Shown: piece by piece, positions 1 to 48,408 of the stretch
Layout: the number at the start of each line of letters is the position of its first letter
Numbering within the stretch: position 1 is the stretch's first letter
Origin: Bacillota bacterium
GTDB lineage: Bacteria > Bacillota > Negativicutes > Sporomusales > CTSoil-080
DNA length: 48,408 nt
Assembly (NCBI GenBank): GCA_017889625.1
Contig: JAGGAD010000011.1
Location: 1-48,408, forward strand
Direction: 5' to 3'
Translations under genes and position numbers: made by a program
Notes under the pieces: generated by a model
What the model was told of the DNA's origin: nothing
What the model saw: the letters and a program-made list of their open reading frames with translations, nothing else
The model's database searches: none

Positions 1-106
1 TGCTATTCTCTCTATGCTTGAAACTATCTTTCTCTCCAAATACGCTTAGTTTTAAATTATCGCTATCCTACTACGTGACATTTTCTCAAGTTATTGACAT
101 ACTCCT

Positions 107-1300
107 CTAGCTATCTTTTCTAGCAGCAAGAAGCAATTTATTCACCGCATTCTCCCATTGTTGTAACGCCGCAGCAATGATGCTGCGCGGACAAGCCGCA
201 TTGAGACGCATAAATCCTGCGTAAGCATCGCTAAACCAATAACCGTCGTCCAAGGCCAATTTTGCTTCATTTACCATAAAATCATGAAGTTTTTCCTTAT
301 TCATTCCTAAACCTCGGCAGTCAAACCAAACCAAATAAGTACCTTCCGGGTAGTTAGGCTGAATCTGGGGCATATGTTTTTGACAAAAATCTTGGATAAA
401 AGCAAAATTACCTTCGATGTATTTAAGTACTCCCGCCAACCACTCAGCTCCATAACGATAAGCCGCTTCGCTGGCCACAAGACTAAAACAGTTATTTCTT
501 CTTATATCCAAAGTACCCAGCGCATCATCAAAGCGCGTTTTGTCTGTCTCCTTCGAAAAAATGACGATAGAAGCTTGTAACCCTGCCAAATTAAATGTTT
601 TGCTGGGAGCAATACAGGTAATCGTATTTTGACGGAAGGCTTCAGAAATCATCGCAAACGGAATATGCTTATGTCCCGAGAATACCAAATCAGAATGAAT
701 TTCGTCGGCAACCACACAGATTCCGTAGCTGATACAGATTTCTCCCAACCGTAATAATTCATTTTTTGTCCATACCCGGCCAACAGGATTATGGGGACTG
801 CACAATAGCAGCAGCTTGGCCCCCTTTTGGGCGATTTGTTCTAATTGGTCGTAATCCATTTCATAACGGCCTTCGACAATTTTTAACGGATTTTCCACTA
901 GTGTCCTTCCGTTGCTTCTAACCACATCAAAGAAAGGATAATACACCGGTGGTTGAATAATGATTTTGTCGCCCGGTTGCGTGAAGTTTTGAATAATCAT
1001 ACTTAATGATGGGACAACACCAGGACTATGAATCATCAACCCGGGGTCAGCTTTCCAACCATGCCGCTTTTCGAGCCATTGGCTTACTGCTTCAAAATAA
1101 GAATCAGGCCTTGAGGTATAGCCAAATATTCCTTGTTCGGCTCGCTTTTGAATTGCTTCAATAATTGGGTCTGCGGTTTTAAAATCCATATCAGCAATCC
1201 ATAGTGGAATGAGATCTTCACGGCCAAATTTTTTCCCCACTTCATCATATTTAGCGGAAAAGTTGCTTTTTCTATCTATTACTGCATCAAACTTCATCAT
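107..1300 (-). CDS. MalY/PatB-type PLP C-S lyase (cystathionine beta-lyase)
   Basis: Fold-type I PLP enzyme of about 397 residues, the usual length of the MalY/PatB family, which splits cystathionine or related thioethers to homocysteine or thiol plus pyruvate and ammonia. Visible family features are the N-terminal PLWIADMDF stretch, the SPHNPVGRVW segment, VADEIHSDL, and the PLP-lysine region APSKTFNLAG. The start has two adjacent ATGs behind GGAAGGAG; the second (1297) has the better spacing. Its start overlaps the stop of the upstream metB-like gene (TAATG), so the two are translationally coupled and share the SAM riboswitch. Inference: the second transsulfuration step toward methionine. 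A general cysteine-S-conjugate beta-lyase role is also possible and would fit the thioether-salvage cluster next door. Confidence 0.9.
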   Translation of the reverse strand: MMKFDAVIDRKSNFSAKYDEVGKKFGREDLIPLWIADMDFKTADPIIEAIQKRAEQGIFGYTSRPDSYFEAVSQWLEKRHGWKADPGLMIHSPGVVPSLSMIIQNFTQPGDKIIIQPPVYYPFFDVVRSNGRTLVENPLKIVEGRYEMDYDQLEQIAQKGAKLLLLCSPHNPVGRVWTKNELLRLGEICISYGICVVADEIHSDLVFSGHKHIPFAMISEAFRQNTITCIAPSKTFNLAGLQASIVIFSKETDKTRFDDALGTLDIRRNNCFSLVASEAAYRYGAEWLAGVLKYIEGNFAFIQDFCQKHMPQIQPNYPEGTYLVWFDCRGLGMNKEKLHDFMVNEAKLALDDGYWFSDAYAGFMRLNAACPRSIIAAALQQWENAVNKLLLAARKDS

Positions 1301-2439
1301 TAATCTCCTTCCAAAGCCTGCGCCAAATCTTGAATAATATCTTCAGAGCTTTCAATACCAATCGAAAGTCGCAACAGACAGTCCGTAATCCCTGCTCTTT
1401 CCCTAACTTCTACAGGAATATCCATATGGGTCTGACGCGCTGGAAAAGTAATTAAGCTTTCAACGCCACCTAAACTCTCGGCAAATTGCAGCAGTTTGAC
1501 CCTGCGCAGAATAACAGGTACTAGGGAGGAGTCATCGACAGCGAAAGACAGCATACCGCCATAACCGGACGTCTGAGATTCATGAATTTCTTTGCCAGGA
1601 TGTCCGTTTAAGCCTGGGTAGTACACTTTTTTAACCCGTGGATGCTGTATCAGCCAATTTGCCACCTTTTGCGCATTTTCATTATGTTTTTCCATGCGAA
1701 GCGCCAAGGTTTTCAAGCCACGAATCAATAACCAACTGTCATTGGGACTGAGCATACTTCCGGTTGAATTTTGAATAAAACCAATCTGCTCGCCCAATGC
1801 GGTATCGCGGACAACAACGACACCACACAGTAAGTCGTTATGCCCAGCCAAATATTTCGTACCACTATGAATGACAATATCAGCGCCTAATTCCAACGGT
1901 CGCTGAAGATAAGGCGTTAAAAAAGTATTGTCGACAATGAAATGGACCTTACACTTTCTACACAGTTGCGCAATACGCCGAATATCGGCAATCTTCATTA
2001 GCGGGTTGGTTGGCGTTTCTATGAATACCGCCTTGGTAGCTGGCGTAATCGCTTGCTCAATTTCGGAAATATTGGTTTCGTCCACCGGAGACACCGTAAT
2101 ACCAAACCTGGAAAATATTTTATCCAGAACTCGGTAAGTGCCCCCATAACAGTCTTCCACCACAACAATATGGTCACCAGCTTGGTACAGCATCAGAACA
2201 GCGGTTATAGCCGCCATACCAGAAGCAAAAACAAAACCGGCCGCTCCATTTTCCAAACGAGCCAAGCCTTCTTCCACTACTTGCCGCGTTGGGTTTTTGG
2301 TTCTGGTATAATCAAATCCGGTGCTCTCTCCCAACGCCGGATGCTGAAAAGATGCGGTTTGATAAATTGGTGTACTGATGGCACCGGTTTTTTCATCCGT
2401 TCGTACTCCAATGTGAACAATTTCTGATTCTAATTTCAT
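1300..2439 (-). CDS. Cystathionine gamma-synthase / O-acetylhomoserine-type Cys/Met PLP enzyme (MetB/MetI-like)
   Basis: Cys/Met-metabolism PLP enzyme of about 379 residues. It carries the family motifs YTRTKNPTR, the glycine-rich FASGMAA, DNTFLTPYLQRP and the PLP-binding HSGTKYLAGHND. The start is the ATG at 2439, placed by AAGGTGATC just upstream; in-frame codons before it lie in the riboswitch expression platform and do not look like protein. It probably joins an activated homoserine to cysteine (cystathionine gamma-synthase) or to sulfide. A gamma-lyase role cannot be excluded by eye, but the SAM-I riboswitch upstream and the MalY-type lyase downstream (overlapping stop/start) argue for methionine synthesis, as in the Bacillus metIC operon. 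Confidence 0.9.
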   Translation of the reverse strand: MKLESEIVHIGVRTDEKTGAISTPIYQTASFQHPALGESTGFDYTRTKNPTRQVVEEGLARLENGAAGFVFASGMAAITAVLMLYQAGDHIVVVEDCYGGTYRVLDKIFSRFGITVSPVDETNISEIEQAITPATKAVFIETPTNPLMKIADIRRIAQLCRKCKVHFIVDNTFLTPYLQRPLELGADIVIHSGTKYLAGHNDLLCGVVVVRDTALGEQIGFIQNSTGSMLSPNDSWLLIRGLKTLALRMEKHNENAQKVANWLIQHPRVKKVYYPGLNGHPGKEIHESQTSGYGGMLSFAVDDSSLVPVILRRVKLLQFAESLGGVESLITFPARQTHMDIPVEVRERAGITDCLLRLSIGIESSEDIIQDLAQALEGD

Positions 2440-2471
2440 CGTGATCACCTTCGCTAAAGTAATTTTACTAA

Positions 2472-2500
2472 TTAAAAAAGCCCTTTCCAAGGAAAGGACT
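2472..2500 (-). terminator. Riboswitch-controlled intrinsic terminator
   Basis: On the minus strand GTCCTTTCC-TT-GGAAAGGGC is followed by TTTTTT. It lies between the SAM-I aptamer and the metB-like start, so it is the expression platform: SAM binding should favour this terminator. Confidence 0.9.
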
Positions 2501-2507
2501 TGTAGTA

Positions 2508-2617
2508 CCTTCCTCTCATCTTTCAGGATTACTCCTGCTGGAATTAGCACCTTGCGCTGTCAGCGCCGGTTGCCGGGTGTCATCGGGCCAGTCCCTCGAC
2601 CACTCTGGATAAGAGTC
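2508..2617 (-). promoter_or_regulatory. SAM-I (S-box) riboswitch aptamer
   Basis: Reading the minus strand, the leader has the S-box blocks in order: CTCTTATCCAGAG (5' P1 strand and core), GAGGGACTGGCCCGATGA, CCCGGCAACC, GGTGCTAATTCC, then GATGAGAGGAAGG, which closes P1. These are the conserved SAM-I core elements in correct order and spacing. It precedes the metB-malY operon. High SAM is expected to stop transcription at the adjacent terminator. Confidence 0.97.
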
Positions 2618-2635
2618 GCATATTAAATTGCTTAT

Positions 2636-2664
2636 ATTTTATATTGTTCTCACCTTTATGTCAA
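2636..2664 (-). promoter_or_regulatory. Sigma-A-type promoter of the S-box operon
   Basis: On the minus strand a perfect -35 TTGACA (2664-2659), a 17-base spacer and -10 TAAAAT (2641-2636) lie just before the SAM-I aptamer. Confidence 0.8.
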
Positions 2665-2818
2665 CATAATTTTTTTAATTTAATGTGCTTAGTTTGCCGT
2701 GGCAGATTGCCGAGGCTTGCCGTTTAACTTGTGATAGTACCGCTATAAACAACAAGGTGTTTTATCTAATGGCTAACAACGTTTATTCAGTTTTATAGAA
2801 TAATGTAAAAAAGTAAAC

Positions 2819-3949
2819 TTATATGCCCTTCTCCAATACCGCCCTCGCCAATAGTGCCCAATAACGTGCGGAAATTTCTAAAGCAGCTTCAGACAACCGA
2901 TAAGCTGGGTGATGCCATTCCTGGTCACCATCTACACCAATCCATAAGAAAAATCCGGGAACCAGCGCCTGAAAATAGGCAAAATCTTCCCCGCCCAGGC
3001 TGCGTTCTGCTTCAACCACCCGCAAACCAGCCTCGTTGGCCACCTGCTTAATTATTGATGTAAAAAGCGACGAATTATTCACCATCGGCAAACATTCATT
3101 CCACTTGAACTGGACTTTCGCACCATTGGCAGCAGCAATATTCTCAATAAGTTCCCGCATCAATTCAGAAATCCTCGCCCTGACATCTTTTTGAAAGGTA
3201 CGTACCGTTCCTTCCAAATGTGCCTCGCCGGGGATAACATTCCAGGTATTTCCGGCGGAAAAGCGAGTGACACTGATTACAGCGTTATCCAAGGAACTGA
3301 TTCTACGGCTGACAATAGTTTGCAACGCCATCACGATCTGGCTGCCTATGGCAATGGGATCAATACAATTTTCCGGCATACCGGCATGTCCACTTATCCC
3401 GGTAATCGTAAGTTCAAAACGGTCGACACTAGCCATCAGTGCCCCCTCGCGCACACCAATAACGCCCACCGGTAAGTTAGGCCGATTATGGAACCCAAAT
3501 ACTGCCTGAATTGCCTCCATTGCCCCCTGCTCGGTCAACCATTTTGCACCGTTGGCGTCTTCTTCTGCCGGTTGAAATAAGAACCGGACTGTGCCTCTCA
3601 TTTGTTCTCGTTCTTGCTGCAACAAAATGGCAGCCCCCACCATAACTGCAGTATGAAAATCATGTCCGCAGGCGTGCATAACCCCAGGATTCTCCGAAGA
3701 AAACTCCACCCCCGACTGTTCGACAATCGGCAGAGCATCAATATCGGCCCGCAAGGCAATTGTTGCTCCTGGTAAACTGCCCCTTACTTCCGCGACTACT
3801 CCGGTTTTCAATGGCAAATCCAGAATAGTGATCCCTGCTTCAGATAACCACGTTCTGATGCGTTGGGTGGTTTGATATTCCTGCATCGAAAGTTCGGGAA
3901 AGCGGTGCAATTCCCGGCGGTATTGTATTAATTGCTGCTCCAAATTCAT
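2819..3949 (-). CDS. M20-family amidohydrolase (N-acyl amino acid deacylase type)
   Basis: Metallopeptidase-family M20 deacylase of about 376 residues. Metal and catalytic motifs are present: ALRADIDALPI, HACGHDFHTAVMVG, FLFQPAEE, and the C-terminal LGGEDFAYF. The ATG at 3949 follows a GGGGGTG ribosome site at good distance; a TTG one codon earlier is less likely. It is the last gene of a minus-strand run with a GNAT acetyltransferase 84 bases upstream and further up an amino-acid ABC transporter. In Bacillus the S-substituted-cysteine salvage loci (snaA/sndA and snaB/sndB) pair exactly such an acetyltransferase and M20 deacetylase with an ABC importer, so deacetylation of an N-acetyl-cysteine derivative is a reasonable inference. 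N-acetyl-diaminopimelate, hippurate or indole-acetyl amino acids are alternatives. Confidence 0.88.
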   Translation of the reverse strand: MNLEQQLIQYRRELHRFPELSMQEYQTTQRIRTWLSEAGITILDLPLKTGVVAEVRGSLPGATIALRADIDALPIVEQSGVEFSSENPGVMHACGHDFHTAVMVGAAILLQQEREQMRGTVRFLFQPAEEDANGAKWLTEQGAMEAIQAVFGFHNRPNLPVGVIGVREGALMASVDRFELTITGISGHAGMPENCIDPIAIGSQIVMALQTIVSRRISSLDNAVISVTRFSAGNTWNVIPGEAHLEGTVRTFQKDVRARISELMRELIENIAAANGAKVQFKWNECLPMVNNSSLFTSIIKQVANEAGLRVVEAERSLGGEDFAYFQALVPGFFLWIGVDGDQEWHHPAYRLSEAALEISARYWALLARAVLEKGI

Positions 3950-4033
3950 CAAGGCACCCCCAGTTATTATAAGGACACTTTAGTTATGTACCACTTTTCT
4001 TCCACTATATCGAGACTATAATAAGTGCTATTT

Positions 4034-4459
4034 TTAGATAAAATTCATTTTTTCAAGTTCATCCAAATTATCTTTATTATACATGGCCATCCCGGTTTTC
4101 ATTTTGCGAAAGCCAAGATGTTCATACAGGCTAACTGTATTCGGATGGGTATAGAGAATAATATTACACTGACTGACTTGACTAACAAGGACATTAATTA
4201 TTTTTTTTCCTAATCCTTGACCATGATAGCCCTCATCGAGCGCAATATTATAGATAGCAGCCTGGCAGATACCATCGGAGATAGCTCTGCCAAAACCGAT
4301 TAATTTCTCTTGATCAAAGACAAAGACAACGGCATAACTATTTTGAAAAACTTTTTGTTGCGTCTTGGCATCAAGATCACTCAAGCCAAAATGGGCTAAC
4401 AGCCAAGCTACCCTTGCCCAGTCGACAAATTCGGTATTGGTCTGAATGCGGTAGGTCAT
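4034..4459 (-). CDS. GNAT-family N-acetyltransferase
   Basis: GNAT protein of about 141 residues with the acetyl-CoA-binding motif A (DEGYHGQGLGKKIINVLV) and a C-terminal YEHLGFRKMKTGMAMY segment typical of the fold. The start at 4459 is set by GAGGAAAGCAA just upstream; an in-frame extension upstream has no ribosome site. It sits between a glutathionyl-hydroquinone-reductase-like gene and the M20 deacylase on the same strand with gaps of about 85 bases. Substrate unknown; in this setting an amino group of a cysteine derivative is a guess modelled on the Bacillus Sna enzymes. Confidence 0.85.
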   Translation of the reverse strand: MTYRIQTNTEFVDWARVAWLLAHFGLSDLDAKTQQKVFQNSYAVVFVFDQEKLIGFGRAISDGICQAAIYNIALDEGYHGQGLGKKIINVLVSQVSQCNIILYTHPNTVSLYEHLGFRKMKTGMAMYNKDNLDELEKMNFI

Positions 4460-4547
4460 TTGCTTTCCTCGCTTTTCTGTTATGTGCTTAAACAAAGCAG
4501 TTTTTTTACTTTCTAGTTTTATCCGGTTCAGCAATTATCCATATTTA

Positions 4548-5498
4548 TCACGCCATTTTTTCTCTGCCATGAGGTTTGTTCCACCCACTTAGGTCAGGCC
4601 CTTTGGGGAGGATACCGTAAAGGTTTCCCTGAATCGTGGATAGATGATAATGCTTCTTGATACTATCAAAATCGGTAGTGTCGCCGAAACCAGGGGTCTG
4701 ATATAAATCCCGTGCATAGCCCCATAAGTTAGGAAATTCCACAAGGCGATTTCGGTTTACGCGAAACCCATTATAGTAAGCTACATCAAATCGCGCCAGG
4801 GTCACATATAATCTCACATCGGAATCCGTGATGTTATTTCCAAAAAGATAACGCTGTTTTGATAAGCGAGTTTCGAAAGCGTCTAACCGCTTAAAAATAG
4901 TTTCATAGGCCGCTTCATAAGCTACTTGTGTTTGGGCAAATCCTGCTTTATACACTCCGTTATTTACATCATGAAAAATAATATCATTGAGCTTGTCAAT
5001 CTCGTCTCGCAATGACTCCGGATATAAATCAGGAGCCCCTTCTTTATGGAACTTCTTCCATGCCGTTTCAAAATAATTGGTCAATCGGAAATAATCGTTA
5101 TTAACTACCTTCTTGGTCGTAATGTCTACAACGGCCGGAACGGTAGGTCTTCCTTCATAGTTGGGCTCCGCATTATGATACACTTCACTAATATAATGAA
5201 TCTGCAATACTGGATCGACGTTATCTTTATCCAAGGTAAAGGCCCAATCTGTTCGGGGAAGGTTCGGCCTAATTGGATCTGCGGTTCCCACACTAATCAC
5301 TTTTTCTAAACCAAGCAGTTTTCTCACAATGATCGCGCGGTGCGCCCAAGGACAAACCGGAGACCATAATATGCGGTACCGGCCTGCTTCAACTGGCAAC
5401 TCGTCGTCACTATCCCCGAAAGGGGTTAAAAATTGATTATTTTGTCGCTTAAATGCGCCATCCTTTTTCATCTCTGTTGAGTTCAATGTTAACGCCAT
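4548..5498 (-). CDS. Glutathionyl-hydroquinone reductase-like protein, copy 1
   Basis: Protein of about 316 residues of the Xi-class glutathione transferase family (YqjG/ECM4/PcpF). The N-terminal thioredoxin-like domain carries the catalytic motif SPVCPWAHR, with Cys at residue 49, and the conserved RPTVPAVVD. The C-terminal helical domain has the family signature DSDVRLYVTLARFD and a NLWGYARDLYQTPGF stretch. Family enzymes reduce glutathionyl-hydroquinones with a second thiol. The start at 5498 has GTGAGG upstream; the longer in-frame version lacks one. It is one of three paralogues at this locus, downstream of the ABC ATPase. Strict anaerobic Firmicutes usually lack glutathione, so the real thiol substrate is open. 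Confidence 0.9.
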   Translation of the reverse strand: MALTLNSTEMKKDGAFKRQNNQFLTPFGDSDDELPVEAGRYRILWSPVCPWAHRAIIVRKLLGLEKVISVGTADPIRPNLPRTDWAFTLDKDNVDPVLQIHYISEVYHNAEPNYEGRPTVPAVVDITTKKVVNNDYFRLTNYFETAWKKFHKEGAPDLYPESLRDEIDKLNDIIFHDVNNGVYKAGFAQTQVAYEAAYETIFKRLDAFETRLSKQRYLFGNNITDSDVRLYVTLARFDVAYYNGFRVNRNRLVEFPNLWGYARDLYQTPGFGDTTDFDSIKKHYHLSTIQGNLYGILPKGPDLSGWNKPHGREKMA

Positions 5499-5591
5499 TT
5501 TATTTACCTCACCGATTCTGCAAATTGCTCCCGCTGATGCGGCTGATTCCAAATCCAATAATGATTTGACACAACAAGTTATTATTACTAG

Positions 5592-6350
5592 TTAAATCTG
5601 GTATTCAGGTGCTATTGAATAGGCTAATTTGGAAATGAATTCTTTTGTTCGCTCGTTTTTAGGGTTTCCAAATACTTCCTGGGGCGTTCCGTCTTCAATA
5701 ATTTTTCCATTGTATAAAAAAAGAACCCGATTTGCCACTTTTTTAACGAAATTCATTTCATGTGAAACAATAATCATTGTATTTCCTTCTAATGCAGTTG
5801 CCTTGATTGTATCAAGTACTTCGCCCACCAGTTCCGGGTCTAAAGCCGATGTAGGTTCATCAAACAATAATATTTTAGGACTCATTGCCAAGGCCCTTGC
5901 AATAGCGACTCGTTGTTGCTGGCCTCCTGACAATTGTTTTGGATAGTAATGAACCCGTTCCGCCAGGCCGACTTTTTGAAGTTGGACTAGCGCGATTTCT
6001 TCAGCTTTATTTTTGGGTATGTTCTTCACTACCACTAACCCTTCCATCACATTTTCCAAAGCCGTTTTCCGGCGAAACAAATTAAATTGTTGAAAAACCA
6101 TGGCTGTACTTTGCCTGAGATTTATTAAATCCTTTTTTGTTTTCTTATTTACATCTACTTGTAAATCATCTATTTTTATAGTTCCCGTATCTGCTTCTTC
6201 TAATAAATTGATGCATCTTAAAAATGTTGATTTTCCTGCTCCCGAAGGACCAATAATCGCTACAACGTCACCTTTTTCTATTTTTAAATCAATATTGTCA
6301 AGCACTACATTTTTTTTAAATTTTTTCGATAAGCCGTTAATTTCTATCAT
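5592..6350 (-). CDS. Polar amino-acid ABC transporter ATPase
   Basis: ATPase of about 252 residues with Walker A GPSGAGKST, Q-loop, signature LSGGQQQR, Walker B ILLFDEPTSALD and a switch histidine in IVSHEMNF. This is the GlnQ/TcyC/YxeO type that drives import of amino acids or amino-acid-like compounds. The start at 6350 follows AAGGAGGAAAC; a longer version is less likely. It lies 35 bases after the permease gene and is followed by a glutathionyl-hydroquinone-reductase paralogue, so it belongs to the same transcription unit as the binding protein at 7252-8097. Confidence 0.95.
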   Translation of the reverse strand: MIEINGLSKKFKKNVVLDNIDLKIEKGDVVAIIGPSGAGKSTFLRCINLLEEADTGTIKIDDLQVDVNKKTKKDLINLRQSTAMVFQQFNLFRRKTALENVMEGLVVVKNIPKNKAEEIALVQLQKVGLAERVHYYPKQLSGGQQQRVAIARALAMSPKILLFDEPTSALDPELVGEVLDTIKATALEGNTMIIVSHEMNFVKKVANRVLFLYNGKIIEDGTPQEVFGNPKNERTKEFISKLAYSIAPEYQI

Positions 6351-6385
6351 AAAAGAGTTTCCTCCTTGATTAATCATGCAAACTT

Positions 6386-7087
6386 TCAGTCTGGAATAAT
6401 TACCTTTTTTTCAACAAATTTTATAAATTGCTCAATTATAATCGTCATTACCCAATAGATAATGGCTAATGAAACATATACTTCAAAATAACGATAATTA
6501 GCTCCGGCTAATATTTTGCCTTGGGCCGTTATTTCCACAACTGAGCATACAAATGCTAAAGAGGTCCCCTTTAGTAAACTAATTAGCGCATTGCCTAACG
6601 TTGGTAATGCAACCACGAAAGCTTCCGGAATTATAATTCTTCTTAATACTTGAAAGAAGGTCATTCCCAGCGAATGAGCTGCCTCGATTTGCCCTTTCTC
6701 AATCGATTGAATAGCAGCACGAATGCTTTCAGAATTATAGGCTGCTTCATTTAGTGAAAACGTGACTAACACAAAAAACAAGGAAGGAATACTATTCAGA
6801 TTATAATTTGTCTCATTGTAATAATTATAGTACCGCAAAAAGATTGGAATACCATAATAGGTAAGATACAATTGCACCAAAATTGGTGTTCCTCTGGTAA
6901 AGGAAACAAATATACTAACAACCTGAGTAAAAAATGGCAAGCGTTTTATCTTTACTATGGCCAAAATAAGTCCAAGCAGCAAACCAAAAAACATTGACAA
7001 AACCGTAATTTCTAAAGTTACTGGCAGATAGCTTAATAATTTCGGTATTTGAGTAAACACCAGTTTAAAATCAAAAATATTTGGCAT
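6386..7087 (-). CDS. Polar amino-acid ABC transporter permease
   Basis: Membrane protein of about 233 residues with several hydrophobic segments and the His/Glu/Gln/Arg/opine permease features: an N-terminal PVTLEITVLSMFFG segment, FTRGTPILVQLYLTYYG, and the EAA-loop EAAHSLGMTFFQVLRRIIIPEA that contacts the ATPase. It lies between the substrate-binding lipoprotein (164-base gap containing a hairpin) and the ATPase. Similar in type to TcyB/TcyL/YxeN cystine and sulfur-amino-acid permeases, but the substrate cannot be read from sequence alone. Confidence 0.93.
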   Translation of the reverse strand: MPNIFDFKLVFTQIPKLLSYLPVTLEITVLSMFFGLLLGLILAIVKIKRLPFFTQVVSIFVSFTRGTPILVQLYLTYYGIPIFLRYYNYYNETNYNLNSIPSLFFVLVTFSLNEAAYNSESIRAAIQSIEKGQIEAAHSLGMTFFQVLRRIIIPEAFVVALPTLGNALISLLKGTSLAFVCSVVEITAQGKILAGANYRYFEVYVSLAIIYWVMTIIIEQFIKFVEKKVIIPD

Positions 7088-7155
7088 TTCGCAACTCCTT
7101 TCCTAACTGAAGAAACATTACATAAAATGTGTTTAACTCAAAGGGTAACGAAGAA

Positions 7156-7198
7156 CGGCAATCTTAGCCACCAGACTGGTAGCAAATATAGATTGCCG
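7156..7198 (-). promoter_or_regulatory. Intercistronic hairpin between binding protein and permease
   Basis: A 9-bp inverted repeat (CGGCAATCT / AGATTGCCG) encloses a second nested stem (GCTACCAG / TGGTGGC) in the 164-base gap. No T-run follows, so an mRNA-stabilising or processing element that gives more binding protein than permease is more likely than a full terminator. Confidence 0.5.
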
Positions 7199-7251
7199 AC
7201 TCGCTCAACACCTCTTAAACCCGAAACCCAATTGCAGGTTTTTCACGTACC

Positions 7252-8097
7252 TTATTTAGGTGCATAATCCGCATTGAAGTATTTCTGGCTAATGTTTATG
7301 ATGGTACCATCCTTAATTAGTTCTGCCAATACAGTATTGATCTCGTTCGCCAGTTGTTCTCCGTTTTGCCCTTTACTAATGATTAAATAACTATAAGGAG
7401 CACCAATCTCCTCCGACTCTTCTTGGGTTAACGGAATTGCTTTTAATTTTAGTCCATACTGATTAATATATTCCTGAAGCATGGCTGCATCAATCAATTG
7501 GAAATCAAACTTTCCACTTTCTACATTTTGCATTACCGGTACTAAATCCCCTTCGGTATAACTAAGCAGCACGGGTTTATTGGGGTGTTCTTTATTATAA
7601 TTTTCAAGAGCGGTCGTAAAGTTTGTTCCGGCATTTACTTCTGAGGTCTTTCCCTGAAGATCGTTAAACGAATGGATACTGGTATTATTAGCTGCTACAG
7701 CAATCACATATTGGTTTTTGAAGATCGGATTCGAATAAATATACTTTTCTTTTCGTTCCTTGTTCATCCCAAAATTATTGGCGCCTATTTGGTAACGATC
7801 AGAATCTAATCCGGCAAAAATAGAAGGAAATTCTGTTTTCTCAAAAGAGACTTCATATTGAGGTAATTTGGCAAAGACGGCTTTGACAATCTCAATATCA
7901 TATCCAGTTATTTCATTTTTCTCATCCACATAAGAAAAAGGCTTAGGCTGACCACCGGTTGCTACTATAATTTTCTTTTTTGAAGTGCTCCCATTACTTT
8001 GAGTCGAACTATCGGAAGCGCACCCTGCAACCGCCATAATTACTGCCATTAAAACGGTTATAAGTATTACTAACTTACTCTTTCCGTTGTTTTTCAT
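7252..8097 (-). CDS. Amino-acid ABC transporter substrate-binding lipoprotein
   Basis: Family-3 extracellular solute-binding protein of about 281 residues. It has a basic start, a hydrophobic signal and a lipobox ending AVAGC, so it should be anchored in the cytoplasmic membrane. Ligand-domain features include TGGQPKPFSYVDEKNEITGYDIE and LDSDRYQIGANN, close in style to cystine-binding TcyA/TcyK/YxeM proteins. It leads the three transporter genes, with two glutathionyl-hydroquinone-reductase-like genes directly upstream. Cystine or an S-substituted cysteine is the preferred guess, based on family resemblance and neighbours only. Confidence 0.93.
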   Translation of the reverse strand: MKNNGKSKLVILITVLMAVIMAVAGCASDSSTQSNGSTSKKKIIVATGGQPKPFSYVDEKNEITGYDIEIVKAVFAKLPQYEVSFEKTEFPSIFAGLDSDRYQIGANNFGMNKERKEKYIYSNPIFKNQYVIAVAANNTSIHSFNDLQGKTSEVNAGTNFTTALENYNKEHPNKPVLLSYTEGDLVPVMQNVESGKFDFQLIDAAMLQEYINQYGLKLKAIPLTQEESEEIGAPYSYLIISKGQNGEQLANEINTVLAELIKDGTIINISQKYFNADYAPK

Positions 8098-8127
8098 TTT
8101 ATCTCCCCCTATTTATAGACTTATGTA

Positions 8128-9132
8128 TTATCGTGACAAAAATTTATGTTTGGGATCATTACTTAACGCTTCTCGATTATGCGGTTCTCCCCATAACGCA
8201 TCAAAATCAATCTGATTCCAAAAGCGGGTATTGTAATCAACAAAATTCGTATCGGTGTCCCCATGCGCTTCAGCAAGATCCCGAAGATAGGTATTATTCT
8301 TAAAAGCGGTTATTTGATACAAGTCCCGAGCATAGCCCCATATATTTTTGAAATCAACAATACGATTTCGGACCGGTCCTAAATGTTTATAATAAGAAAT
8401 ATCAAACCTTGCCAACGTCACGAAAAACCGGACGTCGCTATCTGTTACATAATCTCCGAATAAAAAGCGGCGTGTTTCCAACCGTTTTTCTAGTTCATCC
8501 AAGCCTTTATAAAAGTTATCAAACGCAGCTGTATATGCTTCAATTGATTGCGCAAAAGCCGCCTTATACACCCCGTTATTGATGTTATGAAACAGCCAAT
8601 CATTTAGAGCATCAATGTCCTGTCTTAAGTTTTTCGGATATAAGTCCGGCGCATTTTTTTTGTGAAAAGGTGCAAAGTCAACCTCAAAGTAATTGGTTAA
8701 CTTATGATAATCATTATTAACTACTTTTTTAGTTTTAATGTCAACTAAGGCCGGTACGGTTGCCCGGCCTTGATACTCCGGATCAGCATTTGCATACAAT
8801 TGACTTAAAAATTGTTCCCCCAGTATAGGGTCAGTATTATTTTCGTCATAAATAAACTCCCAGCCCAAGTCTACTTCTCGTTTTGTTCTTCCTACCAAAT
8901 TAACGCTTACAGCGTCTATTCCCAATAATTCTCTTACAATAGCGGCTCTATTTGACCAATTGCACCCCTTGGCCCAAATTAAACGATAACGATTGGCCTC
9001 AACCGGATTTTCCTTTTTCCCTGTGCCAAAAGGAGTAGTAAAACGATTTTCTTGTCTTACAAAGGCTCCCTTTGTATCAATTTCATTTTCTGTTTCTTTG
9101 GGACGAGGTCTTGCTGTATTGATGTTCGACAT
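8128..9132 (-). CDS. Glutathionyl-hydroquinone reductase-like protein, copy 2 (altered active site)
   Basis: Paralogue of about 334 residues with the same two-domain layout as the flanking copies: GAFVRQENRFTTPFG, RATVPALVD, DSDVRFFVTLARFD and NIWGYARDLYQ. The active-site motif is GCNWSNR rather than CPWAHR; the catalytic Cys (residue 57) is kept, but the Pro, Ala and His around it are replaced. The N-terminal tail is longer and the C-terminus differs from the other two. The ATG at 9132 follows AGGAG. It lies 19 bases after copy 3 and 30 bases before the binding-protein gene. The altered motif suggests a different substrate or thiol partner rather than loss of function. Confidence 0.9.
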   Translation of the reverse strand: MSNINTARPRPKETENEIDTKGAFVRQENRFTTPFGTGKKENPVEANRYRLIWAKGCNWSNRAAIVRELLGIDAVSVNLVGRTKREVDLGWEFIYDENNTDPILGEQFLSQLYANADPEYQGRATVPALVDIKTKKVVNNDYHKLTNYFEVDFAPFHKKNAPDLYPKNLRQDIDALNDWLFHNINNGVYKAAFAQSIEAYTAAFDNFYKGLDELEKRLETRRFLFGDYVTDSDVRFFVTLARFDISYYKHLGPVRNRIVDFKNIWGYARDLYQITAFKNNTYLRDLAEAHGDTDTNFVDYNTRFWNQIDFDALWGEPHNREALSNDPKHKFLSR

Positions 9133-9151
9133 AACATACGTCTCCTTAATT

Positions 9152-10108
9152 TCATAAATTTTTTCTATTATGCGGTTTATTCCAGATAGTTAAATCAGGT
9201 CCTTTAGCTAGGATTTGATAGGGATTTTCAGCATGATTTCCTAAATGATACCCTCGCTTGATTGCGGTAAAATCTGTGGTATTTCCAAAGCCTGGCGTTT
9301 GATATAAATCTCTTGCATAACCCCATAAATTCGGGAAATCAATGATTCGATTGCGGTTAGTGCGAAATACAAGATAATAAGCGATATCAAAACGAACTAA
9401 TGTCACATATAAGCGAATATCCGAATCTGTAATGTAATTGCCAAATAAATACCGCTGCTTCGCTAACCGTTGCTCCAAGGCATCCAGCCTTGCAAATAAC
9501 GCATCATATGCTTTTTCATACTCTTGTTGTGATTGAGCAAATCCGGCTTTATATACGCCATTATTTACATCATTAAAAATAACATCATTCAGCTTATCAA
9601 TTTCTTTTCTTAACTCGACAGGATACAAATCAGGCGCATCTTTTTTATGAAATTTCACCCACGCGGTCTCCCAATAATTAGTCAATTTAAAGTAATCGTT
9701 ATTAACCACTTTACCGGTTTTTACATCAACTACGGTGGGTACGGTAGCACGGCCAGTATAATTAGGCTCTGTTCTTTCGTAAATTTCCGGCAAATACCTA
9801 ATGCCTAATACCGGATCTACGCCGCCTTCATCTAAAGAAAATTCCCAGCCTTTTTCTGTCCGCACCGGATTAGCCGTTCCTATACTAATGACATTTTCTA
9901 GTCCTAATAAATTTATTGCGATTACTTGCCGATGGGCCCACGGACAAATCGGCGCCCACAAAAGCCGGTAGCGATTGGCTTCAACCGGAAGCTCGTTCTT
10001 TCCATCCCCAAATGGAGTTGTAAAATAATTATTTTGCCGTACAAAAGCTCCATCTTTACTAATTTCATGGATAGATTCTGAAGTAGCTATTTTAGATTTC
10101 TTTGTCAT
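9152..10108 (-). CDS. Glutathionyl-hydroquinone reductase-like protein, copy 3
   Basis: About 318 residues with the canonical APICPWAHR motif (Cys at residue 55), RATVPTVVD, DSDIRLYVTLVRFD and NLWGYARDLYQTPGF. Much closer to copy 1 than to copy 2, so a local duplication is likely. The start at 10108 is placed by AAGGAAGG nine bases upstream; a longer in-frame reading overlaps the preceding GNAT gene and is unlikely. It follows the GNAT gene by 16 bases and precedes copy 2 by 19 bases. Confidence 0.9.
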   Translation of the reverse strand: MTKKSKIATSESIHEISKDGAFVRQNNYFTTPFGDGKNELPVEANRYRLLWAPICPWAHRQVIAINLLGLENVISIGTANPVRTEKGWEFSLDEGGVDPVLGIRYLPEIYERTEPNYTGRATVPTVVDVKTGKVVNNDYFKLTNYWETAWVKFHKKDAPDLYPVELRKEIDKLNDVIFNDVNNGVYKAGFAQSQQEYEKAYDALFARLDALEQRLAKQRYLFGNYITDSDIRLYVTLVRFDIAYYLVFRTNRNRIIDFPNLWGYARDLYQTPGFGNTTDFTAIKRGYHLGNHAENPYQILAKGPDLTIWNKPHNRKNL

Positions 10109-10124
10109 GGCACTAATCCTTCCT

Positions 10125-10553
10125 TTATAGATTCTTTTCTGTATATACAATCGGGATAGTTGATTCAATTTGTATATTGGGATTTACTTGATAATTTAAA
10201 CTTTCGTAAAAGCCCCGCGCCTTAACTTGGCTGGTAATAATAATTTTTTTAGCACCGTATTCTTTGGCCCATTCTTCCGTTGCTTTAATTAACTCCCGGC
10301 CAAACCCTTGGCTTTGATACTCTTTTGCAACGCAAACTCGTTCTATCTTCGCGGTTTGTTCATCAATAATATTTAACCTCGCAGTGGCAATTGGCGTTTT
10401 ATTATCGAGAAGTAAAATATACTTTGCTTTTTCGCCATCCGCTTTATCAAACTCCATTTCCAAAGGAATGCCTTGTCCTTTTACAAGAACATTAATTCTT
10501 ATATAATATACAGCTGCTCTTTGCCAAGTTTCTGAAACACGTATCGCTTTCAA
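10125..10553 (-). CDS. GNAT-family N-acetyltransferase, first gene of the transporter cluster
   Basis: About 142 residues. The acetyl-CoA-binding stretch RVCVAKEYQSQGFGRELI and the C-terminal ARGFYESLNYQV are classic GNAT signatures. The start is TTG with a strong AGGAGG seven bases upstream. It is the first gene after the terminator at 10600 and is followed by two glutathionyl-hydroquinone-reductase genes and an amino-acid ABC transporter. The position matches the lead acetyltransferase of the Bacillus ytmI (snaA) operon. Acetylation of an imported cysteine derivative is an inference. Confidence 0.88.
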   Translation of the reverse strand: MKAIRVSETWQRAAVYYIRINVLVKGQGIPLEMEFDKADGEKAKYILLLDNKTPIATARLNIIDEQTAKIERVCVAKEYQSQGFGRELIKATEEWAKEYGAKKIIITSQVKARGFYESLNYQVNPNIQIESTIPIVYTEKNL

Positions 10554-10599
10554 ATACTGTTCCTCCTATCATAATGAAATGATTAAGCTGTACGGGTAA

Positions 10600-10642
10600 A
10601 CAAAAAGAGGCGTGAAGGATTAAAATCCTTCACGCCTCTGGA
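10600..10642 (-). terminator. Intrinsic terminator of the OYE-family gene
   Basis: A perfect 15-bp inverted repeat (AGAGGCGTGAAGGAT and its complement) with a short loop, followed on the minus strand by TTTTTG. It separates the reductase gene at 10704-12644 from the GNAT/ABC cluster, so that cluster must have its own promoter. Confidence 0.9.
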
Positions 10643-10703
10643 TATCCAGTCAGCATCAATTTCCCTTATAGTACCACACGTTACTATAATCGTCAACCGT
10701 TTT

Positions 10704-12644
10704 TTAAATCTGACTCGCTGCATCAAATGCGGTACGCAAGGCAGTTCTTACATTATTTGCTTGAACACAATCCCCTATCGGATAAACGGTATGTGCAGTT
10801 TCCCGGAACAGTTCTGAAATATCTGATCGTGCTACCATTCCAGCAGCCAAAACGACAGTATCGGCTTCAATAATTAATTCATTTCCATTGGCCTTTTTAC
10901 AACTAATGCTATTATCATGAATACTTACACAACGTGTATGTGTATAGTATTGAACATTTTTTTTCAATCGATCAATGAGTGCTTCTCTTGGCAAGAACAT
11001 AGCATCTTGAGCTAATGCCCCACCCATTTCAACCAACGAAACATCTTTTCCGTTCATTGCAAGATGAAGCGCAATTTCACACCCTACTTGCCCTCCACCA
11101 ATTATCGCAACTTTTTTCCCGACACTTTGAATATTTGCATGGGCATATTCAGCCGTCATTACATTTTCGTTTTCCACTCCAGGTATCGAAGGAATTATTG
11201 CGTCTGCGCCAATGGCAACTAAAACAGCATCCGCATTTTCAGCTTTTACCATTTCAGGGGTGGCTTCTGTATTTGTTTTTACTTCTATACCAAGTTTGTC
11301 AACCATATGTATCAGATAGTTCATAAACTTTTCAAGATCATACTTGAAATCGGTATGCTCTGAAAAAACAAGTTTTCCCCCCAGTCGTTGGCTTTTCTCA
11401 ATGATTTTTACATCATGGCCGCGCCTTTTAGCAACAATAGCAGCTTTCATACCCGCAGGCCCACCACCAATTATTATCACTTTCTTTTTTTCGCCTACAG
11501 ACGGGATCAAAAATGGTAAACGAAATTCACGCCCGACGGTAGGGTTAACTGAGCACCCAAATTCGGAAGCTTGTGAATAATTAAGACAATGGAAGCATTT
11601 TATACACGGTATAATTTCATCCGCTTTATCTTCATACACTTTATTTACAAGTTCAGGATCGGAAATTGTCCCTCTTGCCATTGCAACAATATCAGCCTTG
11701 CCCTCCGCCAATACCTTTTCAATAAGCTCCGGGTCTTGGAATGCCCCCAAAGTCAAAACAGGTATTTTAACCCCGGATTGTTTTACTGCATTTGCAAATT
11801 CTACATTGCAGCCAGGTTTAAGGAAGTTTGTCGGATGCATTATCCCTTCTGTAAGTGGTATATTCATATTTCCTACAGATATGTGAGCAATATCAATCTT
11901 ATCTTCTATCATTTTGATAAATTTAATGCAATCTTCAATTACAATCCCACCTGCCGGGGCAAGTTCGGAACCACTTACGCGATATTCAATTAGAATTTCC
12001 CGTCCAACGCGTTCTCTAATTCTATCAAGAATCATTATGGGAAATTTTGCGCGATTTTCAAGACTTCCGCCATACTCATCTTCTCGGTTATTAAACAACG
12101 GAGAAATAAAGTTACTCAAGAAAAGTCCATGTCCACCATGGATTGTAATCATGTCAAACCCGCACATTATTGCTTTTTCAGCCGCTTCGGCATGTTCGTC
12201 CGCAATCCGTGACATTTCTTCCACCGAAATTTGCGGAACGTAAGCTCCTGTGTAATCTCTTCCTCCACTTGGGGACAAGGGTACAAGCTTCCCTTTATCA
12301 TCATAGCCATGAAATACAAAGGCAAGAAGTTCCAAGGATGCCTTTGCCCCATAAAAGTGAATAGCACTTGTAAGTTGGTTCCAGTATCTGTGATATTGAG
12401 TTTTATATACATTCGTATTTGAGTGAACTAAGTCAAACGGCGCAAGCCGATCCATATTTTGAGCACCAAAATTAATACATGCAGAACCGCCCTTTGCTTT
12501 CTTACTGTAATAAGCGATAACCGGCTCTGTTGGATATTCCTCTTGGGCTTGCAGTAGATGTGCTGTAGCCGGGGCTGTAAATATTCGATTCTTAAACGTT
12601 ACATTTCCTATTTTTATTGGAGAAAAAATATGTGGATACTTCAT
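10704..12644 (-). CDS. Old-yellow-enzyme family NADH:flavin oxidoreductase (2,4-dienoyl-CoA reductase / BaiH-like)
   Basis: Protein of about 646 residues with the full 2,4-dienoyl-CoA-reductase architecture: an N-terminal FMN TIM barrel (residues 1-340; IKIGNVTFKNRI, TIHGGHGLFLSNFISP), a 4Fe-4S cysteine cluster near 345-365 (CIKCFHCLNYSQASEFGC), then FAD and NAD(P) Rossmann units (VIIIGGGPAGMKAA and KVAIIGGGQVGCEIAL). Such enzymes reduce activated C=C bonds of enoyl-CoAs, bile acids, cinnamates or enones. It has its own promoter and terminator, so it is a single-gene unit. Substrate not identifiable; the acyl-CoA-ligase fusion upstream may supply a CoA thioester, but this is a loose link. Confidence 0.93.
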   Translation of the reverse strand: MKYPHIFSPIKIGNVTFKNRIFTAPATAHLLQAQEEYPTEPVIAYYSKKAKGGSACINFGAQNMDRLAPFDLVHSNTNVYKTQYHRYWNQLTSAIHFYGAKASLELLAFVFHGYDDKGKLVPLSPSGGRDYTGAYVPQISVEEMSRIADEHAEAAEKAIMCGFDMITIHGGHGLFLSNFISPLFNNREDEYGGSLENRAKFPIMILDRIRERVGREILIEYRVSGSELAPAGGIVIEDCIKFIKMIEDKIDIAHISVGNMNIPLTEGIMHPTNFLKPGCNVEFANAVKQSGVKIPVLTLGAFQDPELIEKVLAEGKADIVAMARGTISDPELVNKVYEDKADEIIPCIKCFHCLNYSQASEFGCSVNPTVGREFRLPFLIPSVGEKKKVIIIGGGPAGMKAAIVAKRRGHDVKIIEKSQRLGGKLVFSEHTDFKYDLEKFMNYLIHMVDKLGIEVKTNTEATPEMVKAENADAVLVAIGADAIIPSIPGVENENVMTAEYAHANIQSVGKKVAIIGGGQVGCEIALHLAMNGKDVSLVEMGGALAQDAMFLPREALIDRLKKNVQYYTHTRCVSIHDNSISCKKANGNELIIEADTVVLAAGMVARSDISELFRETAHTVYPIGDCVQANNVRTALRTAFDAASQI

Positions 12645-12730
12645 TTTAAAAAACTACCTCCCAAAATACTATTTTTAAGAAGATCGTGCTATGTTCTGGT
12701 CTTAGTAAGATTGTCTCTCTCTCAAGAATC

Positions 12731-12760
12731 ATTATAGCAAAAACTGGTTGCAACATCCAA
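12731..12760 (-). promoter_or_regulatory. Putative promoter of the OYE-family gene
   Basis: On the minus strand TTGGAT, an 18-base spacer and a perfect TATAAT -10 lie about 90 bases before the start codon. Confidence 0.6.
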
Positions 12761-13064
12761 CCCGGGGTGAAAACTGCCCCCATCAAAACCTATGATTTCA
12801 CAAACAAACCACTGAAATTTATAATAAATTTCTGCCATCTATGAACATTTATTTCCAAATTTAAAGGTGCATCCCCCCTAGTAGACTTAATAAATATTCC
12901 ATATAAGACTACAGCTAATATGTTAATTACATAATGATATGTAAAAAAGCCGTTCTTTTGTATTTTTCTCGCTGTAAAGAGCGACTTGTTAAGTCGTAGC
13001 AAATCAATGTTTCTCTTTGCTGGTTTTTTACCGTTTATTACTCAGTCTCAATTCCGTGGTTCGC
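12761..13064. other. Intergenic region, no supported gene
   Basis: Holds only AT-rich sequence and two small hairpins near 12970-13033 (CGACTT-gtt-AAGTCG, and AGCAAA/TTTGCT followed on the plus strand by a T-run), which may end transcription of the gene at 13065. A possible 70-residue minus-strand reading frame (12790-13002) has no ribosome site or recognisable motif. Confidence 0.4.
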
Positions 13065-15569
13065 CTACAGACCCAACTTTTCAATCGCCTGTTCGCGCAT
13101 TTTGTATTTCATGATTTTTCCGGCAGCATTCATCGGAAATTCAGTAACGAAACCAATGTAGCGCGGAGTTTTATGTCTGGCCATATGAGATCGGATATAA
13201 TCTCTGAGCTCGTCGGAAGTCATGCTCATCCCTTCTTTGAGAATCACGCACGCCATCACTTCTTCGCCGAGTTGCTTGCTGGGCACGCCAATGACTTGAA
13301 CGTCCTTGATTTTTGGATGGGTATAGATAAAATCTTCGATTTCCTTAGGATAGATGTTTTCACCGCCTCGAATGATCATATCCTTGATGCGCCCGGTAAT
13401 TTTGTAATAGCCATTTTTATCCCGCCTTGCCAGATCACCGGTGTGAAGCCACTCATCTTTATCAATAGCGGCAGCCGTCGCTTCGGGCATTTTGTAGTAA
13501 CCTTTCATGATGTTGTAGCCGCGAGCGACAAATTCACCATCCACATTGTCGGGCAAATCTTTGCCGGTTTCGCGATCGACAATCTTGCACTCCACGCCAG
13601 GCAGCGCCCGGCCTACGGTATTAACGCGCAAAGCAACGGAATCATCAACGCGGCTCTGGGTGCAACCAGGCGCAGATTCAGTCTGGCCAAAGACAATGGT
13701 AATTTCGTTCATATGCATTTTGTCCACAACATCTTGCATTACCTTAGCTGGGCATGGGCTACCGGCCATAATGCCTGTCCTCATTGAGGCAAAGTCCGTC
13801 TTCGAAAAGTTTTCATGCTCCAGCATCGCGATAAACATGGTGGGAACCCCGTGAAAGCATGTGATCTTTTCCCGGTTGATACAGTCCAGCGCTGGTTTCG
13901 GAGAGAAGTAAGGGAGTGGAGACATGGTGACGCCATGCGTCATCGAGGCCGTCATTGCAAGCACCATGCCAAAGCAGTGGAACATTGGCACTTGAATCAT
14001 CATGCGGTCGGCCGTGGAAAGATCCATACAGTCGCCAATGCTTTTTCCATTATTGATCACGTTGTAGTGGGTGAGCATGACACCTTTGGGAAAGCCGGTG
14101 GTTCCTGAAGTATACTGCATATTACATACATCGTGTTTACTGAGGGAGCGTTCGCGGCGGTAAACATCTTCACTGGGGACTTTGTTGCCCGTGGCTACGG
14201 CATCTTTCCATGTTAGGCAGCCTTTCTGCCTTGAATCGATCGTAATTATATTGCGAAGAAACGGCAGACGTTTTATGTACAGCGGTTTTTCCATTTCAGC
14301 GGTTTCGAGTTCCGGACAAAGTTCCTTCATAATACCGACATAGTCTGAATCTTTATAACCGTCTATCATCACAAGGGTATGCGTATCCGACTGGCGGAGC
14401 AGATACTCTGCTTCGCCTAATTTGTAGGCTGTGTTTACTGTAACGAGTACCGCACCAATTTTGGTTGTTGCCCAAAAGGTAATAAACCACTGAGGAACAT
14501 TCGTTGCCCAGATAGCGACATGGTCACCATGTTTGACGCCTAAGGCAATCAGTGCCCTGGCAAAGGTATCGACATCATCGCGGAATTCCGAATAGGTTCG
14601 GGTATAATCCATAGTGGTATACCTAAAAGCATATTGATCGGGAAACTCATTCACCATTCGGTCAAGCACCTGGGGAAAGGTCAGATCAATGAGCGTGTCC
14701 TTTTCCCAGACATATTTACCGGTTTTGGTGTTGTTGTCAAGCAGAAAACCTTTTGCCGAATTTTTTTCAATGAAACGGTCCATATAGTTTATAAAATTGG
14801 GAAACACGACGCCGGCATCATTAACGTCGGCTGCCCAGCATTTAACCCACTCAAAGGAAACATAGCCGTCGTATTTAATCGAGCTTAGCGCAAGCATTAT
14901 GTAGTCAATGGGCAAGTCTCCTTCGCCCATGAAACGATATTGAACAGTGCCATCTTTAATAATTGAATCTTTAATATGTACGTGCTTGATGTAGGTGCCA
15001 AGATTTTGCACCGTCTGTCCGGGGGGCTCACCAGCAAACCGATAGGGATGATGTATATCCCACAAAGCGGCCACCGCATCGCTTGCCACCTGATCAAGCA
15101 GGCGGCACAGACGGGCAGTATCGGAATAGACACCATTCGTTTCCACTAGAAGCGTCACACGGTTTGCTTCGGCAAACGGAACCAGACGCTTCAACGCAGC
15201 AAGCACAACCTCGTCATCGACCTCACCGTTAGGCTGCGGCGGAAGGTCGGCCAAAACACGGACATAGGGCGTACCAATTTTAGCGGCCAAGGAAATGTAT
15301 TGTAAAAGCGTTTCGTGGTTTTCTTTTGCTTTATCCAGGAACTTCAAGCAACAGCCAGAAGATAGACAAGGAACTTCGATATGTAGTTCAGCGAGTTTTT
15401 TGATTATATTCGGGATCTGAGCGGCAGTAAACGGCTGGGTTTTGACGACGAATATTTCACTGCCCAGGCCGCAAATTTCGATGCCGTCAAACCCAAGATC
15501 TTTGGCCATGGAATAAATATCAGTCCAACTGAAATCGGGACAACCCATGGTAGAAAAGGAAAGCTTCAT
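13065..15569 (-). CDS. Fusion of sugar-phosphate isomerase/epimerase-like TIM barrel with acyl-CoA ligase
   Basis: Single frame of about 834 residues. Residues 1-280 resemble the xylose-isomerase-like TIM barrel family, with the metal-ligand set apparently intact (VETNG, WDIHHP, HVHIKD, FEWVK). Residues 290-834 are a complete AMP-dependent acyl-CoA synthetase: P-loop MQYTSGTTGFPKG, VFGQTES, HTGDLAR, the hinge GRIKDMIIRGGENIYP and the C-terminal lysine segment NAAGKIMKYKMRE. The ATG at 15569 has CAGGAGG at good distance. The ligase half looks like the medium/long-chain fatty-acid or aryl-acid type. The fusion implies two steps on one substrate, or recruitment of a barrel for substrate supply; the reaction is not known to me. 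Confidence 0.9.
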   Translation of the reverse strand: MKLSFSTMGCPDFSWTDIYSMAKDLGFDGIEICGLGSEIFVVKTQPFTAAQIPNIIKKLAELHIEVPCLSSGCCLKFLDKAKENHETLLQYISLAAKIGTPYVRVLADLPPQPNGEVDDEVVLAALKRLVPFAEANRVTLLVETNGVYSDTARLCRLLDQVASDAVAALWDIHHPYRFAGEPPGQTVQNLGTYIKHVHIKDSIIKDGTVQYRFMGEGDLPIDYIMLALSSIKYDGYVSFEWVKCWAADVNDAGVVFPNFINYMDRFIEKNSAKGFLLDNNTKTGKYVWEKDTLIDLTFPQVLDRMVNEFPDQYAFRYTTMDYTRTYSEFRDDVDTFARALIALGVKHGDHVAIWATNVPQWFITFWATTKIGAVLVTVNTAYKLGEAEYLLRQSDTHTLVMIDGYKDSDYVGIMKELCPELETAEMEKPLYIKRLPFLRNIITIDSRQKGCLTWKDAVATGNKVPSEDVYRRERSLSKHDVCNMQYTSGTTGFPKGVMLTHYNVINNGKSIGDCMDLSTADRMMIQVPMFHCFGMVLAMTASMTHGVTMSPLPYFSPKPALDCINREKITCFHGVPTMFIAMLEHENFSKTDFASMRTGIMAGSPCPAKVMQDVVDKMHMNEITIVFGQTESAPGCTQSRVDDSVALRVNTVGRALPGVECKIVDRETGKDLPDNVDGEFVARGYNIMKGYYKMPEATAAAIDKDEWLHTGDLARRDKNGYYKITGRIKDMIIRGGENIYPKEIEDFIYTHPKIKDVQVIGVPSKQLGEEVMACVILKEGMSMTSDELRDYIRSHMARHKTPRYIGFVTEFPMNAAGKIMKYKMREQAIEKLGL

Positions 15570-15761
15570 TGCAACCTCCTGTACTAAATCGAAATTACTT
15601 CATTTTCGCGTTTTTTACGCCGAGTATACTTTATTAAAGACCTTTATTAAAAACCAAGATTCCACATAATGCTTTCACGAGTTTATACCATTTTTATTGA
15701 ATGTATAAAATAGCATGGTTAGGTACCTATGGTTCTTCCCTACTTGTACTATTCACATAAT

Positions 15762-15813
15762 AAGACAAAATCCCTGCCGAATTATTCCAATGATTCGACA
15801 GGAGTTTTGTCTT
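15762..15813. terminator. Strong hairpin downstream of the PhoH-like gene
   Basis: AAGACAAAA and TTTTGTCTT flank further pairing (CCTG/CAGG and CGAA/TTCG). It stands between the PhoH-like gene, read away on the minus strand, and the fusion gene's 5' region, so it most likely ends the PhoH-like transcript, though the T-run is weak. Confidence 0.6.
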
Positions 15814-15872
15814 TAACAACAATCATTATTCAATTTATATTTTATTTGTACAAAACCTCTAGTGTCACGCTG

Positions 15873-16664
15873 TTATTTAACTATACAGGTACTTTTCCGT
15901 TTTATACGTCGCTCTTCTAAGGCCGGCATCATGCGTTTGATTATTTGCTTCATGTATTCTTTACGTACAATATCTTCGTCATTGCACATATCGACAATGC
16001 CTACAAAGTCTAAATCGCCGATTGTCTCCATAAGAAAGGTCAATCCGTCTTCTCCAATGGCAATTTTATGGTTAGTCAATTGTGCCGGACAAGTGTCACC
16101 CTCTAAAATCACTTTTTCAGCACCTCGTGTTATAACTTGATACATTTGTTCATCCGTTAGGGTTTGACACTCAGTAACTAATAACCATGCGCCGGTAAAA
16201 TCTTGCCCTTGAATATCAGCTAGGCCTTGTACTACTAATTTTCCTTGCTGAATTAATGATTCAATACTCTGGCCGGCAAAACAGGAAATGTAGTTCATTA
16301 AGCCGCGAAGCTTAGGCTCATTTTTTTCATAAGCATCGCCTCTATAAGCTCCTGGGTCTTTTCCTACCCCTTCTAAGCTACGAGTAATGACAATGCGATC
16401 AATTTTTCCACGTTTTAGCTCCTTGGCTGCATAGTAACACATTACAATCGTCTTACCTGTACCAGCCCAGCCTTTACATAGAACAATGTTCTTAGTAGCG
16501 TCATTGCATAAATTATGATACCTGTGGTGATTAAATGTTTTCGGTTCTGGAGACACATACATCGATATAAGCGATTTCTGTTCGAAAGCCGATTCTGCAT
16601 ATTGATCAATATACTGACGATTTTCTTTAGATAATGTACTTTCTTGCCTGCGTTGTCTAGTCAA
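15873..16664 (-). CDS. PhoH-like P-loop ATPase
   Basis: About 263 residues. Walker A is GWAGTGKT, followed by the PhoH-style IVITRS segment, a conserved GDAYEKNEPKLRGLMNYI linker, a Walker-B-like LLVTECQTLTDEQM and VILEGDTCPAQL where PhoH proteins usually have DEAQN and GDxxQ. The degenerate Walker B (TECQ) and the altered GD box set it apart from housekeeping PhoH. It starts at a TTG with GGAG nine bases upstream. PhoH proteins are ATPases, some with RNase or helicase activity when fused to PIN. No partner gene is visible; flanking genes are on the same strand but well separated. Confidence 0.8.
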   Translation of the reverse strand: MTRQRRQESTLSKENRQYIDQYAESAFEQKSLISMYVSPEPKTFNHHRYHNLCNDATKNIVLCKGWAGTGKTIVMCYYAAKELKRGKIDRIVITRSLEGVGKDPGAYRGDAYEKNEPKLRGLMNYISCFAGQSIESLIQQGKLVVQGLADIQGQDFTGAWLLVTECQTLTDEQMYQVITRGAEKVILEGDTCPAQLTNHKIAIGEDGLTFLMETIGDLDFVGIVDMCNDEDIVRKEYMKQIIKRMMPALEERRIKRKSTCIVK

Positions 16665-16840
16665 GAGTGTTCACTCCTTCTAATTTAATTTGAAGTAATG
16701 TCACTAGACTCTGAATTTTGCAATCTGTGTATGGAGGTCTCCGCCAATTTCACTATTTTATTTCCAAGTCCATTATATCTAATAGATGTTATAGCCATGT
16801 TATCGTAAGATTAATATTTGATAAAACCTCTATAGACTAA

Positions 16841-17659
16841 TTATATAAACCGGCTTACCAGAACTCCTATTCCAACCAGCCAACAATACCAAGCAAAGGG
16901 CCGCATAGCTGTAACTTCATTGGTGTTAAACCATTTCATAAGCGCCCATACACTGACATATGCCGCAATTCCAGCAACTACCCCTCCCATGAGGGAAATT
17001 TCTAGAACCCCAGTTGCGCCGGTATGGAATAATTTAGGCACTTCGATAATTCCTGCCCCGATTATTATGGGAGTGGCTAACAACATTGACAGGCGAGCTG
17101 CCGCGCCGTGCTTTAGCCCCAGCCAAAATCCGGCGGTTATGGTTGCGCCGGAACGGGAAAACCCAGGCACGAGGGCAAGCGCTTGAAATAGGCCAATGAT
17201 AAGAGCTTGTTGGTAAGTTAGCTCCTTAATATCCTTATGACCGCGTGTTTTTATTTTTTCGCCCCAATATAGAATAAACCCATTTACGGTGAGAAATATA
17301 GCGGCGCTGGTAATATTACTGAACATATGTCGTAGCGGTGATTCAAGAACAAGACCGATAATGGCTGCGGGAAAAGTTCCAGCAATAATTATCCAAAGCA
17401 GTTTTCGTGCCGCCTTGTCCTTATTGAACAAGGAACCAATTATTTGTAGCCATTCCGATCCAAAAAATAGCAGCAATGCTACCGCTGTGCCTAAATGCAG
17501 CATAACCAAAAATGGTAAAAAGTTCTCTTTTAAAAAATCCGGGCTTAAATTCCATTGAAAAAAGTACGGTGTCAAAACTCCGTGAGCCACGCTGCTAATG
17601 GGAAAAAGTTCGCTTATTCCCTGAACTATCGCAAAAACTATTGTCTGAAATATTGTCAT
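16841..17659 (-). CDS. uppP: Undecaprenyl-diphosphatase UppP/BacA
   Basis: Integral membrane protein of about 272 residues. The two catalytic regions are visible: QGISELFPISSVAH near the N-terminus (family (E/Q)xxxE motif, normally EFLPISSxxH) and PGFSRSGATI. Dephosphorylates undecaprenyl pyrophosphate to recycle the lipid carrier of peptidoglycan and other envelope polymers; members often give bacitracin resistance. SELFPISSVAH is a small departure from the textbook motif and may mark a subfamily. The ATG follows GCGAGGAA. Monocistronic by spacing. Confidence 0.92.
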   Translation of the reverse strand: MTIFQTIVFAIVQGISELFPISSVAHGVLTPYFFQWNLSPDFLKENFLPFLVMLHLGTAVALLLFFGSEWLQIIGSLFNKDKAARKLLWIIIAGTFPAAIIGLVLESPLRHMFSNITSAAIFLTVNGFILYWGEKIKTRGHKDIKELTYQQALIIGLFQALALVPGFSRSGATITAGFWLGLKHGAAARLSMLLATPIIIGAGIIEVPKLFHTGATGVLEISLMGGVVAGIAAYVSVWALMKWFNTNEVTAMRPFAWYCWLVGIGVLVSRFI

Positions 17660-17871
17660 TTATATTCCTCGCTTGCTTAGTATTAATAATTAAATTTGCC
17701 ATTTTAATTATCATTTTGGTTGCACTTACACCAAATCATTGACATTAGCTTAATAATATAATAGCTTTTTAACATTACACTATTATTAGACTAAAATTAG
17801 AATATGATTAATTTATAACTCTATTTACTGAAGGGATACAGTTAATTTATGGGCTTTGGCTTACACTAAAA

Positions 17872-17904
17872 AACACGGCACAGAATAATAATCTGGCCGT
17901 GCTT
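17872..17904 (-). terminator. Terminator of the secreted protein gene
   Basis: On the minus strand GCACGGCCAGA, a short AT loop and TCTGTGCCGTG are followed by TTTTTT, about 30 bases after the stop codon at 17936. Confidence 0.85.
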
Positions 17905-17935
17905 TACCTTGTGATATATTAGATTTTTTAGCTAC

Positions 17936-18565
17936 TTACAGATTTGAGTACATCGAACTCCCTTGACCGGACATTGGGCCTGGCCCAAGCTCCTGGGTGT
18001 ATGTCCAGTTTCGTATTTCTTGTTCCTGATACCACCAGGAAATTTCACCAACAATAATTACCGTACAATCCCCATTGTCATATTTCCCATCGCCATCATG
18101 TCGTAAAGTAATTTTATTTTTCATCGGATGCCAACCGCTTTCGCCGAGAAATATTTGCGAAGGATTAATTTCATTTTCGTCCACAGATAAGTTAAACGTT
18201 ACATAGGTTCCTTTTTTAAGGTGTAAATCTATCCCTGTGACACCTCCATTATTCGTAAATTGAAAGTTAATTTTATTCCTGTCTTCAGAAATAGAAAAAT
18301 GATCATCAGCACTTTCCGTTTTTCCAAAAGTATTTTCAAAACTGCCATCTGTATAAATGGTTCCACTGAATACATGTTTAGTACCAGAAGCAGTGGTTCG
18401 TATATGCAACCCATTGTTATCTTGCCAAACAAAGTATCCAGTGCTTTTCCCTGGCATAAAGTCAGTTGGTCTTCCGTCAAGACTAGGCGAATTAGCCGCA
18501 AAAGCGTATCCTGTAGTACTGAGAAGCACAAATAATACCAGGAATAAAATCATTCCTCTTTTCAT
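17936..18565 (-). CDS. Secreted protein of unknown function under a Pho-box-like promoter
   Basis: About 209 residues with an N-terminal signal peptide (MKRGMILFLVLFVLL then STTGYAFA-A), so exported. The mature part is hydrophilic and beta-rich, with Asn/Gly/Asp and aromatic residues, and no Cys after the signal. No known domain recognised. The start is the ATG at 18565 behind AAGGTGGGA; a GTG four codons earlier overlaps the ribosome site. Upstream lies a tandem array of four 7-mers at an 11-bp period placed exactly 10 bases from a -10 box, so expression is probably activated by a PhoB/PhoP-type regulator. Single-gene unit with its own terminator. Confidence 0.8.
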   Translation of the reverse strand: MKRGMILFLVLFVLLSTTGYAFAANSPSLDGRPTDFMPGKSTGYFVWQDNNGLHIRTTASGTKHVFSGTIYTDGSFENTFGKTESADDHFSISEDRNKINFQFTNNGGVTGIDLHLKKGTYVTFNLSVDENEINPSQIFLGESGWHPMKNKITLRHDGDGKYDNGDCTVIIVGEISWWYQEQEIRNWTYTQELGPGPMSGQGSSMYSNL

Positions 18566-18653
18566 GTGTATTCCCACCTTTTGTTATTAGTTTATAACTA
18601 TAAATTTATATTGACTTAAATTATTACTATACCTCTATTATTCTAATACTTCC

Positions 18654-18709
18654 AGTATATTGGGTAATTGTTACAATATCGTAACATAAATATGACAATA
18701 TTGTAACAA
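18654..18709 (-). promoter_or_regulatory. Pho-box-like activated promoter (four boxes)
   Basis: On the minus strand the boxes TTGTTAC, TTGTCAT, ATGTTAC and TTGTAAC repeat with an exact 11-base period. The last is followed by 10 bases and then the -10 hexamer TATACT (18659-18654). This is the geometry of E. coli pho boxes. The outer boxes also form a 13-bp inverted repeat. Confidence 0.7.
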
Positions 18710-18914
18710 TTTGGTCATTACCCTCTAATTTTTTTAATTGATCATCTATTCTTTTCAACCTCTAACCTAAAGTCCTTGATAAAACAATTAATTAGAAGGT
18801 CAATCTGTAATTGTGTGGAATCTATTTTTAATGTATTAGATTCCAGGAAAAAGACAAAACAGCTATGACTTCCAAGGTTACAACACATCAGGCCATAGAA
18901 TGAGAGGATAAGGT

Positions 18915-19406
18915 ATGATAGAAGTAAGAATTAGAAAAGTTACGCCAACAGATTTGAACCGCGTAGCTGAAATCGAAGCAATCTGTTTTCCTGCCGCCGA
19001 AGCAGCATCGCAGGAAGCCTTCCAGCAGAGAATCGCCGCTTTCCCTGAATACTTTTTGGTAGCTGAAATAAATGATACTCTAGTTGGTTTTATCAACGGA
19101 TGCGTCACCAACAGTTCAGTTATCTATGATGAGCTATTTGCTAATACGCAACATCATGTGCCAAATGGTGTAAATGCATCCGTTTTTGGACTAGATGTAA
19201 TTCCAGAATACCGAAACCAAGGTATTGCCGCTCAGTTAATGAAGCATTTTATTCAGGAAGCTAAAATTGCCGGTAAAAAAAGTATCATTTTGACGTGCAA
19301 AGCTAAGTTGATTCATTATTATGCGTCATTCGGTTACGTAAATGACGGAGTATCAAAATCAACTCATGGTGGCGCTGAATGGTTTGATATGACCCTCGTG
19401 CTCTAA
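18915..19406 (+). CDS. GNAT-family N-acetyltransferase (AANAT-like)
   Basis: About 163 residues. Starts IRKVTPTDLNRVAEIEAICFPAAEAAS, typical of the arylalkylamine-type GNATs, with acetyl-CoA motif GLDVIPEYRNQGIAAQLM and a C-terminal YYASFGYVNDG. ATG start with AGGATAAGG upstream. It is the only plus-strand gene between 15.9 and 25.4 kb, faces FabH head-on, and shares a bidirectional terminator with it. Substrate unknown. Confidence 0.88.
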   Translation: MIEVRIRKVTPTDLNRVAEIEAICFPAAEAASQEAFQQRIAAFPEYFLVAEINDTLVGFINGCVTNSSVIYDELFANTQHHVPNGVNASVFGLDVIPEYRNQGIAAQLMKHFIQEAKIAGKKSIILTCKAKLIHYYASFGYVNDGVSKSTHGGAEWFDMTLVL

Positions 19407-19454
19407 GGAATTGGCCGTAATGAAAATTAAGTATTAATTTAGTAAATATTATAA

Positions 19455-19490
19455 AATAGACCTTAGTCAATAATTTAACCAAGGTCTATT
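19455..19490. terminator. Bidirectional terminator between GNAT and fabH
   Basis: AATAGACCTT and AAGGTCTATT form a 10-bp stem with A/T-rich flanks, placed between the convergent stops at 19406 and 19509. Confidence 0.8.
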
Positions 19491-19508
19491 TAGCACAATA
19501 CTATCCTA

Positions 19509-20486
19509 TTATGGCCATTCAATTACAACTCCACCATGAGTCAATCCAGCACCAAATCCATACAATATCATTTTATCGCCTGATTTAATTTGAGATTCTT
19601 CTAATGCCATCCAAATGGCAAGCGGAATTGATGCCGATGACGTATTTCCATAAAACTCATTACTTACTAAAGTTTTTTCCATCGGAAAATTAAGTCTTTC
19701 ACAAATAACTTTTATCATACGCAGATTGGCACTATGCGGAACAAACCAATTAATGTCACCAAGAGTCATATTACTTCTTTTTAATAAATTACAAACACCG
19801 TCTGGAATATTTTTAACCACATATTCGTATAAAAGCTTCCCTTCCTGCTGGAATATTCGTTCTTTCCTCACTTCTTGTCCATTTACTTTTGCTGATAAAT
19901 TGCTACACGCAACATTTTGCGCCAACTTTCCATCTGAAGTAAAATATGACGCAATAAAGCTCCCTTTATCATTAGTTCTTTCGATGAGTGTGGCTACCGC
20001 AGCATCCCCAAACAGCACACATGTATTTCTATCAGAATAATCCAGAACTTTGGATGCCACTTCTGATGAAACAACTAACACCTTTTTGCTATGTCCAGCT
20101 GTTATTAAAGAGTCAGCTACGCATAAGGCATATACAAATCCTGTACATCCAGAATTTATATCCATAGTTCCTGCTGCTTCCATACCAAAATAGCCTTGCA
20201 CTAACGCTGAAACAGTAGGAGTAAAATAGTCAGGGGTAAACGTTGCTACTATGACCATATCTACATCATCAACCCGAATATTAGGTCTTTCTATTAAGTT
20301 TTTAACGGCTTTTATTGCCAAATCACTTGCGAACTCTTCTTTTTCTGCTAATCTTCTTTCTCTTACCCCCGTACGACGAACTATCCATTCGTCACTTGTA
20401 TCAACCATCTTTTCAAGATCATAATTAGTCAGCTTTCTATGCGGCAAGTAGGTACCTAACCCTACTATTTTTGACTTACTATTCAC
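19509..20486 (-). CDS. fabH: Beta-ketoacyl-ACP synthase III (FabH)
   Basis: About 325 residues, normal for KAS III, which condenses acetyl-CoA or another acyl-CoA with malonyl-ACP to start fatty acid synthesis. The catalytic triad is present: Cys in NSGCTGFVYAL (near residue 114), His in VPHSANLRMI and Asn in EFYGNTSSASIPLA. The N-terminal TSDEWIVRRTGVRERR is classic FabH. GTG start at 20486 behind GGAGGGG. A 47-base FapR-like palindrome lies 18 bases upstream of the start. It is not in a fab cluster, so it may be an extra FabH for branched or unusual starter units. Confidence 0.93.
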   Translation of the reverse strand: MNSKSKIVGLGTYLPHRKLTNYDLEKMVDTSDEWIVRRTGVRERRLAEKEEFASDLAIKAVKNLIERPNIRVDDVDMVIVATFTPDYFTPTVSALVQGYFGMEAAGTMDINSGCTGFVYALCVADSLITAGHSKKVLVVSSEVASKVLDYSDRNTCVLFGDAAVATLIERTNDKGSFIASYFTSDGKLAQNVACSNLSAKVNGQEVRKERIFQQEGKLLYEYVVKNIPDGVCNLLKRSNMTLGDINWFVPHSANLRMIKVICERLNFPMEKTLVSNEFYGNTSSASIPLAIWMALEESQIKSGDKMILYGFGAGLTHGGVVIEWP

Positions 20487-20503
20487 ATTTACCCCTCCAA
20501 TGC

Positions 20504-20550
20504 TAATATTACTAGTTATTAGTATCAGATACTAATAACTAGTAATATTA
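20504..20550. promoter_or_regulatory. FapR-like operator inside a 47-base perfect palindrome
   Basis: Two perfect 22-base arms surround CAG. The centre reads TTAGTATCAGATACTAA, i.e. TTAGTA-N5-TACTAA, the form of FapR operators that control fatty-acid and phospholipid genes in Firmicutes. It sits directly in front of fabH. The arms extend further than a FapR footprint needs. Confidence 0.65.
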
Positions 20551-20645
20551 CTATATCAAAAATCAGACATTTTTTCAAGATTACAAAGCACTTCCTCTTA
20601 TTCAGTTTGAGAGAGCTTGACCATCGCCCAAAAAACATTGTAGCA

Positions 20646-20678
20646 AAAGCCGGTTGGAATGAACAACCAACCAGCTTT
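20646..20678. terminator. Hairpin, possible terminator of the LysE-AraC unit
   Basis: AAAGCCGGTTGG and CCAACCAGCTTT pair with one mismatch around a short loop; A/T-rich on both sides. It lies about 310 bases beyond the AraC stop on the minus strand. The rest of 20551-20990 shows no gene, only this hairpin and a short dispersed repeat. Confidence 0.5.
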
Positions 20679-20744
20679 CTATTTTTGAATATTAATTTAT
20701 TGAATATTAGATTAACTTTGTTTGTGTGCTTTGAATTTGCACGA

Positions 20745-20777
20745 TATACCACTCAACATGATTATAGGCAGGTTGGA
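20745..20777. repeat. 33-base dispersed repeat, copy 1
   Basis: Contains ACTCAACATGATTATAGGCA and is identical over 33 bases to 22718-22750, with weaker similarity for some 20 bases beyond. The two copies bracket the AraC-LysE gene pair in the same orientation. Confidence 0.75.
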
Positions 20778-20990
20778 GAAAATATAGGTTTCTCTCCTTT
20801 ATCATCCTATTAGGCTCTTTGTCCACGAAATCACACCTAAAAACAAGTTACATTACATAGCACGTTTCTAATTAGTATGTACAAAAAAAACATCGGCATT
20901 ACGCAGATACTTTTTTCTATTTTCTAGCGCCTCCATTGAGAGTATGCAATTCAACAAACTTAGTATCAGACTCCATTTTATACCTCTTCT

Positions 20991-21776
20991 CTAGTTTAAA
21001 TGTGCTTTATATTCAAATGCTGTTATTCCATAGATCCTTTTAAAATGCTTATTTAAATGAGATAAATCAACAAAACCACATTCTGCTATAGCCGCGTAAA
21101 TATCTTTGTTTTTTTCTAGTAACTGCTTTGCACGATTTACCTTGCAAAATATAAAATATTGATATGGTGAAATTCCAGTATTAGATTTAAATAACCTGAT
21201 AAACTGAAACTTTGACATGGCAAGCTCTTTGCTAATTTCATCAAGACTCAGTACATTTTCTAATTTGGAATAAATTATTTCCTTTGATTTTTTAATTAGT
21301 TTATTATCTTTTTTGTAATCTGTACAAATATTATTTGGATTAAAATTATCTACGAGGGATAGGAGCAACTCACTACACAAGGCTTCATCTTTTTCACTTA
21401 GAATTGCTTTTGAAAGATTTAAGATACTATTTCTAAGAAATTGATTATACACAATTGGGGATGCAAAGCGAACCATATCCCTTTTCCCAAGTATCTTCAA
21501 AAAGAGCATTGGCTCAATATATAGCATAACATAATCAAGACCCGTACTATCATGTGCCATACCGTCATGTATCTGTTCAGGATTAAAGAGCATAACCCCA
21601 TTTTTATATGATAAATGTAAACTGCCCTCTAAATTATACTGTTGAATGCCGCGCAGAGTTACACCTAATGCGTATTCCTTATGGCAATGCTTTTTATATG
21701 TGAAATCAGTAAAACTAGCTGATAGCGCAGTAATATTTGATGATTTCTTATATATGAATTTTTCCATATCCATCAT
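20991..21776 (-). CDS. AraC-family transcriptional regulator
   Basis: About 261 residues. An N-terminal cupin-like sensor part (HKEYALGVTLRGIQQY and NPEQIHDG are typical of AraC-type ligand domains) is followed by two helix-turn-helix units near residues 165-258, with LDEISKELAMSKFQFIRLFKSNTGISPYQY read in two pieces and the closing GFVDLSHLNKHFKRIYGITAFEYK. The stop of the upstream LysE gene overlaps its first ATG (ATGA), and an ATG at 21767 is better placed for the AGGAG. It probably controls the exporter with which it is coupled. Confidence 0.92.
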   Translation of the reverse strand: MMDMEKFIYKKSSNITALSASFTDFTYKKHCHKEYALGVTLRGIQQYNLEGSLHLSYKNGVMLFNPEQIHDGMAHDSTGLDYVMLYIEPMLFLKILGKRDMVRFASPIVYNQFLRNSILNLSKAILSEKDEALCSELLLSLVDNFNPNNICTDYKKDNKLIKKSKEIIYSKLENVLSLDEISKELAMSKFQFIRLFKSNTGISPYQYFIFCKVNRAKQLLEKNKDIYAAIAECGFVDLSHLNKHFKRIYGITAFEYKAHLN

Positions 21777-22369
21777 CTCCTAAGAATCTCAACTAATCCC
21801 GAACCCATTATAGCAGAATATATTAAAAAAAGTGACATACCTACATTAACTGGCTTTTGATACTTCAGCAGGAATTCCTTGAAAATCGCCCCAAAAAGCA
21901 CCCAAGTGATAAATGCTAAAAAGCCAATAGCAGTAATAATTGCAACAAATATTGCTATTATATATGGTTCAGTGTAGTACGGCATAACAAAACTTGGGAT
22001 TACCGTCATTGTAAACAACACTACCTTGGGATTTACAAACTGCATAATAAAACCATACCTATAGGTAGCAACTTTTTCTACAGTTGCCCCTGGTGTATCC
22101 ATATTATATATCTGATAAGCCAAATACAAAATATAAAGGCTTCCGATTATCTGCATTATAATCAAAATTTTGGGTATTACGACTATAAGCACGGTATTTA
22201 GTATAGCGGAGATGGAAAGTAAGGCACCAAAGGCAATCGTAGCTCCATATGTGTATTCCATAGCTTTTTTTATCCCAAACCCCTGTACCGTAGACAATAT
22301 AACAATATTGGTAGGTCCAGGTGTAAAGGTTATAATAACGCAGTATATTAAAAAAGCTGTAATGTCCAT
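21773..22369 (-). CDS. LysE/RhtB-family amino-acid exporter
   Basis: About 198 residues with six predicted membrane segments. The N-terminal FTPGPTNIVILSTVQGFG is the LysE/RhtB family signature (PGP motif), and NPKVVLFTMTVIPSF is the second conserved block. Start at 22369 after GAAGGAG; a longer frame lacks a ribosome site. Exports amino acids or analogues such as threonine, homoserine or cysteine derivatives. Overlaps the AraC gene by four bases, so expression of exporter and regulator is coupled. Confidence 0.92.
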   Translation of the reverse strand: MDITAFLIYCVIITFTPGPTNIVILSTVQGFGIKKAMEYTYGATIAFGALLSISAILNTVLIVVIPKILIIMQIIGSLYILYLAYQIYNMDTPGATVEKVATYRYGFIMQFVNPKVVLFTMTVIPSFVMPYYTEPYIIAIFVAIITAIGFLAFITWVLFGAIFKEFLLKYQKPVNVGMSLFLIYSAIMGSGLVEILRR

Positions 22370-22506
22370 GATATGTGCTCCTTCTCCTGTTATTATCATG
22401 AATGATACATCAAAGAAATAAGTACGTATAGTATATTGTTGCAGGGCTGCAAATTAAATAAGTTTATCCACTCCCTATACCATTATAAACAAATTTAGTT
22501 GTTCCT

Positions 22507-22563
22507 AAATATAGATGAAAATAAACCAACATACTAAATGCTGGTTTATTTTCATCTATATTT
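22507..22563. repeat. Perfect 22-bp inverted repeat hairpin
   Basis: Arms beginning AAATATAGATGAAAATAAAC and its complement enclose a 13-base loop. It lies upstream of the LysE-AraC unit with no gene to end on the minus strand. Could be a terminator for an unseen plus-strand transcript or a relic of a mobile element. The remaining 22370-22947 contains no supported gene. Confidence 0.6.
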
Positions 22564-22717
22564 ATGCTGATAGAATTTACAGTCCTTCTGTTTTCTAGCT
22601 TTATTGGTCTTATACCGGTTTACTGAAGTGGCATCAATGTCATGTACCTATAGCCGACACTCAAAAACATAGGCTTATCTTCCTGTTTTGCTTTGGTAAA
22701 GCTTCTTCACCTCACGG

Positions 22718-22750
22718 TATACCACTCAACATGATTATAGGCAGGTTGGA
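22718..22750. repeat. 33-base dispersed repeat, copy 2
   Basis: Second identical copy of the element at 20745-20777. Confidence 0.75.
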
Positions 22751-22816
22751 ACAACTATAGGATTTTCGTTAATGAGACGATTCGAAGTATTTTTCATAAA
22801 TAATCTGCTCAAAATA

Positions 22817-22861
22817 ATTAATAAACTGACATGTAAATGCGAGCCACGTCAGTTTATTAAT
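22817..22861 (-). terminator. Hairpin downstream of the GNAT gene at 22948
   Basis: ATTAATAAACTGAC and GTCAGTTTATTAAT form a 14-bp stem, followed on the minus strand by TATTTTG. Located about 90 bases past the GNAT stop. Confidence 0.6.
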
Positions 22862-22947
22862 GGAAATTTAACTTTTTGGTAATACATTATCCTACTGTTC
22901 TTTTTCGCCTGGAATACATGGTCATGGAACTTGTTTTTACTTGGCAC

Positions 22948-23469
22948 CTATCCCATTTTTTTGCATAAACAAGAGATATCATTCCATATTAAACCAACCT
23001 GGCGTACTTTGACCCAATCAAAATGACGTATTTCATGGTTATAAATCTTAGCTCCTAAATGTTTGTAAATAGAAATCGCGTGTTCATTTGTTTCAACTGC
23101 CCAAAGAGTCATCGAATTGATTTGCCTTGCTTGAAAGTGTTTTGCTATAGCTAAAATAAGTTGCTTAGCAATTCCCTGCCCTCTGTTGAGCTCGTTTACA
23201 TGTAGAGAATCTAATTTACTACTGCAAGGTGTTTCCGTATTCATCTTACAAGCCGCAAATCCAAAGATAATATTTTCTTCAGAAACAGCAAGATAGATAA
23301 AAGCGTCTTCCTGCTCAAGATATTTCATCCATTCCTTTTCCGCGTCATTATATTTAAGACCATCTAAATAGTCAGAAGGAAAACTGCCTCTGTAAGTATT
23401 TTTCCAATTATTTATATGTATTTTCGCAATTGATTTAATATCATCATCTTTCGCTAATCTGATTTTCAA
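22948..23469 (-). CDS. GNAT-family N-acetyltransferase
   Basis: About 173 residues. IRLAKDDDIKSIAKIHINNWKNTYRG at the N-terminus (in the order of the common Ymr/YuaI-like GNATs), DYLDGL, acetyl-CoA motif LDSLHVNELNRGQGIAKQLI and a C-terminal SIYKHLGAKIYNHE. TTG start with GGGAGG eight bases upstream. Standing alone between the LysE and RDD genes; substrate unknown. Confidence 0.88.
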   Translation of the reverse strand: MKIRLAKDDDIKSIAKIHINNWKNTYRGSFPSDYLDGLKYNDAEKEWMKYLEQEDAFIYLAVSEENIIFGFAACKMNTETPCSSKLDSLHVNELNRGQGIAKQLILAIAKHFQARQINSMTLWAVETNEHAISIYKHLGAKIYNHEIRHFDWVKVRQVGLIWNDISCLCKKMG

Positions 23470-23610
23470 ATTAATTTCCTCCCAAATGATTTGCCTAATC
23501 GCTGTATAAACTAATGGGATTATCCACCGATATTAAAAATTTAAAGAATGTTTCGATGCATTTACTAAAAAAATGTCTGTCCATGCTTTTAATGCAACCC
23601 AATAATAAGA

Positions 23611-24156
23611 TTATTTATTGACCTTCTTGTCCTGTACTACAACTAGTGTCGACGCGATCTTGTCATGTAATCCTTGACTACGTTCAGTATAGGCAACCAT
23701 TAAATACCCTATAAATGGTGCGATTCCAAGAACTATACCCAATAATACACCAGACAAACCTATTATCACATCAATTAGTTCAAAGTTTGCCTCAGCGTAA
23801 GAAATGTTAACTAAATAAAGGAATAAATAAGCAAATAAAAAACATACTTGATAGAACATATATCGTTTTATTGATCTAAATAAAGAAATTCGTTTCCCTT
23901 CCAAATCCGTTACTTTTAACCTTAGCAATATTTTTCCCGGTGTCCCCTGATATATTGAGCCAACAAACCCTATGTAAAATACGGCATCGAATATCCATAA
24001 TACAACGTCGAACCAACCAGGAGGAATACTTTGGCGCAATACCCAAGTAATCGGCCATAGAATTACCCCATCAATCAACACCGCTGCCGCTCTTATCCAA
24101 AACCCCGCATATTTAACATCTTCTACTGCATCTTGACTTTGATTTTCACTGACTAT
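23611..24156 (-). CDS. RDD-family membrane protein with no normal start codon
   Basis: The RDD signature (conserved Arg and Asp in WIRAAAVLIDGVI) and the later GTPGKILLRLKV block are clear, followed by further membrane segments; RDD proteins are small polytopic membrane proteins, some linked to ion transport. The first usual start codon in frame (GTG 24081) would remove the signature Arg. The frame stays open upstream to a stop at 24171, and the only start-like place is an ATA at 24156, six bases behind AGGGGGAG, giving about 181 residues. Either a rare ATA start, a mutated ATG, or a sequence error. Confidence 0.75.
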   Translation of the reverse strand: MVSENQSQDAVEDVKYAGFWIRAAAVLIDGVILWPITWVLRQSIPPGWFDVVLWIFDAVFYIGFVGSIYQGTPGKILLRLKVTDLEGKRISLFRSIKRYMFYQVCFLFAYLFLYLVNISYAEANFELIDVIIGLSGVLLGIVLGIAPFIGYLMVAYTERSQGLHDKIASTLVVVQDKKVNK

Positions 24157-24361
24157 ATAAACTCCCCCTTACGCTTTCTGGTTGATAAATATATCCTTTA
24201 CTGCCAATGATATGCCTATTTTTATATGTTCAGTATTATTTAACAATTACCTTCCATTTTTTTTGGGTTAACCAATTAAATAGGTGAAATTATTTAGACA
24301 TAGTACCAGTTGAGCCAACTTAGCCGAAGCCCTTTAGCAGGGAACTATTCTGCGAATTATA

Positions 24362-24416
24362 AAACCCCATGCCTACCAGTGAGATGCTTCGCTAGGCATG
24401 AGGTTTATTTTTTTAA
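24362..24416 (+). terminator. Plus-strand terminator without an upstream gene
   Basis: AAACC-CATGCCTA pairs with TAGGCATG-GGTTT and is followed by ATTTTTTTAA. No plus-strand gene precedes it within 4 kb, so it may close a small RNA starting near 24290. The region 24171-24361 has no recognisable gene. Confidence 0.7.
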
Positions 24417-24463
24417 CATAATCTTATCGCCTCATATGCGGGTTTTGTATTAGCCCGAAGAGT

Positions 24464-24735
24464 TACCAACTTCCCCACATTAAAACCGGTCTGGATTTTA
24501 TTACACACCGGCTAAAAGAACCCGTAATAATCTACGCTACAGCCAATACTGCTCATTACTACCTATACGCAATCTTTCGACTACGCACAAGCATTACACA
24601 ACCAACACCTTTGCTCGACCACTATACATCCCTTTTGACCACACGACAACAGTTGGGCTACCATACAATATAATAATCTGCCCGCCGAATATTACCGAGC
24701 CTTTTGACCCGATAATATTCTTTGGCCGAATTAAA
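24464..24735. repeat. Degenerate ~41-bp tandem array, copy A
   Basis: This stretch is clearly homologous to 35078-35450, sharing long identical blocks (for example around ATACGCAATCTTTCGACTAC). CGACTA-like anchors recur at 24578, 24616, 24685 and 24727. Copy A lacks about 100 bases present in copy B. No intact reading frame spans it. Confidence 0.75.
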
Positions 24736-24781
24736 GCGGTAATAGTTTCAAGCCTGTCTGGGGCACTTATTTGCTGCCATA

Positions 24782-25177
24782 CTAGCTCATAAACTTAAAG
24801 GTCATATTGGGTAAATACCGACTTAATGTCGCTAATGGTTCACGGGAGAAACCATCATCGCTAATCGCAATTTCAAGTGCAGTTTTTTCTACTACAATAT
24901 AAGGTTTAATTACCCCCAAAAACGGATGATGAAATTCAGGCGTTATACTACCGCATTCAGTAGTTTCAATATTTAACCCACTTAAATGGAAAGTAAATTC
25001 GCCGACAACAGCCCCATTGTCAACAACTTGAAGACCGATACTATTATTTTTAGTTGAAAGAACTCCTTCAATGGCAGTTAATATGAAAGGATATTTTGTC
25101 TTTAAGGTTTGAATCACCTTTTGTCGAAATGGAACAAATCGATCTTTTATTAACTCCTCGACGTCTGGCAAGAGCAT
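24782..25177 (-). CDS. Small protein of unknown function
   Basis: About 131 residues, acidic to neutral, with no membrane segment or signal. Predicted alpha/beta; a central VDNGAVVGEFTFHLSG looks like a beta-hairpin of a lipid-carrier or similar small fold, but I do not recognise the family. ATG at 25177 is only two bases from GGGAGG; a TTG at 25171 has the better eight-base spacing. Divergent from the EamA gene, so 230 bases of shared upstream DNA hold that gene's Pho-box-like promoter. Confidence 0.7.
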   Translation of the reverse strand: MLLPDVEELIKDRFVPFRQKVIQTLKTKYPFILTAIEGVLSTKNNSIGLQVVDNGAVVGEFTFHLSGLNIETTECGSITPEFHHPFLGVIKPYIVVEKTALEIAISDDGFSREPLATLSRYLPNMTFKFMS

Positions 25178-25312
25178 CGCCTCCCATACTTATTTCTCAA
25201 TATATTTTACCAAGCGATATATTAAAATATTCGGTTTAAAGATTTGCCGGTTTATTCCGCCGTCAGCCGATCAACACCAATACTTCAATATGAATTTATA
25301 TTTTGTCACATT

Positions 25313-25346
25313 TCTGTCACACTTTTGTACTATTATTAATCTGTAT
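25313..25346 (+). promoter_or_regulatory. Pho-box-like activated promoter of the EamA gene
   Basis: TTGTCAC, CTGTCAC and TTGTACT repeat with an 11-base period. CTGTCAC ends at 25330 and the -10 TATTAT starts at 25341, leaving exactly 10 bases, the same geometry as at 18654, 32410 and 34662. Confidence 0.7.
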
Positions 25347-25407
25347 TTTACCTACAGTTTTCTTTTATGTTTGAAAACTATACATAATTTTAAAGGAGAA
25401 ATTTAGC

Positions 25408-25839
25408 GTGAATCATCTTTGGCTTATTTTTGGGCTTTTATCAGCAATTACCGCTGCACTTGTCGGAGTTCTCGGAAAAGTTGGCCTGCAAGGCGCTGAT
25501 CCCAATACTGCGACGGCTGTCCGGTCCGTTATTATGGCGATATTTTTAATTTTAGTTACTGCCGCTCAGGGAAATCTCAACCAAATTCCAGCACTTATAG
25601 TCGACAAAAAAACCATTCTTTTTATAGCTTTAAGTGGTATCGCCGGAGCACTATCTTGGCTGTTTTATTTCTGGGCCTTAAAGTTCGGCAAAGTATCACA
25701 AGTAGCTCCAATTGATAAATTAAGTGTTGTCATCGCCACGGTTTTAGCAGTTGCATTTTTGGGGGAAAAGATTAATCTATTAAATGCGTTAGGGGTAGGA
25801 CTAATTGCCGTTGGCTCACTTATTGTAGCATTAAGTTAA
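25408..25839 (+). CDS. Half-size EamA/DMT-family transporter
   Basis: About 143 residues with roughly five hydrophobic segments, one EamA domain instead of the usual two. Characteristic pieces are the N-terminal WLIFGLLSAITAALVGVLGKVGL, FYFWALKFGKVSQVAPIDKLSVV and the closing FLGEKINLLNALGVGLIAVGSL. Such half proteins work as homo- or heterodimers; substrates are mostly unknown. GTG start with AAAGGAG nine bases upstream. A Pho-box-like promoter lies ahead, and a manganese riboswitch begins about 220 bases after the stop on the same strand but has its own promoter. Confidence 0.88.
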   Translation: MNHLWLIFGLLSAITAALVGVLGKVGLQGADPNTATAVRSVIMAIFLILVTAAQGNLNQIPALIVDKKTILFIALSGIAGALSWLFYFWALKFGKVSQVAPIDKLSVVIATVLAVAFLGEKINLLNALGVGLIAVGSLIVALS

Positions 25840-26032
25840 TAATAGGTTACGAGTCACCGAGCCGAACACCTAATGAAGCGAATGCCTCCCCCATACAACT
25901 ACTAGGCCCAAAGATTTTATGAAATGCCTCGTAAAAATTTTTTTTCATAGTAGCACACTGGCTATTTTACCGCATATTATACATTAGCTTAACAATCGAT
26001 AACGGTTATCAAAATCGGTTATTGTAGCAATT

Positions 26033-26061
26033 TTGACCATCTGAGCAAAACTCAGTTTAAC
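26033..26061 (+). promoter_or_regulatory. Possible promoter of the manganese riboswitch
   Basis: TTGACC, a 17-base spacer and TTTAAC sit just before the aptamer. The -10 match is weak. Confidence 0.4.
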
Positions 26062-26062
26062 C

Positions 26063-26170
26063 TTATAAAGGGGAGTAGCTAACGAACCATTGTGTTCGTG
26101 AGTAGAATCGACATGCTGGCGCAAGCCCGGTTCTACAGACAGTGAATTCTGTCATAGCGAGACCTTTATT
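26063..26170 (+). promoter_or_regulatory. Manganese riboswitch (yybP-ykoY), orphan and opposite to mntH
   Basis: The aptamer shows the conserved yybP-ykoY blocks AAAGGGGAGTAGC, GCAAGCCCGG, ACAGACAG and CATAGCGAGACCTTTA in order. P1 pairs ATAAAGG (26065-26071) with CCTTTAT (26163-26169). The P1 3' strand is also the 5' arm of the terminator at 26159, so aptamer and terminator exclude each other and Mn2+ should switch transcription on. The next gene downstream, mntH, runs the other way; no plus-strand gene is present before 28154. Confidence 0.9.
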
Positions 26171-26213
26171 TCCGCAAATTCTGCGGAAATAAAGGTCTCT
26201 TTTAATTTTTTTC
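26159..26213 (+). terminator. Terminator of the manganese riboswitch
   Basis: A perfect 18-bp stem (GAGACCTTTATTTCCGCA and complement) with a five-base loop, followed by TTTTAATTTTTTT. Its 5' arm overlaps the aptamer P1 strand. Confidence 0.92.
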
Positions 26214-26219
26214 AATAAA

Positions 26220-26267
26220 TTCCGCAAGGTTTGAAGTAGGCTGTCACCTATTTCAAACCTTGCGGAA
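26220..26267. terminator. 21-bp hairpin after mntH
   Basis: TTCCGCAAGGTTTGAAGTAGG and its near-perfect complement (one G-U) with a six-base loop, 20 bases beyond the mntH stop. It lacks a T-run on either strand but is well placed to protect the mntH mRNA end or stop read-through. Confidence 0.6.
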
Positions 26268-26287
26268 CCAGTTCAGTACTTTGGACT

Positions 26288-27562
26288 TTAGCCTTGACCG
26301 TTAAAGGTAAGATACATTAAAACGACGTTCATGGCCAGAATCATTCCAACAATAAGCCAACCAAAACAATTTGTAAGTAAACTATTCTTGAATCTTCCCA
26401 TAATATTTTTCTTATTGGTAACGATCATCAACGGTATAATTGCCGCTGGTAAGGCAAAACTCAGCGCCACTTGACTATAAACCAAGGCCTCCATCGGATT
26501 AACGCCAACCATTAGAATAGCTAAGCCAGGAACCATCGTGATTAACCGCCGAACACTTGCTGGTATATCAAATCCCACAAAGCCCTTTAAAATAACTTCT
26601 CCCGCCATGGTCCCAACCGTCGCTGATGACAGACCAGAAGCCAACAGGGCTAAGCCAAAGGCCCCCGCCGCCATATTTCCCATCAACGGCTGCAGGGTCA
26701 TATAGGCTGCTTCAATGCTGTCGACATCAAGCCCGTTGCCATTAAATACCGCCGCCGCTACAATAACCATTGCCGCATTGACAATAAGCGCCATATTCAT
26801 TGCCACAAATACATCCACCTTTGCCATCTTTAAATGATGCTTACAATCTTCCAGTCCTTCCGTACGTCTTGATTGTACTAATTGAGAATGCAAGTAGATG
26901 ACATGTGGCATTACCGTTGCTCCCAACATGCCGACGGCCACTAACACGCTGGCGGGTGAAAGCATGGGAACCGTAACATGATAAGCAACCTGCGCCCAAT
27001 CCGGTTTAGACATAAACATTTCCCAGACATACGCTATGCTGATAACCGCTACCATCACTGTAATAATCCGTTCAACAATAACCTGCCCATATTTTTGCAT
27101 GTGACAAATTCCGTAGGTAATGATTCCGGTAAGTAGTGCAGCCCAAATCAGCGGTATCCCAAACAAAAGGTAAAAGCCCAATACTCCCCCAAGAAATTCC
27201 GCAAGGTCTGTAGCCATCGCTGCCACGGTAGCTATCGACCAAAATCCCCAGTTTATCGGCCGTGAGAAAATTCGTCCGCAATGGTCCGGTAAATTGACCC
27301 CGGTTGCAATTCCCAGCTTCGCCGACAATATCTGGACGAAGATTGCCATAATATTGCTCCACAGGATAACCCAAATAAGGTTGTAAGCAAATTGTGTGCC
27401 GCCGGAGATATTAGTACCGAAATTACCAGGGTCCATATATGCAACACTGACAATAAACGCCGGTCCGAGGTACTTGAGAAAGCCTTTGGCTTTTCCTTTG
27501 ATTTCACTTGATTTTAGCAACGAGTTCAGTGGAACAATTTGAACAACTTGTTCTTCTTGCAA
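26288..27562 (-). CDS. mntH: Nramp-family Mn2+/H+ symporter MntH
   Basis: About 424 residues with many membrane segments. TM1 has the metal-site motif MDPGNFGT, TM6 the GATVMPHVIYLHS (Met for soft transition metals), both diagnostic of Nramp transporters. Imports Mn2+ and probably Fe2+. Most likely starts at the TTG at 27562 behind AAGGGTGGT; a GTG three codons earlier overlaps the ribosome site. Its 3' end is faced by a plus-strand manganese riboswitch whose read-through would be antisense to this gene, while a long hairpin lies just past the stop. Confidence 0.95.
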   Translation of the reverse strand: MQEEQVVQIVPLNSLLKSSEIKGKAKGFLKYLGPAFIVSVAYMDPGNFGTNISGGTQFAYNLIWVILWSNIMAIFVQILSAKLGIATGVNLPDHCGRIFSRPINWGFWSIATVAAMATDLAEFLGGVLGFYLLFGIPLIWAALLTGIITYGICHMQKYGQVIVERIITVMVAVISIAYVWEMFMSKPDWAQVAYHVTVPMLSPASVLVAVGMLGATVMPHVIYLHSQLVQSRRTEGLEDCKHHLKMAKVDVFVAMNMALIVNAAMVIVAAAVFNGNGLDVDSIEAAYMTLQPLMGNMAAGAFGLALLASGLSSATVGTMAGEVILKGFVGFDIPASVRRLITMVPGLAILMVGVNPMEALVYSQVALSFALPAAIIPLMIVTNKKNIMGRFKNSLLTNCFGWLIVGMILAMNVVLMYLTFNGQG

Positions 27563-27733
27563 TATTACCACCCTTTTACTTGTAAACTACAATCCCCCCG
27601 CATTTTTAAAATAGACAACTTCTACAAATGTAGCTACTTTAGATTATGAGTTTAAAGCAAAATGGGTGCTTATCTATTACGAGATTAACCAACCATAATA
27701 ATGACATATTACATATCTTATCTAAAAGATCGT

Positions 27734-27883
27734 CTAAAAAGCATTTAGCGCCTTTAGGACCAAATAAGCCGTCATAATTTTCATTGCGTTCGCAATAAGA
27801 ACTGGACTTTGGTCAAGAGAAGAAGCGATCACGCCAAAATTGTCCGTGCCAACAACATTTCCGATAAAAGCGCTGAGTAATAT
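27734..27883 (-). pseudogene. C-terminal remnant of a gene, probably a membrane protein
   Basis: An open stretch of about 49 codons on the minus strand, without start codon or ribosome site, reads like protein (IGNVVGTDNFGVIASS, then a hydrophobic helix) and ends in TAG. Upstream is a stop in frame. It looks like the 3' end of a lost gene. Family not recognised. The rest of 27563-28153 shows nothing else. Confidence 0.45.
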
Positions 27884-28153
27884 TCAATAATAAATATTAA
27901 TTTACAAACATCCTTTGGTGCACTTTTCTAATAGCAGGAAAATTACTTTTTTTGTCGAATTATTAATAAAAAGGCAAAGAGAATATCGCGTTTGCTGGAA
28001 CTTACACTATGTTGTTCTAGCGTTATTGGGAACACTTAGAGTTGTATTATGAATAATTTGGTTTTATAAATCGAAACATAAGTGTAGATTTATTTGATCA
28101 ATCTTTTATAACCTAATTCTATACGAATATGACTCAATAAGAGGGTATTAATT

Positions 28154-28387
28154 ATGGATACTGTAAAATTTGCTGCACCTCCATTCACTGGATTATCAAA
28201 GTATATCGAAGATTACAGAAATTTTATAAATAGCCCTACCCATACCATAACTGTATTTAAGCCAGTAGGCGCCAGCGTTTTTTCTGACCCTATACCTTTT
28301 ACTTTTGGCGGAATGCTACAAACCATGCAAGTTATCTTAAAGCCCTATGGGACTGATCATGGCCGATTGATTGATATTAAAACGTAA
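28154..28387 (+). CDS. Small protein of unknown function
   Basis: 77 residues, start ATG with AGAGGG eight bases upstream, and a terminator 30 bases after the stop, so a real gene is likely. No signal peptide, no membrane segment, no Cys; central FKPVGASVFSDPIPFTFGG is not familiar. Function unknown. Confidence 0.6.
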   Translation: MDTVKFAAPPFTGLSKYIEDYRNFINSPTHTITVFKPVGASVFSDPIPFTFGGMLQTMQVILKPYGTDHGRLIDIKT

Positions 28388-28418
28388 TAGTCTTTATCGT
28401 GAAGATTAGAAAATACAA

Positions 28419-28445
28419 TTGCCACTTAAGGGTGGTTTTTTTTTC
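28419..28445 (+). terminator. Intrinsic terminator after the 77-residue protein gene
   Basis: A short GCCACTTAAGGGTGG stem followed by nine T. Confidence 0.75.
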
Positions 28446-28457
28446 AACGTATAGAGG

Positions 28458-28495
28458 TATTTTATTACAAATATGTAAATATATGTAATAAAATA
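28458..28495. promoter_or_regulatory. Palindromic element upstream of the gene at 28519
   Basis: TATTTTATTACA and TGTAATAAAATA form a perfect 12-bp inverted repeat separated by 14 bases, ending about 24 bases before the TTG start. A repressor operator is possible. Confidence 0.5.
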
Positions 28496-28518
28496 ATTAG
28501 TATATGGAGTGAAATGTT

Positions 28519-28773
28519 TTGCATAAAGATATAGCTTATATTGAAGAGTTAAAAAAACAATTATTTGCCTTGGGTTATTATCGCTATCAAATTCATAACA
28601 TCATGGACGGCAATGTCAAAAGCACTCGTTTATCAAAATTATCCTCTGAACAATTAAATGATGTTATAGAAACTTTAACTAACCATATTAATTTTGCTCA
28701 AAAATGCAAAGCAATTTTTATTTATCCGGTTCATATAAACTTGCACTCTAACGATGGCAACGAGACGTCATAA
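28519..28773 (+). CDS. Small helical protein of unknown function
   Basis: 84 residues, TTG start with GGAGTG seven bases upstream. Predicted mainly helical: IEELKKQLFALGYYRYQIHNI, then LSKLSSEQLNDVIETL. The pattern resembles short regulatory or phage-type helical proteins but is not recognised. The last eight codons overlap the end of the truncated DUF1003 frame on the other strand and may not be original. Confidence 0.6.
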   Translation: MHKDIAYIEELKKQLFALGYYRYQIHNIMDGNVKSTRLSKLSSEQLNDVIETLTNHINFAQKCKAIFIYPVHINLHSNDGNETS

Positions 28774-29038
28774 CTGCTGGACCAGGGTAAGCAGCCTGAA
28801 AACTCAACACCAAATTGAGTAATATAAATGGGTAAGGATCCCACGCATCAAAGTAATCCGAATCAGCTACTTTCATATATGCAAGGTATCTATTTATAAC
28901 AAGCCAAAATATAAGAACAACACTTTGGCATATGATGAATGGCCAATTTCTAATAATATACTCATTCCAGCGTCGTTTTTGTAAATTATTTTTCACAACT
29001 AATCTTCTCTTTTCGCATGGGTAGTTAACTGCGATCAA
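28748..29038 (-). pseudogene. Truncated DUF1003-like membrane protein
   Basis: WPFIICQSVVLIFWLVINRY followed by a second membrane stretch around DPYPFILLNLVLSF is the DUF1003 signature, but the protein stops after AVMTSRCHR where family members continue for some 50 residues past MMSQNRQ. At most 96 residues remain; no good start. Looks like a gene cut at its 3' end by a rearrangement near 28750. Confidence 0.7.
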
Positions 29039-29093
29039 CAGTTTGACTTAATATCATTAATTCCAATATTCACATCAATTTACAAAAAATAAA

Positions 29094-29131
29094 CACCAGT
29101 CAATCATTGCAAAATTTATGATGAACTGGTG
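29094..29131. terminator. Terminator of the ompH-like gene
   Basis: CACCAGT and ACTGGTG stem with T-rich runs on both sides (TTTATTTTTTG on the minus strand), 20 bases past the stop at 29153. Confidence 0.8.
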
Positions 29132-29152
29132 ATTATTTTTTGTTATTCAAAT

Positions 29153-29611
29153 TTATTGACCCGTTATCTTCTTACCTACTTCAACAGTAATATCTTCACC
29201 GCCATAAACTGATGAACCTTTATTAACCACAACAGCCAACCCTTTACCATCAGCAATTTCTTTTATTGCCGCTAATACTTTATCATGAATAGGTGTTAAC
29301 AATTCTTGTTGTTTAGCATTCAATTGTTGCTGTAGCTGATTATAATAATCCTTTTTTTCTTGCTCGGTCATTGTAGCTGATTTTGCATCAAAGTCTTGTT
29401 TAGCTTGATCCACTGCGGCCTGCATCGTTGTTTGTGCTGCAGCAGTATCAGGATGTTGCGACATTAGTAATTCAAAATCTACAATTCCAATTTTCGCTGG
29501 TGCTGCAGCAAAGGTTATCCCACTCTGCATCGCAACAACACCAGCAACACCTAATACAAAGAAAACTGCTATGATCGTTGACATAATTTGCTTTTTATTA
29601 ACTTTAAGCAT
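29153..29611 (-). CDS. OmpH/Skp-family periplasmic chaperone
   Basis: About 152 residues. A signal peptide (hydrophobic IIAVFFVLGVAGVVAM) is followed by KIGIVDFELLMSQHP, the characteristic Skp start, a long coiled coil (EQEKKDYYNQLQQQLNAKQQE) and the closing ADGKGLAVVVNKGSSVYGGEDIT with the family D-I/V-T ending. Skp proteins carry unfolded outer-membrane proteins across the periplasm, so its presence indicates a diderm cell. Start at 29611 with AGAGGT eight bases upstream. Single gene; in many Negativicutes it lies by lpx and bam genes, but here not. Confidence 0.92.
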   Translation of the reverse strand: MLKVNKKQIMSTIIAVFFVLGVAGVVAMQSGITFAAAPAKIGIVDFELLMSQHPDTAAAQTTMQAAVDQAKQDFDAKSATMTEQEKKDYYNQLQQQLNAKQQELLTPIHDKVLAAIKEIADGKGLAVVVNKGSSVYGGEDITVEVGKKITGQ

Positions 29612-29783
29612 TAGCTTACCTCTTTCCTGGTTTATATACTTCATTGCCATTATAACAATGTTAATACATATCTTCAATAAAATATGTATTAGTTCACAAA
29701 AACGTCACTCTTTACATCTTTTTTGTAAGCTACTGGCTATCATCGCCATACGCTACACCTGCTTTGCTTGGGTAAGCATCTTT

Positions 29784-29845
29784 TCTATTAAAGGCTTCTC
29801 CTTTAATAGAAGTCCATCAGACTATTAAAAGGAGATGTTTTTTTG
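29784..29845 (+). promoter_or_regulatory. Possible attenuator: two mutually exclusive hairpins
   Basis: Hairpin 1 pairs TCTATTAAAGG with CCTTTAATAGA. Hairpin 2 pairs TCTCCTTTAATAG with CTATTAAAAGGAGA and is followed by TGTTTTTTTG. They share the middle strand, an antiterminator/terminator arrangement. Confidence 0.4.
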
Positions 29846-29944
29846 TCAAAATTTATAAAATATAAGAGTTCAACGGATTTAGTAAACCTACTAGGAAAAC
29901 ATACATTTTATCATTTGTTACAGTGCTCTCAAACCTTTATATGA
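29843..29944 (+). CDS. Possible 33-residue leader-type peptide
   Basis: TTG with AGGAG eight bases upstream, then 33 codons (starting with MSKFIKYKSS) to a TGA. The ribosome site is inside the 3' arm of the hairpin above, so its translation could be gated by that structure. No similarity recognised; may be chance. Confidence 0.3.
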   Translation: MSKFIKYKSSTDLVNLLGKHTFYHLLQCSQTFI

Positions 29945-29997
29945 AACTACACTTAGCTGTGAATTACATTCTCCAATAGCTTGCTTTGAACAAAATA

Positions 29998-30045
29998 AAA
30001 AGGCCCGCTATTTAGCACATGTCTGTGCTGTAATAACGGACCTTT
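29998..30045 (-). terminator. Terminator of fabZ
   Basis: On the minus strand AAAGGTCCGTTATTACAGCA pairs with a downstream stretch ending GGGCCTTT, followed by TTATTTTG. Confidence 0.8.
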
Positions 30046-30128
30046 AATGCTATACTCTTATTTAATTTCGGAAGTTATATTAAATGTAACTATCGCAATT
30101 TTGATCATAAACTTTACCGTGTTTCTTT

Positions 30129-30560
30129 TTACTTTTCAACACGATATTTAAAAATAATCTCTGCTTCTACAGCTTTTTCACCATCAACAAACGCTTCTGC
30201 ACGTACTTTCCCAATACTAGTACGTAAACGAATTACTTTTGCGATAATTTTTAATTGATCCCCAGGAACTACATTTTTTCTAAATTTAACCTTATTAAAA
30301 CCAGCAGTATATGCTAAAACACCTCGGTTATTTTCTTCATAAAGCACTGCAACTCCGCCAACTTGGGACATTGCCTCTAACAGTAGTGCTCCAGGCATTA
30401 TCGGCTTACCTGGGAAATGCCCTTCGAAAAAAGGCTCATTAATAGTAACATTTTTTATTCCTACAGCATATTTCAGCGGTTCGAGTTCAATAATTCGATC
30501 AACTAGAAGAAAAGGGTATCTGTGAGCAAGTATATTTTGAATTTCAGTGTTAGATAACAA
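30129..30560 (-). CDS. fabZ: 3-hydroxyacyl-ACP dehydratase FabZ
   Basis: About 143 residues, normal FabZ length. [11 protein letters not shown] and [21 protein letters not shown] contain the active-site His and Glu of the hot-dog-fold dehydratase that removes water from beta-hydroxyacyl-ACP in fatty acid synthesis (and lipid A precursors). TTG start with GGGGAGAG six bases upstream. Single gene with its own terminator, separated from other fab or lpx genes. Confidence 0.95.
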
Positions 30561-30779
30561 GCGAATCTCTCCCCTTTAAATGGATTGAATAACGACAACT
30601 ACATCATAGTAATGATACAAAACTTTAACTTTTCTTTCAATAAAAATTTATAATATTTTATTTATATCCAGTTACTATTTTTTATGGCAGCTTTAATCAG
30701 ACGGACATTTTCGAGATAACCAAAATTAGTTTTCTCTGCTTCTGGACAATAAAGGAATCAGTTAAAATGTCGAATTTTG

Positions 30780-30809
30780 TTTACACATGTCAAGTTACAA
30801 TAATATAAT
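30780..30809 (+). promoter_or_regulatory. Promoter of the metallophosphoesterase gene
   Basis: TTTACA, an 18-base spacer and a perfect TATAAT lie 80 bases before the start codon. Confidence 0.65.
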
Positions 30810-30888
30810 ATGATTACAATTCATCATTTCTCCAACTGGTGATAAGATTCAAAGTTAAACGGTAAAAATATTAACGAGGAGATTAAGA

Positions 30889-32250
30889 ATGGGCAATAAA
30901 AGACTGAGGAATGTTGGCATTTTGATTTTAGTTTGGGTCTCATTTTTATATTTTACCACAAATAGTTCGTTCGCTGCCATAGATAATACCAAAATTGCTG
31001 TCATTTCAGATGTTCATTATTATGCCCCAGAATTAGGTACTACAGGATCAGAGTTTGAAAATTATTTAGCTAATGATCGAAAGATGCTTAAGGAAAGTGC
31101 TGCGATTCTACGAAGTGTAGTTAATGCAATTAAGCGCAGCGATGCCGAAATTGTTCTCATAACCGGTGATCTTACTAAGGATGGTGAACTGCTTTGCCAT
31201 CAACAGTTAATTGGGTATTTAGAAGAATTACAGCAAGCAGGCAAAAAGGTATTTGTGATTAATGGCAATCATGATATTAACAATCCTGACGCATATAGTT
31301 ATAGCGGCTCTTCCAAAACACGAGTACCGACCATATCATCAAGCGATTTTAAACAACTATATCATAATTTTGGTTATGATCAGGCTATAGCTAAAGACCC
31401 TACTTCAACAAGCTATGTCGTTGAGCCCTTTAATGGGTTACGAATTATTGCTATGGATTCTTGTTTATATGAACCACAACAGACTGCCGGTGGATTCTCT
31501 GCAAGCAGATTAGCGTGGATAAAAGACCAAATTAAAGATGCCTCGCTACATAAAAAGACCATAATTGGTATGATGCATCATGGCATTACCGAACACTTTT
31601 GGGGCCAGGCTACTTTTTTCCCAGAATATATTATACCTAATGCTAACCAAATTGCTAACGAGTTTTCTGCTTTGGGATTAAAAATTGTTTTCACTGGACA
31701 TTTTCATGCCCAGGATATTACCGAGAAACAAACCATTTTTAACCACAAAAATAGTTTTATGTTGGATATTGAAACAGGTTCATTAGTAAGCCCGCCGAGT
31801 CCAATAAGGTATGTTGAATTAACGGCGGATAATAAAATAAAAATTTCGACTAAGACAATAAAAAGTATTGACTACAATACAAATGGACTAGATTTTCAGA
31901 CCTATGCCAAAAATATTTTCGAAATAGATTTAACGAAACAAGTTCCCTTTCGGTTAGCTGGATTTATGATGGATCATGGCTATACGAAAGCCCAAGCGAC
32001 AGTCTTTGTAAATAAACAAGTAGCTCCTCCGTTGCAAATTACGGTTAGCGATTTACTAGTTAAGGCAGCGGAAGCTCACTATTTTGGAGATGAGGCTATT
32101 GATCCCCAAACATTAGCCATTTGCAATAATATGAAAAATTATTCAGAGCTAAGAACTATTGGGAAATTTGTACAATCGTTCCGGACTGATTTATATCCCG
32201 CTGATAACAATGTAACTATTGATTTGGTTACAGGGAAGGTTGTTGATTAA
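30889..32250 (+). CDS. Exported calcineurin-like metallophosphoesterase
   Basis: About 453 residues with a signal peptide (ILILVWVSFLYFTTNSSFA-A). All metal-site motifs of the calcineurin fold are present: VISDVHYY (DxH), ITGDLTKDGE (GD), INGNHDI (GNHD), MMHHGI and TGHFHAQD (GHxH). The C-terminal 150 residues are a helical extension without known motif. An extracytoplasmic phosphodiesterase or phosphatase; substrate unknown. Start ATG after CGAGGAG. It has a normal sigma-A promoter, not the Pho-box type of its neighbours. Confidence 0.92.
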   Translation: MGNKRLRNVGILILVWVSFLYFTTNSSFAAIDNTKIAVISDVHYYAPELGTTGSEFENYLANDRKMLKESAAILRSVVNAIKRSDAEIVLITGDLTKDGELLCHQQLIGYLEELQQAGKKVFVINGNHDINNPDAYSYSGSSKTRVPTISSSDFKQLYHNFGYDQAIAKDPTSTSYVVEPFNGLRIIAMDSCLYEPQQTAGGFSASRLAWIKDQIKDASLHKKTIIGMMHHGITEHFWGQATFFPEYIIPNANQIANEFSALGLKIVFTGHFHAQDITEKQTIFNHKNSFMLDIETGSLVSPPSPIRYVELTADNKIKISTKTIKSIDYNTNGLDFQTYAKNIFEIDLTKQVPFRLAGFMMDHGYTKAQATVFVNKQVAPPLQITVSDLLVKAAEAHYFGDEAIDPQTLAICNNMKNYSELRTIGKFVQSFRTDLYPADNNVTIDLVTGKVVD

Positions 32251-32409
32251 TACCCAAGATGAATACTTCATTATATTTTAGTTTCCTGTAATTATGCTTG
32301 GATCAATGGCTTCAATCATAGCTACCGCTATGATTTGAGTCATTGTACTATAGATCGACATTATTTATCTAATAAATTTGGTCTCATTTGCCTATAAATA
32401 GCAAAAAAG

Positions 32410-32443
32410 TTGTAATCTTGTTGTAACATTTGTTCGATATTAT
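32410..32443 (+). promoter_or_regulatory. Pho-box-like promoter of His/Pro-rich peptide 1
   Basis: TTGTAAT and TTGTAAC at an 11-base period; the second ends at 32427 and the -10 TATTAT begins at 32438 (10 bases between). Confidence 0.7.
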
Positions 32444-32470
32444 AGAACTATACAAAGGAGGTTATACACC

Positions 32471-32689
32471 ATGAAAAAAACACTATCAACCATACTGATG
32501 TTTCTAGTAGTTATGAGTTTAGCCGCTTCGGTTAGTGCTCACAGTATTGATCAAGCTCAGGTAGCCCCACAGGAGCAAATGCTGGCTGCTCATGACGGGC
32601 CTCCCCCGGTCGACCAACCACCAGCTCCCGCAAAACATCATCACAAAAAACCTGCGCCACCAGTGCCACAGCCAAATCCACATTTTTAA
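32471..32689 (+). CDS. Small secreted His/Pro-rich peptide 1
   Basis: 72 residues. A signal peptide (MKKTLSTILMFLVVMSLAAS, cleavage after VSA) leaves a mature peptide of about 47 residues rich in Pro and His: HSIDQ, MLAAHDGPPPVDQPPAP, KHHHKKPAPP, ending PNPHF. Strong AAAGGAGG ribosome site. A near-identical paralogue is at 34725 and a dead copy at 33183, all with the same type of terminator, so this is a small family. The His cluster suggests metal binding, but no function is known. Pho-box-like promoter upstream. Confidence 0.85.
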   Translation: MKKTLSTILMFLVVMSLAASVSAHSIDQAQVAPQEQMLAAHDGPPPVDQPPAPAKHHHKKPAPPVPQPNPHF

Positions 32690-32735
32690 TAAAAGGCCAG
32701 GATGTACGTATTACCGCATCTCCTGACTTATTTAT
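32690..32735 (+). terminator. Terminator-like hairpin after peptide 1
   Basis: GCCAGGA and TCCTGAC arms, a diverged version of the hairpins after the other two family copies. Confidence 0.5.
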
Positions 32736-32845
32736 ACTACCAATCGTCTACAGTTGTAATTTTTTATCGATTTTTTCACAATATTGAAACGTGATGGGTT
32801 AATATAATTTGCTGCAAGGTTTATCGAAAGGATTGTAATTTATTT

Positions 32846-33115
32846 ATGAAAATTTTTCTTTTATCCAAAAAAATCGAAATTATTCGGGAACGACTCAATA
32901 TGTTAGTACAGTACCGATCATTAAATGACCCTGAAGTCGTTGAGATTAGTAATAAAATAGATAGTCTAGTTGTTCAACTTTATCAACTTTCACACCCCGA
33001 TTTGTTCCACTGTAAAACTTTCAACGACAATACTCAATATCACGTCTCCATAAACCACTTACTAGCAGCATCAACAGCTACGCATGTTGCCAACAATTTT
33101 GAAAGTATATTATAG
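32846..33115 (+). CDS. Spo0E-like aspartyl-phosphate phosphatase
   Basis: 89 residues. IEIIRERLNMLVQYRSLNDPEVVEISNKIDSLVVQLY matches the two-helix Spo0E family, read here in order: helix 1, the LxDPEVV turn, and helix 2 with SNKID in place of the usual SQELD. These proteins remove phosphate from Spo0A~P and delay sporulation. The C-terminal 40 residues are a longer tail than in most members. Ribosome site AAAGGA is about 12 bases from the ATG, a bit far. Supports a spore-forming host. Confidence 0.8.
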   Translation: MKIFLLSKKIEIIRERLNMLVQYRSLNDPEVVEISNKIDSLVVQLYQLSHPDLFHCKTFNDNTQYHVSINHLLAASTATHVANNFESIL

Positions 33116-33182
33116 CCAAAAACTACTAGCTTTAAGGAAATAGCTTACGATCATCATCCAACTTTATAGCTAGTAGACGGAT

Positions 33183-33318
33183 ATGTCTCAGTCAATGCTA
33201 ATGTTTTTCGTAATTATAATTTTAACCGCTACGGTTAGCGCGCACCGCATGGATCAAGATTTGGCAGCCCCGTGTTCATGAGGGGGCGCCACTACTTGAT
33301 CCATATCCACATTTTTAA
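33183..33318 (+). pseudogene. Decayed copy of the His/Pro-rich peptide gene
   Basis: Matches the paralogue at 34725 through the signal region (GTTAGCGCGCAC, GATCAAGATTT-GCAGCCCCG), then loses the His/Pro-rich centre, gains a TGA and rejoins at the final CCACATTTTTAATACCAAAGC. No ribosome site remains. The shared terminator follows. Confidence 0.8.
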
Positions 33319-33322
33319 TACC

Positions 33323-33364
33323 AAAGCCAGGAGCAACGCAACATCGCGACTCCTGGCTTTTTCA
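33323..33364. terminator. Terminator shared by the dead peptide gene and the barrel gene
   Basis: AAAGCCAGGAG and CTCCTGGCTTT with a T-run on the plus strand; same sequence family as at 34957. Confidence 0.85.
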
Positions 33365-33397
33365 TATCGTCAATCTTTTAACGATTAACGTTTATCA

Positions 33398-34492
33398 CTA
33401 AGGCGACACCGTCATCGTTTGGGTCGTGACAGTATTTTCCCGTTCAACTTTTTTTGTGAGATATGAAGTTAGATCAATTTCTGTGTGTTTCGGAGCCTGA
33501 GCTGGACCACTTAACATGCCGCCACCCACAACTTTTCCGAGCTGATAGGTTAGCATCCCATATGTACCGTGTTGCAAATTCGAATTGCGGTAGCCCACTT
33601 CCACATTTACACGGGGGGTTAACTTGATCTTACTTAGTACCTTGTACCCTTTTACAGCTTCAATACTATCATCGGACTGCAAAGTACTAGCAGTCTCATT
33701 TTCTCCGAATATCGGGTGATACCAATTAACCCGATATTCGGCTATTTTTCCGACAAATTCAGCGCCGACGCCAAGGCGGGCTAAATCGTATTGAAAGGTA
33801 TAATCATAAAACGCATTAAGGCCAACCATTTTGGTTTTATCTTTTGATAATTTTCTCCAACCAAGCCCCATGTTCGTCGTATTTTCCGTATCGCTGGAAC
33901 GATCATAGCGTCCCTGCCAAAACCATACTTGGTTGTTCTTTGTCGCATTTCTAAATGGCTGCAGCGTTTCTGTGGAATATAAAGGCTGGTTATCATTAGA
34001 AATTTTTAAGTTTATATCGGTAGTTTGAAGCCATTTTGGCCCGTTTTTCTTTTCCTTGGCAATATAATTCGCCAAAATGGTATTCGTAAGGGTCAACGCT
34101 TTTTCTTTATTAGTTTGATCTTGATAGATATCAGTATTAACCGTAGCCGCTGACGCTCCTACCAACGGCTTATCAACTTTAATGGCTGCAGTTAAATATT
34201 CTGTCTGTGCCGCAATAATAACATTATTTTCGGTTACAGGTTTAGCGATAGTTTTAACCGACAGATTGATTGTCGCAACGGTTGATTCCTCATTTACTGG
34301 CGCTACCCGTGGCTGATTATCCATTGTCTCATTATCACCCGTGATAACCGTCGCATTGGTTGGCACTACGGTTTGATCTTCCGCATTTTGTTCATGAACA
34401 TTTGTTATACAATAAGTGGTAAATAACAGAAGGATACTAAAGAGCAACTTGTTGTTTGATACAAATTTTAAAACTTGCTTAGCTAAAAACAT
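33398..34492 (-). CDS. Inverse-autotransporter-type outer-membrane beta-barrel protein
   Basis: About 364 residues. An N-terminal hydrophobic signal (LLFSILLLFTTYCI) is followed by a Thr/Asn-rich region of about 90 residues, then a domain that resembles the intimin/invasin inverse-autotransporter barrel: FWQGRYDRSS, NMGLGWRKLS, VGLNAFYDYTFQYDLARLGVG, YRVNWYHPIF, NVEVGYRNSN. No passenger repeats follow the barrel, so it may be a stand-alone adhesin or porin-like protein. GGAGG lies 12 bases before the ATG. It is flanked by the His/Pro-rich peptide genes on the other strand. Confidence 0.8.
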   Translation of the reverse strand: MFLAKQVLKFVSNNKLLFSILLLFTTYCITNVHEQNAEDQTVVPTNATVITGDNETMDNQPRVAPVNEESTVATINLSVKTIAKPVTENNVIIAAQTEYLTAAIKVDKPLVGASAATVNTDIYQDQTNKEKALTLTNTILANYIAKEKKNGPKWLQTTDINLKISNDNQPLYSTETLQPFRNATKNNQVWFWQGRYDRSSDTENTTNMGLGWRKLSKDKTKMVGLNAFYDYTFQYDLARLGVGAEFVGKIAEYRVNWYHPIFGENETASTLQSDDSIEAVKGYKVLSKIKLTPRVNVEVGYRNSNLQHGTYGMLTYQLGKVVGGGMLSGPAQAPKHTEIDLTSYLTKKVERENTVTTQTMTVSP

Positions 34493-34661
34493 TATTTCGT
34501 CTATCCTCCGTATTAAATTTGAAGCTAGTCTTTTATCCGTAATATAGCCTGTTAATTATCGTATACAATTATTGGAATTTTTTTTGAAAACACACTATCC
34601 AAATAAACTCACGGCTTCATCCAACAAACTTAGTCTGATTTGTCTATAAACAGCAAGAAAT

Positions 34662-34695
34662 TTGTAACTTTCACGTAACATTGGTTCAGTATTAT
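34662..34695 (+). promoter_or_regulatory. Pho-box-like promoter of His/Pro-rich peptide 2
   Basis: TTGTAAC and ACGTAAC at an 11-base period; the second ends at 34679 and the -10 TATTAT begins at 34690 (10 bases between). The wider upstream region is also similar to that of peptide 1. Confidence 0.7.
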
Positions 34696-34724
34696 AGAAC
34701 CATAAACAAAGGAGGTTATACCCA

Positions 34725-34952
34725 ATGAAAAAAACACTATCAATGTTACTGTTATTTCTAATAGTTATGAGTTTAGCGGCTTCGGTTAGCGCGCACAGTA
34801 TTGATCAAGATTTAGCAGCCCCGCAAGCGCAAATGCTTGCGGCTCATGACGGACCGCCCCCGGTCGACCAACCACCAGCACCAAAAAAGCATCATCATCA
34901 CAAGAAACCTGCACCACCAGCACCAGCACCACAACCCGATCCACATTTTTAA
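34725..34952 (+). CDS. Small secreted His/Pro-rich peptide 2
   Basis: 75 residues, a close paralogue of the peptide at 32471: signal peptide MKKTLSMLLLFLIVMSLAAS, mature part starting HSIDQD, shared MLAAHDGPPPVDQPPAP, then KKHHHHKKPAPPAPAPQP and a PDPHF end. Same AAAGGAGG ribosome site, promoter geometry and terminator family. The His run is one longer than in peptide 1. Function unknown; periplasmic metal or phosphate-stress roles are guesses. Confidence 0.85.
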   Translation: MKKTLSMLLLFLIVMSLAASVSAHSIDQDLAAPQAQMLAAHDGPPPVDQPPAPKKHHHHKKPAPPAPAPQPDPHF

Positions 34953-34956
34953 TACC

Positions 34957-34990
34957 AAAGCCAGGAGCCTCGCGGCCCCTGGCTTCTTCA
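34957..34990 (+). terminator. Terminator after peptide 2
   Basis: AAGCCAGG and CCTGGCTT stem followed by CTTC. Confidence 0.75.
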
Positions 34991-35077
34991 TCCCATTGAT
35001 CTATAAACCGTACTATTTTAATAGCTAATTTAGGAATTGACTCACTCCTACAACCGACGGGTTATGAGCTAGAAGAA

Positions 35078-35525
35078 TTACCAACTGCCAACATTAAAAC
35101 CGGTATGGATTTTATCCCATACCGGCCAAAAGAGCCCGTAATAATCTACGCTACAGCCAATGTTGATCATTACATACCTATACGCAATCTTTCGACTACG
35201 CACAAGCATTACACAACCAACACCAGCCTTTGCTCGACTACCAACGATACCTACCGAACCTATTGCAATCTCCCGACTACAGTAGACCCTCTATTTCAGT
35301 ACCCTTGATAGTCTTAGCTCGACCATTATACATCCCTTTTGACCACACGACAACGCTTGGGCTGCCGTACAGCCTTACAAGACATATAACAATCTGCCCG
35401 CCGACTATTACCGAGCCTTTTGACCCGATAATACTCTTTGGCCGACTTATACCGAACCTCACGATCCAGCAGAAGTCTTGGCTCAACTATTACGAACCTT
35501 TACCCTAATAGTATCTACTTTGCAA
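35078..35525. repeat. Degenerate ~41-bp tandem array, copy B
   Basis: CGACTA-like anchors occur near 35193, 35235, 35274, 35320, 35402, 35443 and 35484, a spacing of about 41 bases (one step double). Begins with a hairpin (CCGGTATGG / CCATACCGG). Homologous over most of its length to 24464-24735. The open frames crossing it are short, Tyr/Thr-rich and in shifting phase, so a decayed repeat-protein gene or a non-coding element is more likely than a working gene. Confidence 0.75.
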
Positions 35526-35595
35526 GGATTTATATACTTTGTAAATATTGTAAATATTCGGCTGCCAACAATATAGTTTTTTTGGCAGATACATT

Positions 35596-35955
35596 TTATT
35601 GGCAACTTGCTGCTCCTTTTGCCAGGATAATAGCTTGTCCTATATTCCCAAACTCATCGCCATGGGTATAGCCAACAACCGCAAAGTGTTCTGACAGACG
35701 CTTGGCTAATGGCTCATAATTTTCGTCTTTTCTCCTTATGCAAGATGATAAATGTACAACTTCCACCCCCTTTTTCTGCAGTGTAGTGATCTTTTTCTCG
35801 ATATCTCCACCGTTATGCGTAAAACCAACCAACTCTACGTCTTCTCGGTTAGCATAGCGGGCAAAAGAATCTTTCCGTTCAAAAAATGCGTTCATACAAC
35901 CGCCTCCTGTACAACGCATCATCGTTTCTTTGCGCACTATAATTGCTATCTTCAT
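35596..35955 (-). CDS. CGGC-domain protein
   Basis: About 119 residues with the CGGC-domain signature RCTGGGCMNAFFERKDSFARY near the N-terminus and the later HLSSCIRRKDENY and YTHGD. The family is thought to bind metal through its Cys residues; function is unknown. It is on the same strand and just downstream of hcp1, from which a hairpin separates it, so it may be weakly co-expressed with the nitrosative-stress genes. Confidence 0.85.
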   Translation of the reverse strand: MKIAIIVRKETMMRCTGGGCMNAFFERKDSFARYANREDVELVGFTHNGGDIEKKITTLQKKGVEVVHLSSCIRRKDENYEPLAKRLSEHFAVVGYTHGDEFGNIGQAIILAKGAASCQ

Positions 35956-35997
35956 AGTCCACCTCTATCTTGTTAGTGATATGCCGGCCAGAAAATT

Positions 35998-36025
35998 ATT
36001 CGCCTAAACCATAGTCTAGGCGAAT
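35998..36025 (-). terminator. Hairpin after hcp1
   Basis: ATTCGCCTA and TAGGCGAAT form a 9-bp stem, with AATTTTC following on the minus strand. Confidence 0.6.
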
Positions 36026-36100
36026 ATAACATATGCCTACTAAAAATGAAAAGATTTCAAATGCATTTCAACAGCCTACTATATTGAATGCGACAGCTAC

Positions 36101-37816
36101 TTAGTCCATGAAAATTTTGATATCATCTTCGGGATTGGTAATGCCGCTAATACCGAATGTCTCAACAAGCACCTTGGCTACATTCGGCGAAAGGAACCCA
36201 GGCAAGGTTGGTCCGAGGTGAATATTTTTTACACCAAGATATAACAGGGCCAAGAGTACAATGACCGCTTTCTGTTCATACCAGGCGATATTATACGATA
36301 TCGGCAGTTTATTAATATCATCTAAGCCAAATACCTCTTTAAGTTTCAGGGCAATAACAGCTAGCGAGTAGGAATCGTTACATTGACCAGCATCCAGTAC
36401 ACGGGGAATTCCTCCAATATCACCTAACTGAAGCTTATTGTAGCGGTATTTTGCGCAGCCAGCTGTCAATATTACCGTATCTTGGGGCAATGTTTTAGCA
36501 AATTCAGCATAGTAATCTCTGCTCTTCATGCGTCCATCGCAGCCAGCCATAACGAAGAAACGTTTAATAGCTCCGCTTTTCACTGCGTCCACTACCTTAT
36601 CAGCCAGAGCTAATACTTGATTGTGCGCAAAACCACCGACTATCTCCCCTTGTTCAATAGCCTTGGGCGATGAACATTTTTTAGCGTGAGCGATTAGCGC
36701 CGTAAAATCTTTCGGCTTACCATTTTTCCGCTCACCGATTTCTTTTAAACCTTCAAAACCGACTACACCAGTTACATATACGCGGTCTTTATAGCTTGTC
36801 TTCGGCGGCACCAAACAATTCGTAGTCATCAAGATTGGTCCGTTAAAGGTTTCAAATTCTTTGTCCTGCAACCACCAAGCATTACCGTAATTACCAGCAA
36901 AATTGGCATATTTTTTAAAGGCAGGATAATAATGCGCTGGCAGCATCTCGCCGTGCGTATATACATCGACACCAGTTCCCTGGGTTTGCTCAAGTAGTTC
37001 TTCCAAATCTTTTAAATCATGGCCGCTGATAAGGATACCCGGGTTGTTTCTCACACCAATATTAACCTTGGTAATCTCTGGATTGCCATAGCTACTGGTA
37101 TTAGCTTTATCAAGCAAAGCCATAACATCGACACCGTATTTGCCACATTCCATCACCAATGCAACTAATTCATCAGCATTCAGTTTATTGTTGGTAGTAG
37201 CAACTAACGCTTTTTGTATAAAGGCTGAAATGGCATCATCGTTATAGCCTAATGTGTAGGCGTGTTCAGCATAAGCAGCCATTCCTTTTACGCCATAGGT
37301 AAGCAGTTCACGCAATGAACGAATATCTTCGTTTTCAGTCGCCAAAATTCCTACCGTAGCCGCCTTTTCTTTAAAAGCTTCGGAATTATCAGCAAACCAC
37401 CGGGTGCCATCATGGCAATCTTGCTTCGACCCATCAGCGGTAAACCATTCAGTTAATTTTTGCCAAATAGATTTCGTACTATCATTTGCAGCTTCTATCA
37501 CTACCCCCGCTTTTTTCAAAGCATCTTTCACGTTGTCTCTCACGGTCAACGCTTGCTTAATAAGGGCGACAAAGTACTCTTTATCAAAATTTGCATTGGT
37601 AATGGTGGCAAATAATCCTTTCATTATGAACTTATCTGCTTCCGGCGTGGCAATACCAGCCTGACGAGCCTCAAGTGTATATACCGATATTCCTTTAAGA
37701 GTGTAAATCAACAAGTCCTGAAGATTTGCAACATCAGCCGTTTTCCCGCAAACACCACGCATGGTGCAGCCAGTACCTTTCGCGGTTTCTTGACATTGGT
37801 AACAAAACATTGACAT
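36101..37816 (-). CDS. hcp: Hybrid-cluster protein (hydroxylamine reductase), copy 1
   Basis: About 571 residues. The N-terminal cysteines [23 protein letters not shown] follow the C-x2-C-x7-C-x5-C spacing of class I/II Hcp. Hybrid 4Fe-2O-2S cluster ligands are represented by segments such as [42 protein letters not shown] and [11 protein letters not shown]. Hcp reduces hydroxylamine in vitro and NO to N2O in vivo. ATG after GGGGGAG. A TGTGA-N6-TCACA operator lies about 75 bases upstream. Paralogue of the gene at 38110. Confidence 0.97.
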
Positions 37817-37891
37817 ATTTTTCTCCCCCTCATATTTGTGATCTTATTAAAACTGTTTAATACAATTCTAACAAAAGATTTACCTATTTAA

Positions 37892-37907
37892 TGTGACCGC
37901 AATCACA
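37892..37907 (-). promoter_or_regulatory. CRP-type operator of hcp1
   Basis: TGTGA-CCGCAA-TCACA, a perfect palindrome for a regulator with a CRP-like recognition helix, 76 bases before the start codon. Confidence 0.75.
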
Positions 37908-38048
37908 GTATGAAATTTTTTTATCTAATTTCTCCATTTTCTCCGATCAGTCGGTTAGTCTTAGATATCATGTAGTAAAGCCTTAACGGTAACCACGCTA
38001 TAGGGCGTATGGAGGGCTGATTACTTTTTCATAGGTTCAGCAACCAAA

Positions 38049-38084
38049 AATAGCTATTTGTCTTTTTTCAGACAAATAGCTATT
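38049..38084 (-). terminator. Terminator of hcp2
   Basis: AATAGCTATTTGTC and its complement, 14 bp, followed on the minus strand by TTTTTGG, 25 bases past the hcp2 stop. Confidence 0.9.
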
Positions 38085-38109
38085 ATACAAGGCGTTATTT
38101 ATATTTGTG

Positions 38110-39774
38110 TTATACTTTTATAGCATTCGGCCCTAAAATTGCTTCAAGATCTTTTTCAGCAGTTGAAACAAGTTTGATTTTAAACTGTTCTACCAAGGTT
38201 TGCAGTACGGCAGGGGTAAAGAAAGCGGGAAGTGTGGGACCGATGTAGATATTGTGAATATCGAGAGCTAGTAGGGTAAGCAGTATAGCAACGGCCTTCT
38301 GCTCATACCACGATAGTACTAGCGTAAGTGGCAACTCATTTACGCCACAGTTGAACGCTTCTGCTAAAGCAACGGCGATACGAATTGCTGAAAACGAATC
38401 ATTGCACTGCCCCACATCCAGCAGTCGGGGAAAGCCAGCCACCATACCAAAGTCTTTATAATTAAATCGATATTTGCCGCAGGCTAACGTAAGTATCACG
38501 GTATTGTGGGGAGTTTTATCAGCAAATTCAGTGTAATAGCTTCTACCTGGACGGGCACCGTCACAACCGCCAATTAAGAAGAAGTGTTTAATTTCCCCTG
38601 ACTTTACAGCCTCTACAATCTTACCTGCATTACTAAGTACTGCATGGTGCCCAAAGCCTACAGTAATCTTGCGTTCAGGTTCATCTTCTTTGAATCCCCC
38701 TAGCGCCAAAGCCTTATTGATAATGGGGGTAAAATCTTTACGACCATTGTGTTCCTCGATATAAGGCATATCAGAGAAACCAACAATACTGGTTGCGAAT
38801 ATTCTGTCACTGTAGCTGTCACGCGGCGTCATTAAGCAGTTTGTCGTCATAAGGACGCAACCTGGTAAATTGTCAAATTCCTTTTGTTGATTCTGCCATG
38901 CAGTGCCAAAGTTACCAATGAGATGCTTATGCTTTTTCAATTCAGGATAGCCATGACTGGGAATCATTTCGCTGTGCGTATAAATGTTGATACCTTTACC
39001 TTCGGTTTGCTCCAACAGTTGCTTAAGGTCTTTCATGTCGTGTCCGGACACAACGATGAACGGCCCAGCCTTTTTGGATATGAGTATTTCTGTTGGTTCG
39101 GGATTACCATATTCACCGGTGTTAGCTGCATCAAGCATTTCCATGCATTTAAGATTGGTCCTGCCTAGTTCCATGCATAGACCTAGCAATTCAGGCACAC
39201 CTAATGATTCGTCTAATGTAGCAGCCAGTCCCTTGAAAAAAAAATTTCCTACTTGCTCATCTTTCTTACCAAGTACTAGGGCATGGTGGGCATAGGCAGC
39301 CATGCCTTTAAAGCCATAAATTAACGTTTGTTGCAGCGACCGGATATTCATATCCATTGATTGGTCCGTCATAATACCAAACTTTGGGGCATCTCGCAGC
39401 ATTTCTTTCTTAGTAGCCGGAGCGATATATTCTGCCTCACGTGGTGCAGACTGCACTTTACCACTTAGCTGCTCTTTTAGCTGAGATTTTATTTTGTTGG
39501 CTTCTTGTATATAGCTCACAAAACGCTCAGGGTCAAAGTTCACATTGGTAAGGGTAGCAAACATCGCATCCATAATAAACTTGTAGGTTGGAGTGTTAAT
39601 CTCACCGCCATCCTGTATAATTTGCCAACCATAATAACCAATTCCTTTCAGCGAGTGAATGAGAACATCATGCAAAGCTGCAACTTCAGGTGTTTTGCCG
39701 CATACGCCCATCTTTACACAGCCTTTACCACCTGCGGTCTGTTCACATTGGTAACAAAACATTGTATTATCCAT
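38110..39774 (-). CDS. hcp: Hybrid-cluster protein (hydroxylamine reductase), copy 2
   Basis: About 554 residues from the ATG at 39774 (upstream in-frame ATGs have no ribosome site; GGAGG lies 14 bases away). N-terminal MFCYQCEQTAGGKGCVKMGVC again gives C-x2-C-x7-C-x5-C. Cluster-ligand segments SGHDMKDLKQLLEQTEGKG, GGCDGARPGR, LACGKYRFNY and DVGQCNDSFS are intact. Same reactions as copy 1. The promoter region with its operator is shared with the divergent HPP gene. Two Hcp paralogues side by side suggest either different substrates or dose. Confidence 0.95.
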   Translation of the reverse strand: MDNTMFCYQCEQTAGGKGCVKMGVCGKTPEVAALHDVLIHSLKGIGYYGWQIIQDGGEINTPTYKFIMDAMFATLTNVNFDPERFVSYIQEANKIKSQLKEQLSGKVQSAPREAEYIAPATKKEMLRDAPKFGIMTDQSMDMNIRSLQQTLIYGFKGMAAYAHHALVLGKKDEQVGNFFFKGLAATLDESLGVPELLGLCMELGRTNLKCMEMLDAANTGEYGNPEPTEILISKKAGPFIVVSGHDMKDLKQLLEQTEGKGINIYTHSEMIPSHGYPELKKHKHLIGNFGTAWQNQQKEFDNLPGCVLMTTNCLMTPRDSYSDRIFATSIVGFSDMPYIEEHNGRKDFTPIINKALALGGFKEDEPERKITVGFGHHAVLSNAGKIVEAVKSGEIKHFFLIGGCDGARPGRSYYTEFADKTPHNTVILTLACGKYRFNYKDFGMVAGFPRLLDVGQCNDSFSAIRIAVALAEAFNCGVNELPLTLVLSWYEQKAVAILLTLLALDIHNIYIGPTLPAFFTPAVLQTLVEQFKIKLVSTAEKDLEAILGPNAIKV

Positions 39775-39872
39775 ATTAAAACTATCTTCCTCCGATCGTT
39801 TCGATTCTTTTAAATATGCCATATGCATTCAACTAGTAGTATGTATCATTGAAATACTCTTATTCACTTAGC

Positions 39873-39888
39873 TGTGATACACATCACA
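39873..39888. promoter_or_regulatory. CRP-type operator between hcp2 and the HPP gene
   Basis: TGTGA-TACACA-TCACA, perfect palindrome, about 100 bases before hcp2 and 80 before the divergent HPP gene, so it may control both. Confidence 0.75.
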
Positions 39889-39967
39889 TTAAATGATCTG
39901 GAAAGATAGTATAATCCTGGTACAACAACGCTAAACCAACGTTACAATAAAAGGAGGTAGGTGGTTT

Positions 39968-40528
39968 ATGGCACATAGGCATGAAACTACAACTTCACCG
40001 CAAAGCTGGCGTCACCGGCGACTTAATATCAAACACATTTTTAGCTCTTCAGTGGGAGCAATGCTAAGCATTGGTGCAGTAGCTTACCTCTCATCAATTA
40101 CAGGCATAGCGTTTCTAATGCCTCCGCTTGGAGCAACTTGTTTTATTGCGTTTGTCATTCCTGATAGTGCTTTTGCCCAACCGCGAAATATTATCGGCGG
40201 ACATCTTCTATCTAGTATAATTGGAATGCTTTGCGCTTATTTCTTCGGGGTAGAGTGGTGGTCATACGCAGTGGCGGTAAGTATGGCTATTGCGGTAATG
40301 CAAATATTACGGGTGTTGCATCCCCCAGCGGCTGCCGATCCGCTTTTACTGATAATGCAAGGGACAATTTCTTGGGATATCTTAATCACTCCGATACTTA
40401 GCGGCAGTGTTATATTGGTTGTATTTGCCATACTATTTAATAAATTCATCGCAAAACATCGATACTTTCGAATCATTTTATTTTATATATCAAGATTCTA
40501 CGCTTACAATGCAAACCGTTTTTGCTAG
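39968..40528 (+). CDS. HPP-family membrane protein
   Basis: About 186 residues with four membrane segments. The defining LRVLHPPAAADPLL motif and the MPPLGATCFIAF block are present. HPP proteins of plant chloroplasts carry nitrite; bacterial members often sit by nitrate, nitrite or NO genes. AAGGAGGT ribosome site nine bases before the ATG. It diverges from hcp2 with a shared TGTGA-N6-TCACA operator, which supports a role with nitrite or NO. Confidence 0.9.
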   Translation: MAHRHETTTSPQSWRHRRLNIKHIFSSSVGAMLSIGAVAYLSSITGIAFLMPPLGATCFIAFVIPDSAFAQPRNIIGGHLLSSIIGMLCAYFFGVEWWSYAVAVSMAIAVMQILRVLHPPAAADPLLLIMQGTISWDILITPILSGSVILVVFAILFNKFIAKHRYFRIILFYISRFYAYNANRFC

Positions 40529-40626
40529 TATATCGTTCATCGCAAAAGAGAATACAATTCACTGGTTATAATATACCGCTAATGGCGTGAATCCAGCCAT
40601 TCTTTATATTCTCAGTTAATTCTATA

Positions 40627-40966
40627 TCACTTTCTAACAACAATAAGTAGCATTTTAAAATTATCTATTGCATCCAGACCATGCGGAATATTGGCGGGCA
40701 TTACTACTACCTGCCCCTTTTCCGCATTTGTTTTTTCTTCCCCTATAGTGATTTCTGCCGCCCCATCGATAATATAAATCATGGCGTCGCCTGATGCCGC
40801 ATGAGTGCTTATGCCCTCACCTTGCGCAAAGGCAAACAGCGTGATACTAATTGCGTCATTCTGCGCAAGAGTAATACTGATAACCTTGCCGGCCTGGTAT
40901 TCAACCAGTTTTTTCCAATTCCAAAGCCTTGCTAAATTCAATATTTTTGATATATTTTTTTTCCAT
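40627..40966 (-). CDS. Small cupin protein, apparently frameshifted
   Basis: The core (LVEYQAGKVISITLAQND through ISTHAASGDAMIYIIDGAAEITIGEE to MPANIPHGLDA) is a single cupin-2 barrel of the common 110-residue anaerobe family. The continuous frame begins at 40977 without a properly spaced ribosome site, and its first 20 codons do not look like the family. In another frame an ATG at 40966 behind GAGG gives the usual start (MEKKYIKNIEFSK). The two are joined by removing one A from the A6 run at 40909-40914. Last gene of the sirohaem-reductase group. Confidence 0.75.
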
Positions 40967-41013
40967 TCTAGCCTCATCCTCCAAAAAAGCTCTCTCGTTG
41001 GATGCTATTGATG

Positions 41014-41682
41014 TTATACCCGGTAAATCTCATACCGGTTGACGCTAGCGCCATCAAGCCGATCAGGCACTTGCCGAAAACAATAATCTGCGTTGATTCC
41101 GCCCACAAATCCTTTAAGCCAACTCCGGTAGAGCTTTATCATTGTCCCGATGTCGCCCCCGACTCGTTTCCAATTTGGTTCCTGCAAACACGTACCTGTT
41201 TCCCAAACAACACTGTCCGGCTGCGATGTCACAACCATATCGGCTTGATCGCAAGGCATTCCGTTGAGATAGTAGTCATTTAACGCCTTATATATGCCTG
41301 GTGCTATATTCATATCATATTTGCCTCGTATCTTTGCATTATCACCCGTCATTTTTCCATGTTCCAAAAAAGCTTGTTCGAGCATTTCCTTTGCAACGCC
41401 GCCGCACGTATCGAGCAACTCTTTAATGAAAGCAGCTTCCCTGGTTTCAACAATATTAATCTGGCGCTGCAACCATCCATGTATATTGTCATGGTCAATG
41501 ATTTCACTTAGGTCAACGTCCGGTAACGGCTCACCATACGTTTGCATAACTTGTTCCCGCAGTTCTTCAGCCGTTGCCCCGCACATTTCATATGCTTTTC
41601 CGTAAATATATTCTTCCCGCTGGCTGACCAACTGAATTTTCCCGTATAGCCAATAATGAATCTGACCAATAAATGCGCTCAT
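41014..41682 (-). CDS. Unknown protein coupled to the sirohaem reductase
   Basis: About 222 residues, soluble, no signal. Helical N-terminal half; the C-terminal half carries possibly functional residues (MPCDQADMV, WETGTCLQEPNWKRVGGDIG, then ADYCFRQVPDRLDGA and NRYEIYRV at the end). Its start overlaps the stop of the sirohaem-reductase gene (TAATG), so both are made together. I do not recognise the family; a small-molecule-binding or hydrolase-like fold is possible. Its context points to nitrite/sulfite or nitrosative-stress chemistry. Confidence 0.75.
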   Translation of the reverse strand: MSAFIGQIHYWLYGKIQLVSQREEYIYGKAYEMCGATAEELREQVMQTYGEPLPDVDLSEIIDHDNIHGWLQRQINIVETREAAFIKELLDTCGGVAKEMLEQAFLEHGKMTGDNAKIRGKYDMNIAPGIYKALNDYYLNGMPCDQADMVVTSQPDSVVWETGTCLQEPNWKRVGGDIGTMIKLYRSWLKGFVGGINADYCFRQVPDRLDGASVNRYEIYRV

Positions 41683-42647
41683 TACTTTTCTCCACTCAGT
41701 ATAGATTTATTTAATGCTTCAGCCAGTTCGTTAACGTCAAGCCCATGAATATCAGCTGCTTTTCTCAGCGCCTCACCAGTAGCCGATGGACAGCCGAGAC
41801 AGCCCAAACCAAACGATCGTAATACTGGTATAGTCTGAGGATATACCCTAATGATATCGGCAATGAGACTATCTTCATTAATGCTATCTCCAACTACCAG
41901 ATTTCCTTCAGTCAATCCCCCCGGTTTTGGTATAATTTGTTCCCCCTCTGAATACGGCTTAGTTAATAGCTCAGTGACAGTATTATTATTAAACTCTCCC
42001 AGAATGTCATTCGCAAATTTTTGAAAACCAATCCGCTCTATAAACTGGCCAACCCGTTCTATGTCAGCATTTTTTTGGTAGTACCTTACAATAATATCAA
42101 TGATTCTTATGGTATCTTCGTAATTCAAATTATTTATAAGCTTATCGCCAAGCCTAGGATGTGCCCCAGCGCTTCCGCCAACATAAATATCCCAGCCTTC
42201 ATCTGTGCCGATAACGCCTATATCCTTGACAATAGCTTCCGCACAAGAATTAGGACATCCAGAGACCCCCATTTTCATTCGCGAAGGCATTTCTTTCTTA
42301 ATGTACCGAGTGTCTAATTCGAGACCAAGTTTTATGCTGTCCTGCTTACCTCGCTTACAAAAAGCGATTCCCGGACAAATTTTTACGCTACGAACACAGT
42401 TAGCAAATCCCATGGCTGGCTGCATCCCCAACTCATCCCAGATATTATCAATATCCTCTGCTTTCAATCCAGTAATCATAATACGCTGGGCTGAGGTCAG
42501 TTTCATTGTACCGCCATACATCCTCGAAACATGAGCAAATTTATCCAATACCTCAGGCTTAATAAAACCTCCCGGCAAATGCGGTGTTATCGCATACGTT
42601 TTTTTGCCATTATGGATTTTCTGTAAGTTGGCTCCTTTAGGTAACAT
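41682..42647 (-). CDS. Sirohaem nitrite/sulfite reductase-like protein fused to DUF1858 domain
   Basis: About 321 residues. An N-terminal ferredoxin-like half-domain (GGFIKPEVLDKFAHV, LTSAQRIMITGL) leads to the sirohaem/4Fe-4S binding cysteines CPGIAFC and GVSGCPNSC, in the C-x5-C ... C-x3-C pattern. After about residue 265 follows a DUF1858 domain (ADIIRVYPQTIPVLRSFGLGC, with the redox pair CLGC), which is normally found alone next to Hcp. Shorter than full assimilatory enzymes. AGGAGG before the ATG. First gene of a three-gene unit; operator-like TATGA-N6-TCACA 73 bases upstream. Confidence 0.9.
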   Translation of the reverse strand: MLPKGANLQKIHNGKKTYAITPHLPGGFIKPEVLDKFAHVSRMYGGTMKLTSAQRIMITGLKAEDIDNIWDELGMQPAMGFANCVRSVKICPGIAFCKRGKQDSIKLGLELDTRYIKKEMPSRMKMGVSGCPNSCAEAIVKDIGVIGTDEGWDIYVGGSAGAHPRLGDKLINNLNYEDTIRIIDIIVRYYQKNADIERVGQFIERIGFQKFANDILGEFNNNTVTELLTKPYSEGEQIIPKPGGLTEGNLVVGDSINEDSLIADIIRVYPQTIPVLRSFGLGCLGCPSATGEALRKAADIHGLDVNELAEALNKSILSGEK

Positions 42648-42719
42648 CCCACTCTTCCTCCTTGCACCACGCTATAGCTAGCTTTTAACTATATATTACC
42701 CGTATTTTTCTTGTCATAC

Positions 42720-42735
42720 TATGATCTACATCACA
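42720..42735 (-). promoter_or_regulatory. CRP-type operator of the sirohaem-reductase operon
   Basis: TATGA-TCTACA-TCACA, one mismatch from the perfect palindromes at hcp1 and hcp2, at nearly the same distance from the start as for hcp1. Confidence 0.65.
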
Positions 42736-42805
42736 AAGCAAGGTAACTTATACCACTCCATAAATTTCATACAAATTTGACTCCGCCACTATTCGCTTAT
42801 AAAAC

Positions 42806-42853
42806 AAAAAGCCTATTTTCCAACCAAACACAGTTGAAAAATAAGCTTTATCT
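42806..42853 (-). terminator. Terminator of the Crp-family gene
   Basis: On the minus strand AAAGCTTATTTTTCAAC pairs with GTTGGAAAATAGGCTTT, followed by TTGTTTT. Confidence 0.75.
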
Positions 42854-42875
42854 TATAATTTACATTAACTGCTTT

Positions 42876-43562
42876 CTACATTTTGTACTCATAATATCGG
42901 CGCAATCCATTTAGATCAAGGATAATTATTCGCCGTTCATCCCCTTCCAAGATTTTGTCTTTTTTCATAACACTGAACACTCGACTTACAGTCTCCCTCG
43001 TGGTTCCCACTAGATTAGCAATATCCTGCCTAGTAATATCAATATCAATTTCTAAACCATGACAGGTTCTTCTACCATGACGACGCGCTAAATTCTCTAT
43101 GGTCTGCGCTATTTTTGCGTAACTATCAGAGAATGCAAGCAATTTCACCTTTCTCTGAATGAACAATAATTTTTTGCTCATAACCTGGATGATGTTCATA
43201 GCAACTCGAGGATGATTGATAATTACCGGTTCAAGGTCATTATTGCGTATTATGCCTACACATGATTCTTCTACTGCAATGGCTGTAGCTGGATAAGGCT
43301 CCTTATTAAACAGCAGCACTTCGGCAAAGACCTCGCCAGGTCCCAAAATATTAATGATATGTTCCCGTCCGTCCGCCGATAATTTTACTATCTTAATTTT
43401 ACCGCTCTTTACGTAATGAAATCCTACTCCATTTTCTCCCTCCATAAAGATAGTCTCATTTTTTATATATATCCGTTCAATCGTCACCCGGTTGATAATC
43501 GCCAAATCTTCTGGCGGCAAATCTTCAAACGCAGGAACATTTCTCAAATATTCAAACTCCAC
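42876..43562 (-). CDS. Crp/Fnr-family regulator, likely HcpR-like
   Basis: About 228 residues. An N-terminal cyclic-nucleotide-binding-type domain (residues 10-120; IFMEGENGVGFHYVKSGKIKIV, LGPGEVFAEVLLFNKEPYPAT), a dimer helix, and a winged helix-turn-helix with TRQDIANLVGTTRETVSRVFSVM. The recognition helix reads RETVSR, with the Arg-Glu...Arg of CRP (RETVGR) and not the VETISR of FNR, so TGTGA half-sites are expected; these occur before hcp1, hcp2/HPP and the sirohaem operon. No FNR-type Cys cluster. GTG start after GGGAGGGG. Inference: NO or nitrite sensor of the neighbouring genes. Confidence 0.92.
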   Translation of the reverse strand: MEFEYLRNVPAFEDLPPEDLAIINRVTIERIYIKNETIFMEGENGVGFHYVKSGKIKIVKLSADGREHIINILGPGEVFAEVLLFNKEPYPATAIAVEESCVGIIRNNDLEPVIINHPRVAMNIIQVMSKKLLFIQRKVKLLAFSDSYAKIAQTIENLARRHGRRTCHGLEIDIDITRQDIANLVGTTRETVSRVFSVMKKDKILEGDERRIIILDLNGLRRYYEYKM

Positions 43563-44160
43563 TGAACCGCCCCTCCCGACATATCCAATATAAAAAAAAT
43601 TACTATTGCCATGCTTATTGTAGCAAATAACTTAAAAACCTGCCATCACCAACAAGATTGTACTAACCTAATAATTATCACAGGAAATTAGTGCCGCCAC
43701 AGCTGAATTACAGATTTCTGCACTCAACACTGGTGTAAAAATTGTTTAGGCCTACGTGCAGGATTGTACGACTCAATTTACACCCGCCTTCCAAACATTC
43801 ATTCGGGTGTAATTATTATAAGTCTAGGCCGGTAACAACTCAAGCAAAAAAGGTACACGCAGGTATTTACTGATGCTAAGGAAAAGCATTCTATAAGGTA
43901 TACACAACTGCGTGGTCTGCAAAAGTCAGAATCCAGGTGACGTTTACTTTTGCTTGCATCAATTTGAAAAGCTAAACAACTAGAAAACGCAGTTATGGGA
44001 TATTACCTCCTGTTCTTCACTATCTTGCTAAAAAACAGCTATTTTTTTGAATATCTCGAACACGAAAGGCACCGTACGCTTGCGTACAATGCCTTTTGTC
44101 TACAGCCTGAAAAGATCCATTAGGCGCTTTTTAATATTTGAGAATAATCCCGATATGTTA
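43563..44160. other. Long intergenic region with two hairpins
   Basis: No supported gene. A hairpin at 43778-43812 (TTACACCCG / CGGGTGTAA) is nested in further pairing (GACT/AGTC and flanking GGCC palindromes), and a second lies at 44069-44098 (AAAGGCA-GTACGC / GCGTAC-TGCCTTT), possibly the vanW terminator. A structured RNA cannot be ruled out. Confidence 0.4.
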
Positions 44161-45534
44161 TCATTTGCTTATAGTTGAGTCAGGTACTTTCGTCCCAACT
44201 ATAACTACCCGGTCTTCCGAAGAAAATTCGTCAGTAGCAAGAAATTCACGATCAATTTCTTTTCCATTACGATATTTTATTCGATATGTGCTAACGATAA
44301 ATCCGTTTTGTCCTTTCTCTTCCACTACTTCTTGGCCAAGTTCAATATTAGAGTCTTGCTTAATAATATTATTTGGTTGAAGTATTTTTTGGTCACTAGA
44401 ATCAATCTCAATAGCCGGTGCGTTGAGCTGGCATTTGCCATAAATATACACAGTAAGTTGCCCATACTTCACTTCGGCGGTGATATAAATATTGTTAGAA
44501 GAAGTATTTTTAAATTTAAAATCCAGTTGATTATCAGCTACGGCTGCATCTTGTCCAAGGGGCACATACCCTGGTGGTCTAAAATGAGACGTCCGCTCTT
44601 CTATTCCTAAATCAGCAAGTAAAACAGCATTGTATAGGGTACTAGATACCTGGCATACTCCCCCATCCCATTCAGGAACAAGCTTACCATTAATAAAAAC
44701 AGGTGTCTCTTTATACCCATAATCGGCTAGCCGTAGACCGACCAACTGATTAAAGGAAAAAACCGCATTTTTTCTAACAAGTATATCAGTAATACTCTGG
44801 GTAGCTAACTTGATGTTCGTTGTACAATTTGGGTTTGTAGCATCAAATTGAGTAGAATATGAACCAATTATGCCTTCAATACCTTCGAGGTCTCGCCGTG
44901 TTACTTCGGGAACAGTTTCATTTACCGGCAAGGATATAGTTGTAGGCAATTTCTGTAATAATTTCGTTGAAACAGCAGCCATAGTAGCCTCAATGTCGAC
45001 AGCCAGTCCAATCCGTTCCGAGATTATTGTAAAATCGTGATTGGATCGTAATAGAGTGGCTTTTTGGGGATCTTGATTAATGGAGGCAGCAATCTGTAAA
45101 ATAATGTCTAATAATTTATCATTGTTATAAGACAAGTCTAGCGGAATTGAATAGCCGCTATGTAGTGTTACAAATTTTTCTTTTAGCTGCTTGAGTATAT
45201 TACCGGAACGCCCCACTGCAAAAGCCTTATTTGCTAAGCCTTCTGAATTAATAGTAAGGTCAATTTCCTGTGCGGCAATGTTCCATTTTTGATCTTTATA
45301 TGTAAGTATAAGAGCCTCTTGTTTGGTTTGTTCATAAAAAGCGGCATCTAGTTTTTTTTGAGCTTCTTTCTTAGATAATCCGCCAACATCAATGTTTCCT
45401 ACTTTAACTCCGTCATATACTAAATCTGTTATTGCAACGGTAGCATTAATAGATAACATACTGACAATGCTTAATAGTACGATAACACCTAAATACGGCA
45501 TTGTCTTTAATAAGCGCTTACGCTGTAGCTGCAC
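44161..45534 (-). CDS. VanW-family exported protein
   Basis: About 457 residues. An N-terminal membrane anchor (LGVIVLLSIVSMLSI) is followed by a peptidoglycan-binding-4-type domain (DVGGLSKKEAQKKLDAAF), then the VanW domain with its signatures TNIKLATQSITDILVRKNAVFSFN (in part), EWDGGVCQVSSTLYNAVLLA and FRPPGYVPLGQDAAV, and a short C-terminal beta-rich part like the G5 module. VanW proteins are common in Firmicutes and presumably act at the cell wall; the reaction is unknown. GTG start with AGGAAGGA six bases upstream. Separated from the PRC-barrel operon by a strong terminator. Confidence 0.93.
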   Translation of the reverse strand: MQLQRKRLLKTMPYLGVIVLLSIVSMLSINATVAITDLVYDGVKVGNIDVGGLSKKEAQKKLDAAFYEQTKQEALILTYKDQKWNIAAQEIDLTINSEGLANKAFAVGRSGNILKQLKEKFVTLHSGYSIPLDLSYNNDKLLDIILQIAASINQDPQKATLLRSNHDFTIISERIGLAVDIEATMAAVSTKLLQKLPTTISLPVNETVPEVTRRDLEGIEGIIGSYSTQFDATNPNCTTNIKLATQSITDILVRKNAVFSFNQLVGLRLADYGYKETPVFINGKLVPEWDGGVCQVSSTLYNAVLLADLGIEERTSHFRPPGYVPLGQDAAVADNQLDFKFKNTSSNNIYITAEVKYGQLTVYIYGKCQLNAPAIEIDSSDQKILQPNNIIKQDSNIELGQEVVEEKGQNGFIVSTYRIKYRNGKEIDREFLATDEFSSEDRVVIVGTKVPDSTISK

Positions 45535-45565
45535 ATGATATCCTTCCTATCTTTTGTAATACGAA

Positions 45566-45587
45566 AATCCCCCGCAAAGCGGGGGCT
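45566..45587 (-). terminator. Terminator of the c-di-GMP-controlled operon
   Basis: CCCCCGC-TTT-GCGGGGG followed by ATTTTCG on the minus strand, directly after the PRC-barrel stop. Confidence 0.85.
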
Positions 45588-45590
45588 ATC

Positions 45591-46355
45591 TTAGATACTC
45601 ATTGAAAGTTCGACAAATTTTCCAGCCAACTTCGCTTTTTGAATGACTTCTTCGGTAATTTCTCCATTTTGTTCAACAATTAACACACCATTGTCCGTTG
45701 CAATTTTCCGATTAGCTTTTTTGCCAAGCAAATATTTACGTTGTTTATCATCAAATTTTTTGGATAAATCTTCTGATGACTCTTGAACTGTTTTGGGTCG
45801 TTCACCAGCATCAGGTTTAACAACTTGTGTAGCTTCGACTGTTTCCGTTGATGGTACCGACCGACTTAGTGACGCTGTATGATGAATAACCGGTATCTCT
45901 TCATCGGCTATGATAATAACATCTTTACCAAAAGTTATGACTTGTTCCCCAGCAACAGACTTAGTTTCAGTTTCATTGCTGATTTCGCAGTTAACAATTC
46001 TACCAGTATCATCCATTTCAATTTCACTGACTTTACCTTGATACCGACCATTCCTAGTTAATACTTTTGCTCCAATAACTTTTACATCAGCTTCCAGGAA
46101 TTTTTCTAAGTCGGGCGCGCTCTGAATAGATATAATATGAGTACTGCTTTCGGTAGTAATGGCGTTTTCACCAATGCCGGACACCGCAGTGAAAGGAAGT
46201 AACTTAGCTCCCAGATACCATTTACCATCTTCTACCACAATGGCGGCAACAGTTCCTTTATCCGCATCAACAACTAGTCCTTTTGCAGTCCCTAATTCAC
46301 TACCTTCTTTAATGCTTATGACCTGAAGGCCAAGAATATCCACAGTTTTTTTCAT
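45591..46355 (-). CDS. PRC-barrel domain protein
   Basis: About 254 residues with two PRC-barrel repeats (ILGLQVISIKEGSELGTAKGLVVD and IGAKVLTRNGRYQGKVSEIEMD), then a variable Ser/Thr/Glu linker and a C-terminal helical piece ending TEEVIQKAKLAGKFVELSMSI, also found at the ends of similar Firmicute proteins. PRC-barrels are protein- or RNA-interaction modules, often in envelope or photosynthetic assembly roles. ATG behind AGGGGGTAAAGG. It lies 25 bases after the TPR-like gene and before a terminator; likely cotranscribed under the c-di-GMP riboswitch. Confidence 0.9.
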   Translation of the reverse strand: MKKTVDILGLQVISIKEGSELGTAKGLVVDADKGTVAAIVVEDGKWYLGAKLLPFTAVSGIGENAITTESSTHIISIQSAPDLEKFLEADVKVIGAKVLTRNGRYQGKVSEIEMDDTGRIVNCEISNETETKSVAGEQVITFGKDVIIIADEEIPVIHHTASLSRSVPSTETVEATQVVKPDAGERPKTVQESSEDLSKKFDDKQRKYLLGKKANRKIATDNGVLIVEQNGEITEEVIQKAKLAGKFVELSMSI

Positions 46356-46380
46356 TACCTTTACCCCCTATTTATCTAAT

Positions 46381-47178
46381 TTATGCTAAAATTCGCCATT
46401 CCCGAAATTCAACATTAATTTCTTCAGAAATATCTACCGGAATTTGATTGAATGGAAGATAGCCGGTCCGTCGCTGAATTAAGGTATTCTTGATAATACG
46501 CAGATAGGCAATCGTTGATATTAATTCACGCTCTAACAATGAGTTACGCGCTAAACCAGGTAAATTACGACTAATAGTCAAAAACGATATAGCTTCATCA
46601 TATGCTCCCTTATTCATTAACAGCTTGGAAATCTCCAGCGCCAAGTGCGGTGCGGCATCGCTCTCATGGTAGAGGTTATAAGCTTGTCTAAAGGTATCAA
46701 GCGCTAATTGGTTATTCCCAGTTTCTTTATGTTGGAAAGCAAAATCGAGCAAATCATCTAATGAATTGGAAAGTGAATATTCGATAGTAACCAATGGACC
46801 ATCATCTCTATGAGTAAATGTAGCATCACTTATCTCAGTCTCCCTTGTTCCAGCGAGACCAGTATGTGGCGCTGTATCAGGTGATAAGTCTAATTCAAAA
46901 GAATCATTATCTGTTTTCTTTTCAAAATTGGGGTTGTCATAATAAGCGACAATATAGGCAAATATGACAGCAAATAACGCTAAAAAAACAATAGTTCCGG
47001 CTAAACCAACAAAACTTACCACAAGACGTGGTAAGCCAATACATAAAATAAGTGCACAGGCTGCGCATAAAAGCAGTGATTTCAAGCTTAATGAAATTTT
47101 AAAAAGTTTATTGGCTAGTAAATATACGATAAAGGCAGTAAAAGAAATTGCCAATAATGTTATTACTAGATATTCCAC
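46381..47178 (-). CDS. Membrane protein with TPR-like cytoplasmic domain
   Basis: About 265 residues. Three hydrophobic segments in the first 95 residues, an acidic linker, then helices with TPR-like spacing (LLDFAFQHKETGNNQLALDTFRQAYNLYH and the AYDEAISFL repeat). GTG start after AGGTGATGAAG. It overlaps the upstream small membrane protein gene by 13 bases. Function unknown; a scaffold for envelope proteins with the PRC-barrel protein is a guess. Confidence 0.8.
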   Translation of the reverse strand: MEYLVITLLAISFTAFIVYLLANKLFKISLSLKSLLLCAACALILCIGLPRLVVSFVGLAGTIVFLALFAVIFAYIVAYYDNPNFEKKTDNDSFELDLSPDTAPHTGLAGTRETEISDATFTHRDDGPLVTIEYSLSNSLDDLLDFAFQHKETGNNQLALDTFRQAYNLYHESDAAPHLALEISKLLMNKGAYDEAISFLTISRNLPGLARNSLLERELISTIAYLRIIKNTLIQRRTGYLPFNQIPVDISEEINVEFREWRILA

Positions 47179-47389
47179 ACTTCATCACCTAAATTCGTTT
47201 GAGAAACTTTTCTTAATAGCCATTCATTTATGATGTTTATTTTATCCTCTAAGTTTTTATTTCGAAATGGTTTATCGGCTTCTGAAAAACACTTTGGGGA
47301 ATATGAAACATTGAGTAAAAATAAGATGTTATCAAATAAAGAATCGTACAGCTTAACGCTATAATGAGAACGTCTATCCAAAAATCCAC
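47166..47389 (-). CDS. Small membrane protein, apparently frameshifted
   Basis: From a GTG at 47389 behind AGGGAGGT a frame encodes a membrane helix (VDFWIDVLIIALSCTILYLI) but stops at 47249 after 46 residues. The next frame continues with LEDKINIINEWLLRKVSQTN to a stop that overlaps the TPR-like gene. The switch needs one extra A, or a -1 slip, at the A5 run 47254-47258. First gene of the c-di-GMP operon. Total about 74 residues if joined. Sequencing error, pseudogene and programmed slip are all possible. Confidence 0.55.
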
Positions 47390-47437
47390 GCTTATACCTC
47401 CCTATCACTATTTACTTGAAAAATTATTTTTAAAAAC

Positions 47438-47473
47438 AAAAAACACCTAGTCAAAAACAGACAGACAGGTGCC
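47438..47473 (-). terminator. Expression-platform terminator of the c-di-GMP riboswitch
   Basis: CACCT-GTC pairs with GAC-AGGTG on the minus strand and is followed by TTTTTTG. Located between the aptamer and the first gene. Confidence 0.8.
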
Positions 47474-47494
47474 AACAAATACAATTCTCCATTG

Positions 47495-47573
47495 AATCGG
47501 CAACCTGGCAGTCGTAGACATCTGTCCTTAGACCCATAGCTTTGCGTCCTTATTTTTCAATAAGTTTGCCAAA
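47495..47573 (-). promoter_or_regulatory. c-di-GMP-I (GEMM) riboswitch
   Basis: On the minus strand the leader has GGCAAAC, a GAAA-type loop, GGACGCAAAGC, GGGTCTAAGG, a P3 arm and CCAGGTTGCCGA, the conserved GEMM-I blocks in correct order, including the GCAAAC/GACGCAAAGC core and the GGTTGCCGA closing strand. It is followed by a terminator and the small membrane/TPR/PRC-barrel genes. Confidence 0.92.
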
Positions 47574-47850
47574 AATATTTTAATTTTTTGTCAATTTTTG
47601 TTGAATAAATTTAATGTTTAAATTTTACACCTACATCCATCTATTAGTCAAGAATTTTTAGGACTAAAGTCTCATTTTGTAAAAAAGGGTTGACGTACGA
47701 TATTTATATTCTTTTTAAGACATATCAAATAACGACCCAAAAAATAATCGTGATCTTTGGACGATAATCATTAAATAAATAGAACTGCCTTTACATTCGA
47801 AAAGAATTAATTAATAATGACCATTAACTCGAAAATCTAGATCATTATCG
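47574..47850. other. AT-rich intergenic region
   Basis: Contains the presumed promoter of the riboswitch operon and no gene that I can support. Confidence 0.4.
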
Positions 47851-47851
47851 T

Positions 47852-47899
47852 AAAAAAGAAGCTTGAAAAACCACGTCTGTGCGTTTTTCGAGCTTCTTT
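47852..47899 (-). terminator. Terminator of comM
   Basis: On the minus strand AAAGAAGCTCGAAAAACG pairs with GTTTTTCAAGCTTCTTT and is followed by a T-run, 28 bases past the stop. Confidence 0.85.
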
Positions 47900-47926
47900 A
47901 CCATATTTGTTACTGCTCCCTTAACC

Positions 47927-48408
47927 CTACAGCGCATTCTCTTTGATATTGTTGCGCAAATGTATAGCTTCGGCAACTGCTTGGGCCTTTATTTTATCTT
48001 CTCCGGCAAGGTCGGCAATAGTTCTGGCAACTTTGAGCACCCTATCATAGCCTCGTCCGCTCAGATTCATTTTTTCAAAAACTTGCTCAAGCAAGTTTTG
48101 GGCTTCACTGGTAAGTTTGCAGGTTGTTTTTACTTGGCGGTGACCCATTTGCGAGTTAGCAAATAAACCATATTTGCTGAGTCGCGACAATTGCCGGCTC
48201 CTAGCTTCTTCGACTCGTTGCCGGACAACGGCTGAGCTCTCATTGGCACCACTGGCAGTAATTTCTGAATACTCAAGCCGTGGCACACTAATGGTAATGT
48301 CAATCCGGTCTAACAACGGCCCGGAAATTTTTTTGATGTAACGGCGAATATCAGCTACAGAACATGTACATTCCCGGGATGAATCTCCTAAAAAGCCGCA
48401 TGGGCAAG
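47927..48408 (-). CDS. ComM/YifB-family Mg-chelatase-like AAA+ protein, C-terminal part
   Basis: The window cuts the gene at its 5' end; about 160 codons remain. CPCGFLGDSSRECTC (the Zn-finger-like insert), YIKKISGPLLDRIDI and the C-terminal LSGRGYDRVLKVARTIADLAGE are diagnostic of ComM, the AAA+ helicase that drives branch migration in natural transformation and recombination. It is often next to dprA or xerC; those are not in view. Frame open to the edge. Confidence 0.93.
   Translation of the reverse strand, partial: CPCGFLGDSSRECTCSVADIRRYIKKISGPLLDRIDITISVPRLEYSEITASGANESSAVVRQRVEEARSRQLSRLSKYGLFANSQMGHRQVKTTCKLTSEAQNLLEQVFEKMNLSGRGYDRVLKVARTIADLAGEDKIKAQAVAEAIHLRNNIKENAL

Follow-up and report, generated by a model that had tools for sequence, protein, structure and literature searches.

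The locus raises the question of why a riboswitch for Mn2+ should point at the 3′ end of a gene for Mn2+ import, with no gene of its own behind it. The window, a stretch of 48,408 nucleotides from a Bacillota bacterium of the Negativicutes (contig JAGGAD010000011.1), carries a yybP-ykoY-type switch on the plus strand (aptamer and terminator together, 26065-26216) that faces the 3′ end of the minus-strand gene mntH (26288-27571; PF01566, E = 8e-114), which encodes a Nramp-family Mn2+ importer and is the proposed target. Leaders of the yybP-ykoY family (RF00080) stand before mntP, yoaB and the GDT1/TerC exporters and follow an ON logic, in which Mn2+ binding stabilises the P1 helix and gives read-through. 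As the sequence-only reading had it, 75 bases separate position 26213 from the mntH stop codon; from the end of the aptamer the distance is 118 nt. The element thus takes the position expected of a riboswitch that acts in antisense, on the strand opposite its target, at that gene's 3′ end and less than 500 nt away, with an Mn-type aptamer opposite a Nramp importer. The claim that no sense gene follows for nearly 2 kb also holds, the first plus-strand open reading frame (ORF) past mntH lying about 1.9 kb beyond the switch.

The aptamer (26065-26169, plus strand) scores 21.5 bits with RF00080 and 106.9 bits with R1, a covariance model that we built from the aptamers of relatives, and its structure is backed by covariation. 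Folding gives P1 (26065-26071/26163-26169), P2 (26078-26081/26155-26158), an extra helix after P2 (26082-26087/26094-26099), P3 (26102-26110/26128-26136), with the Mn-type internal loop ACATGCTGGC, and P4 (26138-26142/26149-26153). The family core AAAGGGGAGUAG ... AUCGACAUGCUGG ... UAGCGAGACCUUUA is present in the window copy. An intrinsic terminator follows (26159-26216, plus strand), comprising a perfect 18-bp stem (26159-26176/26182-26199) and a T-rich tail. Its 5′ arm includes the 3′ strand of P1, in the window as in the relatives, so that P1 and the terminator are mutually exclusive, as had been read from the letters alone. Folding of the whole element yielded a z score of -7.4, and none of 200 shuffled sequences folded equally well.

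Upstream lies a promoter-like box, CATATTATACAT (25973-25984, plus strand), with a -10-like TATTAT at 25975-25980 and a weak -35-like element near 25952-25957. Most relatives carry CATATTATACA or a near variant about 30 nt ahead of the aptamer. A sigma-70 consensus scan of the window did not pick up the box, so it is conservation that marks it as a putative promoter. In the window the spacing is about 85 nt, and this leader, longer than in the relatives, counts somewhat against an antisense function. Between the box and the aptamer, positions 25998-26010 form the palindrome GATAACGGTTATC, which is similar to a Fur-type box and was not seen there in the relatives.

A default Rfam scan of the window returned no match at the switch and called only a SAM (S-box) riboswitch (2513-2615, minus strand) and a c-di-GMP-I riboswitch (47496-47580, minus strand), both above the Rfam cut-off. 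A permissive scan of a 481-base stretch placed the RF00080 match at 26058-26232 on the plus strand (21.5 bits, E = 5e-4). The Rfam gathering score for this family is 45 bits, and the switch therefore escapes standard annotation. Across the whole order all RF00080 matches fall below 45 bits (best 43.7), those in GDT1 exporter leaders included, which makes the cut-off uninformative in this order. Many of these matches sit convergent at the 3′ end of mntH.

The arrangement that had been proposed, an Mn2+-activated switch aimed antisense at an Mn2+ importer, is strongly supported by its conservation in related genomes. Searching 380 Negativicutes genomes with R1, we obtained 17 matches at 99.6-123.6 bits, the next best scoring 62. 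All 17 converge on an mntH of one MntH clade (only a fragment in G318 and G020), and the matches are spread over 15 genomes, most of those compared being MAGs, and ten families. The relatives' adjoining mntH genes are 69-85% identical to that of the window (in G006 a contig end cuts mntH), and in the 15 measurable copies of standard layout the aptamer ends 102-166 nt from the mntH stop. A signature-pattern scan of genome contigs gave 13 matches, of which 12 are convergent with mntH; these include Sporomusa acidovorans, S. silvacetica, Lucifera butyrica, a Pelosinus MAG and further MAGs, while the remaining match, in an Anaerolineaceae genome, apparently precedes a sense mntP-like gene, judged by sequence. 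Comparing neighbourhoods, we found that flanking genes on either side are not shared and that only the switch and mntH stay together. Conservation in 15 Negativicutes genomes excludes a chance match, and because the pairing with mntH is kept across at least ten families, the switch looks like a real regulator rather than a leftover. The label 'orphan' given to it earlier is consequently wrong, since the switch and mntH are themselves the conserved unit. In G020 the switch is fused into the middle of mntH at a hairpin repeat, leaving 129 N-terminal residues, through either a repeat deletion or an assembly error.

An alignment of 15 aptamers shows that the fold is maintained as RNA. The core GGGGAGUAG ... 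ACAUACUGGC ... AGCGAGACC is invariant or nearly so, and covariation backs the P1-P4 fold: 97.3% of alignment cells hold standard pairs, seven pairs have changed on both sides, none of 500 shuffles scored as high, and shifting the pairing partners abolishes the signal. One U-G pair is invariant and one G-U pair nearly so, which fits an RNA read from the plus strand. Each of the 17 relatives has an equivalent terminator hairpin, whose stem carries compensated changes, although the tail is modest in some (6 T in 12 in G022-G025), a point against the antisense reading.

We propose, with a probability of roughly 0.8, that the element is an Mn2+ riboswitch dedicated to mntH and acting on it in antisense. 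Plus-strand transcription would begin upstream of 26065. At low Mn2+ the terminator hairpin would capture the 3′ strand of P1, transcription would end at about 26200-26216 and mntH would be expressed. At high Mn2+ the aptamer would keep P1 and block the terminator, and polymerase would cross the gap into the opposite strand of mntH. By analogy with the family, Mn2+ binding and ON logic are to be expected of the mntH switch, and read-through would then lower the importer through pairing of the antisense RNA or through polymerase collision.

The strongest competing explanation is that the transcript of the plus strand, ending at the terminator or a little beyond it, serves as an Mn-regulated small RNA, either for targets elsewhere or for mntH through a short paired region, without long antisense transcription. 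It draws on a second long hairpin in the gap, with 21-bp arms (minus strand, about 26217-26267), formed by an inverted repeat at 26220-26267, behind which the minus strand reads TTTATTG. The hairpin resembles an internal segment of mntH at about 27190-27240 (MATDLAEFLGG) and matches the antisense of codons about 106-127, the inverted repeat of the window being similar to codons about 119-127; the resemblance is kept in several genomes, with up to 28 identical bases (G002b). We rejected this hairpin as a pairing seed, because its matches to the mntH of the same genome do not beat those to the mntH of other genomes, which leaves no support for maintained pairing; the match is moreover missing in several genomes. 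The hairpin is accounted for as what is probably the minus-strand terminator of mntH, and we regard a small RNA as unlikely.

Two further explanations are considerably less probable still. If the switch served, in sense, a short ORF missed by annotation, either just after the terminator or past mntH, the candidates would be a 77-codon plus-strand ORF of the window, about 0.6 kb beyond the mntH start, and a small membrane protein encoded past mntH in three relatives. The gap in the window contains no ATG, however, the 77-codon ORF is not conserved, and a sense target past mntH was rejected because no plus-strand gene is common to the relatives. Alternatively, the plus-strand hairpin might do nothing but insulate mntH from upstream plus-strand transcription, with Mn sensing incidental. 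Convergent genes commonly share terminators, but insulation gives no reason for keeping a complete, covarying Mn aptamer together with a promoter-like box, and we give it as little weight as the small ORF. Least tenable is a functionless relic of a lost sense gene such as an exporter, an alternative raised by the sequence-only reading and consistent with the lack of a sense gene after the switch in the window, since 15 genomes of ten families keep the element in one place and orientation, with its aptamer intact, its promoter-like box present and its terminator stem compensated, and neither an exporter nor another conserved sense gene follows the switch in any of the 17 closest relatives.

Riboswitches acting on antisense transcription are an established kind, and what the mntH switch adds is a conserved Mn2+ subtype dedicated to one gene. 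As outlined in PMC9943018, two experimentally tested cases were known before, together with a survey showing no such tendency for the Mn class. In the first, as described there, an S-box at the 3′ end of the ubiG-mccB-mccA operon of Clostridium acetobutylicum controls antisense transcription by termination; its ligand terminates the antisense RNA and the operon is allowed, whereas at mntH ligand binding is expected to favour the antisense RNA and so to turn the gene down. In the second, in the same account, a B12 riboswitch of Listeria monocytogenes gates the antisense RNA aspocR against a neighbouring gene, which likewise differs from mntH in sign and also in ligand and in its target, a regulator rather than an importer. 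At mntH the predicted sign, with the ligand repressing the target, is thus opposite to that of both proven cases, and the antisense layout would be a simple route by which an ON switch can repress a gene.

The earlier statement that no such case had been described was mistaken, because Serrano-Gutierrez and Merino (2023) predicted a yybP-ykoY switch antisense to CFE_2050, a Mn transporter gene of Carboxydocella thermautotrophica (PMC9943018). That switch has the same placement at the 3′ end and the same proposed logic as ours, but it was predicted in a single genome without comparative evidence, whereas the subtype described here, which scores below the Rfam threshold, is devoted to mntH throughout ten families. 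Their survey, which relied on Rfam models, classed 5 of some 1,900 yybP-ykoY elements as antisense and saw no enrichment (PMC9943018); surveys at the Rfam threshold overlook elements such as those at mntH. In the papers searched we met no Mn subtype that is conserved at mntH, dedicated to it and opposite in sign to both tested cases, and nothing linking riboswitch, mntH and Negativicutes.

The mntH switch shares the aptamer core, the competition between P1 and terminator and the ON logic with the exporter leaders, but these are sense elements, while the mntH subtype has the extra helix after P2 and a sequence signature of its own; it seemingly exists only for antisense work. Among the twenty next-best R1 matches that were placed, nearly all have a sense gene close behind, mostly GDT1 (UPF0016), TerC, MntP or CaxA (L167 and L172 lack a clear-cut placement), and none is recognisably antisense to an importer. 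The source genome itself holds two more members of the class, in sense orientation ahead of GDT1 and TerC, likely Mn exporters. Sense switches at GDT1/TerC and an antisense switch at mntH would together give a push-pull response to Mn. In G022-G025 (L121-L124), mntH has immediately on its 5′ side a GDT1-type exporter gene with a sense Mn switch, which places one Mn switch on either side of the exporter-importer pair.

Across 398 genomes sampled evenly from the phylum, the same switch occurs in G523, a member of another class, where it faces an mntH of 72% identity; in G383 and G429, which may be Carboxydocella, the switch faces a Nramp gene of 50% identity. A diverged Mn-type switch in G547 (L222, 151-273) lies antisense to a distant Nramp gene, 51 nt off, and is possibly of independent origin. 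In two families of one order (G645, L149; G729, L160), a Mn-type switch lies 105-123 nt away from, and antisense to, feoB, which is apparently split or truncated in both. Such a distribution suggests that the arrangement arose or spread more than once, although the placement of the long branches is uncertain.

Finally, we compared the presence of the switch with that of MntR. An MntR-like protein occurs in 4 of 15 switch genomes versus 14 of 17 others compared (Fisher p = 0.0036, with kinship among genomes ignored). No MntR/DtxR-like protein or PF02742 domain was detected in the source genome and ten other switch genomes (11/15); the PF02742 search agrees with the MntR counts and detects the domain in 11 of 14 control genomes. 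In genomes of this kind the switch could account for the shutdown of Mn import. We rejected strict replacement of MntR, retaining it as a tendency only, because G009, G023, G027 and G116 hold both and the switch is therefore not always a substitute. At even odds in our estimation, one RNA class governs both directions in genomes without MntR, with sense switches turning exporters on and an antisense switch turning mntH off, the riboswitch replacing the metalloregulator, and this design arose or spread more than once, including at the distant Nramp gene (G547) and opposite feoB (G645, G729). Only one family with this MntH clade, f15 (four genomes), lacks the switch. In the three whose mntH 3′ flank is covered (G096, G104 and G102; L126, L127 and L128), an mntR-type gene of the DtxR family (PF01325, PF02742) lies convergent with mntH at the switch site. 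In the MntH tree, the f15 proteins nest within the switch-bearing clade (99/92 support), and the switch was thus probably lost in this family, which would make it dispensable.

Follow-up and report, generated by a model that had tools for sequence, protein, structure and literature searches.

The window analysed here, a stretch of 48,408 nucleotides that is contig C52 of a MAG, carries a riboswitch leader followed by a small membrane peptide and an envelope-related gene block. The named relatives with which it was compared, among them Sporomusa, Propionispora, and Lucifera, all belong to the Negativicutes, a group of diderm Firmicutes. The features, in the order in which a transcript would meet them, are as follows:

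47622–47651, minus strand: promoter-like site (TTGACT, 18 nt, TAAAAT) upstream of the aptamer, 10/12 in a consensus scan
47496–47580, minus strand: c-di-GMP-I (GEMM-I) aptamer, Rfam RF01051, with G at position 20
47499–47507, minus strand: aptamer 3' strand, the candidate antiterminator strand, predicted to pair with 47473-47466 at probabilities of ~0.9 in the free leader
47432–47473, minus strand: intrinsic terminator (stem 47473-47442 plus U run), predicted to form when the aptamer is forced
47249–47389, minus strand: 46-aa single-TM peptide with a GTG start behind GGGAGG, in a frame different from that of an overlapping 80-aa ORF
46381–47178, minus strand: three-TM protein with a cytoplasmic-type TPR bundle, 265 aa (ORF, profiles, model)
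45591–46355, minus strand: double PRC-barrel protein, 254 aa (Pfam PRC 3.6e-13, two stretches; model, fold match)
45569–45585, minus strand: GC hairpin between PRC and vanW, of a kind present in 49/56 loci
44161–45534, minus strand: VanW/G5/PG_binding_4 protein, third gene of a duplicated block (domains, synteny)

The initial annotation had placed a GEMM-I aptamer and a terminator ahead of three genes unlike those of motility, pili, or adhesins. The aptamer was borne out (80.9 bits against a cut-off of 35), as was the terminator after it (47473-47432, with a U run), and our results support the presence of a c-di-GMP-type riboswitch before genes of a non-motility, non-pilus, non-adhesin kind. 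Two of its three genes, those for the TM/TPR and PRC-barrel proteins, are present at 47178-46381 and 46355-45591, and its first gene, the 80-aa ORF, was wrong: relatives exist instead for the 46-aa peptide in another frame. Further, vanW, which had been overlooked, is a member of the same conserved block.

The aptamer (47580-47496) matches RF01051 over its full length (1-87; E 1.9e-14, gathering score 35), with zero broken or non-standard pairs flagged. Its G before GCAAAC, position 20 in the numbering of the Vc2 structure, is that of the c-di-GMP type rather than that of the A20 cGAMP-type variant. Nine GEMM-I aptamers, the window one included, are found in the source genome, and some of the others precede a response regulator, a GGDEF gene, or a chemoreceptor-type gene, as judged by eye from the ORFs. 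A20 aptamers, the mark of cGAMP-type variants, occur in the same genome on C94, C53, and C45, and also at loci L102, L116, L117, L119, and L184. The promoter-like site upstream of the aptamer is weak evidence, because the consensus scan found 18 such sites in the whole stretch against 14.6 expected; a further site 3' of the aptamer (47454-47426, 9/12) is at chance level. Elsewhere in the window, a SAM riboswitch lies at 2615-2513 on the minus strand (92.3 bits).

Two exclusive folds of the leader were computed. In the free leader (-39.7 kcal/mol), aptamer nucleotides 74-82 pair with the 5' arm of the terminator, a pairing whose strength was matched by 4/300 shuffles; in the leader with the aptamer forced (-33.4 kcal/mol), the terminator 108-117/129-139 is present. 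On the terms of the model, the gap between the two energies must be made up by ligand energy and tertiary contacts, both of which lie outside it. The aptamer and the terminator share no strand. Because the aptamer 3' strand can pair with the terminator 5' arm, we predict that the window element works as a Cd1-type OFF switch; in its predicted folds, the terminator can form alongside the folded aptamer, and an antiterminator disrupts that terminator. The Cd1 OFF switch of Clostridioides difficile is described as having a coexisting aptamer and terminator that compete with an antiterminator (PMC9262584). The window element thus shares with Cd1 the aptamer family and a terminator of this behavior, although the genes behind it encode a small TM peptide and the proteins of an envelope block rather than flagellar proteins, and its mechanism is a prediction from folds. 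Among 19 related leaders (15 of the peptide type, window included, and four of genus g18), every one carries, 3' of the aptamer, a terminator that survives whole in 17 and mostly in two when the aptamer is forced; a clear antiterminator (at least four expected pairs) was found in 10/19 and not in 9/19, these being equilibrium folds, which may differ from co-transcriptional ones. The riboswitch probably binds c-di-GMP and shuts the downstream genes off when the ligand is high. In itself, it is an ordinary member of its family with an ordinary predicted mechanism, the aptamer and the mechanism both being of known kinds.

The gene immediately behind the leader required revision. The 80-aa ORF (47408-47166) was rejected as a gene: it had no relative in 60 related genomes, where its best non-self match reached E 0.056, and no family above cut-off in Pfam/NCBIfam-type family scans. 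A profile of 14 relatives, built without the window, picked out the 46-aa peptide (E 2.3e-11) from the 1016 six-frame segments of the window; the aptamer lies 107 nt upstream of it. The C-terminal codons of the window peptide spell NHFEIKT followed by TAG, RIK, and a stop codon; the corresponding end of a Sporomusa member is NHIEIRTWRIK before its stop. The TAG falls on the conserved Trp of the family, and the window peptide is without this C-terminal Trp and the basic residues that follow it; unless there is an assembly error here, it has lost its final four residues. Because the TAG cuts it short, the peptide may be decaying, or the codon may be a MAG error.

Similar peptides lie behind the GEMM-I leaders of relatives. 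Searching 60 genomes with an alignment of seven peptides (A3) gave 16 matches in 14 genomes, and searching 300 genomes of the class with an alignment of 15 peptides (A5) gave 23 matches in 21 genomes. In the 24 places combined, a same-strand aptamer, called with the GEMM-I covariance model, lies 83-417 nt upstream in 20, against ~0.01 expected by aptamer density; seven of the 16 A3 matches are seeds that were chosen for following GEMM-I, and an aptamer accompanies eight of the nine non-seeds. The window peptide belongs to this family by both its profile match and its place behind a GEMM-I aptamer. Among the four places without an aptamer, the one in G068 is a clear member (E 1e-20), and those in G034, G072, and G227 are marginal (E 4e-4 to 6e-4); at the G068 locus, L191, there is no GEMM-I element within 1500 nt. 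The small peptide is the most constant partner of such GEMM-I leaders. Of eight proteins scanned that follow it, five have an HD domain and one is an EAL-HDOD protein; these six, in six genomes, would by their domains be of the c-di-GMP phosphodiesterase type. The genes behind the peptide in relatives are thus HD, EAL-HDOD, or unrelated ones, and not the TPR-PRC-vanW trio.

No fitting Pfam/NCBIfam entry was found for the peptide family (single matches at E 0.02 or worse), and a search of 398 genomes across the phylum returned the source genome and one marginal place, with nothing convincing beyond the class. The GEMM-I-linked peptide family and its regulon appear to be new. Another GEMM-I leader of the source genome, on C94 (L085, 3933-4109, plus strand), comes with a family TM peptide of 55-58 aa and has no other same-strand gene close behind. 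At L175, L176, and L178 (G042, G025), a conserved, soluble ORF of 57-59 aa lies between GEMM-I and the peptide, charge-rich and of the pattern MLQ/E-F-R/KAVE-KR-ELEELR..., and at L179 (G021), two GEMM-I aptamers stand back to back, one per strand (242-330, minus; 531-617, plus). A GEMM-I/peptide block beside yifB was sought in the relatives G002, G004, and G014 and not found there.

The remaining products were characterized from profiles and predicted structures. The model of the TPR protein (mean pLDDT 80.8) begins with three long helices at the N-terminus; a disordered linker follows, and then a bundle of helices. The window protein falls below the Pfam TPR cut-off (TPR_19, 13.7 vs 25 bits); its relatives match TPR families (TPR_2 in 16/20 at E 0.1), its profile finds designed TPR chains (3.5e-10), and Foldseek on the model returned weak TPR matches only (best E 0.028). 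The PRC-barrel protein passes its cut-off in two stretches (PF05239, 49.8 vs 21.2 bits; model pLDDT 82.2), and its best fold match is with the double-PRC proteins CdpB1/CdpB2 of Archaeoglobus (PDB 8qzo; E 5e-10, TM-score 0.73 by target). Identity to these proteins is 16-18%, and the Negativicutes protein adds a linker and an extra C-terminal region. CdpB1 and CdpB2 act in archaeal division, a role that the match does not imply for the window protein. It also resembles the YlmC/YmxH sporulation proteins in its PRC barrel, although weakly (TIGR02888, 21.6 bits vs a cut-off of 44.2), and that profile describes a single barrel of 76 positions where the window protein has a double one. The last protein resembles VanW-type wall proteins, with PG_binding_4, VanW, and G5 domains above cut-off, but is not the glycopeptide-resistance VanW equivalog (67.5 vs 365 bits). 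The peptide may be a small membrane modulator, the TPR and PRC proteins may form a membrane-bound scaffold, and VanW would act at the cell wall.

The trio itself is a conserved possession of the class. Relatives of the TPR protein were found in 45/60 genomes and those of the PRC protein in 47/60; at E 1e-25, the PRC search reached 25/28 genomes of the order and 158/300 of the class. In the gene maps, the common order is hflX-ynbB-TPR-PRC-vanW, often followed by lexA on the opposite strand (hflX, ynbB, and lexA being names assigned by eye). In the source genome, this block sits on contig C100 (L082); TPR-PRC-vanW is present again in the window, there without hflX and ynbB. The window trio is a diverged duplicate from this conserved block of the Negativicutes, and the housekeeping copy carries no riboswitch. 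In a PRC+VanW tree of 56 loci, the window joins the C100 copy (0.897), and the two then join G002 of the same family (1.000). No second separate trio copy was found elsewhere among the 28 genomes of the order; G010 has a tandem. A GC hairpin (CCCCGC/GCGGGG type) occupies the PRC-vanW gap in 49/56 loci, window included, and therefore the block moved with its hairpin. The hairpin may lower vanW output; its candidate roles are those of terminator, attenuator, and mRNA stabilizer.

How regularly is the trio tied to a riboswitch? An Rfam scan of 20 trio loci found no riboswitch, and a scan of 16 more sources found two GEMM-I elements. The GEMM-I model, applied to 63 sources (the window and trio loci), called six aptamers, in the window and at L097, L102, L116, L117, and L119. 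The one at L097 (G058) was rejected as a case: it is encoded on the other strand and heads a different gene, with 712 nt between it and TPR. Conservation of the operon together with the riboswitch, which the initial annotation had proposed as a check, thus failed as a general rule: most trio loci lack GEMM-I, and the idea that the riboswitch is conserved with the TPR-PRC pair in general was set aside. Because most relatives carry the trio without a riboswitch, a c-di-GMP response is no general property of the trio. L102, L116, L117, and L119, by contrast, are loci of four genomes of genus g18 (G049, G060, G077, and G085) in which the aptamer lies between TPR and PRC; two further g18 genomes, G031 and G067 (L103, L118), have no GEMM-I in the trio. 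The window and the g18 cases are far apart on the PRC+VanW tree, and from the presence of GEMM-I in four g18 species of another genus, it follows that the link between riboswitch and trio arose at least twice. Two independent gains compare with 0.06 expected (P ~0.002), a rough figure that counts the window case from which the search started; without it, the P for a GEMM-I gain in the trio is ~0.06. That a second genus acquired the element independently speaks for a genuine functional connection.

Position 20 is A in the g18 aptamers and G in the window; with A20, those of g18 might sense cGAMP (PMC6274999, on G20A). Behind their GEMM-I terminator, the g18 PRC leaders contain ~110 well-conserved, structured-looking nucleotides (L102 ~9060-9240; also L116, L117, and L119), in which Rfam detected nothing besides GEMM-I. 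Within the open-access texts returned by the terms used, no paper tied these genes to a c-di-GMP riboswitch.

Taken together, we consider it likely that the locus is a c-di-GMP-repressed transcription unit of the peptide, TPR, PRC, and then vanW. Here, a diverged second copy of the trio would have come under a GEMM-I/peptide cassette. RNA polymerase would start upstream of 47580 and make the GEMM-I aptamer; at low c-di-GMP, the aptamer 3' strand and the terminator 5' arm would pair, and read-through would yield the 46-aa membrane peptide, then the membrane TPR protein and the double PRC-barrel protein, with vanW last, behind the conserved hairpin that possibly lowers its output. At high c-di-GMP, the ligand would hold the aptamer, the terminator would form, and the genes would be off. 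The aptamer, the two folds, the homology of the peptide, the duplication, and the independent gain in g18 are computed; ligand binding, the sign of the control, a shared transcript for peptide and trio, and the product roles are inferred.

The co-transcription step is where another reading comes closest: the riboswitch could control the peptide alone, the TPR-PRC-vanW copy being a bystander with its own promoter. This would fit the relatives, in which the peptide precedes HD, EAL-HDOD, or unrelated genes rather than the trio, as well as the 70-nt gap between peptide and TPR and the weak promoter-like site 3' of the aptamer. We regard it as rather unlikely, given that all genes lie on the same strand, that a terminator scan finds none between peptide and TPR, and that GEMM-I was acquired within this trio by another lineage as well. 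That the whole locus is a decaying duplicate, with a truncated peptide and a redundant trio, is suggested by the TAG and by the complete second trio on C100, but the TPR, PRC, and VanW frames are intact, as are the aptamer and terminator. Moreover, the two trio copies have similar branch lengths (0.34 and 0.29) and are 79-83% identical at codon position 2 and 42-50% at position 3, a pattern as would be expected for two genes under constraint, which together make wholesale decay decidedly unlikely.

The sign and ligand of the switch could also differ from those proposed. Leaders of the GEMM-I type include ON switches, such as that of pilM (PMC9262584), and A20 variants occur in the source genome itself; an ON switch or a cGAMP sensor is nevertheless very improbable here, the window aptamer having G20 and an aptamer and terminator without a shared strand, as in the OFF switch Cd1. 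Finally, the 80-aa, TPR, and PRC proteins had been suggested to form a c-di-GMP-responsive envelope complex. TPR and PRC do stay adjacent across the Negativicutes, but the 80-aa ORF is without the relatives that the other frame has, and the riboswitch is absent from the conserved block in most genomes, so that such a complex is extremely improbable.

What is new in the c-di-GMP-repressed unit that we favor lies in its targets: an undescribed GEMM-I-associated peptide family, and a duplicated envelope block placed under the switch, with a second independent case in g18. A broader, tentative proposal, which we rate as possible but less likely than not, is that GEMM-I in Negativicutes gates single-helix membrane peptides of 46-67 aa that are made at low c-di-GMP only and modulate, in the membrane, partners encoded next door. 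In Sporomusa-like genomes, these partners would be c-di-GMP phosphodiesterases; in the window, they would be the extra double-PRC/TPR scaffold of the envelope. Gene finders readily overlook small membrane proteins, and a peptide that stands behind a c-di-GMP riboswitch in 20/24 places is a candidate direct output of c-di-GMP in the Negativicutes. The duplicated TPR/PRC/vanW block, with its two riboswitch gains, provides a well-defined case in which to test whether the reach of c-di-GMP extends past motility and adhesion to the tuning of an envelope scaffold.
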